This document shows positions 1-64,000 of a DNA stretch of 64,000 nt, piece after piece. The notes under the pieces were generated by a model. It saw only the letters and a program-made list of their open reading frames with translations. It was not told the DNA's origin and ran no database searches. The translations under genes were made by a program, and so were the position numbers. Location: the NCBI GenBank assembly GCA_028819255.1, contig JAPPMB010000147.1:144031-208030 (forward strand), given 5' to 3'. Source of the DNA: Bryobacterales bacterium. GTDB lineage: Bacteria > Acidobacteriota > Terriglobia > Bryobacterales > UBA6623. Position 1 is the first letter of the stretch, and each line of letters begins with the position of its first letter.

Positions 1-450
1 CAGCGGGAAGTCCACGATCTGCTTGTTGCTGATGACCTCCCCTTGCGCCGCCTCGAAGGTCGTGAGCAGGGGCGCGTCGGCGAGGACCGACACGCTCTCG
101 GTGACTTGGCCGACTTCGAGCGTGATGTCAACGACGGCCGCTTCGCGGACCTCCAGATTGACGCCGGTCCGGACGGTGCGCTTGAATCCCTCGGATTCCA
201 CGGCGACCTCATAGTCTCCGAGCGGAAGGTTCGGAGCCATGTACGACCCCGCAGAATTGGTCTGGGTTGCGAACTGGCGGTTCGTCTGGAGATGCGTGAC
301 CACGACATCGACGCCGGGAACCACGGCACCGGTCGCGTCGCTCACGGTGCCTGAAATGCGCGCCGTCTCCACCTGTCCGAGAACCATCGGCGCACTCAGC
401 AACAGCGCGCCAGCGAGCGCGAGAACAGCCGGTTTCGTCACTAGCGTCAT
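1..450 (-). CDS. TonB-dependent receptor (Oar-like), N-terminal part, cut by window edge
   Basis: The gene starts at 450 (ATG) with GAAGGAGGT a few bases upstream and runs off the left edge after 150 codons. It begins with a signal peptide (about residues 1-25, MTLVTKPAVLALAGALLLSA... ending near VLGQ). A carboxypeptidase-regulatory-like beta domain follows (about 28-110; ARISGTVSDATGAVVPGVDV, then SAGSYMAPNLPLGDYEVAV). After that comes the start of a plug domain (VTESVSVLADAPLLTTFEAA, then a VISNKQIVDFP stretch). This arrangement is typical of the very large outer-membrane transporters that are abundant in Acidobacteriota and import oligosaccharides or other large substrates. The substrate cannot be read from this part, and the barrel lies outside the window. 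Confidence 0.88.
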   Translation of the reverse strand, partial: MTLVTKPAVLALAGALLLSAPMVLGQVETARISGTVSDATGAVVPGVDVVVTHLQTNRQFATQTNSAGSYMAPNLPLGDYEVAVESEGFKRTVRTGVNLEVREAAVVDITLEVGQVTESVSVLADAPLLTTFEAAQGEVISNKQIVDFPL

Positions 451-738
451 GGGGGACCTCCTTCTTGCGGGCATCCTGTGCTCTTCCCGGGCCGGAACGC
501 CCGCAACGCAGCTCCAGCCGGGCCGCTGCAGTTGCCGCAAGCTTGGAGGCACGGCCGGATTATAGTCCCTGTGTCGGGGCAGTCCGCTGCTGTGGCCGCC
601 ACATGGCGGGCGACAAGAGCCCAATTGGCACACCGGGTGCGGTCGCCGGTGCAGGCGGCTGGAGCGAGTGCGCACGGACAGGAACGCAGCCCTCAGGGGG
701 GCATGCCTCGGCCGCGGCTCGCATCCGGCCAAGGCAAT

Positions 739-1224
739 TCAGCCGGTCAGCCGGGCGACGATCCCGTGAGGGCGCATGTCCAGCGGTCCCGCACGTCGCC
801 GGATGTTCCTGGTCCACAGCAGCCCCGGGATCGGGATCGCGTTGTTTGTGGAGGCCGTCATCAGGCGCGGCAAGTGACCCTTGCCGCCGCGCCTGCGGTT
901 CTTGCCCAAGGCGACCTCCCGGACGAAGTGACACTGCTTCTCGAAGCTCCAGGCACTGCCGCCCCGTTTCCGGTGGTCGTTCCGGCGTCGCCTGTTCCGG
1001 CTCTCGCTGGTCAGCAGGCCCAAGCTCTCCGGCCGTCTTTGCTGTACGCCTGCTCCACTTTTTTCCCTGTGCATCTGCGCGGCGCAACGCGCGCCAGGGA
1101 AGCTCAAGTGCGGGACCTCGGGATCCGATTCGTCCAAGATCCGGATCGAGCGAGCCTCCATGTGTTCGGGATCGCAGCTCCCGCTCGTCCAGGCCGGTAG
1201 GCAATTGCGGAGCAAGACCTTGGA
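739..1224 (-). pseudogene. Remnant of a DDE transposase (ISAs1/IS4-like C-terminal part)
   Basis: In the minus-strand frame ending at 739 the translation keeps the C-terminal landmarks of this transposase group in the right order. They are an HMEARSIRIL motif (family: HGRxExRxIxV), SFPGARCAAQMHREK (FPxAxQxxxIxR), a LLTSE stretch, AWSFEKQCHFVREVALGK (family: HWxIENxxHxVRDVxxxED), GHLPRLMTASTNNAIPI (GxxPxxMAxxRNxAI) and a terminal NIRRR...IVARLTG. The catalytic-region HW, EN and final acidic residue are mutated, and nothing N-terminal is recognisable. This is a dead IS fragment, assigned from memory of the family pattern. The rest of 451-1419 shows no other gene. Confidence 0.6.
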
Positions 1225-1419
1225 CCGCTGCCGTTTCGGGCGGTCTCCCGCCGACGGCCCGGGCGATGCCGCCTCGATCTGCGCACCGCCAGTCCGTCGA
1301 CGGACCCGAAGCCCTTCCCGCGCCGCTCGAGATGTGCGCTGGGGCCGGTTCGGGCAGTGATACAATCTTGCCCGATCACCCTCCCAGGCTGGGATCGGGT
1401 GCAAAGGAGGTCACTTTCC

Positions 1420-2061
1420 ATGCAGAGCAAGGCACTCGTCGCGGAGTTCATCGGGACGTTTTCGCTCATCTTCATCGGTGCCGGCGCGGCAGCCGTCAGC
1501 GGCAACCTGGTCGCCGTGGCCCTCGCCCATGGTCTCGTCGTCATGGCTTTCGCGTATGCCTACGGCAACATTTCGGGGACGCACATCAATCCCGCTGTGA
1601 CGATCGGGCTGCTGGTCGGAGGCCAAATCAAGCTGGGCGACGCAATCGGCTACATCGTGGTCCAGCTCATCGGCGGCATCGTTGGCGCCTCGGCGCTGCT
1701 GTATGTGGTGGGGCCCGGAAGCCTCGGTGCGACGGTTCCGGCGGAAGGCGTAGGAGTGGGGCAGACATTCCTTCTCGAGGTGATCCTGACCTTTCTGCTT
1801 GTGAACTCGATCTTTCACTCTGCGGTCAGTGGCAAGGCGGGCAATCTCGCGCCCGTCGCCATCGGACTGACTCTGGCGGCGTGCATCGCGATGGGCGGAC
1901 CGCTGACCGGGGCCTCGCTGAATCCGGCCCGGTCGCTCGGTCCGGCGTTGTTCAGCGATGCTCCGACCGCTGTCTCGTCCCTGTGGATCTACTTCGTGGC
2001 CTGCCCGGTCGGCGGGATCCTCGCGGCGCTCGTTCACAAGTACCTCGCCAGCGACAGCTAG
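1420..2061 (+). CDS. Aquaporin / MIP-family channel
   Basis: This is a 213-residue inner-membrane channel of the major intrinsic protein family. Both half-helix NPA signatures are present: SGTHINPAVTIG (about residue 50) and LTGASLNPARSLGPALF (about 165). They sit within six hydrophobic segments, and the length is normal for bacterial aquaporins. The start at 1420 (MQSKALVAEFIGTF) is fixed by AAAGGAGGT eight bases upstream; an upstream in-frame ATG has no such site. The LNPARS form of the second motif and the short length favour a water channel over a glycerol facilitator. The last 120 bp are repeated in degenerate form at 4740-4866, in front of the intact lipA. Confidence 0.92.
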   Translation: MQSKALVAEFIGTFSLIFIGAGAAAVSGNLVAVALAHGLVVMAFAYAYGNISGTHINPAVTIGLLVGGQIKLGDAIGYIVVQLIGGIVGASALLYVVGPGSLGATVPAEGVGVGQTFLLEVILTFLLVNSIFHSAVSGKAGNLAPVAIGLTLAACIAMGGPLTGASLNPARSLGPALFSDAPTAVSSLWIYFVACPVGGILAALVHKYLASDS

Positions 2062-2090
2062 GAACCCGGGATGCTTGCCGCGCTGGCAGC

Positions 2091-2345
2091 ATGAGACCGG
2101 CGCGGCCCCGGCCCCGCTGGCTGGTCGTCCGGGTCGCATCCGGGGAGAACTACAGGCGATCGAGTCGTCTGGTCACCGCCCTGCGCCTCCACGCCGTCTG
2201 CGAGAGCGCTGCCTGCCCGTACGTCAGCGACCGCTGGACCCGGGGCAGTGTCACGTTCATGATCTTCGGCAACGTCTGTCCCGATAACGATCCGCGCATC
2301 CCAGAGCGAGTGTCCGGGTGCAACTCTCAGCTGGACCAGCGGCGT
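2091..2345 (+). pseudogene. Decayed 5' copy of lipA
   Basis: The sequence from the ATG at 2091 matches the start of the intact lipA at 4895-5420, but with two internal deletions. Residues equivalent to the leader after MRPAR are missing, and it joins directly to PRPRWLVVRVASGENYRR. It then reads LVTALRLHAVCESAACPYVSD..., where the intact copy has PNIGDCW. At GNVC it jumps over the radical-SAM cysteine motif to a segment matching the intact 5366-5420 (DPRIPERVSGCNS versus ...IRERIPGCSVEV). The CxxxCxxC motif is lost, so it cannot encode lipoyl synthase. It lies 30 bp after the aquaporin stop and forms the left half of a duplicated aquaporin-lipA junction. Confidence 0.85.
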
Positions 2346-3299
2346 GGGGCAGAAGCGGTCGGACGCGTTAGCCGCAACATGAACCGCGCGAGATATTCTC
2401 TGCTCGAGTGCGGGTGAATGTCTCGTCCTCGGTGACGACATCCATGGCCAGACTATGCATCCTTCGCTCAAGGAACGTTGATTCTCGCCTCGCTCATGGC
2501 CCATCGCTCCATGAGCGTTCAGAACGGCTCACTGACACCCAGCAGCATCCAGATGCTGAGGATACTGCTGCATGTTCTCGGCGAGCATCTCGTGTGCGGC
2601 ACTCAAGGAACTTGGCCGGAGGTTGACCGAGACCGCGGCCTCACAGTCGGTCCATCCACCGCCGGAGTCATTCTTGCGGTGAGACATCGCCTTGTGGCGC
2701 GCAACCAAGAGCCCGTTGCCGATTCCTGCGTCACCGACGCAAACGAGGTCGTACCAGTGACTCGACCAGCGCTTGCCCTTCCGCCGTCCTCGAGAACGGT
2801 CGACGCGAACTGCCGTCGCCATTTCCAGGAACGCATGGTCCGCCGGCATGAGGGCTGGCAGCGCCATCGAGAACAGGAGATTCGGAAGATGCGCAGGGGC
2901 ACCGCAAGCGACCGAACGGGGAAGATGGGCTCGCCCGTGGGGGATGTACTGAAACGGACCTCAACCTGTGGACGGGTGGTCTTGAGCGGCGCGGACAGCG
3001 GATCGCATCGAGTTCAGAGGCATTCGGGCAGCGGCCGAACCCGGCGTGCACGCGCTCTTCCCCAATGAGCGGGCCGCCACGGTAGCGGGCCCACTCAGCA
3101 AGACGGGACCGGATCGTCTCACTCTTCAACGCTTCTACAACCTGTAGCTTGGTGGAAGCGTCCGCTCCCCGACTGTCCCACGGCATCCTTCTTAGCGACG
3201 AGACAGACCACAAACCGCATCCGCCGCTCGGAGTAGGAAGTCAAGATTGAGTTCGAATCGGAGCCTCTTGGCACCATGAAACGTCGTTTCGGGATTCTG
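2346..3299. other. About 950 bp without a recognisable gene; coding-like fragments on the minus strand
   Basis: No complete gene is convincing here. On the minus strand, 2529-2867 stays open for 112 codons (MALPALMPADHAFLEMATAV..., ...HEMLAENMQQYPQHLD...) and reads like protein. A second open stretch at about 3040-3180 (KLQVVEALKSETIRSRLAEW..., GPLIGEERVHAGFGRCPN) lies in a different frame. They may be pieces of one broken minus-strand gene, but I do not recognise the family. The segment forms the left part of the insert between the two aquaporin-lipA junction copies. Confidence 0.35.
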
Positions 3300-3721
3300 T
3301 CACGTCTGGCTTACCGGATTTCCTTCCGTGATGATTCTGAGACCTGTTATTCCTTCAAAATCTCTTGAATGGTGCGTCACCAACGGGATGTCATGCCTAA
3401 GAGCACAGGCTGCAATCCACGCGTCGTTTTGGGCAATCGGCATCCCGGAGCGCCTTCGTTCAGCCACCAACTGACCATGCGAACTGCCGCCCCATGATCG
3501 TATCGAATAACCACAAAGTTACGGAGGACCATCTCAAGGTGAACTCGCTTTTTCTTACCCCATTTCGCGTTCTCAGCACCGAAGTAAAGTTCACCAACGG
3601 TAATGAACGAAACTGCAAGCAAATGTCCGGTGATGTGAGGGCTGTACGCTTGAGCCAATGAATGATCCTTCATCAGATATGATACAATATTCGTGTCTAA
3701 CACTAGATTAGCGTGGATCAT
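3300..3721 (-). pseudogene. vapC: VapC-family PIN-domain toxin with a one-base frameshift
   Basis: VapC toxins are metal-dependent RNases. The N-terminal frame starts at 3721 (MIHANLVLDTNIVSYLMKD, with the LDTN acidic site; SFITVGELYFGAE carries the conserved Glu) and runs to about residue 83. The family sequence then continues in the next frame: QLVAERRRSGMPIAQNDAWI, then AACALRHDIPLVTHHSRDF and EGITGLRI, ending at a TGA at 3300. Adding one G in ATGGTCAG (about 3475-3482) would join the halves into a protein of about 140 residues with all PIN acidic residues (D, E, D, D). As read, it is broken. Its start overlaps the stop of the upstream partner gene by 4 bp. The segment is A+T-richer than its surroundings, which suggests transfer. 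Confidence 0.85.
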
Positions 3722-4710
3722 GATTGATGACTTCGCCCTGTCTGAGAATGTCGCAATTCGTCAATCGCAGCTTCGAACCCATCTTCCTTCTCTCCAGGCC
3801 AAGTACCTAACAGCACCTCAACGTCAGTCACTGGTTCCACGCATTGTTCGTCCGCTAAATCCTCCAAACTTGGAGAGTCCCAAAAAGTGTACGAGTCTGT
3901 CCTTGGTTCTAGCTGCGCCGGATCACTGTTCATTCCATCCTCTAGCGACTCGATACTGTCCACCGTGATTCTAACAAGTTTTCCTGATGTCGGATCTTCA
4001 AGTGCCTTTCCTCGGACTCGAATGTGTTTTACGATATTTGTCATGACCGCGTTCATTTGTTTCTCATCAAATTGACAGAAAATCGGTTCGCCAACCGGGG
4101 GATGGATACGAAATTGTCTTTTGACTTCCTTAAAGTCTGCCATTACTAGCCGTCCTTCGATAGTCTGAATATTGATTTCCGGCCCCCGCATGTGCATCTG
4201 AATTCGACGAAATCCAGCGAGAGTAAAAGGCGTTATAAACAGCATATTACGCCCTCTTAGGGAGAAATTAACACTCGATATCCCTTTACGAAATAGCTTG
4301 GACGCATCATGCCATGCCTTCAGAACACCGTGGTCATACCCTACGGGAAGGGCCTCTTTCGTATCTTGCTCTTGAACCTGTCTCAACCCGTCAACTGCTC
4401 TCTCCAAGATCTCCTGTCCGAAATCCATTTCAGGAAAGAGCGGATCCATCGTTGCACGCTCAAATCCGAGCACTGCTGCGGGACTACCTTCTCTCAGGGA
4501 AACCAAATCAAGTTTCACCTCGCGTTCGACACTTCGAGGCGTACGCCCTCTCTGTACGCTCTCCGAATCGCCGAGCAGGACTCGACTGACTCGCTTCAAC
4601 ACCTTGTCAAAGCTGGCTAGGAAGGCTAGGAGATGCGCAACGGGAATTCTTCCCGGACCGACGGCTTTGCCGTCGAAGCGTAGTTCCAGCAATGACTCTT
4701 GAGGATTCAT
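3718..4710 (-). CDS. Conserved hypothetical partner of the VapC gene
   Basis: This is a 330-residue protein that I recognise only as the type of gene found upstream of PIN toxins. The start at 4710 (MNPQESLLELRFDGKAVGPG) is the first in-frame ATG after the flanking aquaporin repeat. The N-terminal part is helical (AHLLAFLASFDKVLKRVSRV). A segment at about 205-285 (IEGRLVMADFKEVKRQFRIH, then FDEKQMNAVMTNIVKHIRVRG, GKLVRITVDSIESL) resembles small beta-barrel domains. The C-terminus is acidic, with FEAAIDELRHSQTG. A possible promoter reads TTGCCC (4757-4762), 18 bp, TACACT (4733-4738); its -35 lies inside the aquaporin remnant. It overlaps vapC by 4 bp and is translationally coupled, so an antitoxin or regulatory role is inferred. 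Base composition is poorer in G+C than the neighbours. Confidence 0.7.
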   Translation of the reverse strand: MNPQESLLELRFDGKAVGPGRIPVAHLLAFLASFDKVLKRVSRVLLGDSESVQRGRTPRSVEREVKLDLVSLREGSPAAVLGFERATMDPLFPEMDFGQEILERAVDGLRQVQEQDTKEALPVGYDHGVLKAWHDASKLFRKGISSVNFSLRGRNMLFITPFTLAGFRRIQMHMRGPEINIQTIEGRLVMADFKEVKRQFRIHPPVGEPIFCQFDEKQMNAVMTNIVKHIRVRGKALEDPTSGKLVRITVDSIESLEDGMNSDPAQLEPRTDSYTFWDSPSLEDLADEQCVEPVTDVEVLLGTWPGEKEDGFEAAIDELRHSQTGRSHQS

Positions 4711-4739
4711 TTCTTTTCTAGTGCCATCGTATAGTGTAC

Positions 4740-4866
4740 TGCGGTCCGGCGTTGTTGGGCAATGCTCCGGCCGCGCTCTCGTTCCTATAGAGCTGCTTCT
4801 CAGAATGCCCGGTCGGCGGCATCCTCGCGGCGCTTGGTCAAGAGTACTTCGCCGGCGACCGACGGA
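4740..4866 (+). pseudogene. Degenerate copy of the aquaporin 3' end
   Basis: This stretch aligns base for base with the end of the aquaporin gene (1938-2061): GGTCCGGCGTTGTT at both sites, then GCCCGGTCGGCGG and ATCCTCGCGGCGCT. It has several substitutions and small indels and an in-frame TAG. The match continues through the aquaporin-lipA spacer (CCCGGGATGCTTGCCGC, then AGCATGAGACCGGCGCG). It is the right-hand half of the duplicated junction and lies directly before lipA. Confidence 0.85.
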
Positions 4867-4939
4867 AACCCGGGATGCTTGCCGCACTGGTAGCATGAGA
4901 CCGGCGCGAGCTGGGACGGTGCGCGCCCTGACGCCTGAC

Positions 4940-5905
4940 ATGAACGGCTTCGTGCCCATTGCGGACCTGCGGGTGAAGCCGATGGTGCCGCCTCACGCCC
5001 GGCCCCTCAGGAACCCGGCCGGGCCCCGGCCCCGCTGGCTGGTCGCCCGGGCCGCATCCGGGGAGAACTACAGGCGATTGAAGCGCCTCGTCACCGACCT
5101 GCGCCTCCATACCGTCTGCGAGAGCGCCGCCTGCCCGAACATCGGCGACTGCTGGAACCGCCACAGCGCCACGTTCATGATTCTCGGCAACGTCTGCACG
5201 CGCAGATGCGGATTCTGCGCCGTCCAGAAGGGGCCGCCCGAGACGCTGGACTACGACGAGCCCGGTCGGGTGGCGGACGCCATCGCGCAGATGGGATTGC
5301 GCCACGCTGTCGTGACCAGCGTCAACCGCGACGACCGACCCGACGGCGGCGCCGAACTGTTCGCGATGACGATCCGCGCCATCCGGGAGCGGATTCCCGG
5401 GTGCAGCGTCGAGGTGCTGGTGCCCGACTTCCAGGGCTCGCAGGCGGCTATGGACACGGTGCTGGCGGCCCGGCCCGACATCCTGAACCACAACGTCGAA
5501 ACCGTGGAGCGGCTGTACAGGGTCGTTCGTGCCGGCTCCGACTATCGCCGCTCCCTGGGGATGCTTGCCTACGCCAAGTCCGTCCGTCCCCATGCGCCGA
5601 CCAAGTCGGGCATCATGCTCGGACTCGGGGAAACCCGGGAGGAGATTCACCTCACACTGCAGGACCTGCGGGACCACGAGGTCGATATCCTGACGGTCGG
5701 GCAGTATCTGCGGCCCTCGGCGGACCACCTTGCCATCCAGAAGTACTACTCGCCGCAGGAATTCGAGACGATTCGGCAGTACGGCCGGGAGCTGGGCTTC
5801 GGCCATGTCGAGTCCGGCGCACTGGTCCGAAGCTCCTACCATGCCGACGAGGGAGTCGATGCGTTCTTCGCTCGCAAGCCCGGTTCTGCCCGCCCGTCGC
5901 GCTGA
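4940..5905 (+). CDS. lipA: Lipoyl synthase
   Basis: LipA is a radical-SAM enzyme that inserts two sulfurs into protein-bound octanoyl groups to make the lipoyl cofactor. Both iron-sulfur signatures are present: the auxiliary cluster cysteines CESAACPNIGDC and the radical-SAM motif CTRRCGFC. The conserved C-terminal serine is in RSSYHADEG. Length from the ATG at 4940 (MNGFVPIADLRVKPMVPPHA) is 321 residues, normal for the family. An upstream in-frame ATG at 4895 would add 15 residues and is the one conserved in the decayed copy at 2091, so the start is not certain. No lipB is adjacent. It is the only intact copy in the window. Confidence 0.93.
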   Translation: MNGFVPIADLRVKPMVPPHARPLRNPAGPRPRWLVARAASGENYRRLKRLVTDLRLHTVCESAACPNIGDCWNRHSATFMILGNVCTRRCGFCAVQKGPPETLDYDEPGRVADAIAQMGLRHAVVTSVNRDDRPDGGAELFAMTIRAIRERIPGCSVEVLVPDFQGSQAAMDTVLAARPDILNHNVETVERLYRVVRAGSDYRRSLGMLAYAKSVRPHAPTKSGIMLGLGETREEIHLTLQDLRDHEVDILTVGQYLRPSADHLAIQKYYSPQEFETIRQYGRELGFGHVESGALVRSSYHADEGVDAFFARKPGSARPSR

Positions 5906-5917
5906 TTCGGCCGGCGG

Positions 5918-6001
5918 TGCCCGGGGTGGGGCTCGAACCCACACGTCCTCGCGGACAACGGATTTTAAGTCCGTTGCGTCTGCCAGTTCCGCCACCCGGG
6001 C
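5918..6001 (-). tRNA. tRNA-Leu (anticodon UAA)
   Basis: Read on the minus strand from 6001, the acceptor stem GCCCGGG pairs with CCCGGGC at 5919-5925. The D arm is TGGCGGAACTGGCAGACGC, and the anticodon loop is ACTTAAAAT with anticodon TAA. A long variable arm typical of class II tRNAs follows, then a T arm with GGTTCGAGCCCC. CC of the CCA end is encoded but the final A is not. It is convergent with lipA, 12 bp past its stop. Confidence 0.95.
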
Positions 6002-6091
6002 TGGCCGAGCTGTTCACATTGTAGGTTCGCTTGGGCTGCGCGCGGTGAGCTTGCGCATTGCGCAGCAAGATCCGCCGCGGAGGCTCCAGCC

Positions 6092-7657
6092 ATGATCCAG
6101 AAGTGTTCCTGTCCCCCCGCCCGGATCCGGCCGGCTCTCGTTGCGACGGTGGTCCTGGTCTGTGCGGCCGGAGCCTCCGCGGAGGGAATCAGGCCCTCCA
6201 TGGACTGCCGGACACTGTCGGAACGCACGACGCACGACTACTCGATCCTGTCCGCCACACACCTCGATGCGGACGGCGAGACGGCGGCCCGGTGCCGGGT
6301 GATCGGCGTCCTGCCGCCGGAAATCGTCTTCGGGGTCGTCCTGCCTGATGCCTGGAACGGCCGGATCCTCATGAACGGGAACGGCGGCTACGCGGGCTCG
6401 TCCCCGGACTCGCCTGCGCGCAGGCGGCGCAGCGACAGCGTGGCCTCGCGCGGGTTCGTTGCGGTCAGCACAAACACCGGTCACGACCGGCAAGCCGAAC
6501 CGCTGGGAACCTTCGCGCTCAACAACCGCCAGAAGGAGATCGACTACAGCTTTCGCGCCGTGCATCTGACGATCCAGACCGCCAGGGAACTGGTGGAGCT
6601 GTACTACGGCAGGCCCCCGAACTATACGTATTGGCAAGGCTGCTCGACCGGCGGACGACAGGGGCTCATGGCGGCGCAGCGCTTTCCGAGGGACTTCGAC
6701 GGCATCGTGGTGGGAGCCCCGGTCCTGAATTTCACGGACACCCAGATCTGGGGGGCCTGGAACGCAAGGGCATTGGGCGAGACACCGATCAGCCTGCGGA
6801 AGATGGGTGTGGTCGCCTCCGCGGTCTATGAGCGCTGCGACGCCATCGACGGGCTGCGGGACGGCCTGCTCGAGGATCCGAGACGGTGCGGCTTCGACCC
6901 GGCGCGGGACCTGCCCCGCTGCCGCGACGAGGCCTCGAAGGACTGCTTCAGCCAGGCGGAAGTCGACACCCTCGCGAGGATTTACGGTGGCGTGAAGAGC
7001 CGGGGCGAAACGCTTTTCCCCGGTCTGCCCTTGGGATCGGAAGCGGCCCCGCCAAGCGGCAGGAGGCGCCTCAGCGGCTGGAACGGCTGGATCATCAGCG
7101 AGGAAGGGCCGTCCCGACAGCAAGTGTTTGCGGAGACGTTTTTCCGCTACTTGGCCTTTGAACCGGACGAGCCGGACTTCAACTGGCGCGAGTTCGATTT
7201 CGATGCCGACCCGCATCGTATGGAGTTCATCCGCTCGATTCTCGATGCCACCGATCCGGACCTGACCCGTTTCCGCGACGCAGGCGGCAGGATGCTGATG
7301 TACTTCGGCTGGGCTGACACGGCGCTGAATCCCATGATGGGAGTCAACTACTACGAGGATGTGCTAGCCGTCACCGGCCCCCAGACGCGGGATTTCTACC
7401 GGCTCTTCATGGTCCCGGGCATGTTTCACTGCGGCGGCGGCCTGGGAGTGTCCACGGCCGACTATCTCGGAGCCCTCATGGACTGGGTCGAGCAAGGCAC
7501 GGTCCCGGACAGAATCTCGGCCGCCAGGGCCATCGGCGGAAGGATCGAGATGACGAGGCCGCTTTGCCCGTTTCCCGAAGTCGCCCAATACGACGGGTCG
7601 GGCGATCCGAATTCGGAGGACTCGTTCGAGTGCGTCGATCCGTCCCCGCGTCGATAG
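6092..7657 (+). CDS. Tannase / feruloyl-esterase family secreted hydrolase
   Basis: This 521-residue exported alpha/beta-hydrolase belongs to the tannase family, which cleaves esters of aromatic acids (gallate, ferulate) or related phenolics. The signal peptide is about residues 1-31 (ALVATVVLVCAAGASAEG). The hallmark CS-D-HC set is visible: WQGCSTGGRQG (Cys plus nucleophile Ser, about 185), GWADTALNP (Asp, about 410) and PGMFHCGGG (His-Cys, about 450). A cysteine-rich lid region (RCGF...CRDEASKDCF) is also typical. The gene is monocistronic, and the precise ester substrate cannot be read from sequence. Confidence 0.88.
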   Translation: MIQKCSCPPARIRPALVATVVLVCAAGASAEGIRPSMDCRTLSERTTHDYSILSATHLDADGETAARCRVIGVLPPEIVFGVVLPDAWNGRILMNGNGGYAGSSPDSPARRRRSDSVASRGFVAVSTNTGHDRQAEPLGTFALNNRQKEIDYSFRAVHLTIQTARELVELYYGRPPNYTYWQGCSTGGRQGLMAAQRFPRDFDGIVVGAPVLNFTDTQIWGAWNARALGETPISLRKMGVVASAVYERCDAIDGLRDGLLEDPRRCGFDPARDLPRCRDEASKDCFSQAEVDTLARIYGGVKSRGETLFPGLPLGSEAAPPSGRRRLSGWNGWIISEEGPSRQQVFAETFFRYLAFEPDEPDFNWREFDFDADPHRMEFIRSILDATDPDLTRFRDAGGRMLMYFGWADTALNPMMGVNYYEDVLAVTGPQTRDFYRLFMVPGMFHCGGGLGVSTADYLGALMDWVEQGTVPDRISAARAIGGRIEMTRPLCPFPEVAQYDGSGDPNSEDSFECVDPSPRR

Positions 7658-7869
7658 TGGCCAGTCCCGCCCGGTGGACCGCCTCCGCGCCGTCGACGAG
7701 CAAGGCCAAGGGTGAGGGGGCGGAGAACCGCCGGGCGGGAACCGGAAGCAGGCAGGTTCAGAGTCCGGAGAGAGAGCGAGCAGACGCCTCAACATCGGAG
7801 GATTCCGCCCTTGCCGGTCGCATGTCCAGGCGAATCTGTCGGGCACCTCGCGCGGTTGCAGCGCAGACA

Positions 7870-10092
7870 TCACGGTTTCTCCAGGTCTCCCGGCGGGGCC
7901 TCTGGGCGCACGCCGTCCGAAGGTGGTCGGCCTTTACGACGGTGGCTGGCACGATACGCCTGGGCAGGATGATTGGGTGTGTCCGGGTACCTGCGGACCA
8001 GCCTTCCCGCGTCGACCATCGGGCCCAAGTGTCTGCTGGTGAGGTTTCGTCGTCTTAAGTGTAGGAGTTTGGCGATCCGGGATGGAGTGGTCCAGTCGCG
8101 CGTCCGGCAAATCGCTTGAATGACTTCACGGACACGCTCCTTGCGCGGACGGACTCCGAGGCGCTCGATCGCAACCTGAACATCCCTGGGGAGCTCCCCT
8201 CGATCCGGCGGCGGCTCCCCTCGATGCGCCGCGAACTCCCCTCGATCCGGCGGCGGCTCCCCTCGATGGTTCTTCGGTGACCCGGGCGGGGCATGCGAGC
8301 GCGTGCCGTCGGAAGGTGGCCGCTCTGAACCGCGGTGGCTGGCACGATACGCCTGGGCAGGATGATTGGGGGTGTCCGGGAATCTGCGGACCAGCTTTCC
8401 TGCGTCGACCATCGGGCCCAGGTGTCTGCTGGTGAGATTCCGCAGTCTGAAGTGCAGGAGTTTGGCGATCTGGGATGAAGTGGTCCAGTCGCGCGTCCGG
8501 CAAATCGCTTGAATGACTTCGCGGACACGCTCCTTGCGCGGACGGACTCCGAGGCGCTCAATCGCAACCTGAACATCCAAGGGGAGCTCCCCTCGATGCG
8601 CCTTGAGCTCCCCTCGATCCGTGTCGAACAGGGGCTTGACGATCCTGTCGGGGAGCGGGTTCGCGAGCGTGTAGAAGCTGTCAGCCTCGTGCGAGTGAAG
8701 CATCAGCAGCCCACGGTCCCGCAGGCCCCGCAGCAACCTACTTGCAGTCAGTGTGCCGAGGGCCGAGAGCGAACGCATCGTGGCGTTGTCCACCCTGCCT
8801 TGACGTCGAGCCTGGATCAACGCCCTGAGCTCCAGCCGGCTAAGTTCGACACTCTCGAGGCTCGATAGGAATTCGCGGTCGCCCACGGTCAGGTTCGGCG
8901 TGTTGCGCAGGGTCACCTTCAAGCTCTGGCCAACCGCCTCGATTTCGGGTGGAGGCAGGAACGCATCCTCCATCTCAGCGAACATTCGCGGAACACCCTC
9001 ACCCTGATCCCGTGCGTAGCCGAGGTCCACGAGCACCCGGACGAGCCGGGGATTGCGGGTTCTGTGAACGCGATTGAGGCTCAGCACCTCCTCCAGGGCG
9101 AGTCCCCCGACCAGGGCTCCACTGCTGACCACCTCCATGCGATTCTCGAACAGCCAGATCTCCGTACCTGCCCCTTCAATGCCGTAGTCGCGATGCTCGA
9201 CGGCATTGAGCACAGCCTCACGCCACGAGAATCCGGGATATTCCGAGGTCGCGCGAAAGCGGCCGTCCACCATCCTGCTTGGCCGTCGAAGAATGGCTTC
9301 GACGACAGCCCGCGACTCGTCCAGAACCCCAGGCAAGTGACTCTCGATCCGCGGAAGCTCCTCCACGTTGTATTCCGCACCCGTCTTGCGCTCTCTTCCG
9401 ATCACCCGGAATACGCGGATTCCCGCGTTCGGGTGATCCGGCCCCAGGCGCGAAAAGAGCAGTTCCGCAGCCCGCCGGAGCACGATTCCCTTTCCGCGAC
9501 GGTCTGCCAGCTTCCGCTTGAGGAGATACTCCTCATCTGTCCAGTCCGCCAGCCCGGCTCTGGAACGAGCCCGCGCCAGAAGCCGCCTGTCCAGGTCCTT
9601 CAGACCGAAACGGGACGGCCTGCTCTCCCAGCTCTCGTACATGTTCTGACGCTTCAAGGCCCGGATCTGGGTCTCGCGGACGCGGACTGTCTGGTCGCCT
9701 ACACGCAGCGGGAATCCGTTGCCGACCACCATCACCGGCGTATTCGAGACCGTCACGTCAAAGACGATCAGCTGTTCGCCACCGCTTGGAACCAGGAAGC
9801 CGTCGGGCTGCCGAGGATTGAGCCGCGCACCCGGTGTTTTCAGAACTGACCGCAGGGCCGGCTCCGGCAAGCTGTGGCCGGAAACGGCCCCGTCGTCCTC
9901 GATGCCCAGAATCAGCACGCCACCCTCGGCATTTGCGAACGCCGCCACGCATTCGGCGACCTGGTCCCGCACCTGGCGGCGGTCTCTGGGGCGCTTCCGG
10001 CCGGGAGGCCCCTCGAACATGGACTTGCGCTCGAAATGCTGGCCTTCATCCTGTTTCAGAAACCCCGCAGGATCGAATCGAAGGCGTTTCAT
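7870..10092 (-). CDS. AlbA/Schlafen-type ATP-binding protein (COG2865) with duplicated C-terminal domain
   Basis: The protein has about 740 residues. It begins with an AlbA_2/Schlafen AAA_4-type domain (about 10-120; GQHFERKS, then FANAEGGVLILGIEDDG). A GHKL-type ATPase C-terminal part follows (about 275-380; FSWREAVLNAVEHRDY, then ENRMEVVSSGAL). A winged-helix-like region comes next (SLSALGTLTASRLLRGLRDR). The tail contains two near-identical blocks of about 110 residues (VQVAIERLGVRPRKERVREV, ending PNHPAQAYRAS), joined by a seven-residue RGExxx[D/H] repeat. Family members are putative transcriptional regulators or helicase-like proteins, and some sit in defence islands; no function is assigned here. 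Start codon is ambiguous: ATG at 10092, ATG at 10113 and GTG at 10143 are all in frame and none has a clear ribosome site. Confidence 0.8.
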   Translation of the reverse strand: MKRLRFDPAGFLKQDEGQHFERKSMFEGPPGRKRPRDRRQVRDQVAECVAAFANAEGGVLILGIEDDGAVSGHSLPEPALRSVLKTPGARLNPRQPDGFLVPSGGEQLIVFDVTVSNTPVMVVGNGFPLRVGDQTVRVRETQIRALKRQNMYESWESRPSRFGLKDLDRRLLARARSRAGLADWTDEEYLLKRKLADRRGKGIVLRRAAELLFSRLGPDHPNAGIRVFRVIGRERKTGAEYNVEELPRIESHLPGVLDESRAVVEAILRRPSRMVDGRFRATSEYPGFSWREAVLNAVEHRDYGIEGAGTEIWLFENRMEVVSSGALVGGLALEEVLSLNRVHRTRNPRLVRVLVDLGYARDQGEGVPRMFAEMEDAFLPPPEIEAVGQSLKVTLRNTPNLTVGDREFLSSLESVELSRLELRALIQARRQGRVDNATMRSLSALGTLTASRLLRGLRDRGLLMLHSHEADSFYTLANPLPDRIVKPLFDTDRGELKAHRGELPLDVQVAIERLGVRPRKERVREVIQAICRTRDWTTSSQIAKLLHFRLRNLTSRHLGPMVDAGKLVRRFPDTPNHPAQAYRASHRGSERPPSDGTRSHAPPGSPKNHRGEPPPDRGEFAAHRGEPPPDRGELPRDVQVAIERLGVRPRKERVREVIQAICRTRDWTTPSRIAKLLHLRRRNLTSRHLGPMVDAGRLVRRYPDTPNHPAQAYRASHRRKGRPPSDGVRPEAPPGDLEKP
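7873..8592 (-). repeat. Tandem in-frame duplication of 393-bp period, with a 21-bp minisatellite linker
   Basis: Blocks 8266-8592 and 7873-8199 repeat at an offset of 393 bp (131 codons) with only scattered substitutions, for example the shared GCGCGTCCGGCAAATCGCTT at 8491 and 8098. Between them a 21-bp unit encoding RGEPPPD, RGEFAAH, RGEPPPD and RGELPRD is repeated four times. A shorter pair (RGELKAH, RGELPLD) precedes the first block. Reading frame is kept throughout. Confidence 0.9.
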
Positions 10093-10735
10093 GCAATCCG
10101 TGAACCGTACCATCCGTCCGGCCCCGGTGTCCTTTGGGAGCACCCGATCGCATCCGAACAGGCCAACGTGCCGGCTGGCTTGGGACTCAAGATAGCGGAT
10201 GGGGTCGATGCAGTCAGTGATCCGGAGTCTGACGCGCAGATGGTCGAGGCCCGGTGCGGGTCAGCCAGCGCGGTCGATCTGGGCTCGAACGGATGCAAGT
10301 CACCCCAAAATGCGCAAGGCCCGATGGTGACGAAGCGGTGGCTTTTCGCGGGCCGAAGCCGATAGTGTGGCCCGCGCTCTCCCGGTGCCGCCGAGAGCGC
10401 CCGCGTTTTCTTCCGGCCTGACGCGGTTGCAGTCCCACCGGACACCGGCATGATTCCCGCGCGTCGCGACGCGCCCGGGAGGGCCGCGCTCCGGCTGCGA
10501 CACCAGAGACATGGCCCGGTTGGGCCTGGACCGCCAGCAACCCGAGGGATCTGTGGCCGATTCGGGACATCCGCCACCTGACACGCCGGCGCAAGCCTGG
10601 CCCAGCGCTCGCGAGCCGTACAGTCAGACGCAGAATCGGACCGAGCCTCCGACGGTCTGGCGTCCGAGCGGTCCATGCGCCCCGATCCCCTGTGTTACGC
10701 TATCTGGCCAAAGACCCCCGGGGAGGTGGGTCCGG
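10093..10735. other. Intergenic region, no gene seen
   Basis: About 640 bp lie between the divergently transcribed COG2865 gene and the MFS gene. Open frames here have no recognisable motifs or ribosome sites, and I see no transposase or RNA gene. Confidence 0.5.
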
Positions 10736-11992
10736 ATGAATAGAAACCGTCTCTTCGTAGCGAGTTGCATAGCCCTCGTCACGACCTCGATGTTCTTCTC
10801 CATTCGAGGCGATGCGGCCGACGCTCTCAGCAACGACTTCCAGCTCACCAATGAGCAGCTCGGCTTCATCTTCCAGCCCGCGTTCTACGGATTCACCGTC
10901 TCGATTCTCATCGGCGGTTCGCTCGTCGATCTGTTCGGGATGCGCCGGCTGCTCACGATCTCCGGGCTGTTCTACATCTTCGGGATCCTGGCGATCGTGC
11001 TCGTGCCGTTCCCGGGCGGCCCGGTCGCTTCGATCTTCGGCAACCCCGTTACGGTCACGCTCTGGCTCGCCATGCTTGCTCTTGGACTGGCCCAGGGGCT
11101 CGTCGAGGGGGTGATCAACCCGCTCTGCTCGACGCTCTACCCGGAGGACAAGACGCACCGCATGAACGTGCTGCACGCGTGGTGGCCGGGCGGCCTGATC
11201 GTCGGCGGACTGCTGGCCTACTTCATCTCCGTGGCCATGGGGCTGGGCCCCTCGGCCAGCCCGGAGACAGCGACCCTGGGCTGGCGGGTGAAGCTCATGA
11301 CGATTCCAGTGGTTGCCCTCGCCTACCTGCTCATGATTCGCGGCCAGGTGTTTCCCGCCACCGAACGGGTCGCCGCCGGCGTCAGCAACCGTGACATGTT
11401 CCGCGAGCTGCTGCGCCCCTCGTTCATCGCCCTCTGGGTCTGCATGTGGCTGACCTCAGCTTCCGAACTCGGACCGGACCAGTGGGTGCCGTCGCTGATC
11501 ACGAACCTGACCGGCGGCATGCCCGGCATCCTGATCCTGGTGTACACGGCGGGCATCATGTTCGTCCTGCGCTTCTTCGGCGGTCCGCTCGCCCACAAGT
11601 TCTCCCCGTTCGGCCTGATGACGATTGCCGCGGTCCTGACGGCGGCCGGCCTGTACTCCCTGGGCTCCGTCAGCACGATGGCCGGCGCGTTCGCGGCCGC
11701 CACCATCTTCGGAGTCGGGAAGACGTACTTCTGGCCGGTGATGCTGGGCGTCACCTCCGAGCGGTTCCCGAAGGGCGGCCCTGTCGCGCTCGCAGTCATG
11801 GGCGGCACCGGCGTGTTCTCGAGCGGCACCGTGGTGCCGATCATGGGCAGGCTGTACGACCGGTTCGGTCCGGCGGCAACCTTCAAGTACGTCGCCTCGC
11901 TGCCGGTCGTGCTGGTCGTGCTGTTCGGGATGTTCTTCCTGCACTTCCGGCGCATGGGCGGCTACAAGCCCGAGCAGATCTCGGCTGACTGA
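10736..11992 (+). CDS. MFS transporter
   Basis: This 418-residue inner-membrane protein has about twelve hydrophobic segments in two six-helix halves, as expected for the major facilitator superfamily. The loop after helix 2 reads GGSLVDLFGMRRLL (family motif A, GxLxDrxGrr). The second-half equivalent is RFFGGPLAHKFSPFGLM. The ATG at 10736 follows GGGGAGGTGGG at a good distance. N-terminal FSIRGDAADALSNDFQLTNE, with acidic residues in helix 1, is typical of sugar or organic-acid symporters, but the substrate is not predictable. It lies 12 bp upstream of the hemerythrin gene, so they may be cotranscribed. Confidence 0.85.
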   Translation: MNRNRLFVASCIALVTTSMFFSIRGDAADALSNDFQLTNEQLGFIFQPAFYGFTVSILIGGSLVDLFGMRRLLTISGLFYIFGILAIVLVPFPGGPVASIFGNPVTVTLWLAMLALGLAQGLVEGVINPLCSTLYPEDKTHRMNVLHAWWPGGLIVGGLLAYFISVAMGLGPSASPETATLGWRVKLMTIPVVALAYLLMIRGQVFPATERVAAGVSNRDMFRELLRPSFIALWVCMWLTSASELGPDQWVPSLITNLTGGMPGILILVYTAGIMFVLRFFGGPLAHKFSPFGLMTIAAVLTAAGLYSLGSVSTMAGAFAAATIFGVGKTYFWPVMLGVTSERFPKGGPVALAVMGGTGVFSSGTVVPIMGRLYDRFGPAATFKYVASLPVVLVVLFGMFFLHFRRMGGYKPEQISAD

Positions 11993-12004
11993 CAGGCTGG
12001 GCGG

Positions 12005-12505
12005 GTGAAACGGCACGCGGCCTTGGTGCCGCTCTCCCGCCAGCACCACGATGCCTTGGCACTGGGTGTGTTCATTCAGCGCGGCCTGCGCGACGGCGCC
12101 GGACCCCGGGCAGCCGAGCGCCTGCGCAGGCAGGCGCTCGATGTCTGGAACCTCGAACTGAGCGGACACTTCGAGGTGGAGGAGACGGTCCTGTTCCCCG
12201 CGGCCCGCCAGGCGGTTCCCGAGCCGGAGACCGTGGACCGCCTGCTCCGCGAGCACGACGGGATCCGGGAGGCGTTCTCCGCCCTGGAGCACGCCGGGCC
12301 GGGCAAGCTGGAGTCCAGCCTGCAGGTCCTGCGCGAGCGCCTGGTGGACCACATCCGGTTCGAGGAGCGCGTCGTGTTTGAGGCCCTGCAGGAATCGATG
12401 GCCGAACAGGCTCTTGCGGCACTGGGTCTGGAGATCGACGCGGCGCTGCCGCGGCTGTGCGTCCGCCTGGGCAGCGCTGCCGCGGCTCCGCGGGCCGGAA
12501 GCTGA
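12005..12505 (+). CDS. Hemerythrin HHE-domain protein
   Basis: This 166-residue four-helix protein has the diiron ligand pattern of hemerythrins: RQHHDAL (helix 1), HFEVEETVLFP (helix 2), REHDGIREAF (helix 3) and HIRFEERVVFEAL (helix 4). Such cytoplasmic proteins bind oxygen or NO or buffer iron; which applies here cannot be told. It starts with GTG at 12005, just after the MFS gene, and its stop abuts the stop of the convergent plsX (TGATCA at 12503-12508) with no room for a terminator between them. Confidence 0.85.
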   Translation: MKRHAALVPLSRQHHDALALGVFIQRGLRDGAGPRAAERLRRQALDVWNLELSGHFEVEETVLFPAARQAVPEPETVDRLLREHDGIREAFSALEHAGPGKLESSLQVLRERLVDHIRFEERVVFEALQESMAEQALAALGLEIDAALPRLCVRLGSAAAAPRAGS

Positions 12506-13534
12506 TCAGTTCCTGCCGAGGCCGTGTTCCAGGCTCTCCTGGATCTGGCGGTTGATGCCGCCCGTTTCGAAGTCGATCGCGACGCGGATAGCGTTCTTGA
12601 TGGCCTGCCGCGTCGAGCGCCCGTGGCAGATGATCACGCCGCCCCGCACGCCGAGCATGGGCGCCCCGCCGTACTCTTCGTAGTCGACTCGCTTCTTGAA
12701 TTCCTCGAACGCGCCCTTGGCGAGGCCGTAGCCGATCTGCCGCATCACTGTCGCCTCGAGGGACTCGATCAGAATCGTCTTGATCGTCGACACGAGCCCT
12801 TCGCTCACCTTCAGCGCTACATTGCCGACGAAGCCGTCGCACACGATCACGTCGGCCTCGCCGCTGAACAGGTCGCGACCCTCGACGTTCCCGATGAAGC
12901 GTACGGAGTCGCCCTTCAGCAGCGGCGTCGCCTCGCGCGTGAGCTCGTTGCCCTTCTGCTCCTCCTCCCCGATCGAGAGCAGGCCCACGCGCGGACGCTC
13001 GCAGCCGAACAGGACGCGGGCGTACACGTCGCCCATCATCGCGAACTGGAGCAGCATGCTGGGCGTGCAGTCCACGTTGGCCCCGACATCGAGAACCAGC
13101 GTCTGCCCTCCCTGGCTGGTCGGGAAGATCTGTGCGACCGCGGGGCGGTAGACGCCCGGGATGCGGCCCATGACCTGGAGGGCGGTGGCCATCACGGCGC
13201 CCGTGTTGCCGGCCGAGACCATGCCGACGGCGCGCCCGTCGATCACCTGCTGCGCCGCGGCCCTAATCGAGGTGTCCTTCTTGGACCGCAGGGCCGTGGC
13301 CGGGTTGTCGTCCATCGTCACCACGTCTTCCGCGTGGACGATCTCGATCTGGGCGCGCGCCGGGAAGTGCTTCCCGAGCTCGCTGCGGACCGCGTCCTCG
13401 CGCCCGACGAGCAGGATCTTGGCGCCGAACTCCTCGGCCGCCAACAGCGCCCCCTCGACCTCGGCTGCGGGTGCCGAGTCACCGCCCATGGCGTCGACCG
13501 CCACCGTCACACGCTGAGACACAGGAATTGGCAT
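12506..13534 (-). CDS. plsX: Phosphate acyltransferase PlsX
   Basis: PlsX converts acyl-ACP to acyl-phosphate, the first committed step of phospholipid synthesis in most bacteria; it is a peripheral membrane enzyme. Family landmarks are [13 protein letters not shown] at the N-terminus, [60 protein letters not shown] and the C-terminal [16 protein letters not shown]. Length is 342 residues, as usual. The ATG at 13534 directly abuts GGAGG, which is too close; a GTG four codons later (13522) may be the true start. It is the last gene of the yceD-rpmF-plsX operon, 16 bp after rpmF. Confidence 0.96.
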
Positions 13535-13550
13535 CCTCCGCGCGCCTATT

Positions 13551-13733
13551 CTATTCCGACTCGCCCTCGATGACTTCCCGCCCCTTGTAGTATCCGCAGT
13601 ACTTGCAGGCCCGGTGCGGCAGGATGACCGCCGAACATTCGGGGCAGATCGACCCCGCCGGCGCGACCAGTCGGTCGTGAGCCCGCCGCTTGCCCCTGCG
13701 GGCCCTCGAATGTCTGCGCTTTGGATTCGGCAT
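13551..13733 (-). CDS. rpmF: 50S ribosomal protein L32
   Basis: This 60-residue basic protein has the L32 start [19 protein letters not shown] and a zinc ribbon CPEC...CKYC (about residues 31-47). It is the middle gene of the conserved yceD-rpmF-plsX cluster, 27 bp after yceD. Two Cys pairs are retained, so this is the zinc-binding (C+) form. Confidence 0.97.
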
Positions 13734-13760
13734 GATCCTATTGTCTATGAATCGCGTGCG

Positions 13761-14303
13761 TCAATGCACGGGGCGCAGCCGCCGCAGGGCGTCCCATCGC
13801 GGGTCGACGAATGTTTCGCGGCAGCTGCACGCGACCTCATTCCGATCGCCGCCGCAGACCGGGCAAAGGCCCTTGCAGTCGGGCTGGCACAGGCTGCGCG
13901 CCGGCAGCCAAAGGAGCAGCTGCTCGCGCACCACGTCCGGCAGGGCGACGCCGCCGCCCTCGTAGAAGCCCACCTCGGTCTGCTCCGCGCTGAGGGCGGC
14001 CTCGCCCCCCTCTTCGATCGCCGCCATCGGACGGAACAACAGGTCGAAGCCCCCGTCGAGGTCCCGGCTGAGCTCCTTCAGGCAGCGGTCGCAGTCATGG
14101 CGGACCGAGGCGCGAATCCTCCCTCGCACCCGGATCGACCGCACGCCGTCGCGGTCCAGCAGTTCCGCCAGTCCGGAAACCTCGGCCGGCCGCGCCACTC
14201 TCCAGGAATCCGAGAGGTCGAGCAGCGCCGGCCGCATCATGGATTCGAAGCGGAGCGGTTTCCGCTCCAGGGCAGCCGCCTCAATGTAGATTCCCCCGCC
14301 CAC
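13761..14303 (-). CDS. yceD: YceD/DUF177-family protein
   Basis: This 180-residue protein is of the DUF177 family, implicated in 23S rRNA accumulation and almost always encoded upstream of rpmF. Visible family motifs are HDCDRCLKELSRDLDGGFDL and the C-terminal LCQPDCKGLCPVCGGDRN. The longest frame begins with GTG at 14303 (MGGGIYIEAAALERKPLRFE); an internal ATG at 14240 is possible. It heads the rpmF-plsX operon and is divergent from the glucarate dehydratase gene, with about 100 bp between them. Confidence 0.9.
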   Translation of the reverse strand: MGGGIYIEAAALERKPLRFESMMRPALLDLSDSWRVARPAEVSGLAELLDRDGVRSIRVRGRIRASVRHDCDRCLKELSRDLDGGFDLLFRPMAAIEEGGEAALSAEQTEVGFYEGGGVALPDVVREQLLLWLPARSLCQPDCKGLCPVCGGDRNEVACSCRETFVDPRWDALRRLRPVH

Positions 14304-14403
14304 ACCGCAAGCGCTTCAGTCTAGCGACCGCGGGCGGCGGTTTGCAATCGGAGGAGCCGCTCGCAGCCCCGCGCGGGCCGGTTCCTACAATGGACTGACT
14401 CCG

Positions 14404-15705
14404 ATGAGGATCAAGGATCTGCGCGTGCATTCGATCGCGGTCGCCGACCCGCCCCTGCGCAGCTCCTACGGCCTGCACGCCCCGTACGCCCTCAGGAACA
14501 TCGTGGAGCTGGAGAGCGAGGACGGAATCGTCGGAATTGCCGAGACCTACGGCGGGGAGGGTCCGGCGGCTGCGCTGCGCGACGTCCGGGACCGGGTGGT
14601 CGGCGCGGACGCCTACCGGGTCACGGGCGACCTGCTGGATCTGGCGGAGGGCGAAGGCGGCGGAGCCGAACGGTCCCATGTGATGCGGACCCCGGGCGAG
14701 AATCCGCTCGACGCCGGCCCGCGCACGCATTCCGCGATCGAGACCGCCTGCCTGGACCTGATCGGCCGGAGCGTCGGCGTCCCGGTCTGCGACCTGCTCG
14801 GCGGCCGGGTCAGGAATGCCGTCCCGTTCTCCGCCTACGCGTTCTACAAGCACGCCGGCGGCGGCGGCGCCGGCCCCGACGTGCGCGAGGACCGGTACGG
14901 CGAGTGCCTCACGCCCGAATCCATCGTCCGCCAGGTCCGCTCGATGATGGAGGAGTACGGGTTCCGGGACATCAAGCTCAAGGGCGGCGTCCTTGATCCG
15001 GACGAGGAGATCGAGACCGTTCGTCAGCTGCGGGACGCGTTCGGTCCCGCCGTGCCCCTGCGCATCGATCCCAATTCCGCGTGGACGGTCGAGACATCCG
15101 TCGCGGTCGGCGTCGCCCTGCGGGAGGAGCTGGAGGGCGACGGCTATCTCGAGGACCCCGCGGAGGGGATCCGCGGCATGGCGGCCGTCCGCCGCGGGCT
15201 CCTGGAGCGTGGGATCGGCACGCCGCTCGCCAGCAATGTGGCGGTCACGTCCTTCGCCCACCTGCCGGAATCCATCGAGCGCGACGCCGTGCAGGTGGTG
15301 CTGTGCGACCACCACTTCTGGGGCGGCATGCGCCAGGTCCAGCACCTGGGCAAGCTGTGCCGGACCTTCGGCATCGGCCTCTCGATGCACTCGAACTCGC
15401 ACCTCGGAATCTCCCTGATGGCAATGGCGCACGTGGCCGCAGCCACGAAGAACCTCACCTACGCCTGTGACACGCACTATCCCTGGCAGTCGGCCGACGA
15501 GGTCGTCGACGGGGGCCGGCTGTCGTTCGAGGACGGCTCGATCCGCATCCCGGACAGGGGCGGGCTCGGCGTGGATCTGGACTACGACCAGCTTGCCCGG
15601 CTCAAGGAGCGCTACAGGAAGATTCCGTTCCGCAAGCGTGACGACGAGGCCGAGATGCGCAAGCACGTTGATCCGACGTGGCGTCGGGTCCTGCCGCGCT
15701 GGTAG
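14404..15705 (+). CDS. gudD: Glucarate dehydratase-like enolase-superfamily enzyme
   Basis: This 433-residue member of the enolase superfamily has the glucarate dehydratase signatures: DIKLKGGVL (KxK base), LRIDPNSAW and EDPAEG (metal ligands), ASNVAVTSFAHLP, DHHFWGG (Asp) and SMHSNSHLGISL (catalytic His). YACDTHYPWQ follows near the C-terminus. Glucarate dehydratases convert D-glucarate or L-idarate to 5-keto-4-deoxyglucarate in aldarate catabolism. The C-terminal half fits that family closely, but related acid-sugar dehydratases share it. It stands alone; no aldolase or transporter for the pathway is in the window. Confidence 0.85.
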   Translation: MRIKDLRVHSIAVADPPLRSSYGLHAPYALRNIVELESEDGIVGIAETYGGEGPAAALRDVRDRVVGADAYRVTGDLLDLAEGEGGGAERSHVMRTPGENPLDAGPRTHSAIETACLDLIGRSVGVPVCDLLGGRVRNAVPFSAYAFYKHAGGGGAGPDVREDRYGECLTPESIVRQVRSMMEEYGFRDIKLKGGVLDPDEEIETVRQLRDAFGPAVPLRIDPNSAWTVETSVAVGVALREELEGDGYLEDPAEGIRGMAAVRRGLLERGIGTPLASNVAVTSFAHLPESIERDAVQVVLCDHHFWGGMRQVQHLGKLCRTFGIGLSMHSNSHLGISLMAMAHVAAATKNLTYACDTHYPWQSADEVVDGGRLSFEDGSIRIPDRGGLGVDLDYDQLARLKERYRKIPFRKRDDEAEMRKHVDPTWRRVLPRW

Positions 15706-15791
15706 GAGATTGTGGTTCCGGCCCCCCCAATCCGGTTGCAATCCGCCCTGAGGGGGACTACGATCGGTAGCTACTGGAAGGAGGGATGGTC

Positions 15792-16244
15792 ATGACGAGA
15801 GCGTGCCGTCTAACAGTTCTGTTTTTTTCGCTGGCAACCGCGCTGGCGCTCGCGGTTCCACGGGTGACTTCCGTCGAGCCTGACGCCGTTGTTCCCGGGG
15901 GTTCCGCAGTCGCCAAGGGATCGGACCTCGGCAAGGGTTCCGTCGCCAGCCTGTACCTCACGGCCGGCGGAAGCGACGTCAAGGTCGAGATCACCGAGCA
16001 GTCCGCGGAAGCGATCTCTTTCAAGCTTCCCGACTCGACCGAGATGAAGCGCTACCGGCTGATGGTGCTCACGTCGGGAGCGGGGGCCGCCTATATGGAG
16101 CAGCCGATCGCCCTGGAGGTCGTCGACGAGGCGACCGCCAAGCAGCGTGCCGAGGAAGGCGAGGTGGAACTCGAGATTATCGAGGCCGAGCCCGCCGAGG
16201 AGGAAGAGGAAGAGCAGGGACGCAGGAGACGAAGGAACAGGTAG
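15792..16244 (+). CDS. Exported protein with IPT/TIG-like fold and charged tail
   Basis: This 150-residue secreted protein has a signal peptide (MTRACRLTVLFFSLATALAL). A single beta-rich domain follows, starting PRVTSVEPDAVVPGGSAVAK; the PxVxSVxPxxxxPGxxV pattern resembles IPT/TIG immunoglobulin-like folds. Then comes an acidic Glu run and a basic Arg-rich end (about 130-150). The start is ATG 15792, because AAGGAGGG (15778-15785) is seven bases from it and abuts the in-frame ATG at 15786. Function unknown. Confidence 0.75.
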   Translation: MTRACRLTVLFFSLATALALAVPRVTSVEPDAVVPGGSAVAKGSDLGKGSVASLYLTAGGSDVKVEITEQSAEAISFKLPDSTEMKRYRLMVLTSGAGAAYMEQPIALEVVDEATAKQRAEEGEVELEIIEAEPAEEEEEEQGRRRRRNR

Positions 16245-16275
16245 GCGACTCTCCCGAGTCTGTGCGTCGGTGGCG

Positions 16276-17349
16276 CTATACGGCGTCGTCGGCCCCCACT
16301 GCGGCTGCGATGCGCCCCAGCGCCCATCGGGCGTGCTCCCTGACCACTGCATACTCCGACCGCGCCAGCCGCTGCAGTGCGGGCCTGAATCCGGGGTCGG
16401 CGCTGTTGCCCATGGCCACCGCCACATTGCGCAGGAAACCGGTGTAGCGGCTCCGCTCGATGGGCGTGCCTGCGTACCTCTCGTCGAATTCCTCCTCGCT
16501 CAGGCCCGCCGCCTCGCTGAGTCGCGGCCGGGCATGGCTGGGCCCGAAGGCGGGGTCGTCCGTCACCGCCGCGCGACGGGGGCTGTTCCAGGGACAGACG
16601 TCCTGGCAGATGTCGCAGCCGAAGAGGTGCTGGCCGACGCTCTCGCGGTGTTCCTCGGGAATAGGGCCGCGCAGTTCGATCGTCCAGTACGAGATGCACC
16701 TTCGCGAGTCGAGCGCGTGCGAGGGGCCCTCCCCGATTTCGACGAGTGCGTCTGTGGGGCAGGCGTCGATGCAGCGCCGGCAGGTCCCGCAGCGGAAGGG
16801 GGCGGGGTCGTCGGGCGGCAGGTCCAGCGACGTGAGGATCTCGCCGAGGAAGTACCACGAGCCGAGCCGCTCGTCGATCAGGCAGGTGTTCCTGCCGATC
16901 CAGCCGAGTCCGGCCCGGCTGGCGTACGCCCTTTCCAGCAGGGGCGACGTGTCCACGCAGACCTTGCAGCGGACATCGAGTCCGTAGCGTGAGCGGATCC
17001 AGTCCGCAAGCGACCGGAGCCTTTCCCCGAGCACCCCGTGGTAGTCCTCGCCCCAGGCGTAGCGCGACACCCACCCCTCCAGGTCCGGCTCGAATTCGGT
17101 CGAGTAGGGCTCGGGCGTGTTGTAGACCAGGCCCACGCAGATCACCGAGCGGGCCGACGGCATCAGCGTCCGGGAGTCGCCGCGCATCTCGCCCCGCCGC
17201 CCTTCGAGGTAAGCCATCCGGCCGTGGAATCCCCGGCGCAGCCATTCCGGGTAGAAGGCTGCCTCCGGCGTGGGTCCGGCCGGCGCCACCCCGACCAGAT
17301 CGAACCCGAGTTCGCGGGCGCGGGCCTTGATCGGACCGGAGTCTGGCAA
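16276..17349 (-). CDS. queG: Epoxyqueuosine reductase QueG
   Basis: QueG reduces epoxyqueuosine to queuosine in tRNA wobble positions, using cobalamin and two 4Fe-4S clusters. The ferredoxin-like cysteines are at CGTCRRCIDACPTDA and CDICQDVCPWN. Family sequences SRYAWGEDYHGVLGERLRSL, GRNTCLIDERLGSWYFLGEI and RCISYWTIELRGPIP are clear, and a HEAT-like C-terminus follows. The start is uncertain. TTG at 17349 with AGGGAGG upstream gives 357 residues, but the frame stays open upstream through an abnormal homopolymer stretch that makes the true 5' end unreadable. Confidence 0.92.
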   Translation of the reverse strand: MPDSGPIKARARELGFDLVGVAPAGPTPEAAFYPEWLRRGFHGRMAYLEGRRGEMRGDSRTLMPSARSVICVGLVYNTPEPYSTEFEPDLEGWVSRYAWGEDYHGVLGERLRSLADWIRSRYGLDVRCKVCVDTSPLLERAYASRAGLGWIGRNTCLIDERLGSWYFLGEILTSLDLPPDDPAPFRCGTCRRCIDACPTDALVEIGEGPSHALDSRRCISYWTIELRGPIPEEHRESVGQHLFGCDICQDVCPWNSPRRAAVTDDPAFGPSHARPRLSEAAGLSEEEFDERYAGTPIERSRYTGFLRNVAVAMGNSADPGFRPALQRLARSEYAVVREHARWALGRIAAAVGADDAV

Positions 17350-17379
17350 CTTGGTTCTCGGCCTCCCTGGCCGTTGGGC

Positions 17380-17492
17380 GCCCCCGGGGGGGACCGCGCC
17401 TGAACCCCCCAAAAAACCCAAAAAAAACCCATTTAGGGGGGGGGTGGAGTTTTTTTTTGGTAAAGCGGGGCCCCCCGGGGGGGGGTCTAACG
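17380..17492. other. Homopolymer-rich, low-quality-looking sequence
   Basis: About 110 bp consist almost only of runs of single bases (C6, A6, A7, G9, T9, C6, G9). Nothing else in the window looks like this. It lies between the divergent queG and radical-SAM genes, where both promoters should be. A sequencing or assembly defect is the simplest reading; a real simple-sequence tract cannot be excluded. Confidence 0.7.
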
Positions 17493-17702
17493 GCCATTCA
17501 GCCCCCAATACTGCCATAGAACCGCGATTTCCTGCGGTTGATCGATTCTTGTTGCGAATCGCCGGCGAACGCGGTAGGCTTTCTAGGCGCGTGCGGAGGG
17601 CGCTTGCGCTCCGCCCTTGGCTTGGCCCCGGGTCCTTGGTGCCCTGGGAAGCGCGCCCGAGCAGAACACGATAGTTTCCAGGTTTTCCAGGAGGGTGAGC
17701 CG

Positions 17703-19814
17703 ATGCAGCGACCGGTGAAGTATTTCGAGAAGGGCCTGACCACGATCGCCAAGAGCGGTTGGAAGGTTGCCCGCAAGCTTGACGCCCGCTCGAACCCGAA
17801 TCCCGCTTTCACGCCGAACTGGTCGGAGAAGCCGATGCTGAAGTCGTGGGAGAAGACGAAGCCTCCGCTGGGCTGGCCCCGGCAGACGGACTCGCTCTGC
17901 CCCAAGTGCGTGCGCGAGGCCCGGGAGGTGATCCTCAGCGGCGAAGTCGACTACTCGATCCTCAAGACCGAGAAGGTCGGCGAGGTCAAGGCGACCATCC
18001 TGCAGAAGGGCAACGAGATCTGGATGGTCAAGGACTGCCCCAGGCACGGGCGGACCGAGGACTTGATGGCGATCGACGCCAGGTTTCTCGAGCACATCGA
18101 GGCCCAGTTTCCGGGACGCGACATCCGTGCGCACAACGACGAGGATCTGCACAACCACGGATCCTCGACGGTCAAGTGGGGCCGCGGCGCGGTCCTGACG
18201 GTGGACCTGACGAACCGCTGCAACATGATGTGCGACCCGTGCTTCATGGACGCCAACCAGGTCGGTTTCGTCCACGAGCTCGAGTGGGAAGAGATCAAGA
18301 CCATTCTCGACAACGCAATCCGGATCAAGCCCCGCCGGCAGATGTCGGTGCAGTTCTCGGGCGGCGAGCCGACGATGTCGCCGTACTTCCTCAAGGCGGT
18401 CCGGTACTGCCGCCAGATCGGCTACAACTCGGTGCAGGCCGCGACGAACGGGATCGAGTTCGCCAAGAACCGGGAATTCGCCGAGGCGGCTGCGGACGCG
18501 GGGATGCGCTACGCGTACCTGCAGTTCGACGGCATCGGTAACGAGCCCAACCAGCACCGCAAGATCGGCAACCTGTTCGACGTCAAGATCAAGGCGATCG
18601 AGAACATGCATGACGCCGGCATCGAGATCGTGCTGGTGACCACGCTGCTCAACAACGTCAACAACGAGGAGGTCGGGCCGATCATCCAGTTCGCGCGCGA
18701 CAATCCCGGCCGCATCGCCTTCATCGCCTTCCAGCCCGTCTCCTTCACCGGCCGTGACGAGGAGATCACGGACGAGCGCCGCATGCGCCAGCGCTACACG
18801 CTGAGCCATCTCGCGCACGACGTCAAGAAGCAGGTCGGCATCACGGAGCCGACGCGGGACTGGTTCCCGATCTCGGTCATGGGCAGCTTCGTGGACGCCG
18901 CGGACCTCGCGCACGGGCCGCAGGCCCAGTGGGGCCAGGTGAGCTGCGGCTGCCATCCCAACTGCGGGGTCGGCACCGCGCTGATGATCAACAAGAAGAC
19001 CAAGGACATGGCGCCGGTGCCCGAGTTCATCAACGTGCCCCAGTTCGTCCAGGACATCCGCCGGGTCACTGATTCCGGCCGGGGCAAGGTCGCGACGAAC
19101 GTGCAGATGGGCCTGGCGCTGCTGAAGAACTACAACCCGATGAAGGCCCCCAGGGACTTCTCGATGTTCGACCTCCTCAAGAAGTTCGACAAGTCGTTTG
19201 CGCTGAGCGGCAAGAACTACGGAAAGGGAACGGAGCGGCGCAACGATCCGTGGAACTTCCTGTTCGTTGCGGGCATGTGGTTCCAGGATCTCTTCAACTA
19301 CGACTTCCGGCGCACCGAGATGTGCGTGATTCCGTACGGGACGCAGGAGGGCGAGATCTCGTTCTGCGCCTACAACACGGGCATCGGCTGGCGGAACATC
19401 ATTGAGAAGATGCACATGACCGCCACCTTGTCGCAGTGGTACGGCGAGCATGGCCGCCACAAGATCTATGCCGGCGGCCGCAAGGTCGAAGAGATCACCC
19501 ATCTGAGCGAAGAGCTCCAGATCAACGCGGAGCACGCAGCCCGCGGCGCCCAGGTCTCGGAAGGCCCGCAAAACGCCCGCGAGGAGAAGATCGCGGCGAG
19601 GGACCGGAAGCTCGCCGAGGCCCAGGCCAGAGGCCGGGAGGTAGCGGGCAGCGGTGCCCGGGAGCGCAGGCTCTCGGCCGAGGAGGAGTCCCGCCTGATG
19701 AAGATGTACCGTCAGGATGTCCTCAAGGAGGCACCGGCTCCGGCACTGGTCCAGATCGCGGGAGCCGCCCAGTCCGGCACGCCGAACGAGACCGTCGGCG
19801 CCAGCGGCGACTAG
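17703..19814 (+). CDS. Radical SAM enzyme of the Tes/MSS (membrane-spanning lipid) type
   Basis: This protein has 703 residues. The N-terminal metal-binding region (SLCPKCVREARE at about 63, then KDCPRHGRTED) resembles the start of archaeal tetraether synthase (Tes), which has CPEC and CPEHG pairs. The radical-SAM core follows: LTVDLTNRCNMMCDPCFMDA (CxxxCxxC), VQFSGGEPTMSPYF and QAATNG. Further cysteines are at SCGCHPNCGVG and in the C-terminal half. The last 130 residues are charged and probably disordered. Tes-like homologues in bacteria are linked to joining fatty-acid tails into membrane-spanning diabolic acids; assignment to that group rests on motif similarity I recall. The start at 17703 follows AGGAGGGTGAGCCG. 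Confidence 0.8.
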   Translation: MQRPVKYFEKGLTTIAKSGWKVARKLDARSNPNPAFTPNWSEKPMLKSWEKTKPPLGWPRQTDSLCPKCVREAREVILSGEVDYSILKTEKVGEVKATILQKGNEIWMVKDCPRHGRTEDLMAIDARFLEHIEAQFPGRDIRAHNDEDLHNHGSSTVKWGRGAVLTVDLTNRCNMMCDPCFMDANQVGFVHELEWEEIKTILDNAIRIKPRRQMSVQFSGGEPTMSPYFLKAVRYCRQIGYNSVQAATNGIEFAKNREFAEAAADAGMRYAYLQFDGIGNEPNQHRKIGNLFDVKIKAIENMHDAGIEIVLVTTLLNNVNNEEVGPIIQFARDNPGRIAFIAFQPVSFTGRDEEITDERRMRQRYTLSHLAHDVKKQVGITEPTRDWFPISVMGSFVDAADLAHGPQAQWGQVSCGCHPNCGVGTALMINKKTKDMAPVPEFINVPQFVQDIRRVTDSGRGKVATNVQMGLALLKNYNPMKAPRDFSMFDLLKKFDKSFALSGKNYGKGTERRNDPWNFLFVAGMWFQDLFNYDFRRTEMCVIPYGTQEGEISFCAYNTGIGWRNIIEKMHMTATLSQWYGEHGRHKIYAGGRKVEEITHLSEELQINAEHAARGAQVSEGPQNAREEKIAARDRKLAEAQARGREVAGSGARERRLSAEEESRLMKMYRQDVLKEAPAPALVQIAGAAQSGTPNETVGASGD

Positions 19815-20142
19815 CCCGAGCCGCCACAGACCAGCCAGCTGCCGGAGCAGCGTACGTTCCCGCCACCCCGGCTAACTCTTCGGGCTCCGGCGAGGCCGGA
19901 TCTGCGCCCGCCGCGTCCCGCTGCCCCGCTTCACCAAATGTGCACGTGAGGCAGCGCGGCAGGTCGCCGCGGATTGCGGCGGCGGGCTCCTGCCTGCGTG
20001 TCCCGCCCCGGACGTCCGTCCGATGGCTGTGCGGACTCGATTCCGGCCGCGCGGCTTGCTCACCGGGCGGGGCGCCGCCAGGGAGGTTGCCCCCACCTCC
20101 TGACGCCGGGCACAGGCCGGGCGCGGGACCGGCACGCTAGGA
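19815..20142. other. Intergenic region, no gene seen
   Basis: This stretch lies between the radical SAM and GH38 genes. It is C-rich, with no convincing start site, domain or RNA structure visible. Confidence 0.5.
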
Positions 20143-22830
20143 ATGCCCTGCGCTATTCTCTTCCAAGCCTTGAAGTCGCATAGGAGTCCCGGACCGAGTC
20201 GCGCTTGCGCAGAGGTTTCGCTCGCGAGCCGTGCCGGCGCCATTAACCGGCGGTGGCGGCGCTTGCCGGTCGTGTGGGTGGCCTTGGCATCGCTTGTGCT
20301 TTCCGGTTCCGGCCGCGGACAGGGGCGGCCAAGCTACGAGCTCCCGGCCGATCAGCGGACAGGCGCGGTCCGCGAGATCTTCGTCCTCTCCCACAGCCAT
20401 CTCGACATCGGCTTCACGAGACCGCCGGACGAGGTTCCCCGGGACTACAAGGACAGCATCGACACCGCGATCCGCCTGACCCGGGAGCACCCGGACTATC
20501 GCTGGACGATCGAGTCGGCCTGGATGCTTGAGGAATGGCTGCGGCGGACCGATGACGCCGCGCTGGTCCGGGAACTGGGCGACATGCTGCGGGAGGGGCG
20601 CATGGGCCTGGGAGTCGCCTTCGGCAACATGCACAGCGGCCTGATGGCCGCCGAGGAGTCGAATCGCCTGGTCTACCTGGGCCACAAGTTCCGGCGCCGG
20701 TTCGGCATCGAGGCGCCCGTCGCATTCCAGAACGACGTGCCGGGGTTCACGTGGGCCTTTCCGCGCGTGCTGCAGGGCAGCGGCGTCAGTTACCTGGTGA
20801 CCGGTCTGAACCTCTTCATCGGCGGCGGCAACAGCCTGGGCCTCGGCAGCAATCCCTTCTACTGGACCGGCCCGGACGGCAGCCGGGTTCTCACGTGGTT
20901 CACGTACGACGGGTACATGGAGGGCTACCACTGGGGTCTTGGGCGGGGACATGCTCCAGAGCACCTCGACCGGACGGTGCCCCGGCGCCTGGCCTGGCTC
21001 GAACGGAACGGCTACGAGTACGACACGTATCTGCTGATGGCGTCGATGGGTGACAACACCGACCCGCTCGATTCGCTCGCGGTGCTCCTGGACATTCGGC
21101 AATGGAATCGCAGGCATCCCGAGCTCCCGATGAGGATGGCGACCGCGGACGAGTTCTTCGCTCGCCTGACGGCCAGGCACGGAGACGACTTCCCCGTGGC
21201 CTCGGGCACCGCGACCGGCCATTGGGCGACCGTCAAGCTCCGCGTCCCCGAGACCGCCGGAAGGATGCGCCGGGCTTCCAGCGCCCTGCCCGCGGCCGAG
21301 GCGGCCGCGACCGTCGCGTCGGTCGTCCATGGAGCGACCTACCCGAGTTTCGATCTGGCGGAGGCATGGACGGACCTGCTCACCTTCCAGGAGCACACCA
21401 CCGGAAGCGGCCCCTGGCCCGGCTACATGACGCGCTGGGAGGCGGACTGGAACGAGTCGTGGCAGTACGTCTTCTCGCTGCGGGGGCACTCCAATGCCGA
21501 GCAGCAGTTTCGCAAGGCGCTGGACCGACTGGCCGCGCCCGAGCGGACCCCCGGCCCGGCAGGCGTGCTGATGGTCTACAACGGGCTCTCGTGGCGTCGC
21601 GACGGCCTAGTGGTGGTCGGGGGCCTGCCCGCCGAACTGCACCACGGGCCCTTGGTGGCAACGGACCTTGCGACCCGCGAGAGATTTCCCTGCGAGGACG
21701 TCCCAGGCACCAGTCGGCGCGTCGTCTTCCATGCGCGGGATGTGCCGTCGGTCGGCTACCGCCTGTACAGAATCGAGGCCGCCGGCGGGCAGTCCCCGGC
21801 GGCCCGGCCGGCATTCCGGCTGAAGGCGGAGTGGTCCGACTCCGGCGTCCTGACCTCCATTCTCGATTCGGAATCGGGACGGGAACTGCTCCTGCCCGAG
21901 CCCGACCGCCCGTTCGGCAGCCTGCATGTCGCCCTCAGGCGCCAGACATACTTCGAGGCGGACATCGGACCGGCGGCGGTCCGCGTGACGGACGGGCCTC
22001 TCACGCGCAGGGTGGAGTTCACGCGGGAAGGGTCGGCGCTGCCGCTCACGGTGCTCACCACGTACCGGGATGCCGGCTACGCGGACCTGTCGTTCGACTT
22101 GGACCTGAGGGTGCTCCGCGAGGAGACCGCGGATCATCAGGCGTACGCGATCGCCCTGCCGCTCGCCGCCGGAGGCCTTGTCCTCGACGGCCCCGGGTTC
22201 GTCGCGCGCATTCCCGATGACGTGTTGCCGGGAGGCGAGTCGCCCCAGTACCCTGCGCAGCACTTCGCCCACCTGCCGCGCGAAGGCGGCTGGGGCGTGA
22301 CGCTGGCCAACGTGGACGGCTTTCTCCTGCATCCCGAAATGCTGTTCCTCCTCGAATGGGAGGATCTGACCGTGACGACGCGCGAGGAGGGCGTCCAGAG
22401 GCTGTTCCGCGGCGAGCCGCGCAGCACGCCTGTCCAGAGGTTCCGCTTCCGGCTGGCGGCGCAGTCGGACAGCCCGGCGGATTGGAAGCGCATGGGATCC
22501 GAGGCGAACCTGCCGCTGCGGGCCCGTTTCGTGCAGGCGGCCGACATTCCGCAGGTGAGGGAGTTCTTTCGCCTGAGCCACTCCGGTGTCCGGCTGCTCG
22601 CCTTCAAGCCTGCGGAATTTCAGCGCGGCTGGCATGTGCTTCGGCTGCAGGAAATCGCGGGCGAGGCATCGAGCGCCGTGCAGCTGACGACCCCGCTGCC
22701 GATCGTCGAGGCCAGGGCCGCCAACATGGTCGAGGAGTTCACCGGCGCGGGTTTCGACCTCGCGGGCTTCTCGATGGAGCCCTGGGAGACGAAAACCGTC
22801 CTGGTGCGGATGGGCGAGGCGGATCCCTGA
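20143..22830 (+). CDS. Secreted glycoside hydrolase family 38 (alpha-mannosidase-like)
   Basis: This protein of about 895 residues has a signal segment late in the N-terminus (about 40-60; RLPVVWVALASLVLSGSG). That suggests the true start may be downstream of 20143, although no better ATG is in frame. The GH38 catalytic domain begins EIFVLSHSHLDIGFT, with the metal-binding His and Asp. It has VAFQNDVPGFTWAFP, whose Asp is in the nucleophile position, and HWGLGRGHAPEHL. The C-terminal half carries beta-sandwich regions as in GH38. Substrate is probably alpha-mannoside or another retained alpha-glycan. It belongs with the sulfatases and TonB receptors of this window as polysaccharide-using functions. 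Confidence 0.85.
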   Translation: MPCAILFQALKSHRSPGPSRACAEVSLASRAGAINRRWRRLPVVWVALASLVLSGSGRGQGRPSYELPADQRTGAVREIFVLSHSHLDIGFTRPPDEVPRDYKDSIDTAIRLTREHPDYRWTIESAWMLEEWLRRTDDAALVRELGDMLREGRMGLGVAFGNMHSGLMAAEESNRLVYLGHKFRRRFGIEAPVAFQNDVPGFTWAFPRVLQGSGVSYLVTGLNLFIGGGNSLGLGSNPFYWTGPDGSRVLTWFTYDGYMEGYHWGLGRGHAPEHLDRTVPRRLAWLERNGYEYDTYLLMASMGDNTDPLDSLAVLLDIRQWNRRHPELPMRMATADEFFARLTARHGDDFPVASGTATGHWATVKLRVPETAGRMRRASSALPAAEAAATVASVVHGATYPSFDLAEAWTDLLTFQEHTTGSGPWPGYMTRWEADWNESWQYVFSLRGHSNAEQQFRKALDRLAAPERTPGPAGVLMVYNGLSWRRDGLVVVGGLPAELHHGPLVATDLATRERFPCEDVPGTSRRVVFHARDVPSVGYRLYRIEAAGGQSPAARPAFRLKAEWSDSGVLTSILDSESGRELLLPEPDRPFGSLHVALRRQTYFEADIGPAAVRVTDGPLTRRVEFTREGSALPLTVLTTYRDAGYADLSFDLDLRVLREETADHQAYAIALPLAAGGLVLDGPGFVARIPDDVLPGGESPQYPAQHFAHLPREGGWGVTLANVDGFLLHPEMLFLLEWEDLTVTTREEGVQRLFRGEPRSTPVQRFRFRLAAQSDSPADWKRMGSEANLPLRARFVQAADIPQVREFFRLSHSGVRLLAFKPAEFQRGWHVLRLQEIAGEASSAVQLTTPLPIVEARAANMVEEFTGAGFDLAGFSMEPWETKTVLVRMGEADP

Positions 22831-22958
22831 ACCCGCCCGCCGGAATCCATGACCCGGGAAGCAGGCCGTTGTCCCCCGGACCCCTCAACGGTGTGGGAAG
22901 GTGCGGACGCGCCTCCGGTCCCGACTTCGTCGCGCCCGCCACAGGCGGACCCCAGCGG

Positions 22959-24275
22959 TCAGGTCGGCTGCGGGGAGGTCAGCCTGTCGAGGGCCGATCC
23001 TTCCCTGACGATCGTCTCGTCGCGCTCGGGGCCCGTTGAGACGCCGCCGATCTCGACATCGAGGCGATCCTCCAGGAACCCGATGTAGTTTCTGGCCGCC
23101 GAGGGAAGGTCTTCGAACGAGGTCACGCCGCGGGTGGGCCGATTCCAGCCGGGAAGTTCCTCGTAGACCGCCTCGACCTGCTCGTATTCCTCGGAGATGG
23201 CGGGCATCCAGTCGAGCGGCGCCCCCTTGTATCTGTAGCCCGTGCAGACCGGGATCCTGTCCAGGTAGTCCAGCACATCGAGCTTCGTGATGAAGAGAGT
23301 GGAGAGATGGTTGATGGCGTGGGCGTACCTCAGAAGCGGAATGTCGAACCAGCCGCATCGCCTGGGCCTGCCCGTGACCGTGCCGTACTCGTTGCCGGCG
23401 GCCCGCAGCGCCTCGCCGGCACTGCCGCGGATCTCGGTCGCGAACGGGCCTTCGCCGACCCGCGTGGCGTACGCCTTCGCAACACCGGCGATGTCGTGAA
23501 GCAGCCGCGGGGAAACGCCGGATCCGGTGCAGAGCCCGCCGGCGCTCGCGTTCGACGATGTGAGGTACGGATAGGTGCCAAAGTCGACATCCAGCATCGT
23601 CGCCTGTGCCCCCTCGAAGAGGAGCCGCCTGCCCTGCCTGATCGAGTCGTTCAGGAACTTGGAAGTGTCCGTGACAAACGGTCTCAGGCGCTCGGCACAC
23701 TCCTGGTACTCCGCCAGGGCCGCCTCAACGTCCCACGGCTCTCCGACGCCCAGGGCCGCGGCCACTGTCGATCTCTCCTCCGCGTTGGCGCGGAAGCGCC
23801 GTGCAAAATGGTCGCGGGACAGCAGCTCGGCCACCCGGATGCCGCGGCGCGCGGCCTTGTCCTCGTAGCACGGCCCGATTCCTCTTGACGTCGTGCCGAT
23901 GCGTCGCCTGCCCGGGGAATCCTCGGACGAGCGCTCGATCAGCGGATGATACGGGAACACGACGTGGGCCCGATTGCTGATCAGCAGGTTGGTGTCGACC
24001 TGCACGCCCGCCGCCCGCAGCGAGTCGATCTCCCTTACCATCGCCACCGGGTTGACCACGACGCCGTTGCCGACCACCGCCGTCTTTCCCGGCCAGAGGA
24101 TTCCGCTGGGAACGAGCGACAGCTTGTAGACGTCTTCCCCGACCTGCACCGTGTGGCCCGCGTTGTTGCCGCCTTGGCAGCGAACCACGATGTCGTAGTG
24201 CTCGGCTGCAAGGTCGATGAGCTTGCCCTTGCCCTCGTCGCCCCATTGGAGGCCTAGAACCGCAAGGTTGGACAT
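22959..24275 (-). CDS. purA: Adenylosuccinate synthetase
   Basis: PurA makes adenylosuccinate from IMP, aspartate and GTP in AMP synthesis. Signatures: LGLQWGDEGKGKLIDL (P-loop), GGNNAGHTV, GTTSRGIGPCYEDKAAR, LFEGAQATMLDVDFGTYPYL, GRPRRCGWFD, CTGYRYKG and STGPERDETI. The start at 24275 (MSNLAVLG) gives 438 residues; the frame is open further upstream but family alignment supports this ATG. It is a single gene, 128 bp from the convergent GH38 stop. Confidence 0.97.
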   Translation of the reverse strand: MSNLAVLGLQWGDEGKGKLIDLAAEHYDIVVRCQGGNNAGHTVQVGEDVYKLSLVPSGILWPGKTAVVGNGVVVNPVAMVREIDSLRAAGVQVDTNLLISNRAHVVFPYHPLIERSSEDSPGRRRIGTTSRGIGPCYEDKAARRGIRVAELLSRDHFARRFRANAEERSTVAAALGVGEPWDVEAALAEYQECAERLRPFVTDTSKFLNDSIRQGRRLLFEGAQATMLDVDFGTYPYLTSSNASAGGLCTGSGVSPRLLHDIAGVAKAYATRVGEGPFATEIRGSAGEALRAAGNEYGTVTGRPRRCGWFDIPLLRYAHAINHLSTLFITKLDVLDYLDRIPVCTGYRYKGAPLDWMPAISEEYEQVEAVYEELPGWNRPTRGVTSFEDLPSAARNYIGFLEDRLDVEIGGVSTGPERDETIVREGSALDRLTSPQPT

Positions 24276-24474
24276 GGCAGGATCCGGAAGGAAGACGGCC
24301 TTCAACGGCCGGCTGAAAGGAGGAGAGAGGCGGTGCGGGCCTGCGCCCGGCACGATCCGCAACCTGATCCCATTCTAGCGCTAGAGCGGTCGTTCGCGTT
24401 GCTCATCCTTGAGCGGCCGGCTATTCTGAGGACGGTCGGCCCAGCTGGAGGCCGATGGAATCGCCGGGCTTCTC

Positions 24475-24735
24475 TTGCGCCAGCGGACGGCCGGTGTGGA
24501 AGCAATTCCACAAATCCGACGCGCAGGCAGGCCCGTGGCCTCTCGCCGGGTCTTCCGGACCGCTACGGCGGCGGCTCGGCTCGACGACCTGCGAATCCCG
24601 CCCGGCAATCGCTTCGAACCGTTGAGCGGTGACCGGTCCGAACAGTACAGCATTCGGATCAACGATCAGTACCGGGTGACTTTTCGTTGGAAGGACGGCA
24701 ATGCCGATGACGTGGGAATCGAAGACCATCAGTAG
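24475..24735 (+). pseudogene. higB: HigB-type RelE-family toxin with decayed N-terminus
   Basis: The C-terminal two thirds match HigB-like mRNA interferases very well: ARLDDLRIPPGNRFEPLSGD, then QYSIRINDQYRVTFRWKDGN, and a DVGIEDHQ end (family: LxxLRxPPGNRLExLxGDRxGQxSIRINxQWRxxFRW...VEIVDYH). The first third is not recognisable in any frame and there is no good start codon (TTG at 24475 is only the first open one). The following higA remnant is also broken, so the module is dead. Confidence 0.7.
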
Positions 24736-24748
24736 GGATCCAGGTTGG

Positions 24749-24990
24749 TTGGGTCCCGCCATCACCCCAGGGGAGATGCTGCTCGTAGAGTCTCCGAAGC
24801 CGCTGGGCCGCCAGACGGCTGGGAACCTCAGCGAATCGCCTTAACGAAGCTGTCCCCGGAAAACGTCGCGTCACGGCGGACACGGCGTTGCGGATGTCGC
24901 GATTGCGCAACACATCCCAGGAGTTCTGGATGCGGCTGCAGGCGGACTGGACCCTGTGTCGGACGAAGGCACCGAGACGCGGCCGCCGCG
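24749..24990 (+). pseudogene. higA: HigA-type antitoxin remnant
   Basis: Directly after higB the frame reads PAITPGEMLLVESPKPLG, matching the HigA start (PxHPGExLxEEFLxPLGLS), and soon meets a stop at 24841. A later piece, after a frame change, reads KRRVTADTALRMSRLRNTSQ and EFWMRLQADW (about 24861-24950), the family's KRxITADTALRLxxxFGTSPEFWLxLQxDYDL. The central helix-turn-helix is missing. Order higB-higA is the usual one for this family. Confidence 0.75.
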
Positions 24991-25330
24991 GGCCAACCAG
25001 CACTCCATCCCCTGCCAGGCGTCGTGTCTCGGCGGAAGGTTGACGATGGCGTCAAGTACGAGCGGCCAAGGGCTGTGCTCGTCCGGTTGAGGCGGAGGCT
25101 CGCCGGGAATCTGGATTTCCCCGTCCAGACTTCAGGAAGTCTGGGCCTCCGGGCCGGGTCGCCGAATTCACGAACGCCTGCCCTGCGGTGATTGCACCGC
25201 CACTGTCACACATCGCCGAGGGCAGGGCCAATGCAGACCGCGCATGCTCAGACCTCTTCGACCGCCGATGCGCCGGCGCGCCCGTCCGGATCAGTGCAAC
25301 TGTGCCGCGGAATGGGCGTCCCTGGCGCGA
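24991..25330. other. Intergenic region, no gene seen
   Basis: About 340 bp lie between the decayed higA and the convergent sulfatase stop. I see no gene or transposase. Confidence 0.5.
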
Positions 25331-26938
25331 TCATCGAATATGGGTCGGGCCGGCCCTCCACTGGTCCCAGAGTTCCGCCATGGCCGCCACTCGCTGCGGC
25401 ATCTCGCCTGCCCGGTCGCGCAGTTCGGTGCCGTCGGCCTCGAGGTCGTAGAGTTCCCAAGGCCTTTCCCTGACGCCGACCAGCTTCCAGTTCCCCTGGC
25501 GGACTGCCCGCCCGCGGCTCCATTGCCAGTAGAGTTCGCTGTGGGGTTCGCGATGGCCGTCCCGGAAGACCGGCAGGAGGCTCCTGCCGTCCATGGGATG
25601 AACCCGTCTTCCCGCGAACTCCGACGGGTGCTCGATTCCGGCGGCATCCAGGAATGTCGGCATGAGGTCGATGACGTGCGCAAGCTGGTCCGTCAACCCT
25701 CCGGAATCCGAGATGACCGCTGGCCACCGCGCAATCAGGGGAACTGTGATCCCGCCCTCGTGGTCGTGCTGCTTGTAGAGCCGGAACGGGGTGTTGGACG
25801 CGTTGGCCCAGCCGTACCCGTAGCTTTGGTAGGTGTCTTCCGGACCGGGCATGACCTCCGGAATGTTGCCCGGAATGACCGGCCGCCCGTCGCGCGTTGT
25901 CGCCGGGAGGTAGGGGCCTGTTCGGTCAGCGGCGTATTCGACGTGGCAGCCGCCGTTGTCGACCTGGAACACCACGAGAGTGTTCTCCGACTCGCCGGAC
26001 TCGTCAAGCATGTCGAGAAGTTGGCCGACGCCCTGATCCATGCGGGTGATCTGCGCTGCGTAGACCTCCATCCGGCGCTCCTGCCAGGCCTTTTCCGGCT
26101 CGTCCTGCCACGCCGGAACCTCCGGGTTGCGCGGGGAGAGCTCCCAGGCCGGGTCGACCGTGCCGAGCTCCTTCATGCGCGCGTGCCGCCTGAGCCTCAG
26201 ATCGTCCCAGCCGGCCGAGTAGCGGCCCGAGTAGCGGGCGATGTCCTCCTCGAAGGCGTGGAGCGGCCAGTGCGCGGCCGTATAGGCCACGTACAGAAAG
26301 AACGGCGACTCCCCGGTCAGGCCTTCCCGCATGAAGTTGAGCGCGTGGCTGGAGATGGCGTCGGTGTAGTAGAAGTCGGGGTCCAGATACAGATGCTCGG
26401 CCGGCTCGTTGTCCAGCATCAGGGACGCCGGAGCCCAGAAGCTGCACGCTCCAAGCGTTGTGCCGAAGAATCGGTCGAAGCCGCGCTGGCACGGCAGGCT
26501 CTCGCGTCTTCCGTCGTTTGAGAGATGCCACTTGCCGCTCATGTAGGTGGAGTAGCCGGCCGCTCCCAAGGCCTCGGCGGCGGTCACGATCTCACCGGAG
26601 ATGCTGTTCTGGGGGCCGAGGGCCTTGGTCGTGTAGCAGCCGCTGAGGAGCGAGGCCCGCGTGGGGACGCACATGTTGTTGCTGTAGTAGCGCGTGAAGC
26701 GCAGGCCCCGGGACGAGAGCCGGTCCAGGTTGGGCGTTGCGATCTCGCCGCCGTAGCAGCCCAGATCGGAGTAGCCCATGTCGTCGGACATGATGACGAC
26801 GATGTTCGGGCGCCTGGGCTCCGGACCGGCCGTCCGCGGCGAGCAGGCCTGGCCCGCAAGGGGGATGGCGGCGCCGCCGAGCTGCAGGAACCGCCGCCTC
26901 CCGAAGACCTGGCTGATCGATCTGGACCGTGGCTCCAT
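25331..26938 (-). CDS. Arylsulfatase A-like sulfatase, exported (Tat-like leader)
   Basis: This 535-residue type I sulfatase has FGRRRFLQLGGAAIPLAGQA at the start, a Tat-type (RRxFLQ) leader followed by a Cys that could be lipidated. The sulfatase domain shows NIVVIMSDDMGYSDLGCYGG (metal Asp pair), NMCVPTRASLLSG (the CxPxR site whose Cys becomes formylglycine) and SGKWHLSND (Lys/His). VFQVDNGGCH supplies further metal ligands. Sulfatases of this group remove sulfate from glycans or small aryl sulfates in the periplasm. It lies 85 bp after a second sulfatase gene on the same strand, the last in a GGT-sulfatase-sulfatase run. Confidence 0.9.
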   Translation of the reverse strand: MEPRSRSISQVFGRRRFLQLGGAAIPLAGQACSPRTAGPEPRRPNIVVIMSDDMGYSDLGCYGGEIATPNLDRLSSRGLRFTRYYSNNMCVPTRASLLSGCYTTKALGPQNSISGEIVTAAEALGAAGYSTYMSGKWHLSNDGRRESLPCQRGFDRFFGTTLGACSFWAPASLMLDNEPAEHLYLDPDFYYTDAISSHALNFMREGLTGESPFFLYVAYTAAHWPLHAFEEDIARYSGRYSAGWDDLRLRRHARMKELGTVDPAWELSPRNPEVPAWQDEPEKAWQERRMEVYAAQITRMDQGVGQLLDMLDESGESENTLVVFQVDNGGCHVEYAADRTGPYLPATTRDGRPVIPGNIPEVMPGPEDTYQSYGYGWANASNTPFRLYKQHDHEGGITVPLIARWPAVISDSGGLTDQLAHVIDLMPTFLDAAGIEHPSEFAGRRVHPMDGRSLLPVFRDGHREPHSELYWQWSRGRAVRQGNWKLVGVRERPWELYDLEADGTELRDRAGEMPQRVAAMAELWDQWRAGPTHIR

Positions 26939-27022
26939 GAAAGCGATTCTCGCAGGGTCGGGGCCGGTGTCGTGCGAGTTCCGCGGGCGTCCCGTGCAGG
27001 GCGGAGCTCCGTTCTCCCGAGG

Positions 27023-28531
27023 TCAGTCGAGGTTGGCGAGTTCCGGGTTGTCCCTCGCCCACGCCATGAAGTCGTCCACCGTGTAGAAAGTCTCGTGCCT
27101 GAAAAGCCGGCCCCCATCCTCGATCGGCGCCGCCCAGTCATGGTCCCAGGAATCCCCGTTTCGGTCCATCAGGCCAGCCAGCCGGCTGTCGAGATCCTCC
27201 CGCAGGTCCGCTGATGCGGGATCCTCGGCCAGGTTGTTCAGCTCGAACGGATCCGCCTCGAGATCGTACAGCACCCAGGGAGCGTCCCTGGTGCGGGCGT
27301 ACATGTGTCGCTGCGTGCGGATGCCGCGCCACCCGTGGATCACCCCGCCGGCGAGAAAGGGGCCGAAGATCTGGAAGTACGCCGCATCCGGGCCGGCATC
27401 CGATTCCCCCAGAATCACCGGAGAGAGATTGCCGCCCTGCATTTCGGCCGGGGCCTCGATCCCGCACAAGGAAAGAAGGGTCGGTGCGATGTCCACATGC
27501 GAGAAGAGCGCGTCCGTCTCGCGGCCGGCGGGAGCCCTCGGGTGCCGGACGATTCCCGGAACACGGATCGACTCCTCCCAGGGCTTCCGCTTGAGTCTTG
27601 CGCCGTGGGAGCCCAGCATGTCCCCATGGTCGGACGACACGATCACGATCGTGTTCTCACGCAGGCCCAGCTTGTCGAGTTCGGCCAGAATGCGCCCGAC
27701 CTGGTCGTCCACCGCAGTCACCATGGCGTAGTAGGCTGCGATCTCCTTGCGGCCGGGGGTCGCCACGTAGGGGTTCGGCTCCAGACCGCGGTCGGACTCG
27801 TCGCCCGCGAAGTTTTCCCGCAGCGTGATGGCTTCGGGATCATACATTTCCATGTAGCTGTCCGGGGCCAGATAGGGGTCGTGGGGCGGACCCATCTGCA
27901 CCGTGAGGAAGAAGGGACGGTCGTCCTCCCGGGTCCGCCTCAGGAACTCGATGCCCAGGTCGGTCCACGCCTCCGCCTCGAAGCTCTTGATCGGGATGGG
28001 CTCCGGGTCGTCACGGAAGTAGTGCGTGTCGAAGTGGGCGTGGCTGACTTCGTTGGCGGCCCAGAACTCGAATCCCTGGCGACGCGCCCCCGGAGGGATC
28101 CAGCCCGGCTGGCGAGGCCCGCCGTCCAGATGCCACTTGCCCACGAAGCCTGTCCGGTAGCCTGCTTCCGCGAACAGTTCGGCCATGGAGGTCTCGGACT
28201 CCCGCAACCGCAGGTCGTTCGCGATCATGCCGTTCGTGTGGGCATACTTTCCGGTGAGGATGATCGCCCTGGCCGGGCAGCAGACCGGCGAGTTCGCAAG
28301 ATGGTTGCGGAACAGGAGGCCCTCCCGGGCCAGCCGGTCCAGGTTGGGAGTCTTGACGTCGGGATTGCCCATGCAGCCCATCGCCTGCGCACGCATCTGG
28401 TCCGGGAACAGGAAAAGGACGTTGAGCGGTCCGTCGCTCTGGTCCTTGCGATGCTCGCAGCCCAGGGCGCCGAGCATCGCTCCGCCGGCTGCGAGGAGAT
28501 GACGTCTTGTCAGCACGGGCGCCGCGATCAT
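27023..28531 (-). CDS. Sulfatase, exported
   Basis: This 502-residue type I sulfatase differs clearly from its downstream neighbour. The leader APVLTRRHLLAAGGAMLGAL ends GC, suggesting Tat export and lipidation. The active-site box is SPVCCPARAIILTGKYAHTN (CxPxR, with a second Cys as x), with VLFLFPDQMRAQAMGC (metal ligands), GFVGKWHLDGG and VSSDHGDMLGSHG. Chosen start ATG 28531; the frame is open upstream but into the preceding gene. It follows the GGT gene by 46 bp. Confidence 0.9.
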   Translation of the reverse strand: MIAAPVLTRRHLLAAGGAMLGALGCEHRKDQSDGPLNVLFLFPDQMRAQAMGCMGNPDVKTPNLDRLAREGLLFRNHLANSPVCCPARAIILTGKYAHTNGMIANDLRLRESETSMAELFAEAGYRTGFVGKWHLDGGPRQPGWIPPGARRQGFEFWAANEVSHAHFDTHYFRDDPEPIPIKSFEAEAWTDLGIEFLRRTREDDRPFFLTVQMGPPHDPYLAPDSYMEMYDPEAITLRENFAGDESDRGLEPNPYVATPGRKEIAAYYAMVTAVDDQVGRILAELDKLGLRENTIVIVSSDHGDMLGSHGARLKRKPWEESIRVPGIVRHPRAPAGRETDALFSHVDIAPTLLSLCGIEAPAEMQGGNLSPVILGESDAGPDAAYFQIFGPFLAGGVIHGWRGIRTQRHMYARTRDAPWVLYDLEADPFELNNLAEDPASADLREDLDSRLAGLMDRNGDSWDHDWAAPIEDGGRLFRHETFYTVDDFMAWARDNPELANLD

Positions 28532-28577
28532 AGCGCAGTCCAGGGAGCGGCGGGATCCGGTCCTGAATCCCGCCGGA

Positions 28578-30467
28578 TCACCAGGCGGCTGCGTACCGCT
28601 GCGCATAGGGGTCCGCGCCGGCCTCGACCACGCCGTTCCTGAGGACCTTGACGGCGGTTGGCGCGGAGCCGCTGTTCCGCCGATCCCGCAGCTCCACCAG
28701 GTGGCCCCTGCGGGCGAGATCCTCAAGGACGAACTCCGGCATGCGCTCGTCCACGAGCAGGACGTTGGGCTCCATTGCGTGATCGTCGAAGCTGGCCACG
28801 AGATGCTTGCTCTGGAAGCGCGGAGCCTCCACGGCCGCCTGCGGATTGAACCCGAAGAGGAGAGCCGCCAGCAGGACTTGGAGAAGGGACTGCTCCTGCT
28901 GGTCCCCCCCGGGAGTGGAGAGGGCCATGAAGGGCTCCCCGCGCCGGGTGACCAGCGTGGGCGTCAGCGTGATCCTCGGGCGCTTGCCCGGCTCGACGAC
29001 GTTGGGATGGTCCGGAATGGTGAGGAAGCTCTGCGCCCGCTGGGTCAGCGGTATGCCCGTGCCCCCGGCGATCACGGCAGGCATCCAGGCGCCTGAGGGC
29101 GATGCGGAGAACATCATGCCGTCGGCGGTAGCGATGTTGACGCTGGTCGTGTCCTTGGAGGCGAGGGGGTCGGGCAGAGGCCGCTTGCTCCCCGGGCGCC
29201 ATGCGGGATGGATCGGTCGCCGGTTTCCGAAGACGCCCGGGCGGAACAGCGTCGAGGACCGGCGGGGATGGACAAGGGCCCGGCGCGCCGCCGCGTAGTC
29301 CTTGCCGAGCAGTTCGCGCGGAACGTCGGAAAAGGCCGGGTCCGCGTACCAGGCGTCGCGGTCGGCGAACGCCAGCTTGAGAGCCTCGACGAGGTGGTGG
29401 AGGTACTCGGGCGTGTTCCATCCCATCTCCGCCAGTTCGTAGCCCTCCAGGATGTTGAGCGCCTGCAGCAGGACGGCCCCCTGCGTCCAGAAGTCCGCCT
29501 TGTAGACCTCGTGCCCGTGGAACGTGGTGGAGAGGGGCCGCTCGACTTCCAGCCGGAACGATGCGAAGTCCTCGTACCGCAGCAGGCCGCCGTTCTCGCT
29601 CACGAAATCCGCCATCTCGCGGGCGATCGGGCCGCGGTAGAAGAAGTCCCGCACCGCCTGGATCGCATCCTCCCGGGACCCGCCCGCCGCCAGGGCTGCG
29701 CGCTCCTCATGCATCATGCTGCGGATGGTGGCCGCCAGATCGGTCTGGCGCAGCCAGTCGCCCGGTCGCGGAAAGCGCCCTTCCGGCGCGTAGACCGCCA
29801 TCGAGGTGGGGAACAGGCGCAGGAAGCTTTCCGCCTCGCGAACGGACCGGGCCCGGGTCCGGTCCAGCGGGTGTTCGTCTGCGAGCGTGGCCGCGTCCCG
29901 GGCGATCTCGGCGAACGAGAGCGTTCCGAATTCCTGCAGGGCGAGAAGCGCGGCGTCGACCATGCCCGGGACCAGCGCGGGAAGCGTGCCGTAGGACGGA
30001 ATCAGGCCGGTCCGGTGGTCGCGCTGGGCGGCCTCCGCCTCCAGGGCCGGGTCGGGCTCCAGGCTGAGGAAATAGTCCAGCGTCATCCTGGCCGGAGCCG
30101 TGCCGACGCCGGCGATGGAGTGGACCTGGCCGTCAGCGGTCCGCACCAGCAGCGGCGCCTCGCCGCCGAAGCCGTAGTGGGAGAACTCCGTGACGGCGCC
30201 GGCAAGGACCGCCGCGACGCCGGCGTCGACGGCGTTGCCGCCCGAATGCAGCGTCCGCATCGCGGTCTGAGTGACCAGCTGCGTCCCTGCGGCGACGGCG
30301 GCCTGGCTGCCGCGGACGACCGGACGCATGACGTGCCAGCTCAGGATCTGGCGCTGGCGGCGCTCCTTGTCCGAGCGCCCCCTCCTGATCTGCGTGTAGC
30401 CCGCGCACGCCGCGAGCAGCCCTAGGACCAACGCCCAGGCGATATGCCTGTTCCGCACCACCGCCAA
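28578..30467 (-). CDS. ggt: Gamma-glutamyltransferase-family protein
   Basis: This 629-residue Ntn-hydrolase family protein is probably exported (IAWALVLGLLAACAGYTQ). Family landmarks are LHSGGNAVDAGVAA, FGGEAPLLV, SYGTLPALVPGMVDAALLAL, the self-processing/nucleophile Thr in SKDTTSVNIATADG, and TLVTRRGEPFMALSTPGGD. Members hydrolyse or transfer gamma-glutamyl groups (glutathione breakdown), but this divergent branch, with GGDQQEQ in place of the usual GGS/GGP loop, may have another amide substrate. The start is TTG 30467; GTG codons two and three positions later are alternatives. Confidence 0.85.
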   Translation of the reverse strand: MAVVRNRHIAWALVLGLLAACAGYTQIRRGRSDKERRQRQILSWHVMRPVVRGSQAAVAAGTQLVTQTAMRTLHSGGNAVDAGVAAVLAGAVTEFSHYGFGGEAPLLVRTADGQVHSIAGVGTAPARMTLDYFLSLEPDPALEAEAAQRDHRTGLIPSYGTLPALVPGMVDAALLALQEFGTLSFAEIARDAATLADEHPLDRTRARSVREAESFLRLFPTSMAVYAPEGRFPRPGDWLRQTDLAATIRSMMHEERAALAAGGSREDAIQAVRDFFYRGPIAREMADFVSENGGLLRYEDFASFRLEVERPLSTTFHGHEVYKADFWTQGAVLLQALNILEGYELAEMGWNTPEYLHHLVEALKLAFADRDAWYADPAFSDVPRELLGKDYAAARRALVHPRRSSTLFRPGVFGNRRPIHPAWRPGSKRPLPDPLASKDTTSVNIATADGMMFSASPSGAWMPAVIAGGTGIPLTQRAQSFLTIPDHPNVVEPGKRPRITLTPTLVTRRGEPFMALSTPGGDQQEQSLLQVLLAALLFGFNPQAAVEAPRFQSKHLVASFDDHAMEPNVLLVDERMPEFVLEDLARRGHLVELRDRRNSGSAPTAVKVLRNGVVEAGADPYAQRYAAAW

Positions 30468-30701
30468 CCGTTGTCATCGTAGCGGGTCTCGCGCCGTCCG
30501 CTCCGCGGCGGAGCCGGGCGGCCCCTATTCGGTCGACGGCTGCATGCGCCCGGCACTGCCCCTCGGCACCTGCCTTGCGGCATGTCGACCCGTGGCGGAA
30601 GCCCTGATGGGTTCAGTCCGAGCCCGACCGCCGCGAAGCTCAAGTCACGTTCGCCAAGACAGTTCGCTGTGCCGCCCGGGAGGCGTCCAGGAAGACAGCG
30701 A

Positions 30702-30736
30702 GATCGCGGATCCGACCCGGCGGCGGATCCGCGATC
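30702..30736 (-). terminator. Hairpin after the TonB receptor gene
   Basis: A perfect 13-bp inverted repeat (GATCGCGGATCCG at 30702-30714, CGGATCCGCGATC at 30724-30736) has a 9-nt loop and lies 9 bp past the receptor's stop. There is no clear U-run, so Rho-independent function is plausible but not certain. Confidence 0.6.
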
Positions 30737-30744
30737 CTTCGGCC

Positions 30745-33261
30745 CTAGAAGAAGCGCATCGTGTACGTGAAGCGCACGCCTCGGCCGATTTCAGGGGCGA
30801 GATTCTTGATGAACGAGGTGTGGTTGCGATAGAGCCGGTCTCCGACGTTGAACACATTGACGGAGAACTGGTGCGCGACATGCGTCCGGGCGTACGTGTA
30901 GGAAGCCTTCAGATTGAGGACGGCATAGCCTTCGGTCGGGGTCTCGTCCGTGAACGTGTCATTCTGCGCGGCCGCCAAGATCAGTTCGGGACGCACCTGC
31001 AGGCCGCCCACCCCCAGGTCCATGCCCAATTTCGCCCGCAGCGGAGGGATGCGCGGCAGGGGCGTGTTCGTGGCGGTGGACCTGGCGTCCACCATGTCGA
31101 GACCGAAGTTGAGGCCGACGGCCGGGTGGATGTCGAACCCCAGCAGCGCTTCTGCGCCGACGTAACGGGCGTCCAGCTGGGTGAACTCGATCACTTGGAG
31201 GCCATCCTGGACTTCGTCCGGCGCGAACGGAAAGATGAAGTTCGAGAAGTCGTACACGAAGAAGTTCGCCTCGCCCCGCACTCCCCCCTGGCGATGCCGA
31301 AGCGAAAAGTCGGCGCCGTTGCCCGACTCCGCCCCGAGGGCGGGATTCCCGATCTCGAAGGCGAGGTTTCCGGCATGCGGTCCGTAGTTGTAGAGTTCGT
31401 CGAGGGCGGGCGCCCGGTAGCTGCGGGTGAGATTGGCGACGAAGGCCCCGCCGCGCCACAGGTCGGCATGCAGCCCCGCCGAGGCTGAGAATCCGGTGAA
31501 GGCGCGGTTGACGGCGTCGGGGATCTCCTCCTCGTGGTGCTCCTCTTCGTGCTCGTCGTGGTGCTCTTCCTCGTGCTCCTCGTGCATTTCCTCGCCTTCC
31601 TCGTGCTCGTCGTGCTCGTCGTGCTCCTCGTGGGCGTGGGCGCGCTCGCTGTAGGCCGGCGTGTACCTTTGGTTCTCGAGCCTCGCGCCGAACTGGAACT
31701 TCACCCGCTCGAATGTGAACTCCTCCAGCGCGAAGAGCGCGAAGCCCCTCTGGTCCACGGGCGGTGACAGGGCCTCCTCGCCGACTGCGCTGTAGTCCCG
31801 GTCAATGCCCCAGACTCCGAAGCGTCCGCTCCAGACTCCGGCCCGGCCCTGCTCCGCGACGGCGCGGTAAACGTACTGGTCGTTCCTGAACTGAGTTCCC
31901 ACGACCTGGTCGCCGTCTTCGAAATGCTCGATCTCGTCGTGCCGCCATTGGACAGTCGCCAGCTTCACGGAAAGGGACTCAATGGGTCCGCCCAGGTTTC
32001 TCAGCCCCCAGTCCAGACGCAGGGAAGTGCGTTCGCCTTCGAGCCTGACGCGGTCGATTTCCTCCTCGTGCTCGTCCTCATGCTCGTCTTCGTGCTCGCC
32101 TTCCTCGTGCTCGCCTTCCTTGTGCTCCCCCTCCTCGTGCTCGCCTTCCTTGTGCTCCCCCTCCTCGTGCTCGCCTTCCTCGTGTTCCTCGTGCTCCTCG
32201 TGCTCGCCATGGCCGTGCGCGTGGAACTCTGCGGCGAACGGCACTCCGTAGTCTGCCCTGTTGACCGACCCGGTCACGCTGAAGTAGGTCTTGTCGCCGA
32301 ACCAGCCGACTCCGCCGGCCCCGTTGCGCGCCGTGGTGCTGGAGTTGTAAACCGCGCCCTCCGGGGTCATGAAGTCGCCCGAGCGCAAGGTTCCTGCCGA
32401 CCCCCAGAGCATCCAGTTCCCCGCCCCTAGCTCGAATCCGCCGGAAGCCGAGCCGAACGAATTGGTTGTGCCGCCCGACCCGGACAGGAATCCCCGCATG
32501 CCCGGGTGAGGGTGGCGGTGGTGCTGGTGATGGCGGCTGATCGCGTTGACGGTTCCCCCCACGGCGTTGCCGCTGTACAGCAGGGTGGCCGGCCCCTTGA
32601 CGATCTCCAGGCGTTCGATCTGCCCCACGTTGATCACTTCGCCGTGGTCGCCCGACTGCGACGCGAGAGTTCCGGTTCGAATTCCGTCCTCCATGACGAG
32701 CACCCGGTCCCCGTCGAAGCCGCGGATGATGGGCCGCGAGCTGCCGGGCCCGAAGCTGCGCTTCGCCACGCCTTCGCCGATTCTGTGGTCGAGCGCCTCC
32801 CCGATGGAGACGTCCTGCATCGTGGACAGTTCGTGAACGTCGTAGGAGTCTACGCTGCTAAAGGACTCGAACGTGTCCTGATGGGTATCGGATGCGGTCA
32901 CCGTGATCTCGTACCGTCCGCCGGTGATCGAGAGGCTGAAGTCGGCGGTTGCCGCAGTCTCTCGCTCGACGGCCACCTCCTGGGCCTCCTCGGTGAACAC
33001 GCTGTCCAAGTGGGCGATGACGTGGTAGTTTCCGGGTGGGACGCGATCAAACTCGTATGCGCCGTCGTCGTCGGTCAGGGCCGAGCGCCCGAGTTCCAGG
33101 ACCACGACGCTGACGCCGTGCATCGGCTGCCCCGTCTCCTTCATGGACACGGTGCCCGAGATAGAGCCTCCCGACTGCGCGCAAAGCGGCAGGACCATGA
33201 AAAGCAGCCCGACAGCGGCACGTGCCGCGAACTGCGATGCACGGATAGTACAAATACTCAT
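30745..33261 (-). CDS. TonB-dependent receptor with His/Glu-rich loops, probably metal (zinc) uptake
   Basis: This 838-residue outer-membrane transporter has a signal peptide (AAVGLLFMVLPLCAQS). An N-terminal carboxypeptidase-regulatory-like domain follows (about 32-110). The plug (about 135-265) contains RPIIRGFDGDRVLVMEDGIR, then SGDHGE and VEIVKGPATLLYSGNAVGG-like sequence. The 22-strand barrel ends in an aromatic (YTMRFF). Two long low-complexity loops, about residues 347-401 and 540-580, consist almost only of His, Glu, Gly, Asp and Lys; a short HHQHHRHPHP loop lies nearby. His-rich extracellular loops and the SGDH plug motif recall ZnuD-type zinc receptors; metal uptake is inferred. No Zur-like regulator is adjacent. 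Confidence 0.88.
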   Translation of the reverse strand: MSICTIRASQFAARAAVGLLFMVLPLCAQSGGSISGTVSMKETGQPMHGVSVVVLELGRSALTDDDGAYEFDRVPPGNYHVIAHLDSVFTEEAQEVAVERETAATADFSLSITGGRYEITVTASDTHQDTFESFSSVDSYDVHELSTMQDVSIGEALDHRIGEGVAKRSFGPGSSRPIIRGFDGDRVLVMEDGIRTGTLASQSGDHGEVINVGQIERLEIVKGPATLLYSGNAVGGTVNAISRHHQHHRHPHPGMRGFLSGSGGTTNSFGSASGGFELGAGNWMLWGSAGTLRSGDFMTPEGAVYNSSTTARNGAGGVGWFGDKTYFSVTGSVNRADYGVPFAAEFHAHGHGEHEEHEEHEEGEHEEGEHKEGEHEEGEHKEGEHEEGEHEDEHEDEHEEEIDRVRLEGERTSLRLDWGLRNLGGPIESLSVKLATVQWRHDEIEHFEDGDQVVGTQFRNDQYVYRAVAEQGRAGVWSGRFGVWGIDRDYSAVGEEALSPPVDQRGFALFALEEFTFERVKFQFGARLENQRYTPAYSERAHAHEEHDEHDEHEEGEEMHEEHEEEHHDEHEEEHHEEEIPDAVNRAFTGFSASAGLHADLWRGGAFVANLTRSYRAPALDELYNYGPHAGNLAFEIGNPALGAESGNGADFSLRHRQGGVRGEANFFVYDFSNFIFPFAPDEVQDGLQVIEFTQLDARYVGAEALLGFDIHPAVGLNFGLDMVDARSTATNTPLPRIPPLRAKLGMDLGVGGLQVRPELILAAAQNDTFTDETPTEGYAVLNLKASYTYARTHVAHQFSVNVFNVGDRLYRNHTSFIKNLAPEIGRGVRFTYTMRFF
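31521..31642 (-). repeat. His/Glu-rich coding repeat, loop 2 of the TonB receptor
   Basis: Codons for residues about 540-580 are nearly all CAC, GAG and GAC, giving units such as HEEHDEHDEHEEGEE and HEEEHHDEHEEEHHEEE. The reading frame stays open. Confidence 0.85.
32059..32223 (-). repeat. 30-bp tandem repeat encoding His/Glu-rich loop 1
   Basis: The core is a 30-bp unit encoding EHEEGEHKEG, repeated about two and a half times, flanked by shorter HEE, HEEG and HED units and an N-terminal HAHGHG. It is in frame within the receptor gene and should be prone to slippage. Confidence 0.88.
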
Positions 33262-33267
33262 CGTCCC

Positions 33268-33296
33268 AGTATCGGAGCGGCCCGCTGGGTTCTCAA
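33268..33296 (-). promoter_or_regulatory. Candidate sigma70-type promoter of the TonB receptor
   Basis: On the minus strand TTGAGA (33291-33296) and GATACT (33268-33273) are separated by exactly 17 bp. The expected start site falls at about 33261, the A of the receptor's ATG, and no ribosome site precedes that ATG, so a leaderless transcript is suggested. Confidence 0.4.
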
Positions 33297-33634
33297 TTCA
33301 ATTCCCACAGACGGGACGAATTGCGACTCCACCGGGGCGTAAAGGGCTTCGATCGGACACGCAGTCCGGGCGAGTCACGGTTTGGGTTCCGCTGTACTCC
33401 GCGGACGCGGCCTGCGTTCCTGGCATCCGTTCCCGAACGGTTCGCCGCAGGCTGTTCTAGCATGGATTCGCTGGACGCCAGCGCCGAGTCCTTGCAGGCG
33501 GCCGCCGGTTTCGCGGGCGGAACGCCGCGCAGGGCTGGCGGGCGCCGGGCCACGCACCCTGCTGCCACGTCAGGCTGCAGCCGCGGGGCCTGCCGCTCGG
33601 GGCTGGGGAGCGCAGCCGGAATCGGTAGCCGGGC
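33297..33634. other. Divergent intergenic region
   Basis: This region of about 340 bp lies between the TonB receptor and the histidine kinase genes. Apart from the receptor promoter candidate beside it, I see no gene or obvious operator. Confidence 0.5.
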
Positions 33635-35506
33635 ATGGAAGTCGTCGTTCACGTTCCAATTCTGCTCAACGTCCTGGGGCATTTCGCGGGGATGACCGCA
33701 TTCGGCGCCTTCCTCTTCCTGCTCTTCCGTAGTTCCAGAGCGGAAGTCGGCACCCCGGCGGTGGCCGCCGGGCTGGCCATGTGCTGGAACCTCGGTTCGC
33801 TGATCGTGCTGCTGGTCGAATCCGGGAGCCGGATTCAGCAAACCGTCGGGTCGCTGAGCTTCGCCGTGCTGAGCCTGCTTCCATGCACACTCCTGCACCT
33901 GGCGCTGGGGTCCGAGTTCCGCTGGCTGAGCCGGACCGGATTCGCCGTCGGCTGCGGGGCCTCACTCGTGCATGTCTCCAATGCCCTCGGACACGGGATC
34001 GCCCCGCCGGAAACGGGGATCGCCGCCATCAACTATGGGTTCAGCGCCTTGGCCGTGGTCGCCGCCGTGCTGCTGGCACGGGGCGATTTCGGACGCCGTC
34101 TTGCCGGGATGCGCACCTTGGCCGCGATGGCGCTATTCCTGCTCGCGGCGTCGTTCGTTCACTTCGGACGCGTGCACAGGCCCGATGCCTGGCTGCACGA
34201 GCTGGTCTTCCACCATGCGGGCATCCCGCTGTCCCTGTTCGTCCTATTGCTGGACTACCGGTTCTTGCTGCTGGACGTCTTCGTGCGACTGGCCGGCGCC
34301 GGCCTGCTGGCAGCGGCCTTTGCCGCGGCGTTGCTGGGGCTCATGGACATGCTGGGCCTGCTCCAGCCTGTAGGTGGGACCTCTCTCGGCCTGGCGGCCT
34401 TTCTGGTCGTCGCCAGCGTGGTGATCCTAGCCTACCCTCCGATCCTCGGCTGGCTGGGCACCCGCGTGCAGGACGCCGTCTTCCGCAGGCAAGACGTGCG
34501 GGTTGCCGCCCGCCGCCTCCGGAAGCTGGGCGCCGCCGGCGAGCGGGAGTTCCTGGAGCTGGCTTCCGAACTGATCGCCGGGTTTGTGCTTGCGAAGCGC
34601 TGGGAGCTGCTTCCACCGGGTTCGGCTCAGGACATCGCAAGGGTTGAGATCGCTCCGGCCCCCTGCTTTGACGCGCTGGTCGCAAGGGGACGCGGATGGG
34701 CCATGGCCGCGGTGCCGCTGCCGGACGGGACCGGCACTTCGCGGGTCCTGCTGCTGGGCGAGCGGCAGGGAGCGCAGCGCTTTCTGAGCGGCGACATCGG
34801 CGATCTCGAGCGGCTCGCGGTCGAGGTCGGGATCCGGCTCGAAGGCATGCGCCGCGAGGAACAGGACAGGCTTCTGAGGAATGCGGAGATCGCGACGTTG
34901 CGAGCCCAGATCAATCCGCACTTTCTCTTCAACGCGCTGAACGCGCTGAACGCAATCATTCCGAAGGCCGCGATGGACGCCAGGAGGACGCTCCTGAACC
35001 TGGCGGACATCTTCCGGTACTCGCTGGACTCCAAGCAGCAGTTCGTGACGCTGGAAGATGAGATGCGGATCGTGGAGGCCTATCTGCAGATTGAGCGGCT
35101 TCGGCTGGGCAACCGGCTGACCACGCGGATCGACATGCGTGACGGCGTGCGTCGCTGGAAGGTTCCGGCGCTCTCGATTCAGCCGCTGGTCGAGAACGCC
35201 GTCAAGCACGGAGTCAGCAGCATGGCCAACGGGGGGGAAGTGCGCGTGTCTGCGCACCGGAACGACGGGTCTCTTCAGATCGAGGTGAGTGACGACGGAC
35301 CAGGCTTCGACCCGCAAGCGCTGTCTTCTCGGGGGCACGGCCTGCGGAGCGTCGAGCGCCGGTTGCATCTCTGCTACGGCGGTGCCGTGAAGTTCCGGAT
35401 CGATGCCGACGGGTCGGGTACCAGGGTTGGGTTCCAAGTGCGGCTCGACATGCTCGAAGAGGGGTTGGCGGACCGGCACGGGATGCCGGTGCCTCCTCGA
35501 GGGTGA
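33635..35506 (+). CDS. LytS-type membrane sensor histidine kinase
   Basis: This 623-residue inner-membrane kinase has about eight hydrophobic segments in the first 270 residues. A cytoplasmic linker with GAF-like features follows (about 290-400). Then comes the His_kinase module with RAQINPHFLFNALNALNAII (phospho-acceptor His), the N-box IQPLVENAVKHG, and G-boxes VSDDGPGFDP and HGLRSVERRL. LytS-type kinases normally work with a LytTR-domain response regulator; none is adjacent, so this is an orphan kinase. Start at ATG 33635. Confidence 0.88.
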   Translation: MEVVVHVPILLNVLGHFAGMTAFGAFLFLLFRSSRAEVGTPAVAAGLAMCWNLGSLIVLLVESGSRIQQTVGSLSFAVLSLLPCTLLHLALGSEFRWLSRTGFAVGCGASLVHVSNALGHGIAPPETGIAAINYGFSALAVVAAVLLARGDFGRRLAGMRTLAAMALFLLAASFVHFGRVHRPDAWLHELVFHHAGIPLSLFVLLLDYRFLLLDVFVRLAGAGLLAAAFAAALLGLMDMLGLLQPVGGTSLGLAAFLVVASVVILAYPPILGWLGTRVQDAVFRRQDVRVAARRLRKLGAAGEREFLELASELIAGFVLAKRWELLPPGSAQDIARVEIAPAPCFDALVARGRGWAMAAVPLPDGTGTSRVLLLGERQGAQRFLSGDIGDLERLAVEVGIRLEGMRREEQDRLLRNAEIATLRAQINPHFLFNALNALNAIIPKAAMDARRTLLNLADIFRYSLDSKQQFVTLEDEMRIVEAYLQIERLRLGNRLTTRIDMRDGVRRWKVPALSIQPLVENAVKHGVSSMANGGEVRVSAHRNDGSLQIEVSDDGPGFDPQALSSRGHGLRSVERRLHLCYGGAVKFRIDADGSGTRVGFQVRLDMLEEGLADRHGMPVPPRG

Positions 35507-35648
35507 CAGTGCTCGGCGAAACCGGGTCGTCGCAGATTCCAACGGGGACGGGTCAGCCGTTCAAACGCCTGCCGATCGGCGGGCAGCGGGTTCTGAGGGA
35601 GTTGCACAGGGGCTTCCCGGGCGCCGTGAAACAGAGTGGCCCACCGAG

Positions 35649-36804
35649 TCAGGCGGGCTCGACCGACTTGACATCTCCTGACGCGCGGACCACGACTGGC
35701 TGAACAGTCCTTGTAGGGATCGCGAGATGGTAGCGAGTGTAGCGGCGTTTCCCTGTCTTGGTGAGGGCCCCTTTGGATACCAGCCCCGCCAGATCCCTTC
35801 TGGCGGTTGCGCTCGAAACCTTGGTGATCGTGACGTAGTTTCCCGTGCTCAGGCCGCCGGCGAATCCATCGGGCCCTTCCCGCAGAACTCTCAGCAGCGC
35901 CTGCTCCTGTCTCGCGTTGAGCTGTCCTCTCAGCCTGTCCAGGAGCCTGGTCTTGTCGATCAGGAACTCTACGCTGGCCCTGCTGCGCCGCTGGGCCTCA
36001 ACCGCGGTCCCGGCGAACCACCTGAGCCAAGCGGTGATCTCATTGCTCCCGGTCGCGGCCTCCAGCGCCCGGTAGTACGCCTTGCGGCGCAGAATGATCG
36101 TCGCCGCCAGCGCCACCAGCGTTGGCCGCCCGAGTGCCTTCTCGGAAATCGCGCGACCGACTTCTTCCGTTGCCGTCTTCGTACGGATGAATGGACTCGA
36201 AATAGAGGTGCGCGACTCCCGCACGCTTGACGGCAGGAAGCGGTGCGTCCCCGTCCGGGGCCGTACGGTTGAACCAGCGAACGAACCTCTCCATCTGCTC
36301 GTCGAGTCCCGAAGCCGGCGGTGCTTCAAAATGCACTCGAAGTGAGTGGACGGTGCCGGAAACCACTTGCAATGGGGCGTCACCGGTCCGATAGCGGCCC
36401 AGATCCTCCATTTCAGCGCGGCTTGCGAGCAGCGAACGATGCCACCTGTGGAGCATTTCGTGGGTCAGCTGCGCGGCGAACGAGCGAACCAGATCCCCCA
36501 TCATGGCGGCGATTCCTCGTTCGGCGAGGCGCGCTCTCCCTCCGTCGGCCTTCAGACCGAACTCCCTGCGGAGTGACGATTGGACGCTCGCTCGGTCGAG
36601 AATCTCTCCCTCGATCTCGGAGGTGGCAACAGCTTCGGCGCAGATCGCCTCAACGGTGAGACGCTCCCGTTCCGGCGCTGCCAGATGCCTCGTCGCTCCC
36701 TCGGCTAGGCCGCCGCCTACGAGGAAGATGTCTTCGGCCTTCCTCAGGACCGCTCTGTTCTACCGGAACCGAGACCAGTCCGGCTGCTGCCAGTTCCATC
36801 TCAT
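35649..36804 (-). pseudogene. Fic-domain protein gene broken by a stop and a frameshift
   Basis: The reconstructed gene starts at 36804 (MRWNWQQPDWSRFR), has a TAG at codon 15 where a Trp or similar codon is likely, and continues NRAVLRKAEDIFLVGGGLAE. The class II inhibitory motif is intact (ATSEIEGEIL). The Fic core is HLYFESIHPYEDGNGR (family HPFxDGNGR). A one-base insertion in GGAAGAAGTCGG (36161-36172) then shifts the frame; the rest continues as VGRAISEKALGRPTLVALAA and a C-terminal winged-helix (KVSSATARRDLAGLVSKGAL). Fic proteins AMPylate or otherwise modify targets. Both lesions would have to be misreads for it to be active. Confidence 0.85.
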
Positions 36805-36918
36805 GAGCGATAGCGACTTGTTCTATCCATCATCCTATGCCCGGTTTGTGATCGATTGGCGGTCCTGTGTTACATCAGTCGGCGGGGCTGTTGCGGAATC
36901 CGATCTCGTGACGCACGG

Positions 36919-37127
36919 GGCATGCTGGCTGCTGGCGCTGTCCAGTTCGGCGTGCCCGGCCCGACCGAAGTCGAGGCTCTGTTACTGGCCAGCATCTGCC
37001 CGGCGGTATCAGGAGGTTTCTTCTCGTGATTTGACGATAGCCCCTACGAGTGCATCCGCCAGCCCGTAATTGATCAAGATGCGGAGGAACCAGCCCTAGG
37101 CCAGAGACAGCGGGATCGGCATGAAGC
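36919..37127 (-). repeat. Inverted partial copy of the small membrane protein gene's 3' end (left arm)
   Basis: Read on the minus strand this matches 37644-37852 on the plus strand over 209 bp with few differences, including coding sequence (CCGATCCCGCTGTCTCTGGC) and the 90 bp after the stop. The arms flank 516 bp holding the rest of the gene. The remaining sequence of 36805-37351 has no recognisable gene. Confidence 0.9.
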
Positions 37128-37351
37128 ATTCGTATCTCGTTGTCGCCCCTGCGATCTACACGTCAACCTGACAACGCCGCCCGGAATTCTCGAGGTTACG
37201 CGGTCCGCGCAGCAGAGCGTCGACGCAAACTGCAACTGGAGGCCGGGCCGGCCCCTGACCAATGCTCGTGTATCCTACCTGACGAGCGAGAGCTTCCAAG
37301 AAACTCCTGCTCGCACCGGGCGCAGGTGCCCGATGAAGGGAGGTGAACGAG

Positions 37352-37762
37352 ATGTCACCGCGACCCATCCTAGCTGTCGTTGCCGTGTTCTTGACATGGT
37401 CGATACTCGATGTTGTTACTCACGGCATGCTGCTAGAGCCCATTTATCAGGCCACGGCCGACCTGTGGCGACCCATGGAAGAGATGAATATGGCGCTCAT
37501 GTACTCCATCGCGCTAGCGACTGCGGCCTGTTTCGTGATGATCTACACATGCTTTGTCACGCGCAAGTCCCTCGCGGCCGGCCTAAAGCTCGGAGCCTTG
37601 TTCGGCCTCGCCTCCGGCATCTCGATGGGCTGGGGCTTCTACGGCTTCATGCCGATCCCGCTGTCTCTGGCCTGGGGCTGGTTCCTCGGCATCTTGATCA
37701 ATTACGTGCTGGCGGGTGCACTCGTAGGGGCTATCGTCAAATCACGAGAAGAAACCTCCTGA
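37352..37762 (+). CDS. Small four-helix membrane protein, unknown function
   Basis: This 136-residue integral membrane protein has hydrophobic segments at about 5-23, 48-68, 75-97 and 105-128. The start ATG 37352 (MSPRPILAVVAVFLTWSILD) follows AGGGAGGTG by six bases; an in-frame GTG at 37343 overlaps that site and is unlikely. The sequence VTHGMLLEPIYQATADLW recalls small DUF1761-like membrane proteins, but I do not assign a family. Its 3' third lies in an inverted repeat with 36919-37127. Confidence 0.75.
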   Translation: MSPRPILAVVAVFLTWSILDVVTHGMLLEPIYQATADLWRPMEEMNMALMYSIALATAACFVMIYTCFVTRKSLAAGLKLGALFGLASGISMGWGFYGFMPIPLSLAWGWFLGILINYVLAGALVGAIVKSREETS

Positions 37763-37852
37763 TACCGCCGGGCATATGCTGGCCAGTAACAGAGCCTCGA
37801 CTTCGGTCGAGCCGGGCACGCCGAATTGGACAGCGCCAGCAGCCAGCATGCC
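37644..37852 (+). repeat. Right arm of the 209-bp inverted repeat
   Basis: This arm contains the last 40 codons of the membrane protein gene plus 90 bp after its stop, inverted at 36919-37127. Confidence 0.9.
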
Positions 37853-38398
37853 GCGTAGCCAGGCGCACGGGGCCGGCAGTTGCCGCGTGCCGCACATCAC
37901 CGGCTTGTGCAGGCAGCACCGACAGGGGCGCGACCGCCATTACCCAGGAATCGGTCTCAACCTGAAATGGGGATGCCCAGGCGAGGGCGCAACACACTCC
38001 TTGGTCTCGAATCGGAGCTTCCGGTGTGTGAAGTCCGCGGTGGATTCTTCCGGCTGACCTGGAAGCACCCGACCCGAGCGTCCGCGCGTTCCGATTCCTT
38101 GTGCCGCGGCCGGTCCACGGCGCCCCTCCTGCCTGAGTTGTGACCACACAGCTCCGGGTTCTGCGCTGCAAGTCTGCCGAGGAGGGTCCGAAGCAGGCGA
38201 GCGGGAGTCCGGCGAATGCGTCCCAACTCAGCAAGCCGGCGAGGGGCGGGGACTGCGGAAACCGGCCGATCGACGCATCGCCCGGAGCGCGCGAGGCGGC
38301 GCCAGCCGCCGGCAGCACGGTGCGTTGCACCGATTGCCGGTCATTCCGTCACGGGACCAAGATCGGAAGCTGTGAGTCCGGACGGTTGTGAATCTCCC
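37853..38398. other. Intergenic region, no gene seen
   Basis: About 550 bp lie between the inverted repeat and the convergent hisG stop. Open frames carry no recognisable motif. Confidence 0.5.
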
Positions 38399-39175
38399 CT
38401 AGATGTGGCCGAAGACCAGCTCCTCCTCAATCGGTGCGGGTGCGGCCGCAGCCATCATGTCCCTCACGCGGGCGATTGCCTCCCGTTTGTCCCGGTTGCG
38501 CATTGCCCTTCGGTTCGCAAGGAGGTGGGCCGTGGATCCCTCCAGGACCTTGTCAATGATCTTGAGGCCGTTGGCGCGCAGCGTCGTTCCCGTCTCGGTG
38601 TTGTCCACGATTGCTTCGCCGTCCTCGGGGGGCTTCGATTCCGTGGCGCCGAACGAGTGGAAGATCGCGATCGGCGAGGCGCCGCTCCGCCGCACGCTGA
38701 GCCGCGTATAGGGGCTGTAGAGCGCCGGTTCCAGGTCCGTGTGCTGGCGGATCAGCGATTCCGTCAGGTTCAGGTACTCCGTCCAGATGCGCAGGGGCCG
38801 CGTGCCCGTGGAGTCGACGAACCTGGCGAACAGGTCGGACGCGGAGCGCACGTCCCGCCACTCGCTGGAGACGCAGAGGACAATGTCGACGCGTCCGAAG
38901 CCGAGGTCCAGCAGGTCCTCGACGTTTCCGGTCGCCTCGCTCTCGTAGTACCAGTCCACGCCCGAAATCCCAAGGTCGAAGAATCCGGCCTGCAGCAGGT
39001 ACGGGATTTCCTGCGGCCGCATCATCTTGGTCTCGACTCCCTCGACTCCGAGGTCCGGCCGGTAGTTCCTGCTGCCGTCGGCGTAGCCTTGCGGATCGAT
39101 CCCGGCGCGTTCGAGGAACGCGCGGGTCTTCTTCTCGAGGCTGCCCTTGGGGATGGCGAATCGAATCGGGTTCAT
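38399..39175 (-). CDS. hisG: ATP phosphoribosyltransferase, catalytic subunit
   Basis: HisG joins ATP and PRPP, the first step of histidine synthesis. Visible landmarks are RFAIPKGSLEKKTRAFLERA, PYLLQAGFFDLGISGVDWY, RVDIVLCVSSEW, and the C-terminal AIVDNTETGTTLRANGLKII (PRPP-binding region ETGxTLxxNxL). At 258 residues it lies between the short (about 210) and long (about 290) forms; the HisZ-like gene upstream indicates the hetero-octameric HisG-HisZ type. It overlaps hisZ by 4 bp (ATGA), so the two are translationally coupled. Confidence 0.92.
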   Translation of the reverse strand: MNPIRFAIPKGSLEKKTRAFLERAGIDPQGYADGSRNYRPDLGVEGVETKMMRPQEIPYLLQAGFFDLGISGVDWYYESEATGNVEDLLDLGFGRVDIVLCVSSEWRDVRSASDLFARFVDSTGTRPLRIWTEYLNLTESLIRQHTDLEPALYSPYTRLSVRRSGASPIAIFHSFGATESKPPEDGEAIVDNTETGTTLRANGLKIIDKVLEGSTAHLLANRRAMRNRDKREAIARVRDMMAAAAPAPIEEELVFGHI

Positions 39176-40584
39176 GCGGATTCCCTCGCGGCTGACCGGC
39201 CGGGACGCTCGCCCGCAAGCGCCGCGAGCACGGCCTCGGCATCGGCCTCAACGGCCGCTCCGGCCGGGAACAGGACCATGCCGGACTCCACTCTCGCTTC
39301 CACTGCCCCGGCCTGGCCGACGGGCGTTCCCCTGTCCCGCAACGCCTCCGCCAGCCGGATCGCGTCCGCCTCGTCCGCCGGCGTGGCCGGCCTGAGAGCG
39401 ATCCCTTCCGGTTCCGAACTCCCGGCCTCCGCACCGACGATGGCCTGGAGCGTGTCGAGGCGGACCGCGCATCCCGTTGCCGGCGTGGACTCTCCTCCGA
39501 AAAGCTCCACGAGGCGGTCATAGCGTCCGCCCCCGCTCAGTTTCGTGCGTCCGCTAGTGACTTCGAACACCGTGCCGGTGTAGAACGTGAGGCCGCGGGC
39601 GATGCCCAGCGCGACCTCGAAGCCGCCGATGCCGTAGTGGTCCAGACGGCCGCACACGTCCATCAGATCGCGGAGCGGCCGCTCGGCTCGGGTTCCGTCG
39701 AGGGTCTCGGAAGCGAGGGCCGAGACCTCGTCCAGTGTCCCGCGAATGGCGCTCGTGCGAATCATGAGTTCTGCAACGTCCTCAGGCACATATCCCTCGA
39801 CGCCCCAGAGATGCTTGTAGGTCGCGGCGGCTTCGTCCGGCAGGCCGCGGGCCATCGGCTCCGGGTCCAGGAAGGGCCTGTCGCCGACCGCGAACTCGCC
39901 CTCGTAGCCGGACCGGATCTGCAGGGACGCCAGCTCGCGACGGTCGCCCCTGAGCTTTTCCGCCAGAAGAGGGTCCTGCGCATCGAGAAACATGGCCGAC
40001 CGCTCGCCAATCCCCGCAAGCCTGTCCAGGTGCCCGATGACGGCGGCGCGGTCGTCCGGCGACAGGCGCTCCGGCAGCAGCGCGCGAAAGATCCCGGCGG
40101 TTCCGACCTTCAGGGCGGGTCCGTCGATGCCGATGCGGCGAAGGAAGCGGTGAGTGGCCGCGATCACTTCCGCATCGGCGGACGGCGAGGGGTCCCCGAG
40201 CGCCTCGATGCCGGCCTGCGTGAACTCGCGCGACCTTCCGGAGTGCGGCCTGCAGTACCGGAAGCAGGGCGCCACGTAGAACAGCTTGTGCGGGCGAGGC
40301 AGGCCGGCGAGCGCGCCTGAGGCCGCCAGGCGGCACACCGGGGCGGTCATTTCGGGACGCAGCGCATACTCTTCGTGGTCGCAGTGAAACGTGAGCAACG
40401 AACTCTTGATCTCCGGTCCGGAGCGTGCCGCGAAGAGATCCGCCCGCTCGTACATCGGGGTGGCGATTTCCTCGAAGCCGTAGGACTGCGCGTTGCTGGA
40501 GAAGAGCTTCTCCAGGCGTCGCCGCAGCGCCAGATCGGCCGGAAGGCTGTCGCGCGTGGCTGGGGGAGGTGCGTTGTCAAGCAT
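39172..40584 (-). CDS. hisZ: ATP phosphoribosyltransferase regulatory subunit (HisS-like)
   Basis: This 470-residue protein has a class II aminoacyl-tRNA-synthetase core. Motif 1-like sequence is FEEIATPMYERADLF; motif 2-like is KLFYVAPCFRYCRPHSGRSR followed by EFTQAGIEALG. The histidine loop-like region is YTGTVFEV and TKLSGGGRYDRLVELFGG. A C-terminal domain follows (about 395-465). Because it is coupled to hisG, HisZ is the likeliest role; HisZ proteins activate the short HisG and mediate histidine feedback. Being long, with a C-terminal domain like that of HisS, it could still be a histidyl-tRNA synthetase. ATG 40584 is chosen; 40614 is also in frame. Confidence 0.82.
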   Translation of the reverse strand: MLDNAPPPATRDSLPADLALRRRLEKLFSSNAQSYGFEEIATPMYERADLFAARSGPEIKSSLLTFHCDHEEYALRPEMTAPVCRLAASGALAGLPRPHKLFYVAPCFRYCRPHSGRSREFTQAGIEALGDPSPSADAEVIAATHRFLRRIGIDGPALKVGTAGIFRALLPERLSPDDRAAVIGHLDRLAGIGERSAMFLDAQDPLLAEKLRGDRRELASLQIRSGYEGEFAVGDRPFLDPEPMARGLPDEAAATYKHLWGVEGYVPEDVAELMIRTSAIRGTLDEVSALASETLDGTRAERPLRDLMDVCGRLDHYGIGGFEVALGIARGLTFYTGTVFEVTSGRTKLSGGGRYDRLVELFGGESTPATGCAVRLDTLQAIVGAEAGSSEPEGIALRPATPADEADAIRLAEALRDRGTPVGQAGAVEARVESGMVLFPAGAAVEADAEAVLAALAGERPGRSAARESA

Positions 40585-40853
40585 GGCTGGCACCGGGCAT
40601 GGCCCAGGATTCATCGCAGGGCGGTTGCCTTGGCGGCTCGGCAGGACTGCTCGGGCACATGGGGCCCGAAGGGTCCGGATCGCGGGACGACCCGCTCTTC
40701 CTATTATCGATTCTACTGTCTGGAGCCGAGATGCGCCCGGTCGCACCGGAAAAGGACTTCGAGCACCAAGGGATCGCCTTCGAGCGGCTGGCGATCCCGG
40801 CAGCCGCCGTACCGTGATCGGGTGGAGGACACGTCTGCGTCCGCGCGGATATC

Positions 40854-41684
40854 ATGGCATGCGTGGTGCAACGAGACGCGGTCCGGATCTTTCTGCTGGC
40901 CGGATCCCTGGCGGTGGCGGTCGCCGCCGGCCAGAATGCCGGTCCGCCGCCGGCGCCTTACGAGAGGGGCCTGTATGTGCATTGGGTCGATGACGACGGA
41001 GACTGCCTCGACACACGTCAGGAAGTCCTGATGGCGGAGAGCCGGACGCCGGCCAGGCTCGATCCGACCGGCTGCCGAGTGGCGGAAGGGCTGTGGCGCG
41101 ATCCGTATACGGACCGGGAGATCACGGACCCGTCCGCTCTGGAAATCGACCATCTGGTTCCCTTGGCGGAGGCGCATCGCAGCGGGGCGAGCGCATGGAC
41201 GCCCGAAGAGCGACGGCAGTATGCGAACGATCTGGTGCATCCCGACGCTCTGGTCGCGGTGGCGGCGGAGGCGAACAGGTCCAAGGGCGACGGAGACCCG
41301 GCGCACTGGCTCCCTCCAGGCGAGGATCAGCGATGCCGGTACGTTCGCAAGTGGGTTCTTGTGAAGGCGACCTGGGGCCTCGAAATGGATGCGGCGGAGC
41401 GCGAGGCCGTGCGGGACGTGCTCTGGAACTGCGACACGGCGTCCGAACGGCTCCCGGACATTTCCGGCGGAACGTGCATCGACGTGAACACCGCCTCGGC
41501 TCAGCAGCTGCAGGCCGTCAGGTCGATCGGTCCCGTCCGGTCTGGAGACATCATCGAGTTCCGGGCCGCCAACGGACCCTTCCGGGCCCTTGAGGATCTC
41601 GACGACGTGCCGGGGATCGGCCCGGTGACGATCAACTCCTTTCGCGAGGCCGGCTTCTGCGTGGTCGACACGGACAGCCCGTAG
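40854..41684 (+). CDS. Secreted DUF1524-type HNH nuclease fused to a ComEA helix-hairpin-helix domain
   Basis: This 276-residue exported protein has the leader RIFLLAGSLAVAVAAGQ. The nuclease part (about 45-190) has the GmrSD C-terminal/DUF1524-like pattern DDDGDCLDTRQEVL, LWRDPYTDREITDPSALEID, HLVPLAEAHRSGA, YANDLVHPDAL and ANRSKGDGDP, i.e. the His and Asn/His positions of HNH endonucleases. The last 65 residues are a ComEA-type DNA-binding module: CIDVNTASAQQLQAVRSIGP, then FRALEDLDDVPGIGP. Secreted nucleases of the first type are common; addition of a ComEA domain suggests DNA binding during uptake or nutrient scavenging, which is an inference. Confidence 0.85.
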   Translation: MACVVQRDAVRIFLLAGSLAVAVAAGQNAGPPPAPYERGLYVHWVDDDGDCLDTRQEVLMAESRTPARLDPTGCRVAEGLWRDPYTDREITDPSALEIDHLVPLAEAHRSGASAWTPEERRQYANDLVHPDALVAVAAEANRSKGDGDPAHWLPPGEDQRCRYVRKWVLVKATWGLEMDAAEREAVRDVLWNCDTASERLPDISGGTCIDVNTASAQQLQAVRSIGPVRSGDIIEFRAANGPFRALEDLDDVPGIGPVTINSFREAGFCVVDTDSP

Positions 41685-41966
41685 GCGTGCGCATCCCCGT
41701 GGACCGCGCTGCAAGTGACGCGGTCGGAGGCCGCGATCCCCAGGCACCCGCAATGCACGATCCCGAGCCTGTGCGGCTTGTCCAGTTCAGGTGCGTGTGC
41801 GCGCGGCGCCTTTGAAGTTCGGTTCCTGCGAAGGCACGGGCGGGTTGCAATCGCTCGGCTTCAATTCCGCCGCAACACGTTCCGAAACGCATATACTGGG
41901 AGGACACGTTCCCGGGCGTCGCCGTGCGCCCGATGTCGCCCACGCTTCAATCCGCAAGGTCTTTCC

Positions 41967-43808
41967 ATGCAAGCGACGAAAGCAGCTCCGGCCGGAGGGC
42001 CTGGGCTCATGCCGGTCCGCGAGGTCGTCAACGACTTCAGCATCCACGTAGCGACGGTGAACGGATCCGGCAGCCAGTCCGCGAACCTGATCCTGTTGCG
42101 CGCGATGTTCGAGATGGGGATCCCGGTCTCGGGAAAGAACCTGTTTCCGTCGAACATCGCCGGATTGCCCACCTGGTACACCATCAGGGCCAACAAGGCC
42201 GGATTCACCGGGCGCAAGAAGGAGGTGGACATTCTCATCGCGATGAATCCGCAGACCGCCCAGGAGGATGTGGAGAGCCTGGAGCCGGGCTGCGCGGTGA
42301 TCTACGACGAACCCCTGAGGCTCGGGGATCTACGCCGCGACCTGCACTTCTATCCGGTGCCGTTCGACCGGATCACCGCGCCCGTCTGCCCGGTGCCGAA
42401 ACTCCGCAAGCTCGTGCGGAACATTGTCTACGACGGCGTGCTGGCCTGGCTGATCGACATCGAGATGGACGAGCTCCGGGATGCGATCCACAGGCAGTTC
42501 TCGACCAAGCCCAAGGCAGCCGCACTCAACTGGAACGCCGCGGTCGCAGGCTACGACTGGGCGCGCCAGAACCTTGCGAAGAGGGATCCGTTTCGGGTCG
42601 AGCGCATGGACGGGAATCGGGGGAAGATCATTGTCGAGGGCAATGCGGCGTCGGCGCTTGGAGCCGTGTTCGGCGGAGTGAGCGTTATCACCTGGTATCC
42701 GATCACGCCGTCCTCGTCTTTGGCGGAGGCGGCGGAAGCGTACCTGAAGCGCTTCCGCATTGATCCCGAGACCGGAAAGGCGACCTTTGCGGTCGTACAG
42801 GCGGAGGACGAGATCGCATCGATCGGCATGGCGGTCGGAGCAGGCTGGGCCGGGGCGCGCTCGATGACGACGACCGCGGGGCCCGGCATCTCGCTGATGT
42901 CCGAGTTCGTGGGCCTCGCACACTTCGCGGAAGTCCCCGTCGTCGTGATCGACGTGCAGCGCATGGGTCCGTCCACCGGACTGCCGACACGCACGTCCCA
43001 GGGAGACTTCCTTTCCGCGGCCACGCTCTCTCACGGAGACACGTCCCACCCGCTGCTGATTCCGGCCACGCCGAAGGAGTGCTTCGAGTTCACCGCCCGG
43101 GCCTTCGACGTGGCAGAGAGACTGCAGGCGCCGGTGTTCGTGATGCTTGATCTCGACCTCGGCATGAACTTCTGGACTTCCGACAAGTTCGAGTATCCTG
43201 ATTGGGATCTCGACCGGGGGAAGGTGCTGACCGAGACACAGATTGAGGCGCTCCAGGGAGACTGGGGACGCTACCGCGACATCGACGGAGACGGCATTCC
43301 GTACCGTACGATTCCAGGCAACCGCCACCCGCAGGCTGGATACTTCACTCGGGGCACGGGCCACGACCCGGACGCGAACTACAGCGAGCGCGAGGACGAC
43401 TGGATCCGGAACATGGAGCGGATCAAGGCAAAGATGGCCAGCTCGGGCAACTGGCTGCCCGAGTCCCTGGTCGATGACGACCCCAATGCGCGGATCGCGT
43501 TCCTGGCGGCCGGAACCAGCCATGAGGCGGTTCGCGAGAGCCGCAGCCAGCTGGAGCTCGAATACAGAGTCAAGACGGCGTACTGCCGCGTGCGGGGCTG
43601 GCCGTTCAGCCGTTCCACCGAGGAATTCATCGCGAGGCACGACCGGGTCTACGTGGTCGAGCAGAACCGCGACGGCCAGCTGCGGGAGCTGCTCCGGAGG
43701 CAGTTTCCCGCGATCCACGACCATCTGCGCAGCATTCGCTATTACGGCGGGATGCCGCTCGACGCCCGCACGATTACGGACGCCGTCGCCGAGAAGGAGA
43801 GACTGTGA
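41967..43808 (+). CDS. korA: 2-oxoacid:acceptor oxidoreductase, fused gamma-alpha subunit
   Basis: KorA with KorB oxidatively decarboxylates 2-oxoglutarate or another 2-oxoacid to the acyl-CoA, passing electrons to ferredoxin. This 613-residue protein begins with the gamma domain (about 12-200; NGSGSQSANLILLRAMFEMG, then NIAGLPTWYTIRANKAGFTG). It continues with the alpha (pyrimidine-binding) domain (TWYPITPSSSLAEAAEAYL, QAEDEIASIGMAVGAGWAG, TTAGPGISLMSEFVG, SQGDFLSA). A C-terminal transketolase-like domain ends at RYYGGMPLDARTI. Overlaps korB by 4 bp. The start at 41967 follows a weak AAGGT. Confidence 0.92.
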   Translation: MQATKAAPAGGPGLMPVREVVNDFSIHVATVNGSGSQSANLILLRAMFEMGIPVSGKNLFPSNIAGLPTWYTIRANKAGFTGRKKEVDILIAMNPQTAQEDVESLEPGCAVIYDEPLRLGDLRRDLHFYPVPFDRITAPVCPVPKLRKLVRNIVYDGVLAWLIDIEMDELRDAIHRQFSTKPKAAALNWNAAVAGYDWARQNLAKRDPFRVERMDGNRGKIIVEGNAASALGAVFGGVSVITWYPITPSSSLAEAAEAYLKRFRIDPETGKATFAVVQAEDEIASIGMAVGAGWAGARSMTTTAGPGISLMSEFVGLAHFAEVPVVVIDVQRMGPSTGLPTRTSQGDFLSAATLSHGDTSHPLLIPATPKECFEFTARAFDVAERLQAPVFVMLDLDLGMNFWTSDKFEYPDWDLDRGKVLTETQIEALQGDWGRYRDIDGDGIPYRTIPGNRHPQAGYFTRGTGHDPDANYSEREDDWIRNMERIKAKMASSGNWLPESLVDDDPNARIAFLAAGTSHEAVRESRSQLELEYRVKTAYCRVRGWPFSRSTEEFIARHDRVYVVEQNRDGQLRELLRRQFPAIHDHLRSIRYYGGMPLDARTITDAVAEKERL

Positions 43809-44869
43809 GCCCCGCCACCGTTCGTCGCCGAAAGAGGAGGAAGGCCCCGGCATCGAACCGGATCGGTCTGGGGCTCGAGCCCTACAGGGGCCTGAAGACC
43901 ACCCTTTGCGCAGGCTGCGGCCACAATTCGATTTCCGAGCGCATCGTCGAGTGCTTCTTCGAGATGGGTATCGACCCCACGCAGGTGGTGAAGCTCTCGG
44001 GGATCGGCTGCTCATCCAAGTCGCCCGCCTACTTCCTGGGCATGTCGCACGGCTTCAACAGCGTGCACGGCAGGATGCCTTCGGTGGCCACCGGCGCAGT
44101 TCTCGCCAACAAGAACCTCCTTGCGCTGGGCGTGTCTGGGGATGGGGACACGGCGTCGATCGGCCTCGGGCAGTTCGTGCACATGATGCGACGCAATGTC
44201 CCGATCGTCTACATCATCGAGGACAACGGCTGCTACGGGCTGACCAAGGGCCAGTTCTCGGCGACGGCCGATCTGGGTTCGGTCGCCAAGTCGGGGATCG
44301 CCAACGAACAGCCGCCGATCGACACCTGCGCCCTGGCCGTGCAGATGGGCGCCACATTCGTGGCGCGGTCCTTTTCGGGTGACAAGAAGCAGCTGCAGAC
44401 GGTCCTGAAGGCGGCGCTGAGCCACAAGGGCACAGCCGTTCTGGACGTCGTCTCCCCGTGCGTGACGTTCAACGACCACATGGGGTCGACCAAGAGCTAC
44501 AAGTACGTGCGGGATCACAAGGTCATGCTGCAGTCGATCGACTTCGTGCCCCACTTCGAGGAAATCGACATTCAGGACGAGTTCCTTCCCGGCACGGTCC
44601 GCGAAGTGCCGCTGCACGACGGTTCCGTGCTCCGCCTCGAGAAGCTCGAGGAGGAGTACGACCCGACCGACTGGCTGACGGCCTTGGACCGCATCGAGCT
44701 GGCAGCCCAGAAAGGCCAGATCCTTACGGGCGTCCTGTTCGTGAACACCGACTCGCCCAGCTTCACGGACGTCCTGAATCTTGACGACCTGCCGCTCGCC
44801 CAGATCGGCCAGGACCGGCTTCGTCCGCCGAAGAGCGCACTTGACGAAGTTATGACGGAACTCAGCTAG
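43805..44869 (+). CDS. korB: 2-oxoacid:acceptor oxidoreductase, beta subunit
   Basis: This 354-residue TPP-binding subunit partners the preceding gene, whose stop overlaps its GTG start (GTGA). Motifs: TLCAGCGHNSISERIVE, SGIGCSSKSP, MSHGFNSVHGRMPSVATGAV, GVSGDGDTASIGLGQFVHMM (TPP Mg site GDG...) and IEDNGCYGLTKGQFSATAD. Residues 200-230 and a C-terminal extension of about 80 residues complete it. The sequence suggests 2-oxoglutarate, but the substrate is not certain. Confidence 0.93.
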   Translation: MSPATVRRRKRRKAPASNRIGLGLEPYRGLKTTLCAGCGHNSISERIVECFFEMGIDPTQVVKLSGIGCSSKSPAYFLGMSHGFNSVHGRMPSVATGAVLANKNLLALGVSGDGDTASIGLGQFVHMMRRNVPIVYIIEDNGCYGLTKGQFSATADLGSVAKSGIANEQPPIDTCALAVQMGATFVARSFSGDKKQLQTVLKAALSHKGTAVLDVVSPCVTFNDHMGSTKSYKYVRDHKVMLQSIDFVPHFEEIDIQDEFLPGTVREVPLHDGSVLRLEKLEEEYDPTDWLTALDRIELAAQKGQILTGVLFVNTDSPSFTDVLNLDDLPLAQIGQDRLRPPKSALDEVMTELS

Positions 44870-45028
44870 TCCGCGGGCGTTCGGGCGGGCGGCGACGCCC
44901 CTTGCGGGTCGAGGAATGCATCGGCGGCAATTCCGGGGAGACCGGTCGGCCGTGCGCCCCATCGCGTCCGTGGGAGTGCGATTCCGGGGCGCATCAGCGT
45001 TGCACGCGCTGGCCGCGGTCGCGCAGCT

Positions 45029-46522
45029 TCAAGGGTCCTCTTCCCGCGCTTCCTGCCGGGTCCGGCTGTTCGGCACGATCAGTGGCGGATCCCCCTCGAT
45101 CCGGAACGCGCGGGGCTCGTCCTCGCAAGACGGAATCGTGTCTCGCGTGTAGTGGCGCAGCCCGTAGCCGGTGTGTCGCCTGACCTCCCCGATGCAGGCC
45201 TGCCCGAGGGAGGCGGGATCCCCGGCAAGCAACTCGCGGGTTCCTGCGACCCGGCTCGCTGGAGGATACGCCTCCAACTTGATCAGCGCAAGGGCGAGCG
45301 CCGTGACTGCTGCGACCAGCGGGACCGCAAGGGAAGGGCGTGCCTTCAGGGCGGCGAATCCGGCCAGGCCGGCCAGGGCGAATCCCCCGAGGACGCCCCG
45401 GAGGAGGCTTCCGGGTGTCAGGTCCGCCCAGGCCCTCGTGACCCCGTCCGCGAGCGCGGGCGGGATCAGCGCGCCCGCCAGAGGGACCAGCACCAAGGTG
45501 CATGCTCCGGCCGCCAGCAGACGCCTTCTTGGGCCCGCCTTCCACTGGATCGCCATCAAGACGGCCAGCGGCGGCAGGACCGGAAGGATGTACGCCGGCA
45601 GCTTGTTGACGGACGCGGAAAAGAAAACGAACGAGCCAAGAGCCCAGCACGACAGGAAGCGCTGGGAAGGATCGCACCACATCGTCTTCGCACGGCAGCC
45701 GAGCAGCAGGGGAGTCCAGGGCAGCAGGAACACAAGGAGCACGGGCACGAAGAACCACCAGGGCTGCACGTGTTGCAGGGAGGAATTCAGGAACCGGTCC
45801 CAGTGGTGGCGCACAAGGAACTCCTCGACGAACACGCTTCCATTCCGCAGATAGCAGGCCAGGTACCAGGGAAGGCAGACCGCAAGGAAGGGGAGCAGCG
45901 CACGGGGTCCCCATAGGTCCAGGGCCCGGCGCGGCCGGCGGGCCACCACCGGCAGCACTGCGAAGAGCGCGACGGCCGGTGCCACCAGCCCCTTGCTGAG
46001 AACTCCCAGCCCGAGCAGCGCCCCGAACCAGGCCGTGGCGCGCCGGTTCGGCGTCTCCTGGCCGCGCGCCCACGGAAGCAGGCACAGGAGAGCCGCGGAG
46101 ACGAAGACCGTCACCGGGGCGTCGAACACGCCCGCGTCGGAATAGGCCACCCATCCCGCCGACGTTGCGAGGATGCACGTCGCCGCGTTCGCCGTGACGC
46201 TGTCAAATTCCCGCCGAAGCTTCCAGCGGAAGAAGCCGAGGAACCCCAGGCAAAGCAGCGCCACCGGCACCCGGGTGTAGGCCTCGAGCCCGGCGGCATG
46301 GCCGGCCGCTCCGAGCCAGAAGAGCATCGCCGGCTTCTCGAACCACGGCTCGCCCCAGAGCACCGGCGTGACCAGATCGCCCGATTCGGACATCTCCCGG
46401 GCGATCGACGCGTAACGGGGTTCGTCCGGGCCAACCAGGCCCCGGTAAGGGACTGGCAGAAGGTAGAGGCCAACGGCCAGCGCGGCCGCGATGGCGGTGG
46501 CCGAGGCGCGGGCGCGGATCAC
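45029..46522 (-). CDS. Glycosyltransferase family 39/ArnT-like membrane protein
   Basis: This 497-residue polytopic inner-membrane protein is of the PMT/ArnT type, with ten or more hydrophobic segments. The first periplasmic loop carries the catalytic-type motif GLVGPDEPRYASIAREM and WGEPWFEKPAMLFWLGA. Such enzymes transfer sugars from polyprenyl-phosphate carriers to lipid A or proteins. A soluble C-terminal tail (about 420-497) is typical. The start GTG 46522 overlaps the stop of the upstream DUF1080 gene (GTGA), so the pair is coupled. It is convergent with korB. Confidence 0.85.
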   Translation of the reverse strand: MIRARASATAIAAALAVGLYLLPVPYRGLVGPDEPRYASIAREMSESGDLVTPVLWGEPWFEKPAMLFWLGAAGHAAGLEAYTRVPVALLCLGFLGFFRWKLRREFDSVTANAATCILATSAGWVAYSDAGVFDAPVTVFVSAALLCLLPWARGQETPNRRATAWFGALLGLGVLSKGLVAPAVALFAVLPVVARRPRRALDLWGPRALLPFLAVCLPWYLACYLRNGSVFVEEFLVRHHWDRFLNSSLQHVQPWWFFVPVLLVFLLPWTPLLLGCRAKTMWCDPSQRFLSCWALGSFVFFSASVNKLPAYILPVLPPLAVLMAIQWKAGPRRRLLAAGACTLVLVPLAGALIPPALADGVTRAWADLTPGSLLRGVLGGFALAGLAGFAALKARPSLAVPLVAAVTALALALIKLEAYPPASRVAGTRELLAGDPASLGQACIGEVRRHTGYGLRHYTRDTIPSCEDEPRAFRIEGDPPLIVPNSRTRQEAREEDP

Positions 46523-47505
46523 TGGGTCAGCGGCGTCACCGCGATCCTGCGGAACTCGATGGCCCCGTGGTCCCCCTGCAGCGTGATCGGGCCGGGCTGG
46601 TCCTCGCGCCAGTCGGTTGCCATCGCGGTGAAGCCGTCGACCACGCCGCGGTCGATCGTCCTGACGCCGTTCAGGACCACCGTGACCTCGCGGCCGACGA
46701 GTCGGATGTCGAGAGTCTGCCACTCTCCGGCCGGCTTGCTGGCGTTGACGCTCGGGGCGATCCGTCCGTACAGCGCGCCGTTGCCGCGATCGCTTGCGGG
46801 CATGCCGTGATCGTCCAGCAGCTGGATCTCGTACCGGCCTCGAAGCCCGATCCCACCGTTCATCCCCGGATGCACCAGGTACTCGACCTGCAGGCGAAAG
46901 TTCCAGAACCTGGCCTCCGAGACAAGGACGTCGGCGCGTCGGCGGTTCTTGAGCACGCCGCCTTCGACGTACCAGCGATCCTCGCCCCCGGGGCGGAGCG
47001 TATGCCAGCCCCCGATGCCGGAGCCGTCGAACAGATCCACGCTCCCGCCCTCCCGCCATGTTCCGTCGTCCCTCTCCGGCAGCGCGGGAGCGCGCTCCCC
47101 GACCCAGAGCAGGGGGCCTCCACGCTTCCTCAGTGCCGTGCCGTACAGCGTGCTGCCCTTAAGGGCCGCCACCACGTGCGTCTCGGCCACAATCTCCCGT
47201 TCCCGCCCGAAACGCCGCTCGAGATGGAAGAAGAGCTGCCCGCGCTCGATGCGAGGGGCACGAATCGTGTCGAGCTGCCCCCCCGGGCCGCCTCCCACCA
47301 TCGCTCCTGTGATCGATGCGGTACCGGCTCCGCTGACCTCCAGCCAGAGGACCCTGCCGTTGTTGCCGCCCAGCGGCTGGATGATCCAGCGGCCGTTGAA
47401 GGCCTCGTCACCCGCAGTCAGGCAACCGGCGCCCAGGACCGCGAGCAGGCAGCTTTGTCGAACCGAGCGGCCAGCGAAGAACAGGGAATCCAGGAACGCT
47501 TGCAT
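46519..47505 (-). CDS. 3-keto-disaccharide hydrolase-like (DUF1080) lipoprotein
   Basis: This 328-residue exported protein has the leader SVRQSCLLAVLGAGC, which fits a lipobox (LGAGC). An N-terminal beta domain (about 35-140; FNGRWIIQPLGGNNGRVLWL) is not recognised. The C-terminal DUF1080 lectin-like fold starts SVDLFDGSGIGGWHTL and includes HPGMNGGIGLRGRYEIQLLD, ALYGRIAPSVNASKPAGEWQ and VLNGVRTIDRGVVDG. Family members hydrolyse 3-keto-glucosides or bind glycans. Start ATG 47505 is set by the leader. Confidence 0.85.
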   Translation of the reverse strand: MQAFLDSLFFAGRSVRQSCLLAVLGAGCLTAGDEAFNGRWIIQPLGGNNGRVLWLEVSGAGTASITGAMVGGGPGGQLDTIRAPRIERGQLFFHLERRFGREREIVAETHVVAALKGSTLYGTALRKRGGPLLWVGERAPALPERDDGTWREGGSVDLFDGSGIGGWHTLRPGGEDRWYVEGGVLKNRRRADVLVSEARFWNFRLQVEYLVHPGMNGGIGLRGRYEIQLLDDHGMPASDRGNGALYGRIAPSVNASKPAGEWQTLDIRLVGREVTVVLNGVRTIDRGVVDGFTAMATDWREDQPGPITLQGDHGAIEFRRIAVTPLTQ

Positions 47506-47953
47506 TGGCCGGTACTCATCATTGCAGACCGCGAAGCAGCATCCGGGTGCGGTGTGCCGCCACCTTGACGCCGCACTGGAAGGGCCTTCACGGCCCTCGG
47601 AGCTGAGCACTTTGGCAGGTGCCCACGCAATCTGACGCGGAAGGTGCCAACTCGCCTCCCGGGGAAGGCTTCCGCGCGGCCTCGAACCGTTCGGCCGGCA
47701 AGGTGGGAATTTCATCGTGGCGCCGACTCAGTACAGGACCGTCTCGTCCGGTCGGCACGGGCCCCGCGACGCTGCCTTGCGGCGCGACGGCGATCAGGGC
47801 ACCTCATCAAGCCGATGACGGACGGGGCCGTGCCGCGAACCGCTCCGGTGGTGGCCGGCATGTCGGGGATCACCGCACCGTCCTTGTGCATGTAGGCGAC
47901 GGGTCGCGGGACTTGATCGAGCGGGAACCTGCCCGCCTCGCTGGTATGAACCC
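47506..47953. other. Intergenic region, no gene seen
   Basis: About 450 bp lie between the divergent DUF1080 gene and the small membrane protein. Open frames here have no signal I recognise. Confidence 0.5.
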
Positions 47954-48223
47954 ATGACCGAGCCGCTCGATCCTGACGACAAGGCGATCTACGATGCGCT
48001 CCGCGAGGCCGGCGCCCCGGAGAACCTGGCGTATACTCCGGTCCAGAGGATCCGCGACGTGGCCGTCGCCAACCTCATGGTCCAGTTCATGGCCAAGCTG
48101 GATGCGCAGAATGCCAAGCTGGATGCCATCTCAGGCGCCCAGGAGTCCCGCCTCCGCATGCTCATTTGGATGATCGCCGCCGCCGTTGCGCTTGTTGGCA
48201 TCCTCGACGGGCTGTGGGTCTGA
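47954..48223 (+). CDS. Small protein with C-terminal membrane anchor
   Basis: This 89-residue protein has a soluble helical part (LDPDDKAIYDALREAGAPEN, then ANLMVQFMAKLDAQNAKLDA with coiled-coil character). One C-terminal transmembrane helix follows (MLIWMIAAAVALVGILDGLW). No family recognised. It is 46 bp upstream of the next gene on the same strand. Confidence 0.6.
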   Translation: MTEPLDPDDKAIYDALREAGAPENLAYTPVQRIRDVAVANLMVQFMAKLDAQNAKLDAISGAQESRLRMLIWMIAAAVALVGILDGLWV

Positions 48224-48269
48224 CGGCAGTGTGGACACTGTTGCCCGCGCACTCTGCCGCTCGTGAAAA

Positions 48270-49028
48270 TTGCGCCGCAGGCTTGGCATTGCTGCGGTCG
48301 GGGTAGCGGACCGGAACCAGGGCGTATTCGAGCGGTTTGTGAGCGGAGCAAGGTCCATTGGCGAGCTGAATGAACGGTCACTGCATCGGGCACTGAAGGC
48401 CCGATACGCGGTCACAGGCAGCACGATGGAGCAGGCCGTCGACGGATTTGTCGCCGATGTGGTGGCCGGAGGCCGCATCATCGAGATCCACACAGGGAGC
48501 TTCTGGCATCTGAAGAACAAGCTGCCAAGGCTTCTCGAGCGGCATCCCGTGACTCTGGTGCATCCTGTCGCCAAGGACCGGTACATCGTCAAGACGGTGT
48601 CCCATCCGAGAGTCCGGACGACGAGGCGAAGGTCGCCGAAGCACGGTTCGGTCTTTGAGGTCTTCTCGGCGCTCACCAGCATTCCCCGCATGCTGGACCA
48701 CCCGAACCTCACACTCGAGGTCGTCCTGACTGTCGAGGAGGAAATCCGCTCCGAGAAGAGCCGTCGAGGCCGGCGCCGTCGGGGGTGGGCCTGTCTGGAC
48801 CGTCGGCTCGTGGAGGTGGTCGAGACGCACACCATTGCTTCCATGGCCGACCTGTTCGCCAAGGTCGATGCCGACCTGCCTCAGAGGTTCACGACGAACG
48901 ACATCGCGACGGCCATGGGCTCGACTCGACGCCTGGGCCAGAAGGCGGCGTACTGCTTCCGTTGCGCGGGCGTCACCGAGGTCTGCGGCAAGGACGGCAA
49001 CGCGTTGGTCTACCGCCGGGCCGCCTGA
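48270..49028 (+). CDS. Conserved hypothetical (DUF8091-like), possible nuclease fold
   Basis: This 252-residue protein is of a widespread uncharacterised family that I recognise by ELNERSLHRALKARY, VDGFVADVVAGGRIIEIHTG, LKNKLPRLLERHPVTLVHPV, RRRSPKHGSVFEVFSAL and RRGWACLDRRLVEVVE. The D...IEIxTG...K spacing resembles PD-(D/E)xK nucleases, but this is only a resemblance. The C-terminal third (PQRFTTNDIATAMGSTRRLG) looks like a winged helix. Start codon uncertain: TTG at 48270 is the first open one, without a clear ribosome site. Confidence 0.7.
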   Translation: MRRRLGIAAVGVADRNQGVFERFVSGARSIGELNERSLHRALKARYAVTGSTMEQAVDGFVADVVAGGRIIEIHTGSFWHLKNKLPRLLERHPVTLVHPVAKDRYIVKTVSHPRVRTTRRRSPKHGSVFEVFSALTSIPRMLDHPNLTLEVVLTVEEEIRSEKSRRGRRRRGWACLDRRLVEVVETHTIASMADLFAKVDADLPQRFTTNDIATAMGSTRRLGQKAAYCFRCAGVTEVCGKDGNALVYRRAA

Positions 49029-49427
49029 CCGGAGAGCGGGAGGCTCCCCGCGCACGGGTGCGATCCGTCGCGAGTTGCCCGGCAGGATCCGGGCCGCGAG
49101 GAATTCGCCGCTCCGCACGGAACCAGCCGGAGCACCCGGTGCTGCCCGGTTCTGAGAGCTTCAGCATCCGGCGCCCGCCCGAGGCGCAGAGACGGTCAGG
49201 TCCGGGATGGGAACTCCACGAACGGCGCCGACGCTCCGACGTGAGGCATGGCCGCCGGCTGATCGAAAGGCACTTGCCGGGGAGATTCATGTGGCAGCCG
49301 GCCACAGAATCCGGCCCGGGTCGAACTGGCGCCGGGGACGGCGCGCCGCGCCGTGGTTCGGGATGCGGGCCGCCTGCCGGCGGCGCGCATCGTCCCATGC
49401 GCTCGCGGGGTGCGGGCGTTTCAGGTC
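49029..49427. other. Intergenic region, no gene seen
   Basis: About 400 bp precede the DUF1553 promoter. No recognisable gene, remnant or RNA was seen. Confidence 0.5.
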
Positions 49428-49457
49428 TTGACAATATATAACCGAAACAACGATAGT
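49428..49457 (+). promoter_or_regulatory. Candidate sigma70-type promoter of the DUF1553 gene
   Basis: A perfect TTGACA (49428-49433) is followed after 18 bp of A+T-rich sequence (ATATATAACCGAAAC...) by GATAGT (49452-49457). It lies about 50 bp before the start codon and stands out against the GC-rich surroundings. Confidence 0.6.
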
Positions 49458-49505
49458 GTGGCAGTGAGGGGTGGTGTCTTCGCGCCCCCGGGGGAGGCTG
49501 TGCCC

Positions 49506-51761
49506 ATGTTCAAGACCGCCGGATCGATGCTCTGCTGCCTGGCCGCCGTGGCGGCGCTGGGCTCCCTTCCGGGCGCGACGGTAGGGGATGCGGGCGACCT
49601 GCCGTTCTCTGACCACCAGCGTCAGCACTGGGCCTTCCAGCCCGTCGCATCACCGGAGGTCCCGGCGGCGGACCGGAACAGCCCGATCGACGCCTTCGTC
49701 GCCGCCCGCATGGCGGAGCACGGACTCACTTTGGCGCCGCAGGCGGACAGGGTGACGTTGATCCGCCGCGCAACGTTCGACCTTCACGGCGTGCCTCCGA
49801 CGCCCTCGGAAGTCGAGGCCTTCCTGTCGGACCGGTCGCCCAATGCCTTCGCAAGGGTCGTCGACCGCCTCCTGGCGTCTCCACGCTACGGCGAGCGCTG
49901 GGCGCGCCACTGGCTCGACCTGGCCCGCTACGCCGAGAGCGAGGGGTTCAAGTCCGACGAGACCCGTCCCAATGCATGGCGGTTCCGCGACTACGTCATC
50001 GACTCCCTCAACTCGGACAAGCCGTACGATCGCTTCGTTCAGGAGCAGATCGCCGGAGACGAGCTCTGGCCCAAGAGCTCCGAGGCCCGCATCGGCACGG
50101 GCTTCAACCGCCACTACCCTGACGAGTCGAACGCGGCGATCCTGATGCAGCGGCGGCAGGAGGTGCTCCTGGACATCACGGACACGGTCGGCGGGGTCTT
50201 CATGGGACTGACGTACGCCTGCGCGAAGTGCCATGACCACAAATTCGATCCCATTCTTCAGGCCGACTACTACCGGCTGCAGGCCTTCTTCACCAATGTC
50301 GCCACCGACGACGAGATCCACCTGCTGAGCGAGGCGGAGCGGGCCGAGCGCAGCCGGAAGCAGGCGGAATGGGAGGAGGCCACCGCCGAGATCCGTGCCG
50401 AGATGGACGGGATTCTGGACCGCAAGCGCGAGGAGGCCTTCGAGACACAGGTCAATCGGCGGGCGCCGGAGACACAGGAGGCTTTCCGCAAGGATCCTGC
50501 CGAACGCACGATGTATGAGCGGCTGCTGTATCAGCAGCACATGTGGCAGATGCGCTACCACAACGACGCGAGGCTTGCGAACAGCTTGGACGACGAGCCC
50601 AAGGCGCGCTACCGGGAGCTGGAGGCGCAGCTGGAGGGGCTCGACCACCTCAAGCCGCCTGAGCTGCCCGTAGGGATCGGCATCAGGGAGCTCGGCGCCG
50701 AGGCGCCGGCGACGCACATCCTCTCATTCGCCAACTACGCCGCCCCGCTGGACGAGGTCAAGCCCGGTTTCCTGACGCTTCTGGACCCGCAGCCGGCCTC
50801 GTATGCGCCCACCCGGGACGGCCGCTCCTCGGGCCGCCGGACGGCGCTGGCCCGCTGGCTGACCGATCCGGCGAATCCGCTTCCTGCGCGGGTGATGGTC
50901 AATCGCGTCTGGCACTACCACTTCGGGCAGGGCATCGTTCGCACGCCGAGCGACTTCGGGCTGATGGGCGAGCCTCCGACACATCCCGAACTGCTTGACT
51001 GGCTTGCCGGCGAGTTCGTCCGCGGCGGATGGAGCCTCAAGCGCATGCACAGGCTGATCATGAACTCCGAGACCTACCGCCAGGCCTCGGACTTCCGGGA
51101 GGACGCATCCGGGACCGATCCGCTGAACCGGCTGCTCTGGCGGTTCCCTCCGCAGCGGCTGGAAGGCGAGGTGATCCGGGATTCCATGCTGGCGGTTTCC
51201 GGTCGGCTGAACTTCCGGGTCGGCGGGCCGAGCGCCTACCCCGCACTGCCCTCGGGCGCTCCGCCGCCTCGCGGCGGCTGGGAGGTTCCGGAGAGCCGCC
51301 ACGCCCAGGATCGCAGGAGCGTCTACGTCTTCGTCCGCCGCAACTCCCGCTACCCGATGCTGGAGTCCTTTGACATGCCGGACACGCACGAGTCCTGCGC
51401 GCGCCGCTCGACCACCACGACCGCACCCCAGGCCCTCGCCCTGCTCAACAGCGAACACACCCTCGGATGGGCGAAGGGTCTGGCCGGGAAGATCCTGGAC
51501 GAGGCGGGCAGCGACGTCCACCGGCAGGTCAGCACAGGATTCCGGCTGGCCTATTCGCGGGCGCCCGATGCCTGGGAGAGGGACACGGTCCTGACGTTCA
51601 TCGAGAAGCAGAAAGGGATCATCGGCGTGCGCGCGGCCGCGGGCGAGACCCTCCTTCTGCCCGACCGGGTTCCCGAGGGCATGAGCGAGGCGGAAGCGGC
51701 GGCGATCGTGGACTTCAGCCACATGCTGCTGAACTCCAACGAGTTCGTCTACAGGAACTGA
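49506..51761 (+). CDS. Exported DUF1549/DUF1553 protein (PSD1-type, heme-motif)
   Basis: This 751-residue exported protein has the leader MLCCLAAVAALGSLPGATVG. DUF1549 (about 45-250) includes FVAARMAEHGLTLAPQADRV, RRATFDLHGVPPTPSEVEAF and WARHWLDLARYAESEGFKSD. It also has YACAKCHDHKFDPI, a CxxCH heme-type site. A charged coiled-coil middle (about 275-360) follows, then DUF1553 (about 445-745; WLTDPANPLPARVMVNRVWH and STTTTAPQALALLNS). GGGGAGG precedes the ATG. These proteins, common in Planctomycetes and related lineages, are almost always followed by DUF1501, as here. Biochemical role is unknown; a role in polymer degradation is suspected from genomic context. Confidence 0.9.
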   Translation: MFKTAGSMLCCLAAVAALGSLPGATVGDAGDLPFSDHQRQHWAFQPVASPEVPAADRNSPIDAFVAARMAEHGLTLAPQADRVTLIRRATFDLHGVPPTPSEVEAFLSDRSPNAFARVVDRLLASPRYGERWARHWLDLARYAESEGFKSDETRPNAWRFRDYVIDSLNSDKPYDRFVQEQIAGDELWPKSSEARIGTGFNRHYPDESNAAILMQRRQEVLLDITDTVGGVFMGLTYACAKCHDHKFDPILQADYYRLQAFFTNVATDDEIHLLSEAERAERSRKQAEWEEATAEIRAEMDGILDRKREEAFETQVNRRAPETQEAFRKDPAERTMYERLLYQQHMWQMRYHNDARLANSLDDEPKARYRELEAQLEGLDHLKPPELPVGIGIRELGAEAPATHILSFANYAAPLDEVKPGFLTLLDPQPASYAPTRDGRSSGRRTALARWLTDPANPLPARVMVNRVWHYHFGQGIVRTPSDFGLMGEPPTHPELLDWLAGEFVRGGWSLKRMHRLIMNSETYRQASDFREDASGTDPLNRLLWRFPPQRLEGEVIRDSMLAVSGRLNFRVGGPSAYPALPSGAPPPRGGWEVPESRHAQDRRSVYVFVRRNSRYPMLESFDMPDTHESCARRSTTTTAPQALALLNSEHTLGWAKGLAGKILDEAGSDVHRQVSTGFRLAYSRAPDAWERDTVLTFIEKQKGIIGVRAAAGETLLLPDRVPEGMSEAEAAAIVDFSHMLLNSNEFVYRN

Positions 51762-51794
51762 TCCGGCCGCGACGGCCACAGGGGAGGAATGGAC

Positions 51795-53204
51795 ATGCGC
51801 GAGAGAACAACCGAAGAGATGGCGCTAAGGTCCCGCAGGGCGTTCCTCTCCCAGGCGGCGGGAGGTCTGGGATCGATCGCCCTCGCCGCCCTGGGTGCGG
51901 AGAGCGCCGCAGCCCGCGATCCGCTGGCTTCCAGGGAACCCCACCACCGTCCGACGGCCAAGTCCGTCATCTGGTGCTTCATGGAGGGCGGACCGAGCCA
52001 CATGGACACCTTTGACCCCAAGCCGGCACTGGAGAAGTACGCGGGCCAGCCCATGCCGGAGTCGTTCGGCAGGCCGCTGACGGCCATGCCGGGAACCGCG
52101 CACAACACGCTGATGCCGTCCCAGCGGAAGTGGGCGCGCCACGGCGAGAGCGGCCTCTGGGTTTCCGATTGGTACCCGCACGTCGCCGAACATGTCGACG
52201 ACCTCGCCGTGATCCGGTCCTGCACCGCCGACGGTCTCAACCATGTCGGTTCGGTCTGCCAGATGAACACCGGCTCGATTCTCGCCGGCAGGCCGTCGAT
52301 GGGCTCGTGGGTGTCGTACGGGCTCGGCTCCGCGAACCGCAACCTCCCGACGTTCGTGATTCTCAACGACGAGGTCCGCATCAACGGCGGCTCCAAGAAC
52401 TGGAGCTCCGGATTCCTTCCGGCCGCCTTTCAAGGGACGCTGTTCAAGCGGGAGGGCGCTCCCATCCTGAACCTCGAGACGCCGGAGTCGGTCGGTGCGC
52501 GGCAGCAGAGGGGCAAGCTGGACCTGCTGGCGGCCCTGAACACCCACCATGCGGAGAAACACCCCCAGGAGTCCGACCTCGACGCCCGCCTGCAGTCCTA
52601 CGAACTGGCCTACCGGATGCAGGCCCACGCACCCGAGGCGGTGGACCTGGGGCAGGAATCGGACGCGACCAGGAAGCTCTACGGCATGGACCAGGAGCAC
52701 ACGGCGGTCTACGGGCGCAACCTCCTCCTTTCCCGGCGGCTCGTGGAGCGCGGCGTGCGCTTCGTTCAGGCCTATTGCGGAGGATGGGACGCGCACCGCA
52801 AGATCGAGGAGAACCACACGAAGTGGTGCGGCGTCTCCGACAAGCCGATCGCGGGCCTGCTCGCCGACCTCAAGTCCAGGGGCATGCTGGACGAGACGCT
52901 GGTGATCTGGGGCGGGGAGTTCGGTCGCACGCCGTTCAACGAAGAGGGCGACGGACGCGACCACAATCCATGGGGCTTCACGATCTGGATGGCCGGCGGC
53001 GGCGTCAGGGGCGGCCAGACGATCGGCACGACCGACGAGCTGGGACTGCGCGCGGAGGAATCGCCCTACCACGTGCATGACATCCACGCGACGATCCTGC
53101 ACTTGCTGGGCCTGGACCACCTCAGCCTCACCTACCTCCACAACGGGAGGTCCGAGCGGCCGACCGTCAACGGCGGCAAGCTCATCGCCGAAGCTCTCGC
53201 CTGA
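51795..53204 (+). CDS. DUF1501 Tat-exported protein
   Basis: This 469-residue protein is of the DUF1501 family (sulfatase/alkaline-phosphatase-like fold). The leader ALRSRRAFLSQAAGGLGSIA is a Tat signal. Family sequences are KSVIWCFMEGGPSHMDTFDP, DGLNHVGSVCQMNTGSILAG, MGSWVSYGLGS, YCGGWDAH and ETLVIWGGEFGRTPFNE. Start ATG 51795 is preferred over 51789 because GGGGAGG ends one base before the latter and seven before the former. It follows the DUF1553 gene by about 30 bp and is its usual operon partner. Confidence 0.92.
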   Translation: MRERTTEEMALRSRRAFLSQAAGGLGSIALAALGAESAAARDPLASREPHHRPTAKSVIWCFMEGGPSHMDTFDPKPALEKYAGQPMPESFGRPLTAMPGTAHNTLMPSQRKWARHGESGLWVSDWYPHVAEHVDDLAVIRSCTADGLNHVGSVCQMNTGSILAGRPSMGSWVSYGLGSANRNLPTFVILNDEVRINGGSKNWSSGFLPAAFQGTLFKREGAPILNLETPESVGARQQRGKLDLLAALNTHHAEKHPQESDLDARLQSYELAYRMQAHAPEAVDLGQESDATRKLYGMDQEHTAVYGRNLLLSRRLVERGVRFVQAYCGGWDAHRKIEENHTKWCGVSDKPIAGLLADLKSRGMLDETLVIWGGEFGRTPFNEEGDGRDHNPWGFTIWMAGGGVRGGQTIGTTDELGLRAEESPYHVHDIHATILHLLGLDHLSLTYLHNGRSERPTVNGGKLIAEALA

Positions 53205-53272
53205 GGCGCCGGAGGGTTTCCGGTTCCGGCCTCTCGCCCTTCCGCGGTCCCCCGCTGAGGCGCGCTGGCCGC

Positions 53273-54880
53273 GTGATACGGTGGGATTTGGCTTCGGTTG
53301 GCAATCCGGAAGCCGGCCCCCGGCATCGCGGGTCCCGTCCCGTCCGGCCCCGCCTCTCGGCCGGAGTCATCCCGTACAGGACCGGCCCCGGGGGTTCCTG
53401 CGAGATCTTCTGGATCCGACGGTCGAAGTCGCTGCGCTTCATGGGCGGATGGAACGCCTTTCCGGGCGGCCGGGCGTCACCTGCGGACGCTTCGGTCGAG
53501 GTTCGCGGCACCATGGACGGCGAGCAGGCCTTTCTCGACTCCGGGCAGCTTGCGGCGCAGCCGACGTGCGCCATGCGGGAGCTGTTTGAGGAGGCGGGCA
53601 TCCTCGCCGCGGTCGGGCCGGTTCCGGACAGGAGCGATCTGGAGGCGGCTCGCATGGAGCTGCTCGCTGAGCGGCTCGACTTCGGCAAGTGGCTGGAGGA
53701 TCGCGGTCTGGCCGTCGACGCGTCGCGCCTTCGATTCGCCGGCCGCTGGGTGACTCCGCCCATCTCCCCGATTCGTTTCGATGCGACCTTCTTCCTGCTC
53801 GAATGGCCGCTCTCCGAGCCAAGCCAGCCGAACGTCATCCCGGGCGAGCTGGACTGCGGCGGGTGGATCCGCCCCGCCGACGCGCTCGACCGCTGGCTGG
53901 CCGGCGACGTCCTCCTGGCCCAGCCCACGCTTGAGACCCTCAGGGTGCTCGCGGAGCATGGACCGGATGGCCGCAACCACTTGTGGCTGTCGGAATCACA
54001 CCAGCCGAACTCGCCTCGATCGATCGAGTTCCGGCCCGCGGTGCGCGCCATTCCCCTCCAGACACGGACGCTGCCGCCCGCGACCCACACGAACACGCTG
54101 CTCCTTGGGGGCAGGGACCTTGTCCTGATCGATCCCGGGGCCTCCGACGGCGAGTCACTGCGCCGCCTGCGAGAGATTGTCGACAAGGAGGCCCGACGGG
54201 GCGGCGGTCAGCTGCGGGGCATCTGGCTGTCGCACCATCACATCGATCACGTCGCCGGCGCGGAAGCCATGCGCCGCCGGTATTCCGTGCCGGTTTCGGC
54301 CCACAGCGCGACCGCGGCCCGGCTCGAGGGCCGGGGAATGCGGATCGACGGCCGGCTGAAGGGTGGCGAGACCGTGGAGCTGGCCGGAACTCCCCGCCTG
54401 CGGGTCCGGATCATCCATACGCCCGGCCATGCGAGCGGCCATCTCTGCTTCTTGGAAGAGCGGTCGGGCACACTGCTGTGCGGCGACATGCTCTCCGGCT
54501 GGGGGACGGTCGTCATCAATCCGCCGGACGGCAGCATGGACGACTACCTGCGCTCCCTCGAGCGTCTCGAGGCGCTCGGGTCCCGGGCTGCCCTGCCCAG
54601 TCACGGATCGATGTTCCACGATCCGGCGAAGGCGCTGCGCGATGCCCGTCGGCACAGGCTGTGGCGAGAGGACCGGGTGATGGCTGCATGGGAGAGCGGG
54701 CAGCGAGCCCCGGCGTCGATGCTTCTCCCGGTATACGGCGATCTGGACCCTGTCCTCCGACCGATTGCGGCGAGACAGCTGCTCGCCCATCTGGAGCGTC
54801 TGGAAAGGACCGGTCGGATCGACAGCCTGCCCGACGGAATCCTGGCCGACATCGGACGTGCGGAGGGTCCGCAGCTGTGA
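53273..54880 (+). CDS. NUDIX hydrolase - metallo-beta-lactamase (LACTB2-like) fusion
   Basis: This 535-residue two-domain protein has an N-terminal half (about 25-240) that is NUDIX-like: LRFMGGWNAFPGGRASPAD and AMRELFEEAGILAAVG, the Nudix box with an insertion between its halves. The C-terminal half (about 260-470) is a metallo-beta-lactamase fold: LVLIDPGASDGESL, WLSHHHIDHVAGAEAM (HxHxDH as HHHIDH), HTPGHASGHLCF, LLCGDMLSG and ALPSHGSMFHDP. A LACTB2-type winged-helix tail ends it. The lactamase part resembles LACTB2-like RNases or glyoxalase II; the NUDIX substrate is unknown. GTG start; 55 bp before trpF. Confidence 0.85.
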   Translation: MIRWDLASVGNPEAGPRHRGSRPVRPRLSAGVIPYRTGPGGSCEIFWIRRSKSLRFMGGWNAFPGGRASPADASVEVRGTMDGEQAFLDSGQLAAQPTCAMRELFEEAGILAAVGPVPDRSDLEAARMELLAERLDFGKWLEDRGLAVDASRLRFAGRWVTPPISPIRFDATFFLLEWPLSEPSQPNVIPGELDCGGWIRPADALDRWLAGDVLLAQPTLETLRVLAEHGPDGRNHLWLSESHQPNSPRSIEFRPAVRAIPLQTRTLPPATHTNTLLLGGRDLVLIDPGASDGESLRRLREIVDKEARRGGGQLRGIWLSHHHIDHVAGAEAMRRRYSVPVSAHSATAARLEGRGMRIDGRLKGGETVELAGTPRLRVRIIHTPGHASGHLCFLEERSGTLLCGDMLSGWGTVVINPPDGSMDDYLRSLERLEALGSRAALPSHGSMFHDPAKALRDARRHRLWREDRVMAAWESGQRAPASMLLPVYGDLDPVLRPIAARQLLAHLERLERTGRIDSLPDGILADIGRAEGPQL

Positions 54881-54935
54881 CTCCCGGGACTCTGTCCGTC
54901 CTCCCCCGACCGCCACGACCGGGTACGGAAGCCCT

Positions 54936-55586
54936 GTGACCTGGCCGTCGGATCGCTGGAAGCCGGTCCTGCGGAAGGTGTGCGGGGTCACGCGGGCTCA
55001 GGACGCCCGCCACGCCAGTCGCGCGGGCGCGAACGCGATCGGGATGATCTTCTATCCCCCGAGCCCTCGCTCCATCACTGTGGACCAGGCGGAGGGCCTT
55101 GCCGCCGCCGTGCCCGACGGCGTGCGTCGCGTGGGAGTCTTCGTCGACGAGCGGCCCGAGGACATCGCCGCCATCGCACGGAGGGCTGGGCTCCACACGG
55201 TCCAGCTCAGTGGCCGCGAGAGCGCCCCCGACTGCTCGGCTGTCCGCAGTATCGTCGGGAGGGGAATCGAGGTCTGGAAGTCGGTTCGTGTCGGGCCGGG
55301 ATTCGACGCGGCCGGGCTCGATGCCTATGACGCGGACGCCTTCCTCCTCGACACAGCCCGCTCGGGGTCTTTCGGCGGAACCGGTGCCGTCTTCCCCTGG
55401 GAACTGGCCGCCCTTGTGAAGCCGTTAGGCAGGATCATCGTCGCCGGCGGGCTGGACGGAAGCAACGTCGCCGAGGCGGCTCGGACCGCGCGGCCCTGGG
55501 GGGTCGATTCGAGCTCCCGGCTGGAAATCCGCCCCGGAGTCAAGGATCCCGCGAAGGTCGAGAGCTACCTTCGAGCGGTCCTCTGA
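54936..55586 (+). CDS. trpF: Phosphoribosylanthranilate isomerase
   Basis: TrpF isomerises phosphoribosylanthranilate in tryptophan synthesis. This 216-residue TIM barrel shows LRKVCGVTRAQDARHASRAG (catalytic Cys), IGMIFYPPSPRSI, RRVGVFVDERPEDI, HTVQLSGRE, FLLDTARSGSFGGTG (catalytic Asp) and GRIIVAGGLDGSNV. The start GTG 54936 is supported by length and ACGGAAG upstream. No other trp gene is near. Its last 30 codons are repeated, degenerate, in front of copies 2 and 3 of the next gene at 58915 and 60160. Confidence 0.93.
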   Translation: MTWPSDRWKPVLRKVCGVTRAQDARHASRAGANAIGMIFYPPSPRSITVDQAEGLAAAVPDGVRRVGVFVDERPEDIAAIARRAGLHTVQLSGRESAPDCSAVRSIVGRGIEVWKSVRVGPGFDAAGLDAYDADAFLLDTARSGSFGGTGAVFPWELAALVKPLGRIIVAGGLDGSNVAEAARTARPWGVDSSSRLEIRPGVKDPAKVESYLRAVL

Positions 55587-55598
55587 GGTGGCGGATCC

Positions 55599-55985
55599 GT
55601 GGCCTGGCAGTCCGCCCGGATGCGGTACTTCCTCGGGGATCTGTCGGCTACGGCGCTTGCCAGCGCACTTGCGGCGGTTGCGGCCGCGCTCGCGATTCCC
55701 GATTCCCTGCCCTCTCTGGCGGGCATGTTGATCGGAATGGCGCTAGGCACCGTCCTCGCGCTGCCATGCACGCTGGTCGCTAGTCAGTTTCTGGGCATGA
55801 TCGAACCGATGATTCAGATCATGCTCGGCTGCATGATGGCCGGCATGGCCGAGGCTATGGCGGATTCCGCGGGTGCGGCCCTTGGGCTTGCCGCCGCTGC
55901 CGGGCTGGGTTCCGGGTGCGGAATCGTGGCTTGCCTGTCTTGCGCCGTTGCCGACTGTGTGCTGCGCCAGGAGAGAGCTGAATGA
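55599..55985 (+). CDS. Small hydrophobic membrane protein (intact copy 1 of 3)
   Basis: This 128-residue membrane protein is rich in Ala, Gly and Met, with segments at about 15-33, 40-65, 68-90 and 95-118 (SLAGMLIGMALGTVLALPCT, then MIQIMLGCMMAGMAEAMADS). A GTG start at 55599 is conserved in position in all three copies; GAGGTG lies eight bases upstream. Its TGA overlaps the ATG of a methyltransferase remnant, the same coupling as in the complete downstream pair. Function unknown; position between trpF and the methyltransferase suggests the original gene order. Confidence 0.75.
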   Translation: MAWQSARMRYFLGDLSATALASALAAVAAALAIPDSLPSLAGMLIGMALGTVLALPCTLVASQFLGMIEPMIQIMLGCMMAGMAEAMADSAGAALGLAAAAGLGSGCGIVACLSCAVADCVLRQERAE

Positions 55986-56071
55986 AGCTTCCAGACCGCC
56001 AGAAAGGGCACAACATCCAGTTGTGCATACCGGGGACGGACATCACCGGCTTTCCGAGGCCTGCGGCCTGA
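55982..56071 (+). pseudogene. 5' remnant of the methyltransferase gene
   Basis: This remnant starts ATG at 55982, overlapping the previous stop. It reads MKLPDRQKG, matching MMLPDRRKW of the complete gene at 60583, and then leaves homology and stops after 30 codons. The shared sequence GAAGCTTCCAGACCGCC... versus GATGCTTCCGGACCGCC... marks the left boundary of the insert at about 56010. Confidence 0.8.
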
Positions 56072-56505
56072 GACGAGGGGATGGCTCCATTCCTGCTTGG
56101 GCGGTCCTACGTGCATGGTTCCTCGGACCACCCGCTGCCTCCAAGGTCCCACACAACCTCCATGCAACTCCCCGGCTCTCGCGTTCCGAAGGCGACTTGG
56201 CACAAGACCGCCTCGCCCCACGTCAGCGCTGGAGCCGCCGGAGCGATCGTCGAGGCCGGCGGCGCGTTGGGCGACGTCGACCGCGGCCCGTGGCACCTTG
56301 AGGGTCGAGGCGGAGACGGCCCGTTTCCCCAAGCTTGCACGGGCTTCCGGAGCGGCCGGGATTCCCGTCCACTCCCCCTCTCCGGGCTGCCTCGGAGGTG
56401 CGCACGGTGCCGCGCGGCAAGCGGCGCGGGCACTGTCCTTGGTCTACGGATCGCTACGGGGCGGCCGCAAGAGCAATGCTGACGCGAATCTCGGATTCAG
56501 CGCCT
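56072..56505. other. Insert segment without a recognisable gene
   Basis: About 430 bp lie between the methyltransferase remnant and the DUF5615 gene. Open frames on both strands show no family I know. Confidence 0.45.
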
Positions 56506-56881
56506 TCAGCCCCAGCCCCGCTCTCGCCGGCGATCCCGGGTTCGGTCCGGGTGTCTGGTTTCCCCGATGAGGTGAAATGTCCGGGACCGCCGCTCCTCGA
56601 GCAACGCGGTCGCTTGCGGCAGGAGGAGTTGCAGATCCTGCACTCGCAGGCCGGGGGGCCGAAACACGACAACAGGGGGCGGGGTGTTCCGGTTCTGCTC
56701 GTTCGGCATCTTCCTGTCCGCCGTGATCAGCGCATCGAATCCCCGGGGCCGCCGCGAGCCGGAGCAGTTCGCCGTTCCCCTTGCCGTTCCAGCCCATCCG
56801 CTGGGTGCTGCGGAGATCCCAGGCCTCCGGAAACGAACGGGCCAAGGCATACGGGAGGTTCTCATCCAGCAGGATCTTCAT
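56506..56881 (-). pseudogene. DUF5615 PIN-like toxin with a one-base frameshift
   Basis: The first frame from ATG 56881 reads MKILLDENLPYALARSFPEA, then GWNGKGNGELLRLAA. The family sequence continues in the next frame as RGFDALITADRKMPNEQNRN, then PPPVVVFRPPGLRVQDLQLL. Removing one C from the CCCC run (forward 56745-56748) joins them into a protein of about 115 residues. DUF5615 proteins (LxDENLPxxLA...GHxVxTxxxxGWxGxxDxxLL...ALITxDRxM) act as toxins with DUF433 antitoxins. The gene overlaps the DUF433 gene by 20 bp. A sequencing error in the homopolymer is possible. Confidence 0.82.
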
Positions 56882-57104
56882 CCGGATGCCGGCTGAGCGC
56901 CTGTCGCGCTAGGCGCAGCGTTGCCCGGGCCTGCTCGCGGGAGACGGTGGGGAAATTGTGAAGGAACTCGGCCAGGGCGCTGTCGGTGTCGAGGTAGTCG
57001 AACAGCGCGGTCACGGGAACCCGGGTTCCGCGGAACACGACCGCTCCGCTCAACACCTTGGGGTTCCGGCTGAGAGGGGCCGGATTGCTTTCGGCCGTTG
57101 CCAT
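56862..57104 (-). CDS. DUF433 antitoxin
   Basis: This 80-residue intact protein has the DUF433 pattern NPKVLSGAVVFRGTRVPVTA (xPxVxxGxPxFxGTRVPV), LFDYLDTDSALAEFLHNFPT and VSREQARATLRLA. DUF433 proteins are small winged-helix antitoxins paired with DUF5615 toxins, as here. AAGGAGAACGAAGGAA precedes the ATG. It is the promoter-proximal gene of the pair on the minus strand inside the second junction-duplication insert. Confidence 0.88.
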   Translation of the reverse strand: MATAESNPAPLSRNPKVLSGAVVFRGTRVPVTALFDYLDTDSALAEFLHNFPTVSREQARATLRLARQALSRHPDEDPAG

Positions 57105-57411
57105 TTCCTTCGTTCTCCTTCGTGAACGAGAGTATAAGTCCCGCGCAAGTGTTCAGTCTGGGTCGGGCCGGGGCTTGGGAATCCGTGTAGCAGCGTTGCG
57201 TGCGCAACTGAGTTCTAGCAAACCGGCGTAAAGTTCTTCCCGCGACCTCGAAACATCCTTTTCGGGCCTGTCAGCGAGGGGGTTGAGAGCGGTTCCGTTG
57301 GACCCGCGGATCCTGCAGCTCCACGCCACAACTTTCCAGTACGCACGGCCTTCGTGACAGGCTCGATGGAACCGGCGGTGGACCGTGACATCCTCACCCC
57401 CGTGTGAAGAT
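57105..57411. other. Insert segment, no gene seen
   Basis: About 300 bp lie upstream of the DUF433 gene. No coding signal is recognised; the minus-strand promoter of the antitoxin pair is expected near 57130. Confidence 0.45.
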
Positions 57412-57590
57412 CTTGTGGCTATCCTGCCTTGGGGACACCTGTCCTCCCGTCTGCTGGCTGAAGTTTCCCGCTGCCTGCCCTTCGACTGGCAGTGCCGCTA
57501 CTGCATCTGACCGGTCCTCATCGAAACCTTCTGCGCGAGCGAGCGCTTCCATGGCGCCGCCAACTGGATCCTGTCGGCCAGACGCTCACC
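57412..57590 (+). pseudogene. Remnant of a DUF4338 (DruA-like) gene
   Basis: In one frame with an internal TGA the sequence reads LVAILPWGHLSSRLLAEVSR, CLPFDWQCRYCI, stop, PVLIETFCASERFHGAANWI. The family pattern is FLILPWVxVxxLASxLLxxVxxRLxxDWxxRYGYxPVLLETFVxxxRFxGTxYxAANWxxxG. Only this core is left. DUF4338 occurs in the Druantia defence protein DruA and in transposase-like elements; which one this was cannot be told. Confidence 0.65.
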
Positions 57591-57782
57591 CACAAGCCCT
57601 CGAACCCTCTCGCGGACTCAAATCCTGCAAACCTGCTTTGCATCCTGCACTTGCCGATCTGCCCGGAAGACCCCCGTACACAGGTTTCGCTGAAGAACCT
57701 AGCCAGACTGTTAGCGTGAACTGTCGTCGCGTTCCGTCGCTCGGTGCCCGTGCAATGCTGATGCCTCTACTAATACCCTTAC

Positions 57783-58841
57783 TTAAGCGTTGCTATCCCT
57801 ATTTCGCAGCCGTCGCCAGCGGGCAGCCGGGCCGCGTCCTCTGCAAGCCACATCGCCGGATTTCTTGAGATTGGCCAGGATCGTTCGAATCCAGTCGCGC
57901 CCGACGCCAGGACAGTCGCGTTGCAGGTCCATCAAGCGGAATTCGCCTTGGTACGCGCTGATGGCTGCGAGCACAAACTCGGCTTTGGTGCCCCGCGGAG
58001 CTTTGGCATTCCAGGCAAGATCTTCCAACTCGGCATAGGCCCGCCGGATAATCGCCAAGATGAAACTGAACCACGGCGTTAGGCGGTGCCGGTTTTGGTG
58101 CCAGCGACCAGTGCTTTGATGGAGACACTTGTAATAGTCTTCCCGGGATTCCTCAATGAGGCGTTCCAAGCTGACGTAGCCGCCGACATCGTAGCCGTGA
58201 TGGTAGAGCGCGAGCAAAGTGAGCAGTCGGGAAACACGGCCGTTACCGTCCCGAAAGGGATGGATACACAGGAAATCATGCACAAGGGCCGCAACTGCGA
58301 TGAGCGGACGTACCGCTTGGTCTTCAAAGGCTTGTCGGTAGCGTTCGCAAAGCTCTGCGATGGCCCCCGGTGCCTTCTTGGCTGTGACGCACCGGAACCG
58401 GATGGTTGGGACCTTGCCCGGCGTGAGCTGGACGATGTCGTTGTCGAAGCGTTTGAACTGGCCGGCATCGCCGCTGGCGGGCTGGCACAGCGCATGGAGG
58501 CTGCGAATGGTGTCTGGCGTGCAGACTAGACCGGCGTGGCCGGAATGGATTTCGCTCAACGCTCGACGATAGCCTTGGACTTCCTGCTCAGACCGGTCTT
58601 GAGGCCTCGAATTGCCCAGCACGAGCGGCTCAAGACGGTTTGGGCCAACAACGACCCCTTCGATCCGATTGGAAGACTCGGCGCTTCGAACGATTGCCAA
58701 ATCGCGCAGCGTCTTCAGGAAGCGGGGAGTCTGTTGCGTGAGAAATTCCTGTCTGCCCTTGAACTCCGCGATGTCGTTAAGCAGCCAGACCGTGCTGGCG
58801 GGTACGCGATAGTCTCTTAGACGACCACTGCGGAATGACTG
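57783..58841 (-). CDS. Fic-domain protein with N-terminal inhibitory motif
   Basis: This intact Fic protein has about 352 residues. The N-terminal helical part carries the class II inhibitory motif (AESSNRIEGVVV, SxxxEG). The Fic core is LVHDFLCIHPFRDGNGRVSR (HPFxDGNGR, catalytic His, nucleotide-binding loop). A C-terminal winged helix follows (YQGEFRLMDLQRDCPGVGRD, then RTILANLKKSGDVACRG). Fic enzymes transfer AMP or other groups to target hydroxyls; this architecture is a self-regulated AMPylator. Start ATG 58841 is preferred to an upstream GTG at 58895. It lies on the minus strand in the insert and begins about 75 bp from repeat copy 2. Confidence 0.88.
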   Translation of the reverse strand, partial: QSFRSGRLRDYRVPASTVWLLNDIAEFKGRQEFLTQQTPRFLKTLRDLAIVRSAESSNRIEGVVVGPNRLEPLVLGNSRPQDRSEQEVQGYRRALSEIHSGHAGLVCTPDTIRSLHALCQPASGDAGQFKRFDNDIVQLTPGKVPTIRFRCVTAKKAPGAIAELCERYRQAFEDQAVRPLIAVAALVHDFLCIHPFRDGNGRVSRLLTLLALYHHGYDVGGYVSLERLIEESREDYYKCLHQSTGRWHQNRHRLTPWFSFILAIIRRAYAELEDLAWNAKAPRGTKAEFVLAAISAYQGEFRLMDLQRDCPGVGRDWIRTILANLKKSGDVACRGRGPAARWRRLRNRDSNA

Positions 58842-58914
58842 CATGCTTCGCCCTACATCATATGGAGCGGCTTCGAGGCCTTGCGCTCTCAGCACAGCGT
58901 TTCCCGAAAGATGC

Positions 58915-59217
58915 CACCGAGAAGGGGGTCCCGCTAAGGCGGAGAGCCGCCTTCAAGCCGCATTGCGAGAAAGGGTGCCCGTGCTCTGGAAATCCGACCG
59001 AGTGCGATGCTCCCTCGGGGATCTGTAGGCGGCCGCCCTCGCGACTCTCGATTTCGTGCCTCCGCGGCCAGCATGCTGATCGGAATGGCGTTTGGCACCG
59101 TGCTCGCACTGCCATGCGCGTTGGTCGCGGAGCAGTTCCCCGGCATGGCCGTGGCGATGGCGGATTCTACGGATGCGGCCCTCGGACCTGCTGCGGCCGG
59201 ACCTAGAGGGTGACTCA
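58915..59217 (+). pseudogene. Repeat copy 2: trpF 3' end plus remnant of the small membrane gene
   Basis: The first part (AAGGCGGAGAGCCGCCTTCA) matches the last codons of trpF. Then comes GTGCTCTGGAAATCC, aligned with the GTG start of the membrane gene, followed by CTCGGGGATCTG and an in-frame TAG. AGCATGCTGATCGGAATGGC is followed by GGATGCGGCCCT near the end. About 50 bp present in copies 1 and 3 (encoding the IEPM...LGCMM stretch) are deleted. The homology ends beside the stop of the ExoIII-like gene. Confidence 0.85.
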
Positions 59218-60006
59218 TTCGCAAGAAAGGTCCACAATGACAGGAGCTCCCTGCGCCCACTTGCAACCCGGAAGTTCCGGAATCTCTTTCCGATACTCCA
59301 AGTCCACGCACGCTTCGCGGAGCCGGTGGGCGACGTCGCACGAGCCAAGAATCCGGTGCAGCCTTGCCGAAACCGGATTGTGAATGTTGAACCCGTAGTT
59401 GTAGCCATCACGGCCTCTTGAGTGACGGAGACGGTACAGGTCACGAAATCCCAAGCCTAGGATGCGGTCCAATTCCTCTCTCTCTTCTTTCGTGAGGCCC
59501 AAGATTCCGGGCACAGGTCCGCCATCCGAGACAACGTTGAAGTCACCTGCCAGGACGCAGCGCTCGGGGCGCGTCGATCGCCTACCGAGATGTTTATGTA
59601 AGAGCTTCAGCCACTCGATCTTGCGTTTCAACGCTCCGTCGAACCCGAGTTTTTTGGGATTGCCGTACGGTGCGTAGACCGACGAGAACTCGAGATCTCC
59701 GGTTCTCACTGTCAGAAGGCGCGCGCCACGGTCCCGTTGGCCGGGCAGGCCGCGTTGCATGACTTCTGGCTTCGGACCGTTCATTCGACTCAACACGGCC
59801 ACTCCCCAACCGTTGTTGGATTCACCGTCGCGGGAATAGAACACCGATTCATAGCCTGCTTGCCGGAGTGCATCTGCGGGAAACTTGTCCGTTGCCGCGA
59901 GCGGCTTCTGGAGAGCGACGACGTCGGGCTTTCGGCTTGCTAGCCAATGGCAGAGATATTTGAGGCGGGCCTTGATGCCACCCACACACCAAGTCGCGAC
60001 CCGCAT
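59215..60006 (-). CDS. Exonuclease III-like protein lacking catalytic residues
   Basis: This 263-residue protein has the fold and order of ExoIII/XthA (MRVATWCVGGIKARLKYLCH, SVYAPYGNPKKLGFDGALKR, CVLAGDFNVV). Key residues are changed. WNVN is WCVG (Asn7), LQET is LQKP (metal Glu34), the RxDHIL region reads ARLHRILGS (Asp229), and the terminal SDH reads WAQGAPVIVDL (Asp258-His259 lost). Only Asp151-Asn153 (GDFN) and Tyr109 (YAPYGN) remain. It is therefore either a pseudoenzyme or a decaying gene that happens to have no stop. It lies on the minus strand between repeat copies 2 and 3, like the other inserted genes. Confidence 0.82.
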   Translation of the reverse strand: MRVATWCVGGIKARLKYLCHWLASRKPDVVALQKPLAATDKFPADALRQAGYESVFYSRDGESNNGWGVAVLSRMNGPKPEVMQRGLPGQRDRGARLLTVRTGDLEFSSVYAPYGNPKKLGFDGALKRKIEWLKLLHKHLGRRSTRPERCVLAGDFNVVSDGGPVPGILGLTKEEREELDRILGLGFRDLYRLRHSRGRDGYNYGFNIHNPVSARLHRILGSCDVAHRLREACVDLEYRKEIPELPGCKWAQGAPVIVDLSCE

Positions 60007-60139
60007 CTCTGCGATCATACTACGGAGACGGGCCCGAGAAGGCATGGTTGACGGCCGTCCGCAAGGCGGCGACGAAGTGGAGGCTGATTCACATCTCTGA
60101 AGCTCTGCAGCGTTCCGAGCGGCCACGCCGCCAAGGAAG

Positions 60140-60585
60140 GAACCGCTACTTGATGCCGCTAGGAAGGGGATTCTGCGAAGGCGGAGAGCTGCCTTCAGGC
60201 CGTACTGCGAGCAAGGGTGACTGTGGTCTGGATGTCCGACCGATTGCGGTGCTTTCTCGGGGATCTGTCTGCGGCCACACTCGCCGCTGCGCTCGCGACT
60301 CCCGATTCCCTGCCTCCCCGGCCAGCATGTTGACCGGAATGGCGCTTGGCACCGTGCTCGCAATGCCATGCAGGTCGGTCGCGGGGCAGTTTCCCGGGAT
60401 GATTGAACCGATGACCGAGATCATGCTCGGCCGCATGATGGCCGACATGGCCGTGGCGATTGCGGACTCCACGGATGCGGCATTTGGGCCGTCGCGGCTG
60501 CCGGACCGGGCGCTGGGTGTGAGATCATGGCTTGCCGCTTTGGTGCCGCTGCCGACTGGCTGCTGCGAAACGCGAGAGCCCAATG
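60140..60585 (+). pseudogene. Repeat copy 3: trpF 3' end plus degenerate small membrane gene
   Basis: GCGAAGGCGGAGAGCTGCCT matches the trpF end GCGAAGGTCGAGAGCTACCT (55552-55571). It is followed by a membrane-gene copy (GTGGTCTGGATGTCCGACCG, then TGTTGACCGGAATGGCGCTT, a frameshifted version of the intact gene). The homology runs on through the methyltransferase start (CAATGATGCTTCCGGACCGC). Several frame changes make it non-coding as a whole. Confidence 0.85.
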
Positions 60586-61197
60586 ATGCTTCCGGACCGC
60601 CGGAAATGGAACCGGTTCGCGCCGAACTACGATAGCCTGGCCGCCCGGGCGACAGAGCGCAGGTGGGCTCTCTTCAAGAAACGCCTTTTCGCCTCCATGG
60701 AGGGGCGAATCCTGTTCCTTGCGGCCGGCACCGGTCTCGATTTCCAGTTCTTTCCGCCGGGCAGGGACATTGTCGCGATCGATGTCAGCGAGCGGATGCT
60801 CGAAACCGCGGCTGCGCGAGCGCGCCAGTACAAGGGCTCGATCCGGCTCCAGCAGATGGACGCCCGGAAGTTGGCCTTCCAGGACGGGTCCTTCGACCAG
60901 GTCTACACCTCCTGCACGTTCTGCTCCGTATCGGAGCCTCTGAGGTGCCTGCGACAGCTGCGACGCGTCCTGCGCCCGGACGGAGAGCTCCGCATGTTCG
61001 AGCACACCGGCAGCCGCTGGTTTCCGTTCAGCGCGATGCTTACCGCATGCACCGCGCTGACCAGACTCTACGGGCCAGAGCTGAATCGCCCGACGGCCAG
61101 CACGGTTCAAGAGGCCGGATTCGAGATCACTCGCATCGAGGCGCACTACCTCGACATCGTGAAGAGCATAGAGGCCCGCAATCCGGAGCCGGACTGA
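60583..61197 (+). CDS. Class I SAM-dependent methyltransferase
   Basis: This 204-residue methyltransferase has motif I at ILFLAAGTGLDFQFFPPG, motif post-I IVAIDVSERMLETAAARARQ, and DARKLAFQDGSFDQVYTSCT (motif II region), followed by RQLRRVLRPDGELRMFEHTG. The last third (FSAMLTACTALTRLYGPELN) resembles phospholipid- or UbiE/PmtA-like enzymes, but the substrate is not clear. Start ATG 60583 or 60586. It is the complete right-hand copy; the matching 5' remnant is at 55982. Convergent with the bactofilin gene. Confidence 0.85.
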   Translation: MMLPDRRKWNRFAPNYDSLAARATERRWALFKKRLFASMEGRILFLAAGTGLDFQFFPPGRDIVAIDVSERMLETAAARARQYKGSIRLQQMDARKLAFQDGSFDQVYTSCTFCSVSEPLRCLRQLRRVLRPDGELRMFEHTGSRWFPFSAMLTACTALTRLYGPELNRPTASTVQEAGFEITRIEAHYLDIVKSIEARNPEPD

Positions 61198-61215
61198 TCC
61201 GGCCTTCCGGGCCGT

Positions 61216-61581
61216 CTACTCGCGGTCCGTGATGATGTCCACCTGGCCGCGGAAGACGGCGCCTTCCTCGACGCGGATCTCGCGGGTCTGCAGCTTCCCA
61301 GTCATGTCGGCGGTTCCCGTCAGCTCGACACGCTCGATCCCCTGGACCTCTCCGTTGAGCTTGCCGGAGATCCGAACGCTGCTGGCACGGATGTTGGCTG
61401 TGACCTTCGCCCCATCAGCCACCGTCAGCTCGCGCTTTGGAATGTCGATGTTGCCTTCAAACTGCCCTGCGATCGCGAGGGACCCGCTAGCAGCGATGTC
61501 TCCCTTCATTCGCATGGACGGACCGATGTGCGAACTTTCCTCCTGGAGGTCCATTCGCGCAGCCGGAGGTTTATTCTCCAT
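61216..61581 (-). CDS. Bactofilin
   Basis: This 121-residue protein is a polymer-forming cytoskeletal bactofilin (DUF583). A short disordered N-terminus is followed by a beta-helix with regular repeats (MKGDIAASGSLAIAGQFEGN, ELTVADGAKVTANIRASSV, RISGKLNGEVQGIERVELTG, REIRVEEGAVFRGQVDI). Bactofilins polymerise without nucleotide and help in cell shape or placement of envelope enzymes. It lies 60 bp after the oxidoreductase gene on the same strand. Confidence 0.93.
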   Translation of the reverse strand: MENKPPAARMDLQEESSHIGPSMRMKGDIAASGSLAIAGQFEGNIDIPKRELTVADGAKVTANIRASSVRISGKLNGEVQGIERVELTGTADMTGKLQTREIRVEEGAVFRGQVDIITDRE

Positions 61582-61640
61582 GCCTAGATCCTAGCAGAGC
61601 GGCGCGTGTCGCAGCAGGTCCCGCGATGGCCTGATCTCAG

Positions 61641-62894
61641 TCAGGTTCTGACCACCCGACTGCGCCGGGGGTCCCAGCCCAGCGACTTCTTGCGCCGGAA
61701 CGATTCCACAGCCATCTGGCACGCCATGGAGACGTTGAAGCCGAGCTCCACATCGCACTTGAGGGCCTCGCCCTTGCGGATCGCGTTGTGCAGGTTGTTG
61801 TGGTGCAGGGCCATGTCCTCGCCGCCAGACTTCTTGTGCGCGCGCGGCCGGACCTCGTCCTTGAACAGGTTCTCCGGTTCGACAAGGAAGCCCTCCCTGG
61901 TGAACTCGATGCTGCCCTTGTTGCCTCGAATGACATGCCGGATACTCTTCTGGCTGGCCATGGACGAGACCAGAAGCACGTCGATGCCTTCCGGATACTC
62001 CAGCAGTGCATTGAACGTGTCGGGCACCTCCGCTCCGCCGTTGAAGAAGTAGTGGCCGCCTGTGGCGACCACCCGGGAGGGAGTGGTGAGGTCGCACGCC
62101 TTGACGATCCGCGCCAGCCGATGCACGAACAGGTCGGTTGCGATCCCGCCGGAATAGTCCCAGTACCGCCGCCACGAGAAGAAGCGATCCGGATCCCAAG
62201 GCCTCTTCTTTGCCTTCCCGAGGAAGGCCTTCCAGTCGAGGTTGACGCCGGGGCTTGCTTCCGGATCGGGCGGACGCAGCCAGAAGTCCTCCCTGTGGTT
62301 GCGCGAGTAGTCGATATGCGCCATCACGACCTTGCCGATCACTCCCTCGCGGATCATTGCCGCGGCCCTCTCGTACGAGTCGTCCGACATACCCTGGATT
62401 CCGCACTGCAGGACGATGCCGGCACGCTTGACCCTGCGGACGACTTCGACGCCCTCGCTGATCGAGTAGGTCAGGGGCTTCTCGACATAGACGTGCAGGC
62501 CGGCGTCGGCCGCATCGAGCGTGATCTGCGCGTGCCAGTGCTCGGGCACGGAGACCGTGACGTAGTCGAGGCCCGGGTGCTCGAGGAGTGCCCGATAGTC
62601 GGAGTAGGGCTTTCCGCCCGTGAATTCGGCTGCCGCCTCCCGCCGCGGGTCGTAGATGTCGCAGACGGCGTTGATCTCGACGTTGTCCGGGCCGGCCAGC
62701 CTCTTCAGGGCGCGCATGTGGCCCCGGGCATTCCCGCCCGCACCGATCACTCCGACATGCAGGCGCTCGTTGGCTCCTCCGACCCGCGCCGCGCTCTTTG
62801 CGGAGGCCGACGGCGCAGCCGCCCCGACGGCAGCCGCTCCGGCCATGAATACTCGGCGGCTCAGATCCCTCTGTTTCGGCATGACTGCACTCAT
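61641..62894 (-). CDS. Gfo/Idh/MocA-family oxidoreductase with Tat leader
   Basis: This 417-residue exported oxidoreductase has the leader RDLSRRVFMAGAAAVGAAAP, a Tat signal. The NAD(P)-binding Rossmann fold starts LHVGVIGAGGNARGHMRALK, with the EKP motif in HVYVEKPLTYSISEGVEV. The C-terminal alpha/beta domain contains RYWDYSGGIATDLFVHRLAR and SMASQKSIRHVIRGNKG. Family members act on sugars or cyclitols; Tat-exported forms are common in polysaccharide-degrading bacteria. Start ATG 62894 or 62882. Divergent from the enolase gene, 58 bp apart. Confidence 0.88.
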   Translation of the reverse strand: MSAVMPKQRDLSRRVFMAGAAAVGAAAPSASAKSAARVGGANERLHVGVIGAGGNARGHMRALKRLAGPDNVEINAVCDIYDPRREAAAEFTGGKPYSDYRALLEHPGLDYVTVSVPEHWHAQITLDAADAGLHVYVEKPLTYSISEGVEVVRRVKRAGIVLQCGIQGMSDDSYERAAAMIREGVIGKVVMAHIDYSRNHREDFWLRPPDPEASPGVNLDWKAFLGKAKKRPWDPDRFFSWRRYWDYSGGIATDLFVHRLARIVKACDLTTPSRVVATGGHYFFNGGAEVPDTFNALLEYPEGIDVLLVSSMASQKSIRHVIRGNKGSIEFTREGFLVEPENLFKDEVRPRAHKKSGGEDMALHHNNLHNAIRKGEALKCDVELGFNVSMACQMAVESFRRKKSLGWDPRRSRVVRT

Positions 62895-62952
62895 GGTAAG
62901 CGATGTCCGGAATTTCCGGGGAACCCGCACAGGCCGCTGGTAGCCTTGGACC

Positions 62953-64000
62953 ATGGCGGCGCGCATCCGGGCGGTGCGGGCGCTCCAGGTTCTGGATTCC
63001 AGAGGCAATCCCACCCTGGAGGCCCAGGTCACCTTGGCCGACGGAACGGCCGCGAGCGCGCAGGTCCCCTCGGGCGCGTCCACCGGCAGGCACGAGGCTC
63101 GGGAGCTGCGCGACGGCGAGGGCGGGGCCTACGGCGGCAAGGCCGTCTCGGCCGCGGCGGCGAATGTCTGCGGCCCGCTGGACGAGGCGCTGCGGGGGCT
63201 TCGTCTCGACGATCCCGCGCGTGCGGACGAGATCATGATCGGCCTGGACGGCACGCCGGACAAGTCCCGCCTCGGGGCGAACGCGATCCTCGCCGTTTCC
63301 TGCGCTCTGGCCCGGGCGGTCGCCAGATCGCGCGGGCTCCCCCTTTGGCTGTCTCTGGCCGGCGGCCGCCGCGCCAAGATGCCGCTGCCCATGGTCAACA
63401 TCCTGTCGGGGGGCCTGCATGCGGGCCGGCAGATCGAGTTCCAGGACTTTCTGGCCGTGCCCCACGGGTTCCGCACGTTCGCGGAGGCGATCGAGGCCGC
63501 CGCGGCCGTCCGCAGCCGTATGGTCGGCATCCTGCGCGCCGACGGCCGTCTTCCCGACGGCGTCGCGGACGAGGGCGGTCTGGGGCCGCGGCTCGAGTCC
63601 AACGAGCAGGCGCTCGACTGCATGGTACGGGCGATCGAGGCGGCGGGATTCGAGCCGGGACGGCAGGTCTCGATCGCGATCGACGCCGCAGCCACCCACT
63701 TCCACCGCGCCGGCGAGTACCGCCTCGCCAGCGAGGGCCGAACCCTGGACGCCGCCGGCATGATCGCGCTGTACGGCCGCTGGCTGGATGCCTACCCCCT
63801 CGTGTCGATCGAGGACGCGCTCGCCGAGGACGACTGGGACGGCTGGCGGGCCGCTCGGCGGGCGCTCGGCGGGCGGTGCGAGCTGATCGGGGACGACCTG
63901 CTCGTGACCAATCCGTCGAGGCTGGAACGGGCGATCGCCACCCGCGCCGCCACCGCGGTGCTGGTCAAGATGAACCAGATCGGCACGTTGACGGAAACGC
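62953..64000 (+). CDS. eno: Enolase (divergent), cut by right window edge
   Basis: Enolase interconverts 2-phosphoglycerate and phosphoenolpyruvate. The first 349 codons are present. Conserved sites are VLDSRGNPTLEAQVTLADGT, PSGASTGRHEARELRD (active-site loop), LGANAILAVSCALARA, DGVADEGGLGPRLESNEQA, SIAIDAAATHF (metal Asp), YPLVSIEDALAEDDWDGW (metal Glu), LIGDDLLVTNPSRL (metal Asp) and VLVKMNQIGT (catalytic Lys). One region departs from standard enolases: NILSGGLHAGRQIEFQDF where most have NVINGGxHAxNxxDxQEFM. It may be a paralogue. Confidence 0.9.
   Translation, partial: MAARIRAVRALQVLDSRGNPTLEAQVTLADGTAASAQVPSGASTGRHEARELRDGEGGAYGGKAVSAAAANVCGPLDEALRGLRLDDPARADEIMIGLDGTPDKSRLGANAILAVSCALARAVARSRGLPLWLSLAGGRRAKMPLPMVNILSGGLHAGRQIEFQDFLAVPHGFRTFAEAIEAAAAVRSRMVGILRADGRLPDGVADEGGLGPRLESNEQALDCMVRAIEAAGFEPGRQVSIAIDAAATHFHRAGEYRLASEGRTLDAAGMIALYGRWLDAYPLVSIEDALAEDDWDGWRAARRALGGRCELIGDDLLVTNPSRLERAIATRAATAVLVKMNQIGTLTET

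What the first reader, a model, noticed from the sequence alone, without database searches (positions are those of the whole stretch)
59215..60006. ExoIII-like protein with at least four catalytic residues replaced, yet an open frame
Asn7, Glu34, Asp229 and Asp258-His259 equivalents are changed (C, K, H, QG) while the fold-forming sequence and GDFN are kept over 263 codons without a stop. This suggests a pseudoenzyme with a new role (DNA binding, inhibitor or immunity-like function) rather than simple decay.
Basis: partly seen in the sequence, partly recalled or inferred. Interest (0 to 1): 0.6.

Follow-up and report, generated by a model that had tools for sequence, protein, structure and literature searches.

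The report
Conserved dead exonuclease III look-alike
Some Acidobacteriota carry, beside their normal DNA-repair enzyme exonuclease III, a second version whose catalytic residues were all replaced in the same way long ago yet which natural selection still keeps, so it is a real, probably mobile, non-cutting relative of a repair nuclease rather than a broken gene.

Summary
All share N7C, N9->G (rarely S or D), E34K, D229->H/Q, D258->Q/A and H259->S/G, while Y109, D151 and N153 stay invariant. They form one clade (100/99), and every carrier also keeps a normal XthA. dN/dS is 0.22-0.28 (bootstrap upper limits below 0.4), so this is not decay, although one relative has deleted the gene and another holds two broken copies. 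The AF2 model is a clean ExoIII fold; three of four metal ligands and the His-Asp relay are gone, with a fixed lysine at a metal-ligand position. Distances and location (an accessory insert here; antitoxin-like operons in the second genus) point to a horizontally moving accessory gene. The nearest precedent is Pseudomonas Crc, a dead AP-endonuclease relative, but Crc lost the complementary residues and no Hfq was found here. Best reading: a non-cutting nucleic-acid-binding regulator. Pseudoenzyme status is well supported; the molecular role is inferred.

The parts
59215..60006 (-). pseudo-exonuclease III gene, 263 aa (P0001)
59986..59988 (-). Cys7 in place of metal ligand Asn7
   Evidence: N7 is a Mg ligand in NExo, PMC6294502
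59980..59982 (-). Gly9 in place of metal ligand Asn9
59905..59907 (-). Lys34 in place of metal ligand Glu34 (12 of 12 members)
59674..59676 (-). Tyr111, retained equivalent of ExoIII Tyr109
59536..59544 (-). Asp155-Phe-Asn157 of GDFN, retained equivalents of ExoIII Asp151/Asn153
59356..59358 (-). His217 in place of Asp229 of the His-Asp relay
59248..59253 (-). Gln252-Gly253 in place of Asp258-His259
55986..60531 (.). accessory insert of about 4.5 kb between a small membrane-protein gene and a methyltransferase gene that are adjacent in four relatives; holds the pseudo-ExoIII gene
   Evidence: G008, G004, G010, G001 have the flanking genes contiguous
58910..59197 (+). decayed second copy of the flanking membrane-protein gene, beside the 3' end of the pseudo-ExoIII gene
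60152..60499 (+). decayed third copy of the flanking membrane-protein gene, beside the 5' end of the pseudo-ExoIII gene

Best explanation
It is a member of a conserved, horizontally spread clade of catalytically dead exonuclease III paralogues (pseudoenzymes) of Acidobacteriota. SHOWN: shared loss of three of the four metal ligands (N7, N9, E34) and of the His-Asp relay (H259, D229, with D258) in all intact members; retention of Y109, D151, N153 and, by prediction, of the fold; purifying selection; a normal XthA in every carrier genome. INFERRED: the protein does not cut; the invariant Lys34 takes the place of the divalent metal and, with Asp155, Asn157 and Tyr111, leaves a metal-free phosphate-binding cleft, so that it binds DNA or RNA without cutting and acts as a regulator or blocker (a Crc-like reuse of the fold, evolved separately). 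It is an accessory, dispensable gene that has moved between genomes. My confidence is about 0.9 that it is a selected protein without normal ExoIII activity and about 0.45 for nucleic-acid binding as its role; the number below is for the whole statement.
For: Shared substitutions in 12 intact members of two genera against 68 active homologues; one clade with 100/99 support; omega 0.28 (0.21-0.39) in five syntenic species, 0.22 for window against G004, 0.25 in the second genus, against 0.105 for xthA; neutral drift over the same distances puts 4-9 stops into the frame; old active-site motifs are the best-conserved part of the family; AF2 model pLDDT 85 matching NExo and ExoIII at Z 31-34; metal ligands and relay as defined in NExo (PMC6294502); the protein is more basic than the XthA of the same genome in 12 of 12 genomes, mean +4.8 against -7.9; between-genus distance ratio 1.06 against 1.8-2.1 within genera; insert in the window, deletion in G009.
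Against: No binding, expression or assay data. Net charge in the second genus is only -4 to +6. Several DNA-contact features of ExoIII are lost (W212/F213 loop, K36, D160 loop), so the classical DNA-binding mode cannot be intact. The gene is absent, deleted or broken in four of eleven genomes of the genus.
Confidence: 0.5

Rival explanations
1. An enzyme with new chemistry: the fixed Cys7, Lys34, His/Gln217, Asp155, Asn157 and Tyr111 form a rebuilt active site acting on another substrate.
For: The replaced positions are themselves invariant (Cys7, Lys34 12/12) and the cleft motifs are the best-conserved part of the family.
Against: Position 217 is His in one genus and Gln in the other, 252 Gln or Ala, 253 Ser or Gly, so no new catalytic set is fully fixed.
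Confidence: 0.2
2. Effector or toxin-like part of a toxin-antitoxin-like operon, held in check by the neighbouring Xre, HicB-like and RHH proteins.
For: In the second genus the gene is translationally coupled to Xre, HicB-like and RHH genes with no recognised toxin in the operon; G220 has an HI1420-type addiction antidote above the NCBIfam cut-off.
Against: Five own-genus species and the window carry the gene without these neighbours; the HicB call is below threshold; gene content and order vary between the five genomes.
Confidence: 0.15
3. A Crc-like co-repressor that works through a protein partner, not through its own nucleic-acid binding.
For: Same fold and same kind of change as Crc (Z 29.4 to 4f1r; PMC3662782).
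Against: No Hfq (PF17209) in 7 of 7 genomes tested, while the control search finds it in E. coli and four others; different residues lost; charge shifted the opposite way to Crc.
Confidence: 0.1
4. A decaying duplicate of xthA that happens to be open.
For: Loss in some relatives: deletion in G009, TAG in one G007 copy and a frameshift in the other; evolves about twice as fast as xthA.
Against: 12 intact frames with the same substitutions over two classes; omega far below 1; no recent xthA parent (39% identity, own deep clade).
Confidence: 0.04

Closest known systems
Exonuclease III / XthA, NExo and other class II AP endonucleases (EEP superfamily)
   Same: Fold (Z 31-34 to 1ako, 2jc4, 6fk4, 2voa), length, motifs LQ, GDFN, Tyr109, AP[VL]
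   Different: N7, N9, E34, D229, D258 and H259 replaced, DNA-contact loop SWWDYR lost; below the XthA model cut-offs
Crc, catabolite repression control protein of Pseudomonas (4jg3, 4f1r)
   Same: AP-endonuclease relative that lost part of the catalytic site and is kept for another role (PMC3662782)
   Different: Crc lost D151 and N153 (Ser, Tyr) and keeps N7, N9, D229 and H259; here the reverse. Crc is acidic and works with Hfq; these proteins are mostly basic and their genomes show no Hfq
Type II toxin-antitoxin operons (Xre, HicB, RelB/RHH antitoxins)
   Same: In the second genus the gene sits in a tight small operon with Xre and RHH genes
   Different: No recognised toxin in the operon; own-genus copies lack the neighbours

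Membership tests
EEP superfamily (Exo_endo_phos, PF03372) | Profile match above the curated cut-off and the four-layer fold | tested here: met
   47.7 bits against cut-off 24.5; AF2 model Z 29-34 to solved members
Exodeoxyribonuclease III (XthA, TIGR00633/TIGR00195) | Score above the curated equivalog cut-off | tested here: not met
   90.3 against 99.05 and 83.2 against 182.55 bits
Exodeoxyribonuclease III (XthA, TIGR00633/TIGR00195) | Metal ligands N7, N9, E34, D151 and relay H259/D229 | tested here: not met
   Only D151 kept; the others replaced in 12 of 12 members
Exodeoxyribonuclease III (XthA, TIGR00633/TIGR00195) | 3'-exonuclease / AP endonuclease activity | not testable with these tools
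   needs an assay
Crc | Crc-type inactivation: D151->S and N153->Y with D229 and H259 kept | tested here: not met
   Complementary pattern (PMC3662782)
Crc | Partnership with Hfq | tested here: not met
   PF17209 not found in 7 genomes, controls positive; a very divergent Hfq is not excluded
Type II toxin-antitoxin module | Antitoxin-like gene adjacent and translationally coupled | tested here: inconclusive
   Met in most of the second genus, absent beside own-genus copies
Type II toxin-antitoxin module | Growth inhibition relieved by the partner | not testable with these tools
   needs an experiment

The most novel reading that the evidence does not exclude
A mobile, metal-free ExoIII-fold regulator or effector, with a Cys7-Lys34 pair in the former metal site, controlled in some hosts by an Xre/HicB-like/RHH operon: a new use of the AP-endonuclease fold that is neither DNA cutting nor Crc/Hfq.
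Probability: 0.25. Interest if true: 0.8.

Novelty: new variant of a known kind. Interest (0 to 1): 0.56.

Why it matters
Catalytically dead members of the exonuclease III family are rare; Crc is the only one with a known function that turned up here. A second clade, inactivated independently and by the complementary set of residues, would show that this repair fold can be reused more than once, gives a comparison for what a pseudo-nuclease must keep, and warns that annotating such genes as exodeoxyribonuclease III is wrong.

Tried and rejected
The single-sequence scan of genome contigs found no relative. Viral contigs: none. No carrier beyond the two genera in samples of 299 and 149 genomes of their classes. 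PADLOC: no match for P0001. Searches centred on named loci of other phyla were not possible, so other phyla are poorly covered. Vertical inheritance from the common ancestor of the two classes is disfavoured: the clade evolves 1.8-2.1 times as fast as xthA inside each genus but shows only 1.06 times its distance between them; saturation could weaken this. Literature searches for pseudoenzymes of this family gave nothing beyond Crc. I could not tie the genomes to a habitat.

Full report
What is there. The reading frame is on the complement strand, 60006 to 59215, 263 codons. Pfam places it in Exo_endo_phos; NCBIfam finds exodeoxyribonuclease III models, but under their curated cut-offs. The genome (G000, 6.7 Mb, 174 contigs) has one other ExoIII gene, a canonical XthA with all catalytic residues, 39% identical. 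Named records of close relatives that carry the gene are Bryobacterales / Terriglobia metagenome-assembled genomes, Acidobacteriota.

The substitutions are a family trait. Six other species of the genus carry a 63-66% identical protein, and all have Cys7, Gly or Ser9, Lys34, His at D229, and Gln/Ala followed by Ser/Gly at D258-H259. A phylum search found the same signature in a second genus of another class, 46-49% identical; a genus-wide search raised this to 5 of 21 genomes. Over 12 intact members and 68 active homologues, Cys7 and Lys34 are 12/12 against Asn 68/68 and Glu 68/68; Tyr109, Lys125, Gly150, Asp151, Asn153 and Asp197 are kept in both; the W212/F213 loop, Asp160 and Lys36 are lost. 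All carriers also have a normal xthA.

Selection. In five species where the gene is syntenic, mean omega is 0.28 (bootstrap 0.21-0.39), against 0.105 for xthA and roughly 0.07-0.24 for neighbouring genes; window against G004 gives 0.22 and the second genus 0.25. Simulated neutral drift puts 4 to 9 stops into the frame at these distances. The motif stretches of the old active site are the most conserved part of the family: mean pairwise identity 0.81 against 0.55 elsewhere, reached by no other circular shift of the windows.

Origin and movement. The members form one clade, 100/99, outside all active XthA sampled (the two damaged G007 copies sit on long branches, so their exact place is unsure). 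Inside each genus the clade runs 1.8-2.1 times as fast as xthA, but between the genera the distances are about equal (ratio 1.06), which points to transfer after the two classes split. Location differs between species: between a sulfatase and a CO-dehydrogenase-like operon in five, elsewhere in G004 and in the window. In four relatives the flanking genes of the window (PRA isomerase, small membrane protein, methyltransferase, bactofilin, Gfo/Idh, enolase) are contiguous; here about 4.5 kb is inserted after the membrane-protein gene, with a DUF433 gene, a Fic-domain gene, the pseudo-ExoIII, and two decayed copies of the membrane-protein gene on either side of the latter. G009 has the syntenic site with about 0.8 kb deleted and the last codons of the gene left. 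G007 has one copy with an in-frame TAG and GEFN, and one with a frameshift. G008, assembled in one contig, has none. So the gene is accessory and dispensable.

Structure and mechanism. The AF2 model (26-sequence alignment) has mean pLDDT 85 and matches NExo, Archaeoglobus AP endonuclease and ExoIII at Z 31-34, and Crc at 29.4. In NExo the Mg ion is held by N7, N9, E34 and D146, and the attacking water is handled by D146 with H247 and D217 (PMC6294502). Here three of the four ligands and the relay are replaced in every member, so catalysis by the known route is very unlikely (inference from the family's mechanism). Lys34 lies at a metal-ligand position; with Asp155, Asn157 and Tyr111 kept it could hold a phosphate without metal (inference). 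In 12 of 12 genomes the protein is more basic than the XthA beside it (mean +4.8 against -7.9; +3.9 against -4.9 without the catalytic columns). I therefore favour nucleic-acid binding without cutting.

Comparison with Crc. Crc is an AP-endonuclease relative without nuclease activity; it lost D210 and N212 (hApe1 numbering) and keeps D283 and H309, has reduced positive charge, and its reported RNA binding was traced to Hfq (PMC3662782); solved Hfq-Crc complexes exist. The present family lost the other half of the site, has raised positive charge, and its genomes lack a detectable Hfq. It works like Crc only in the sense of a reused dead nuclease; it is not a Crc.

Operon in the second genus. 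G454 shows Xre-HTH, pseudo-ExoIII, a 72-aa HicB-like protein and a 70-aa RHH protein, the first and last gene pairs with overlapping start and stop codons. G460 shows the same set and G177 the last three genes; G220 has an HI1420-type addiction antidote and an RHH gene downstream; G228 has RHH and Xre upstream. The HicB call is sub-threshold. No known toxin was recognised among the operon genes tested. Since the own-genus copies stand alone, this is a lead and a rival, not part of the best explanation.

Limits. Omega comes from pairwise counting, not codon-model likelihoods. The distribution outside Acidobacteriota is poorly tested. No coordinates of the model were at hand to check the cleft geometry. 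All relatives are largely metagenome-assembled, but twelve agreeing frames make assembly error an unlikely cause.

Noticed in passing
55528-55897, 58910-59197, 60152-60499: Three diverged copies of a small membrane-protein gene found only here in the genome; the first is open and syntenic in relatives, the other two are decayed and bracket the pseudo-ExoIII gene.
   Followed up: partly
56444-57104: DUF433 gene followed by an ORF that begins MKILLDENLP like a DUF5615-type PIN toxin (from memory) and seems to change frame: probably a decayed toxin-antitoxin pair.
   Followed up: no
57783-58895: Fic-domain gene in the same accessory insert, best PADLOC match SoFic (E 4e-33).
   Followed up: no
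L161:2870-3010: G009 has the syntenic site with about 0.8 kb deleted; only the last codons of the pseudo-ExoIII gene remain.
   Followed up: yes
L178:8772-9581: 269-aa protein upstream of the gene in G177 and G220 (shortened by an internal deletion in G220), no Pfam or NCBIfam match; the stretch PDVLARVDGKLVGIEVT looks like a PD-(D/E)XK nuclease motif.
   Followed up: no
L076:3001-3792: Divergent ExoIII of a Defluviicoccus MAG with most catalytic residues intact but Gly9, on a long branch; possibly another unusual subfamily.
   Followed up: no
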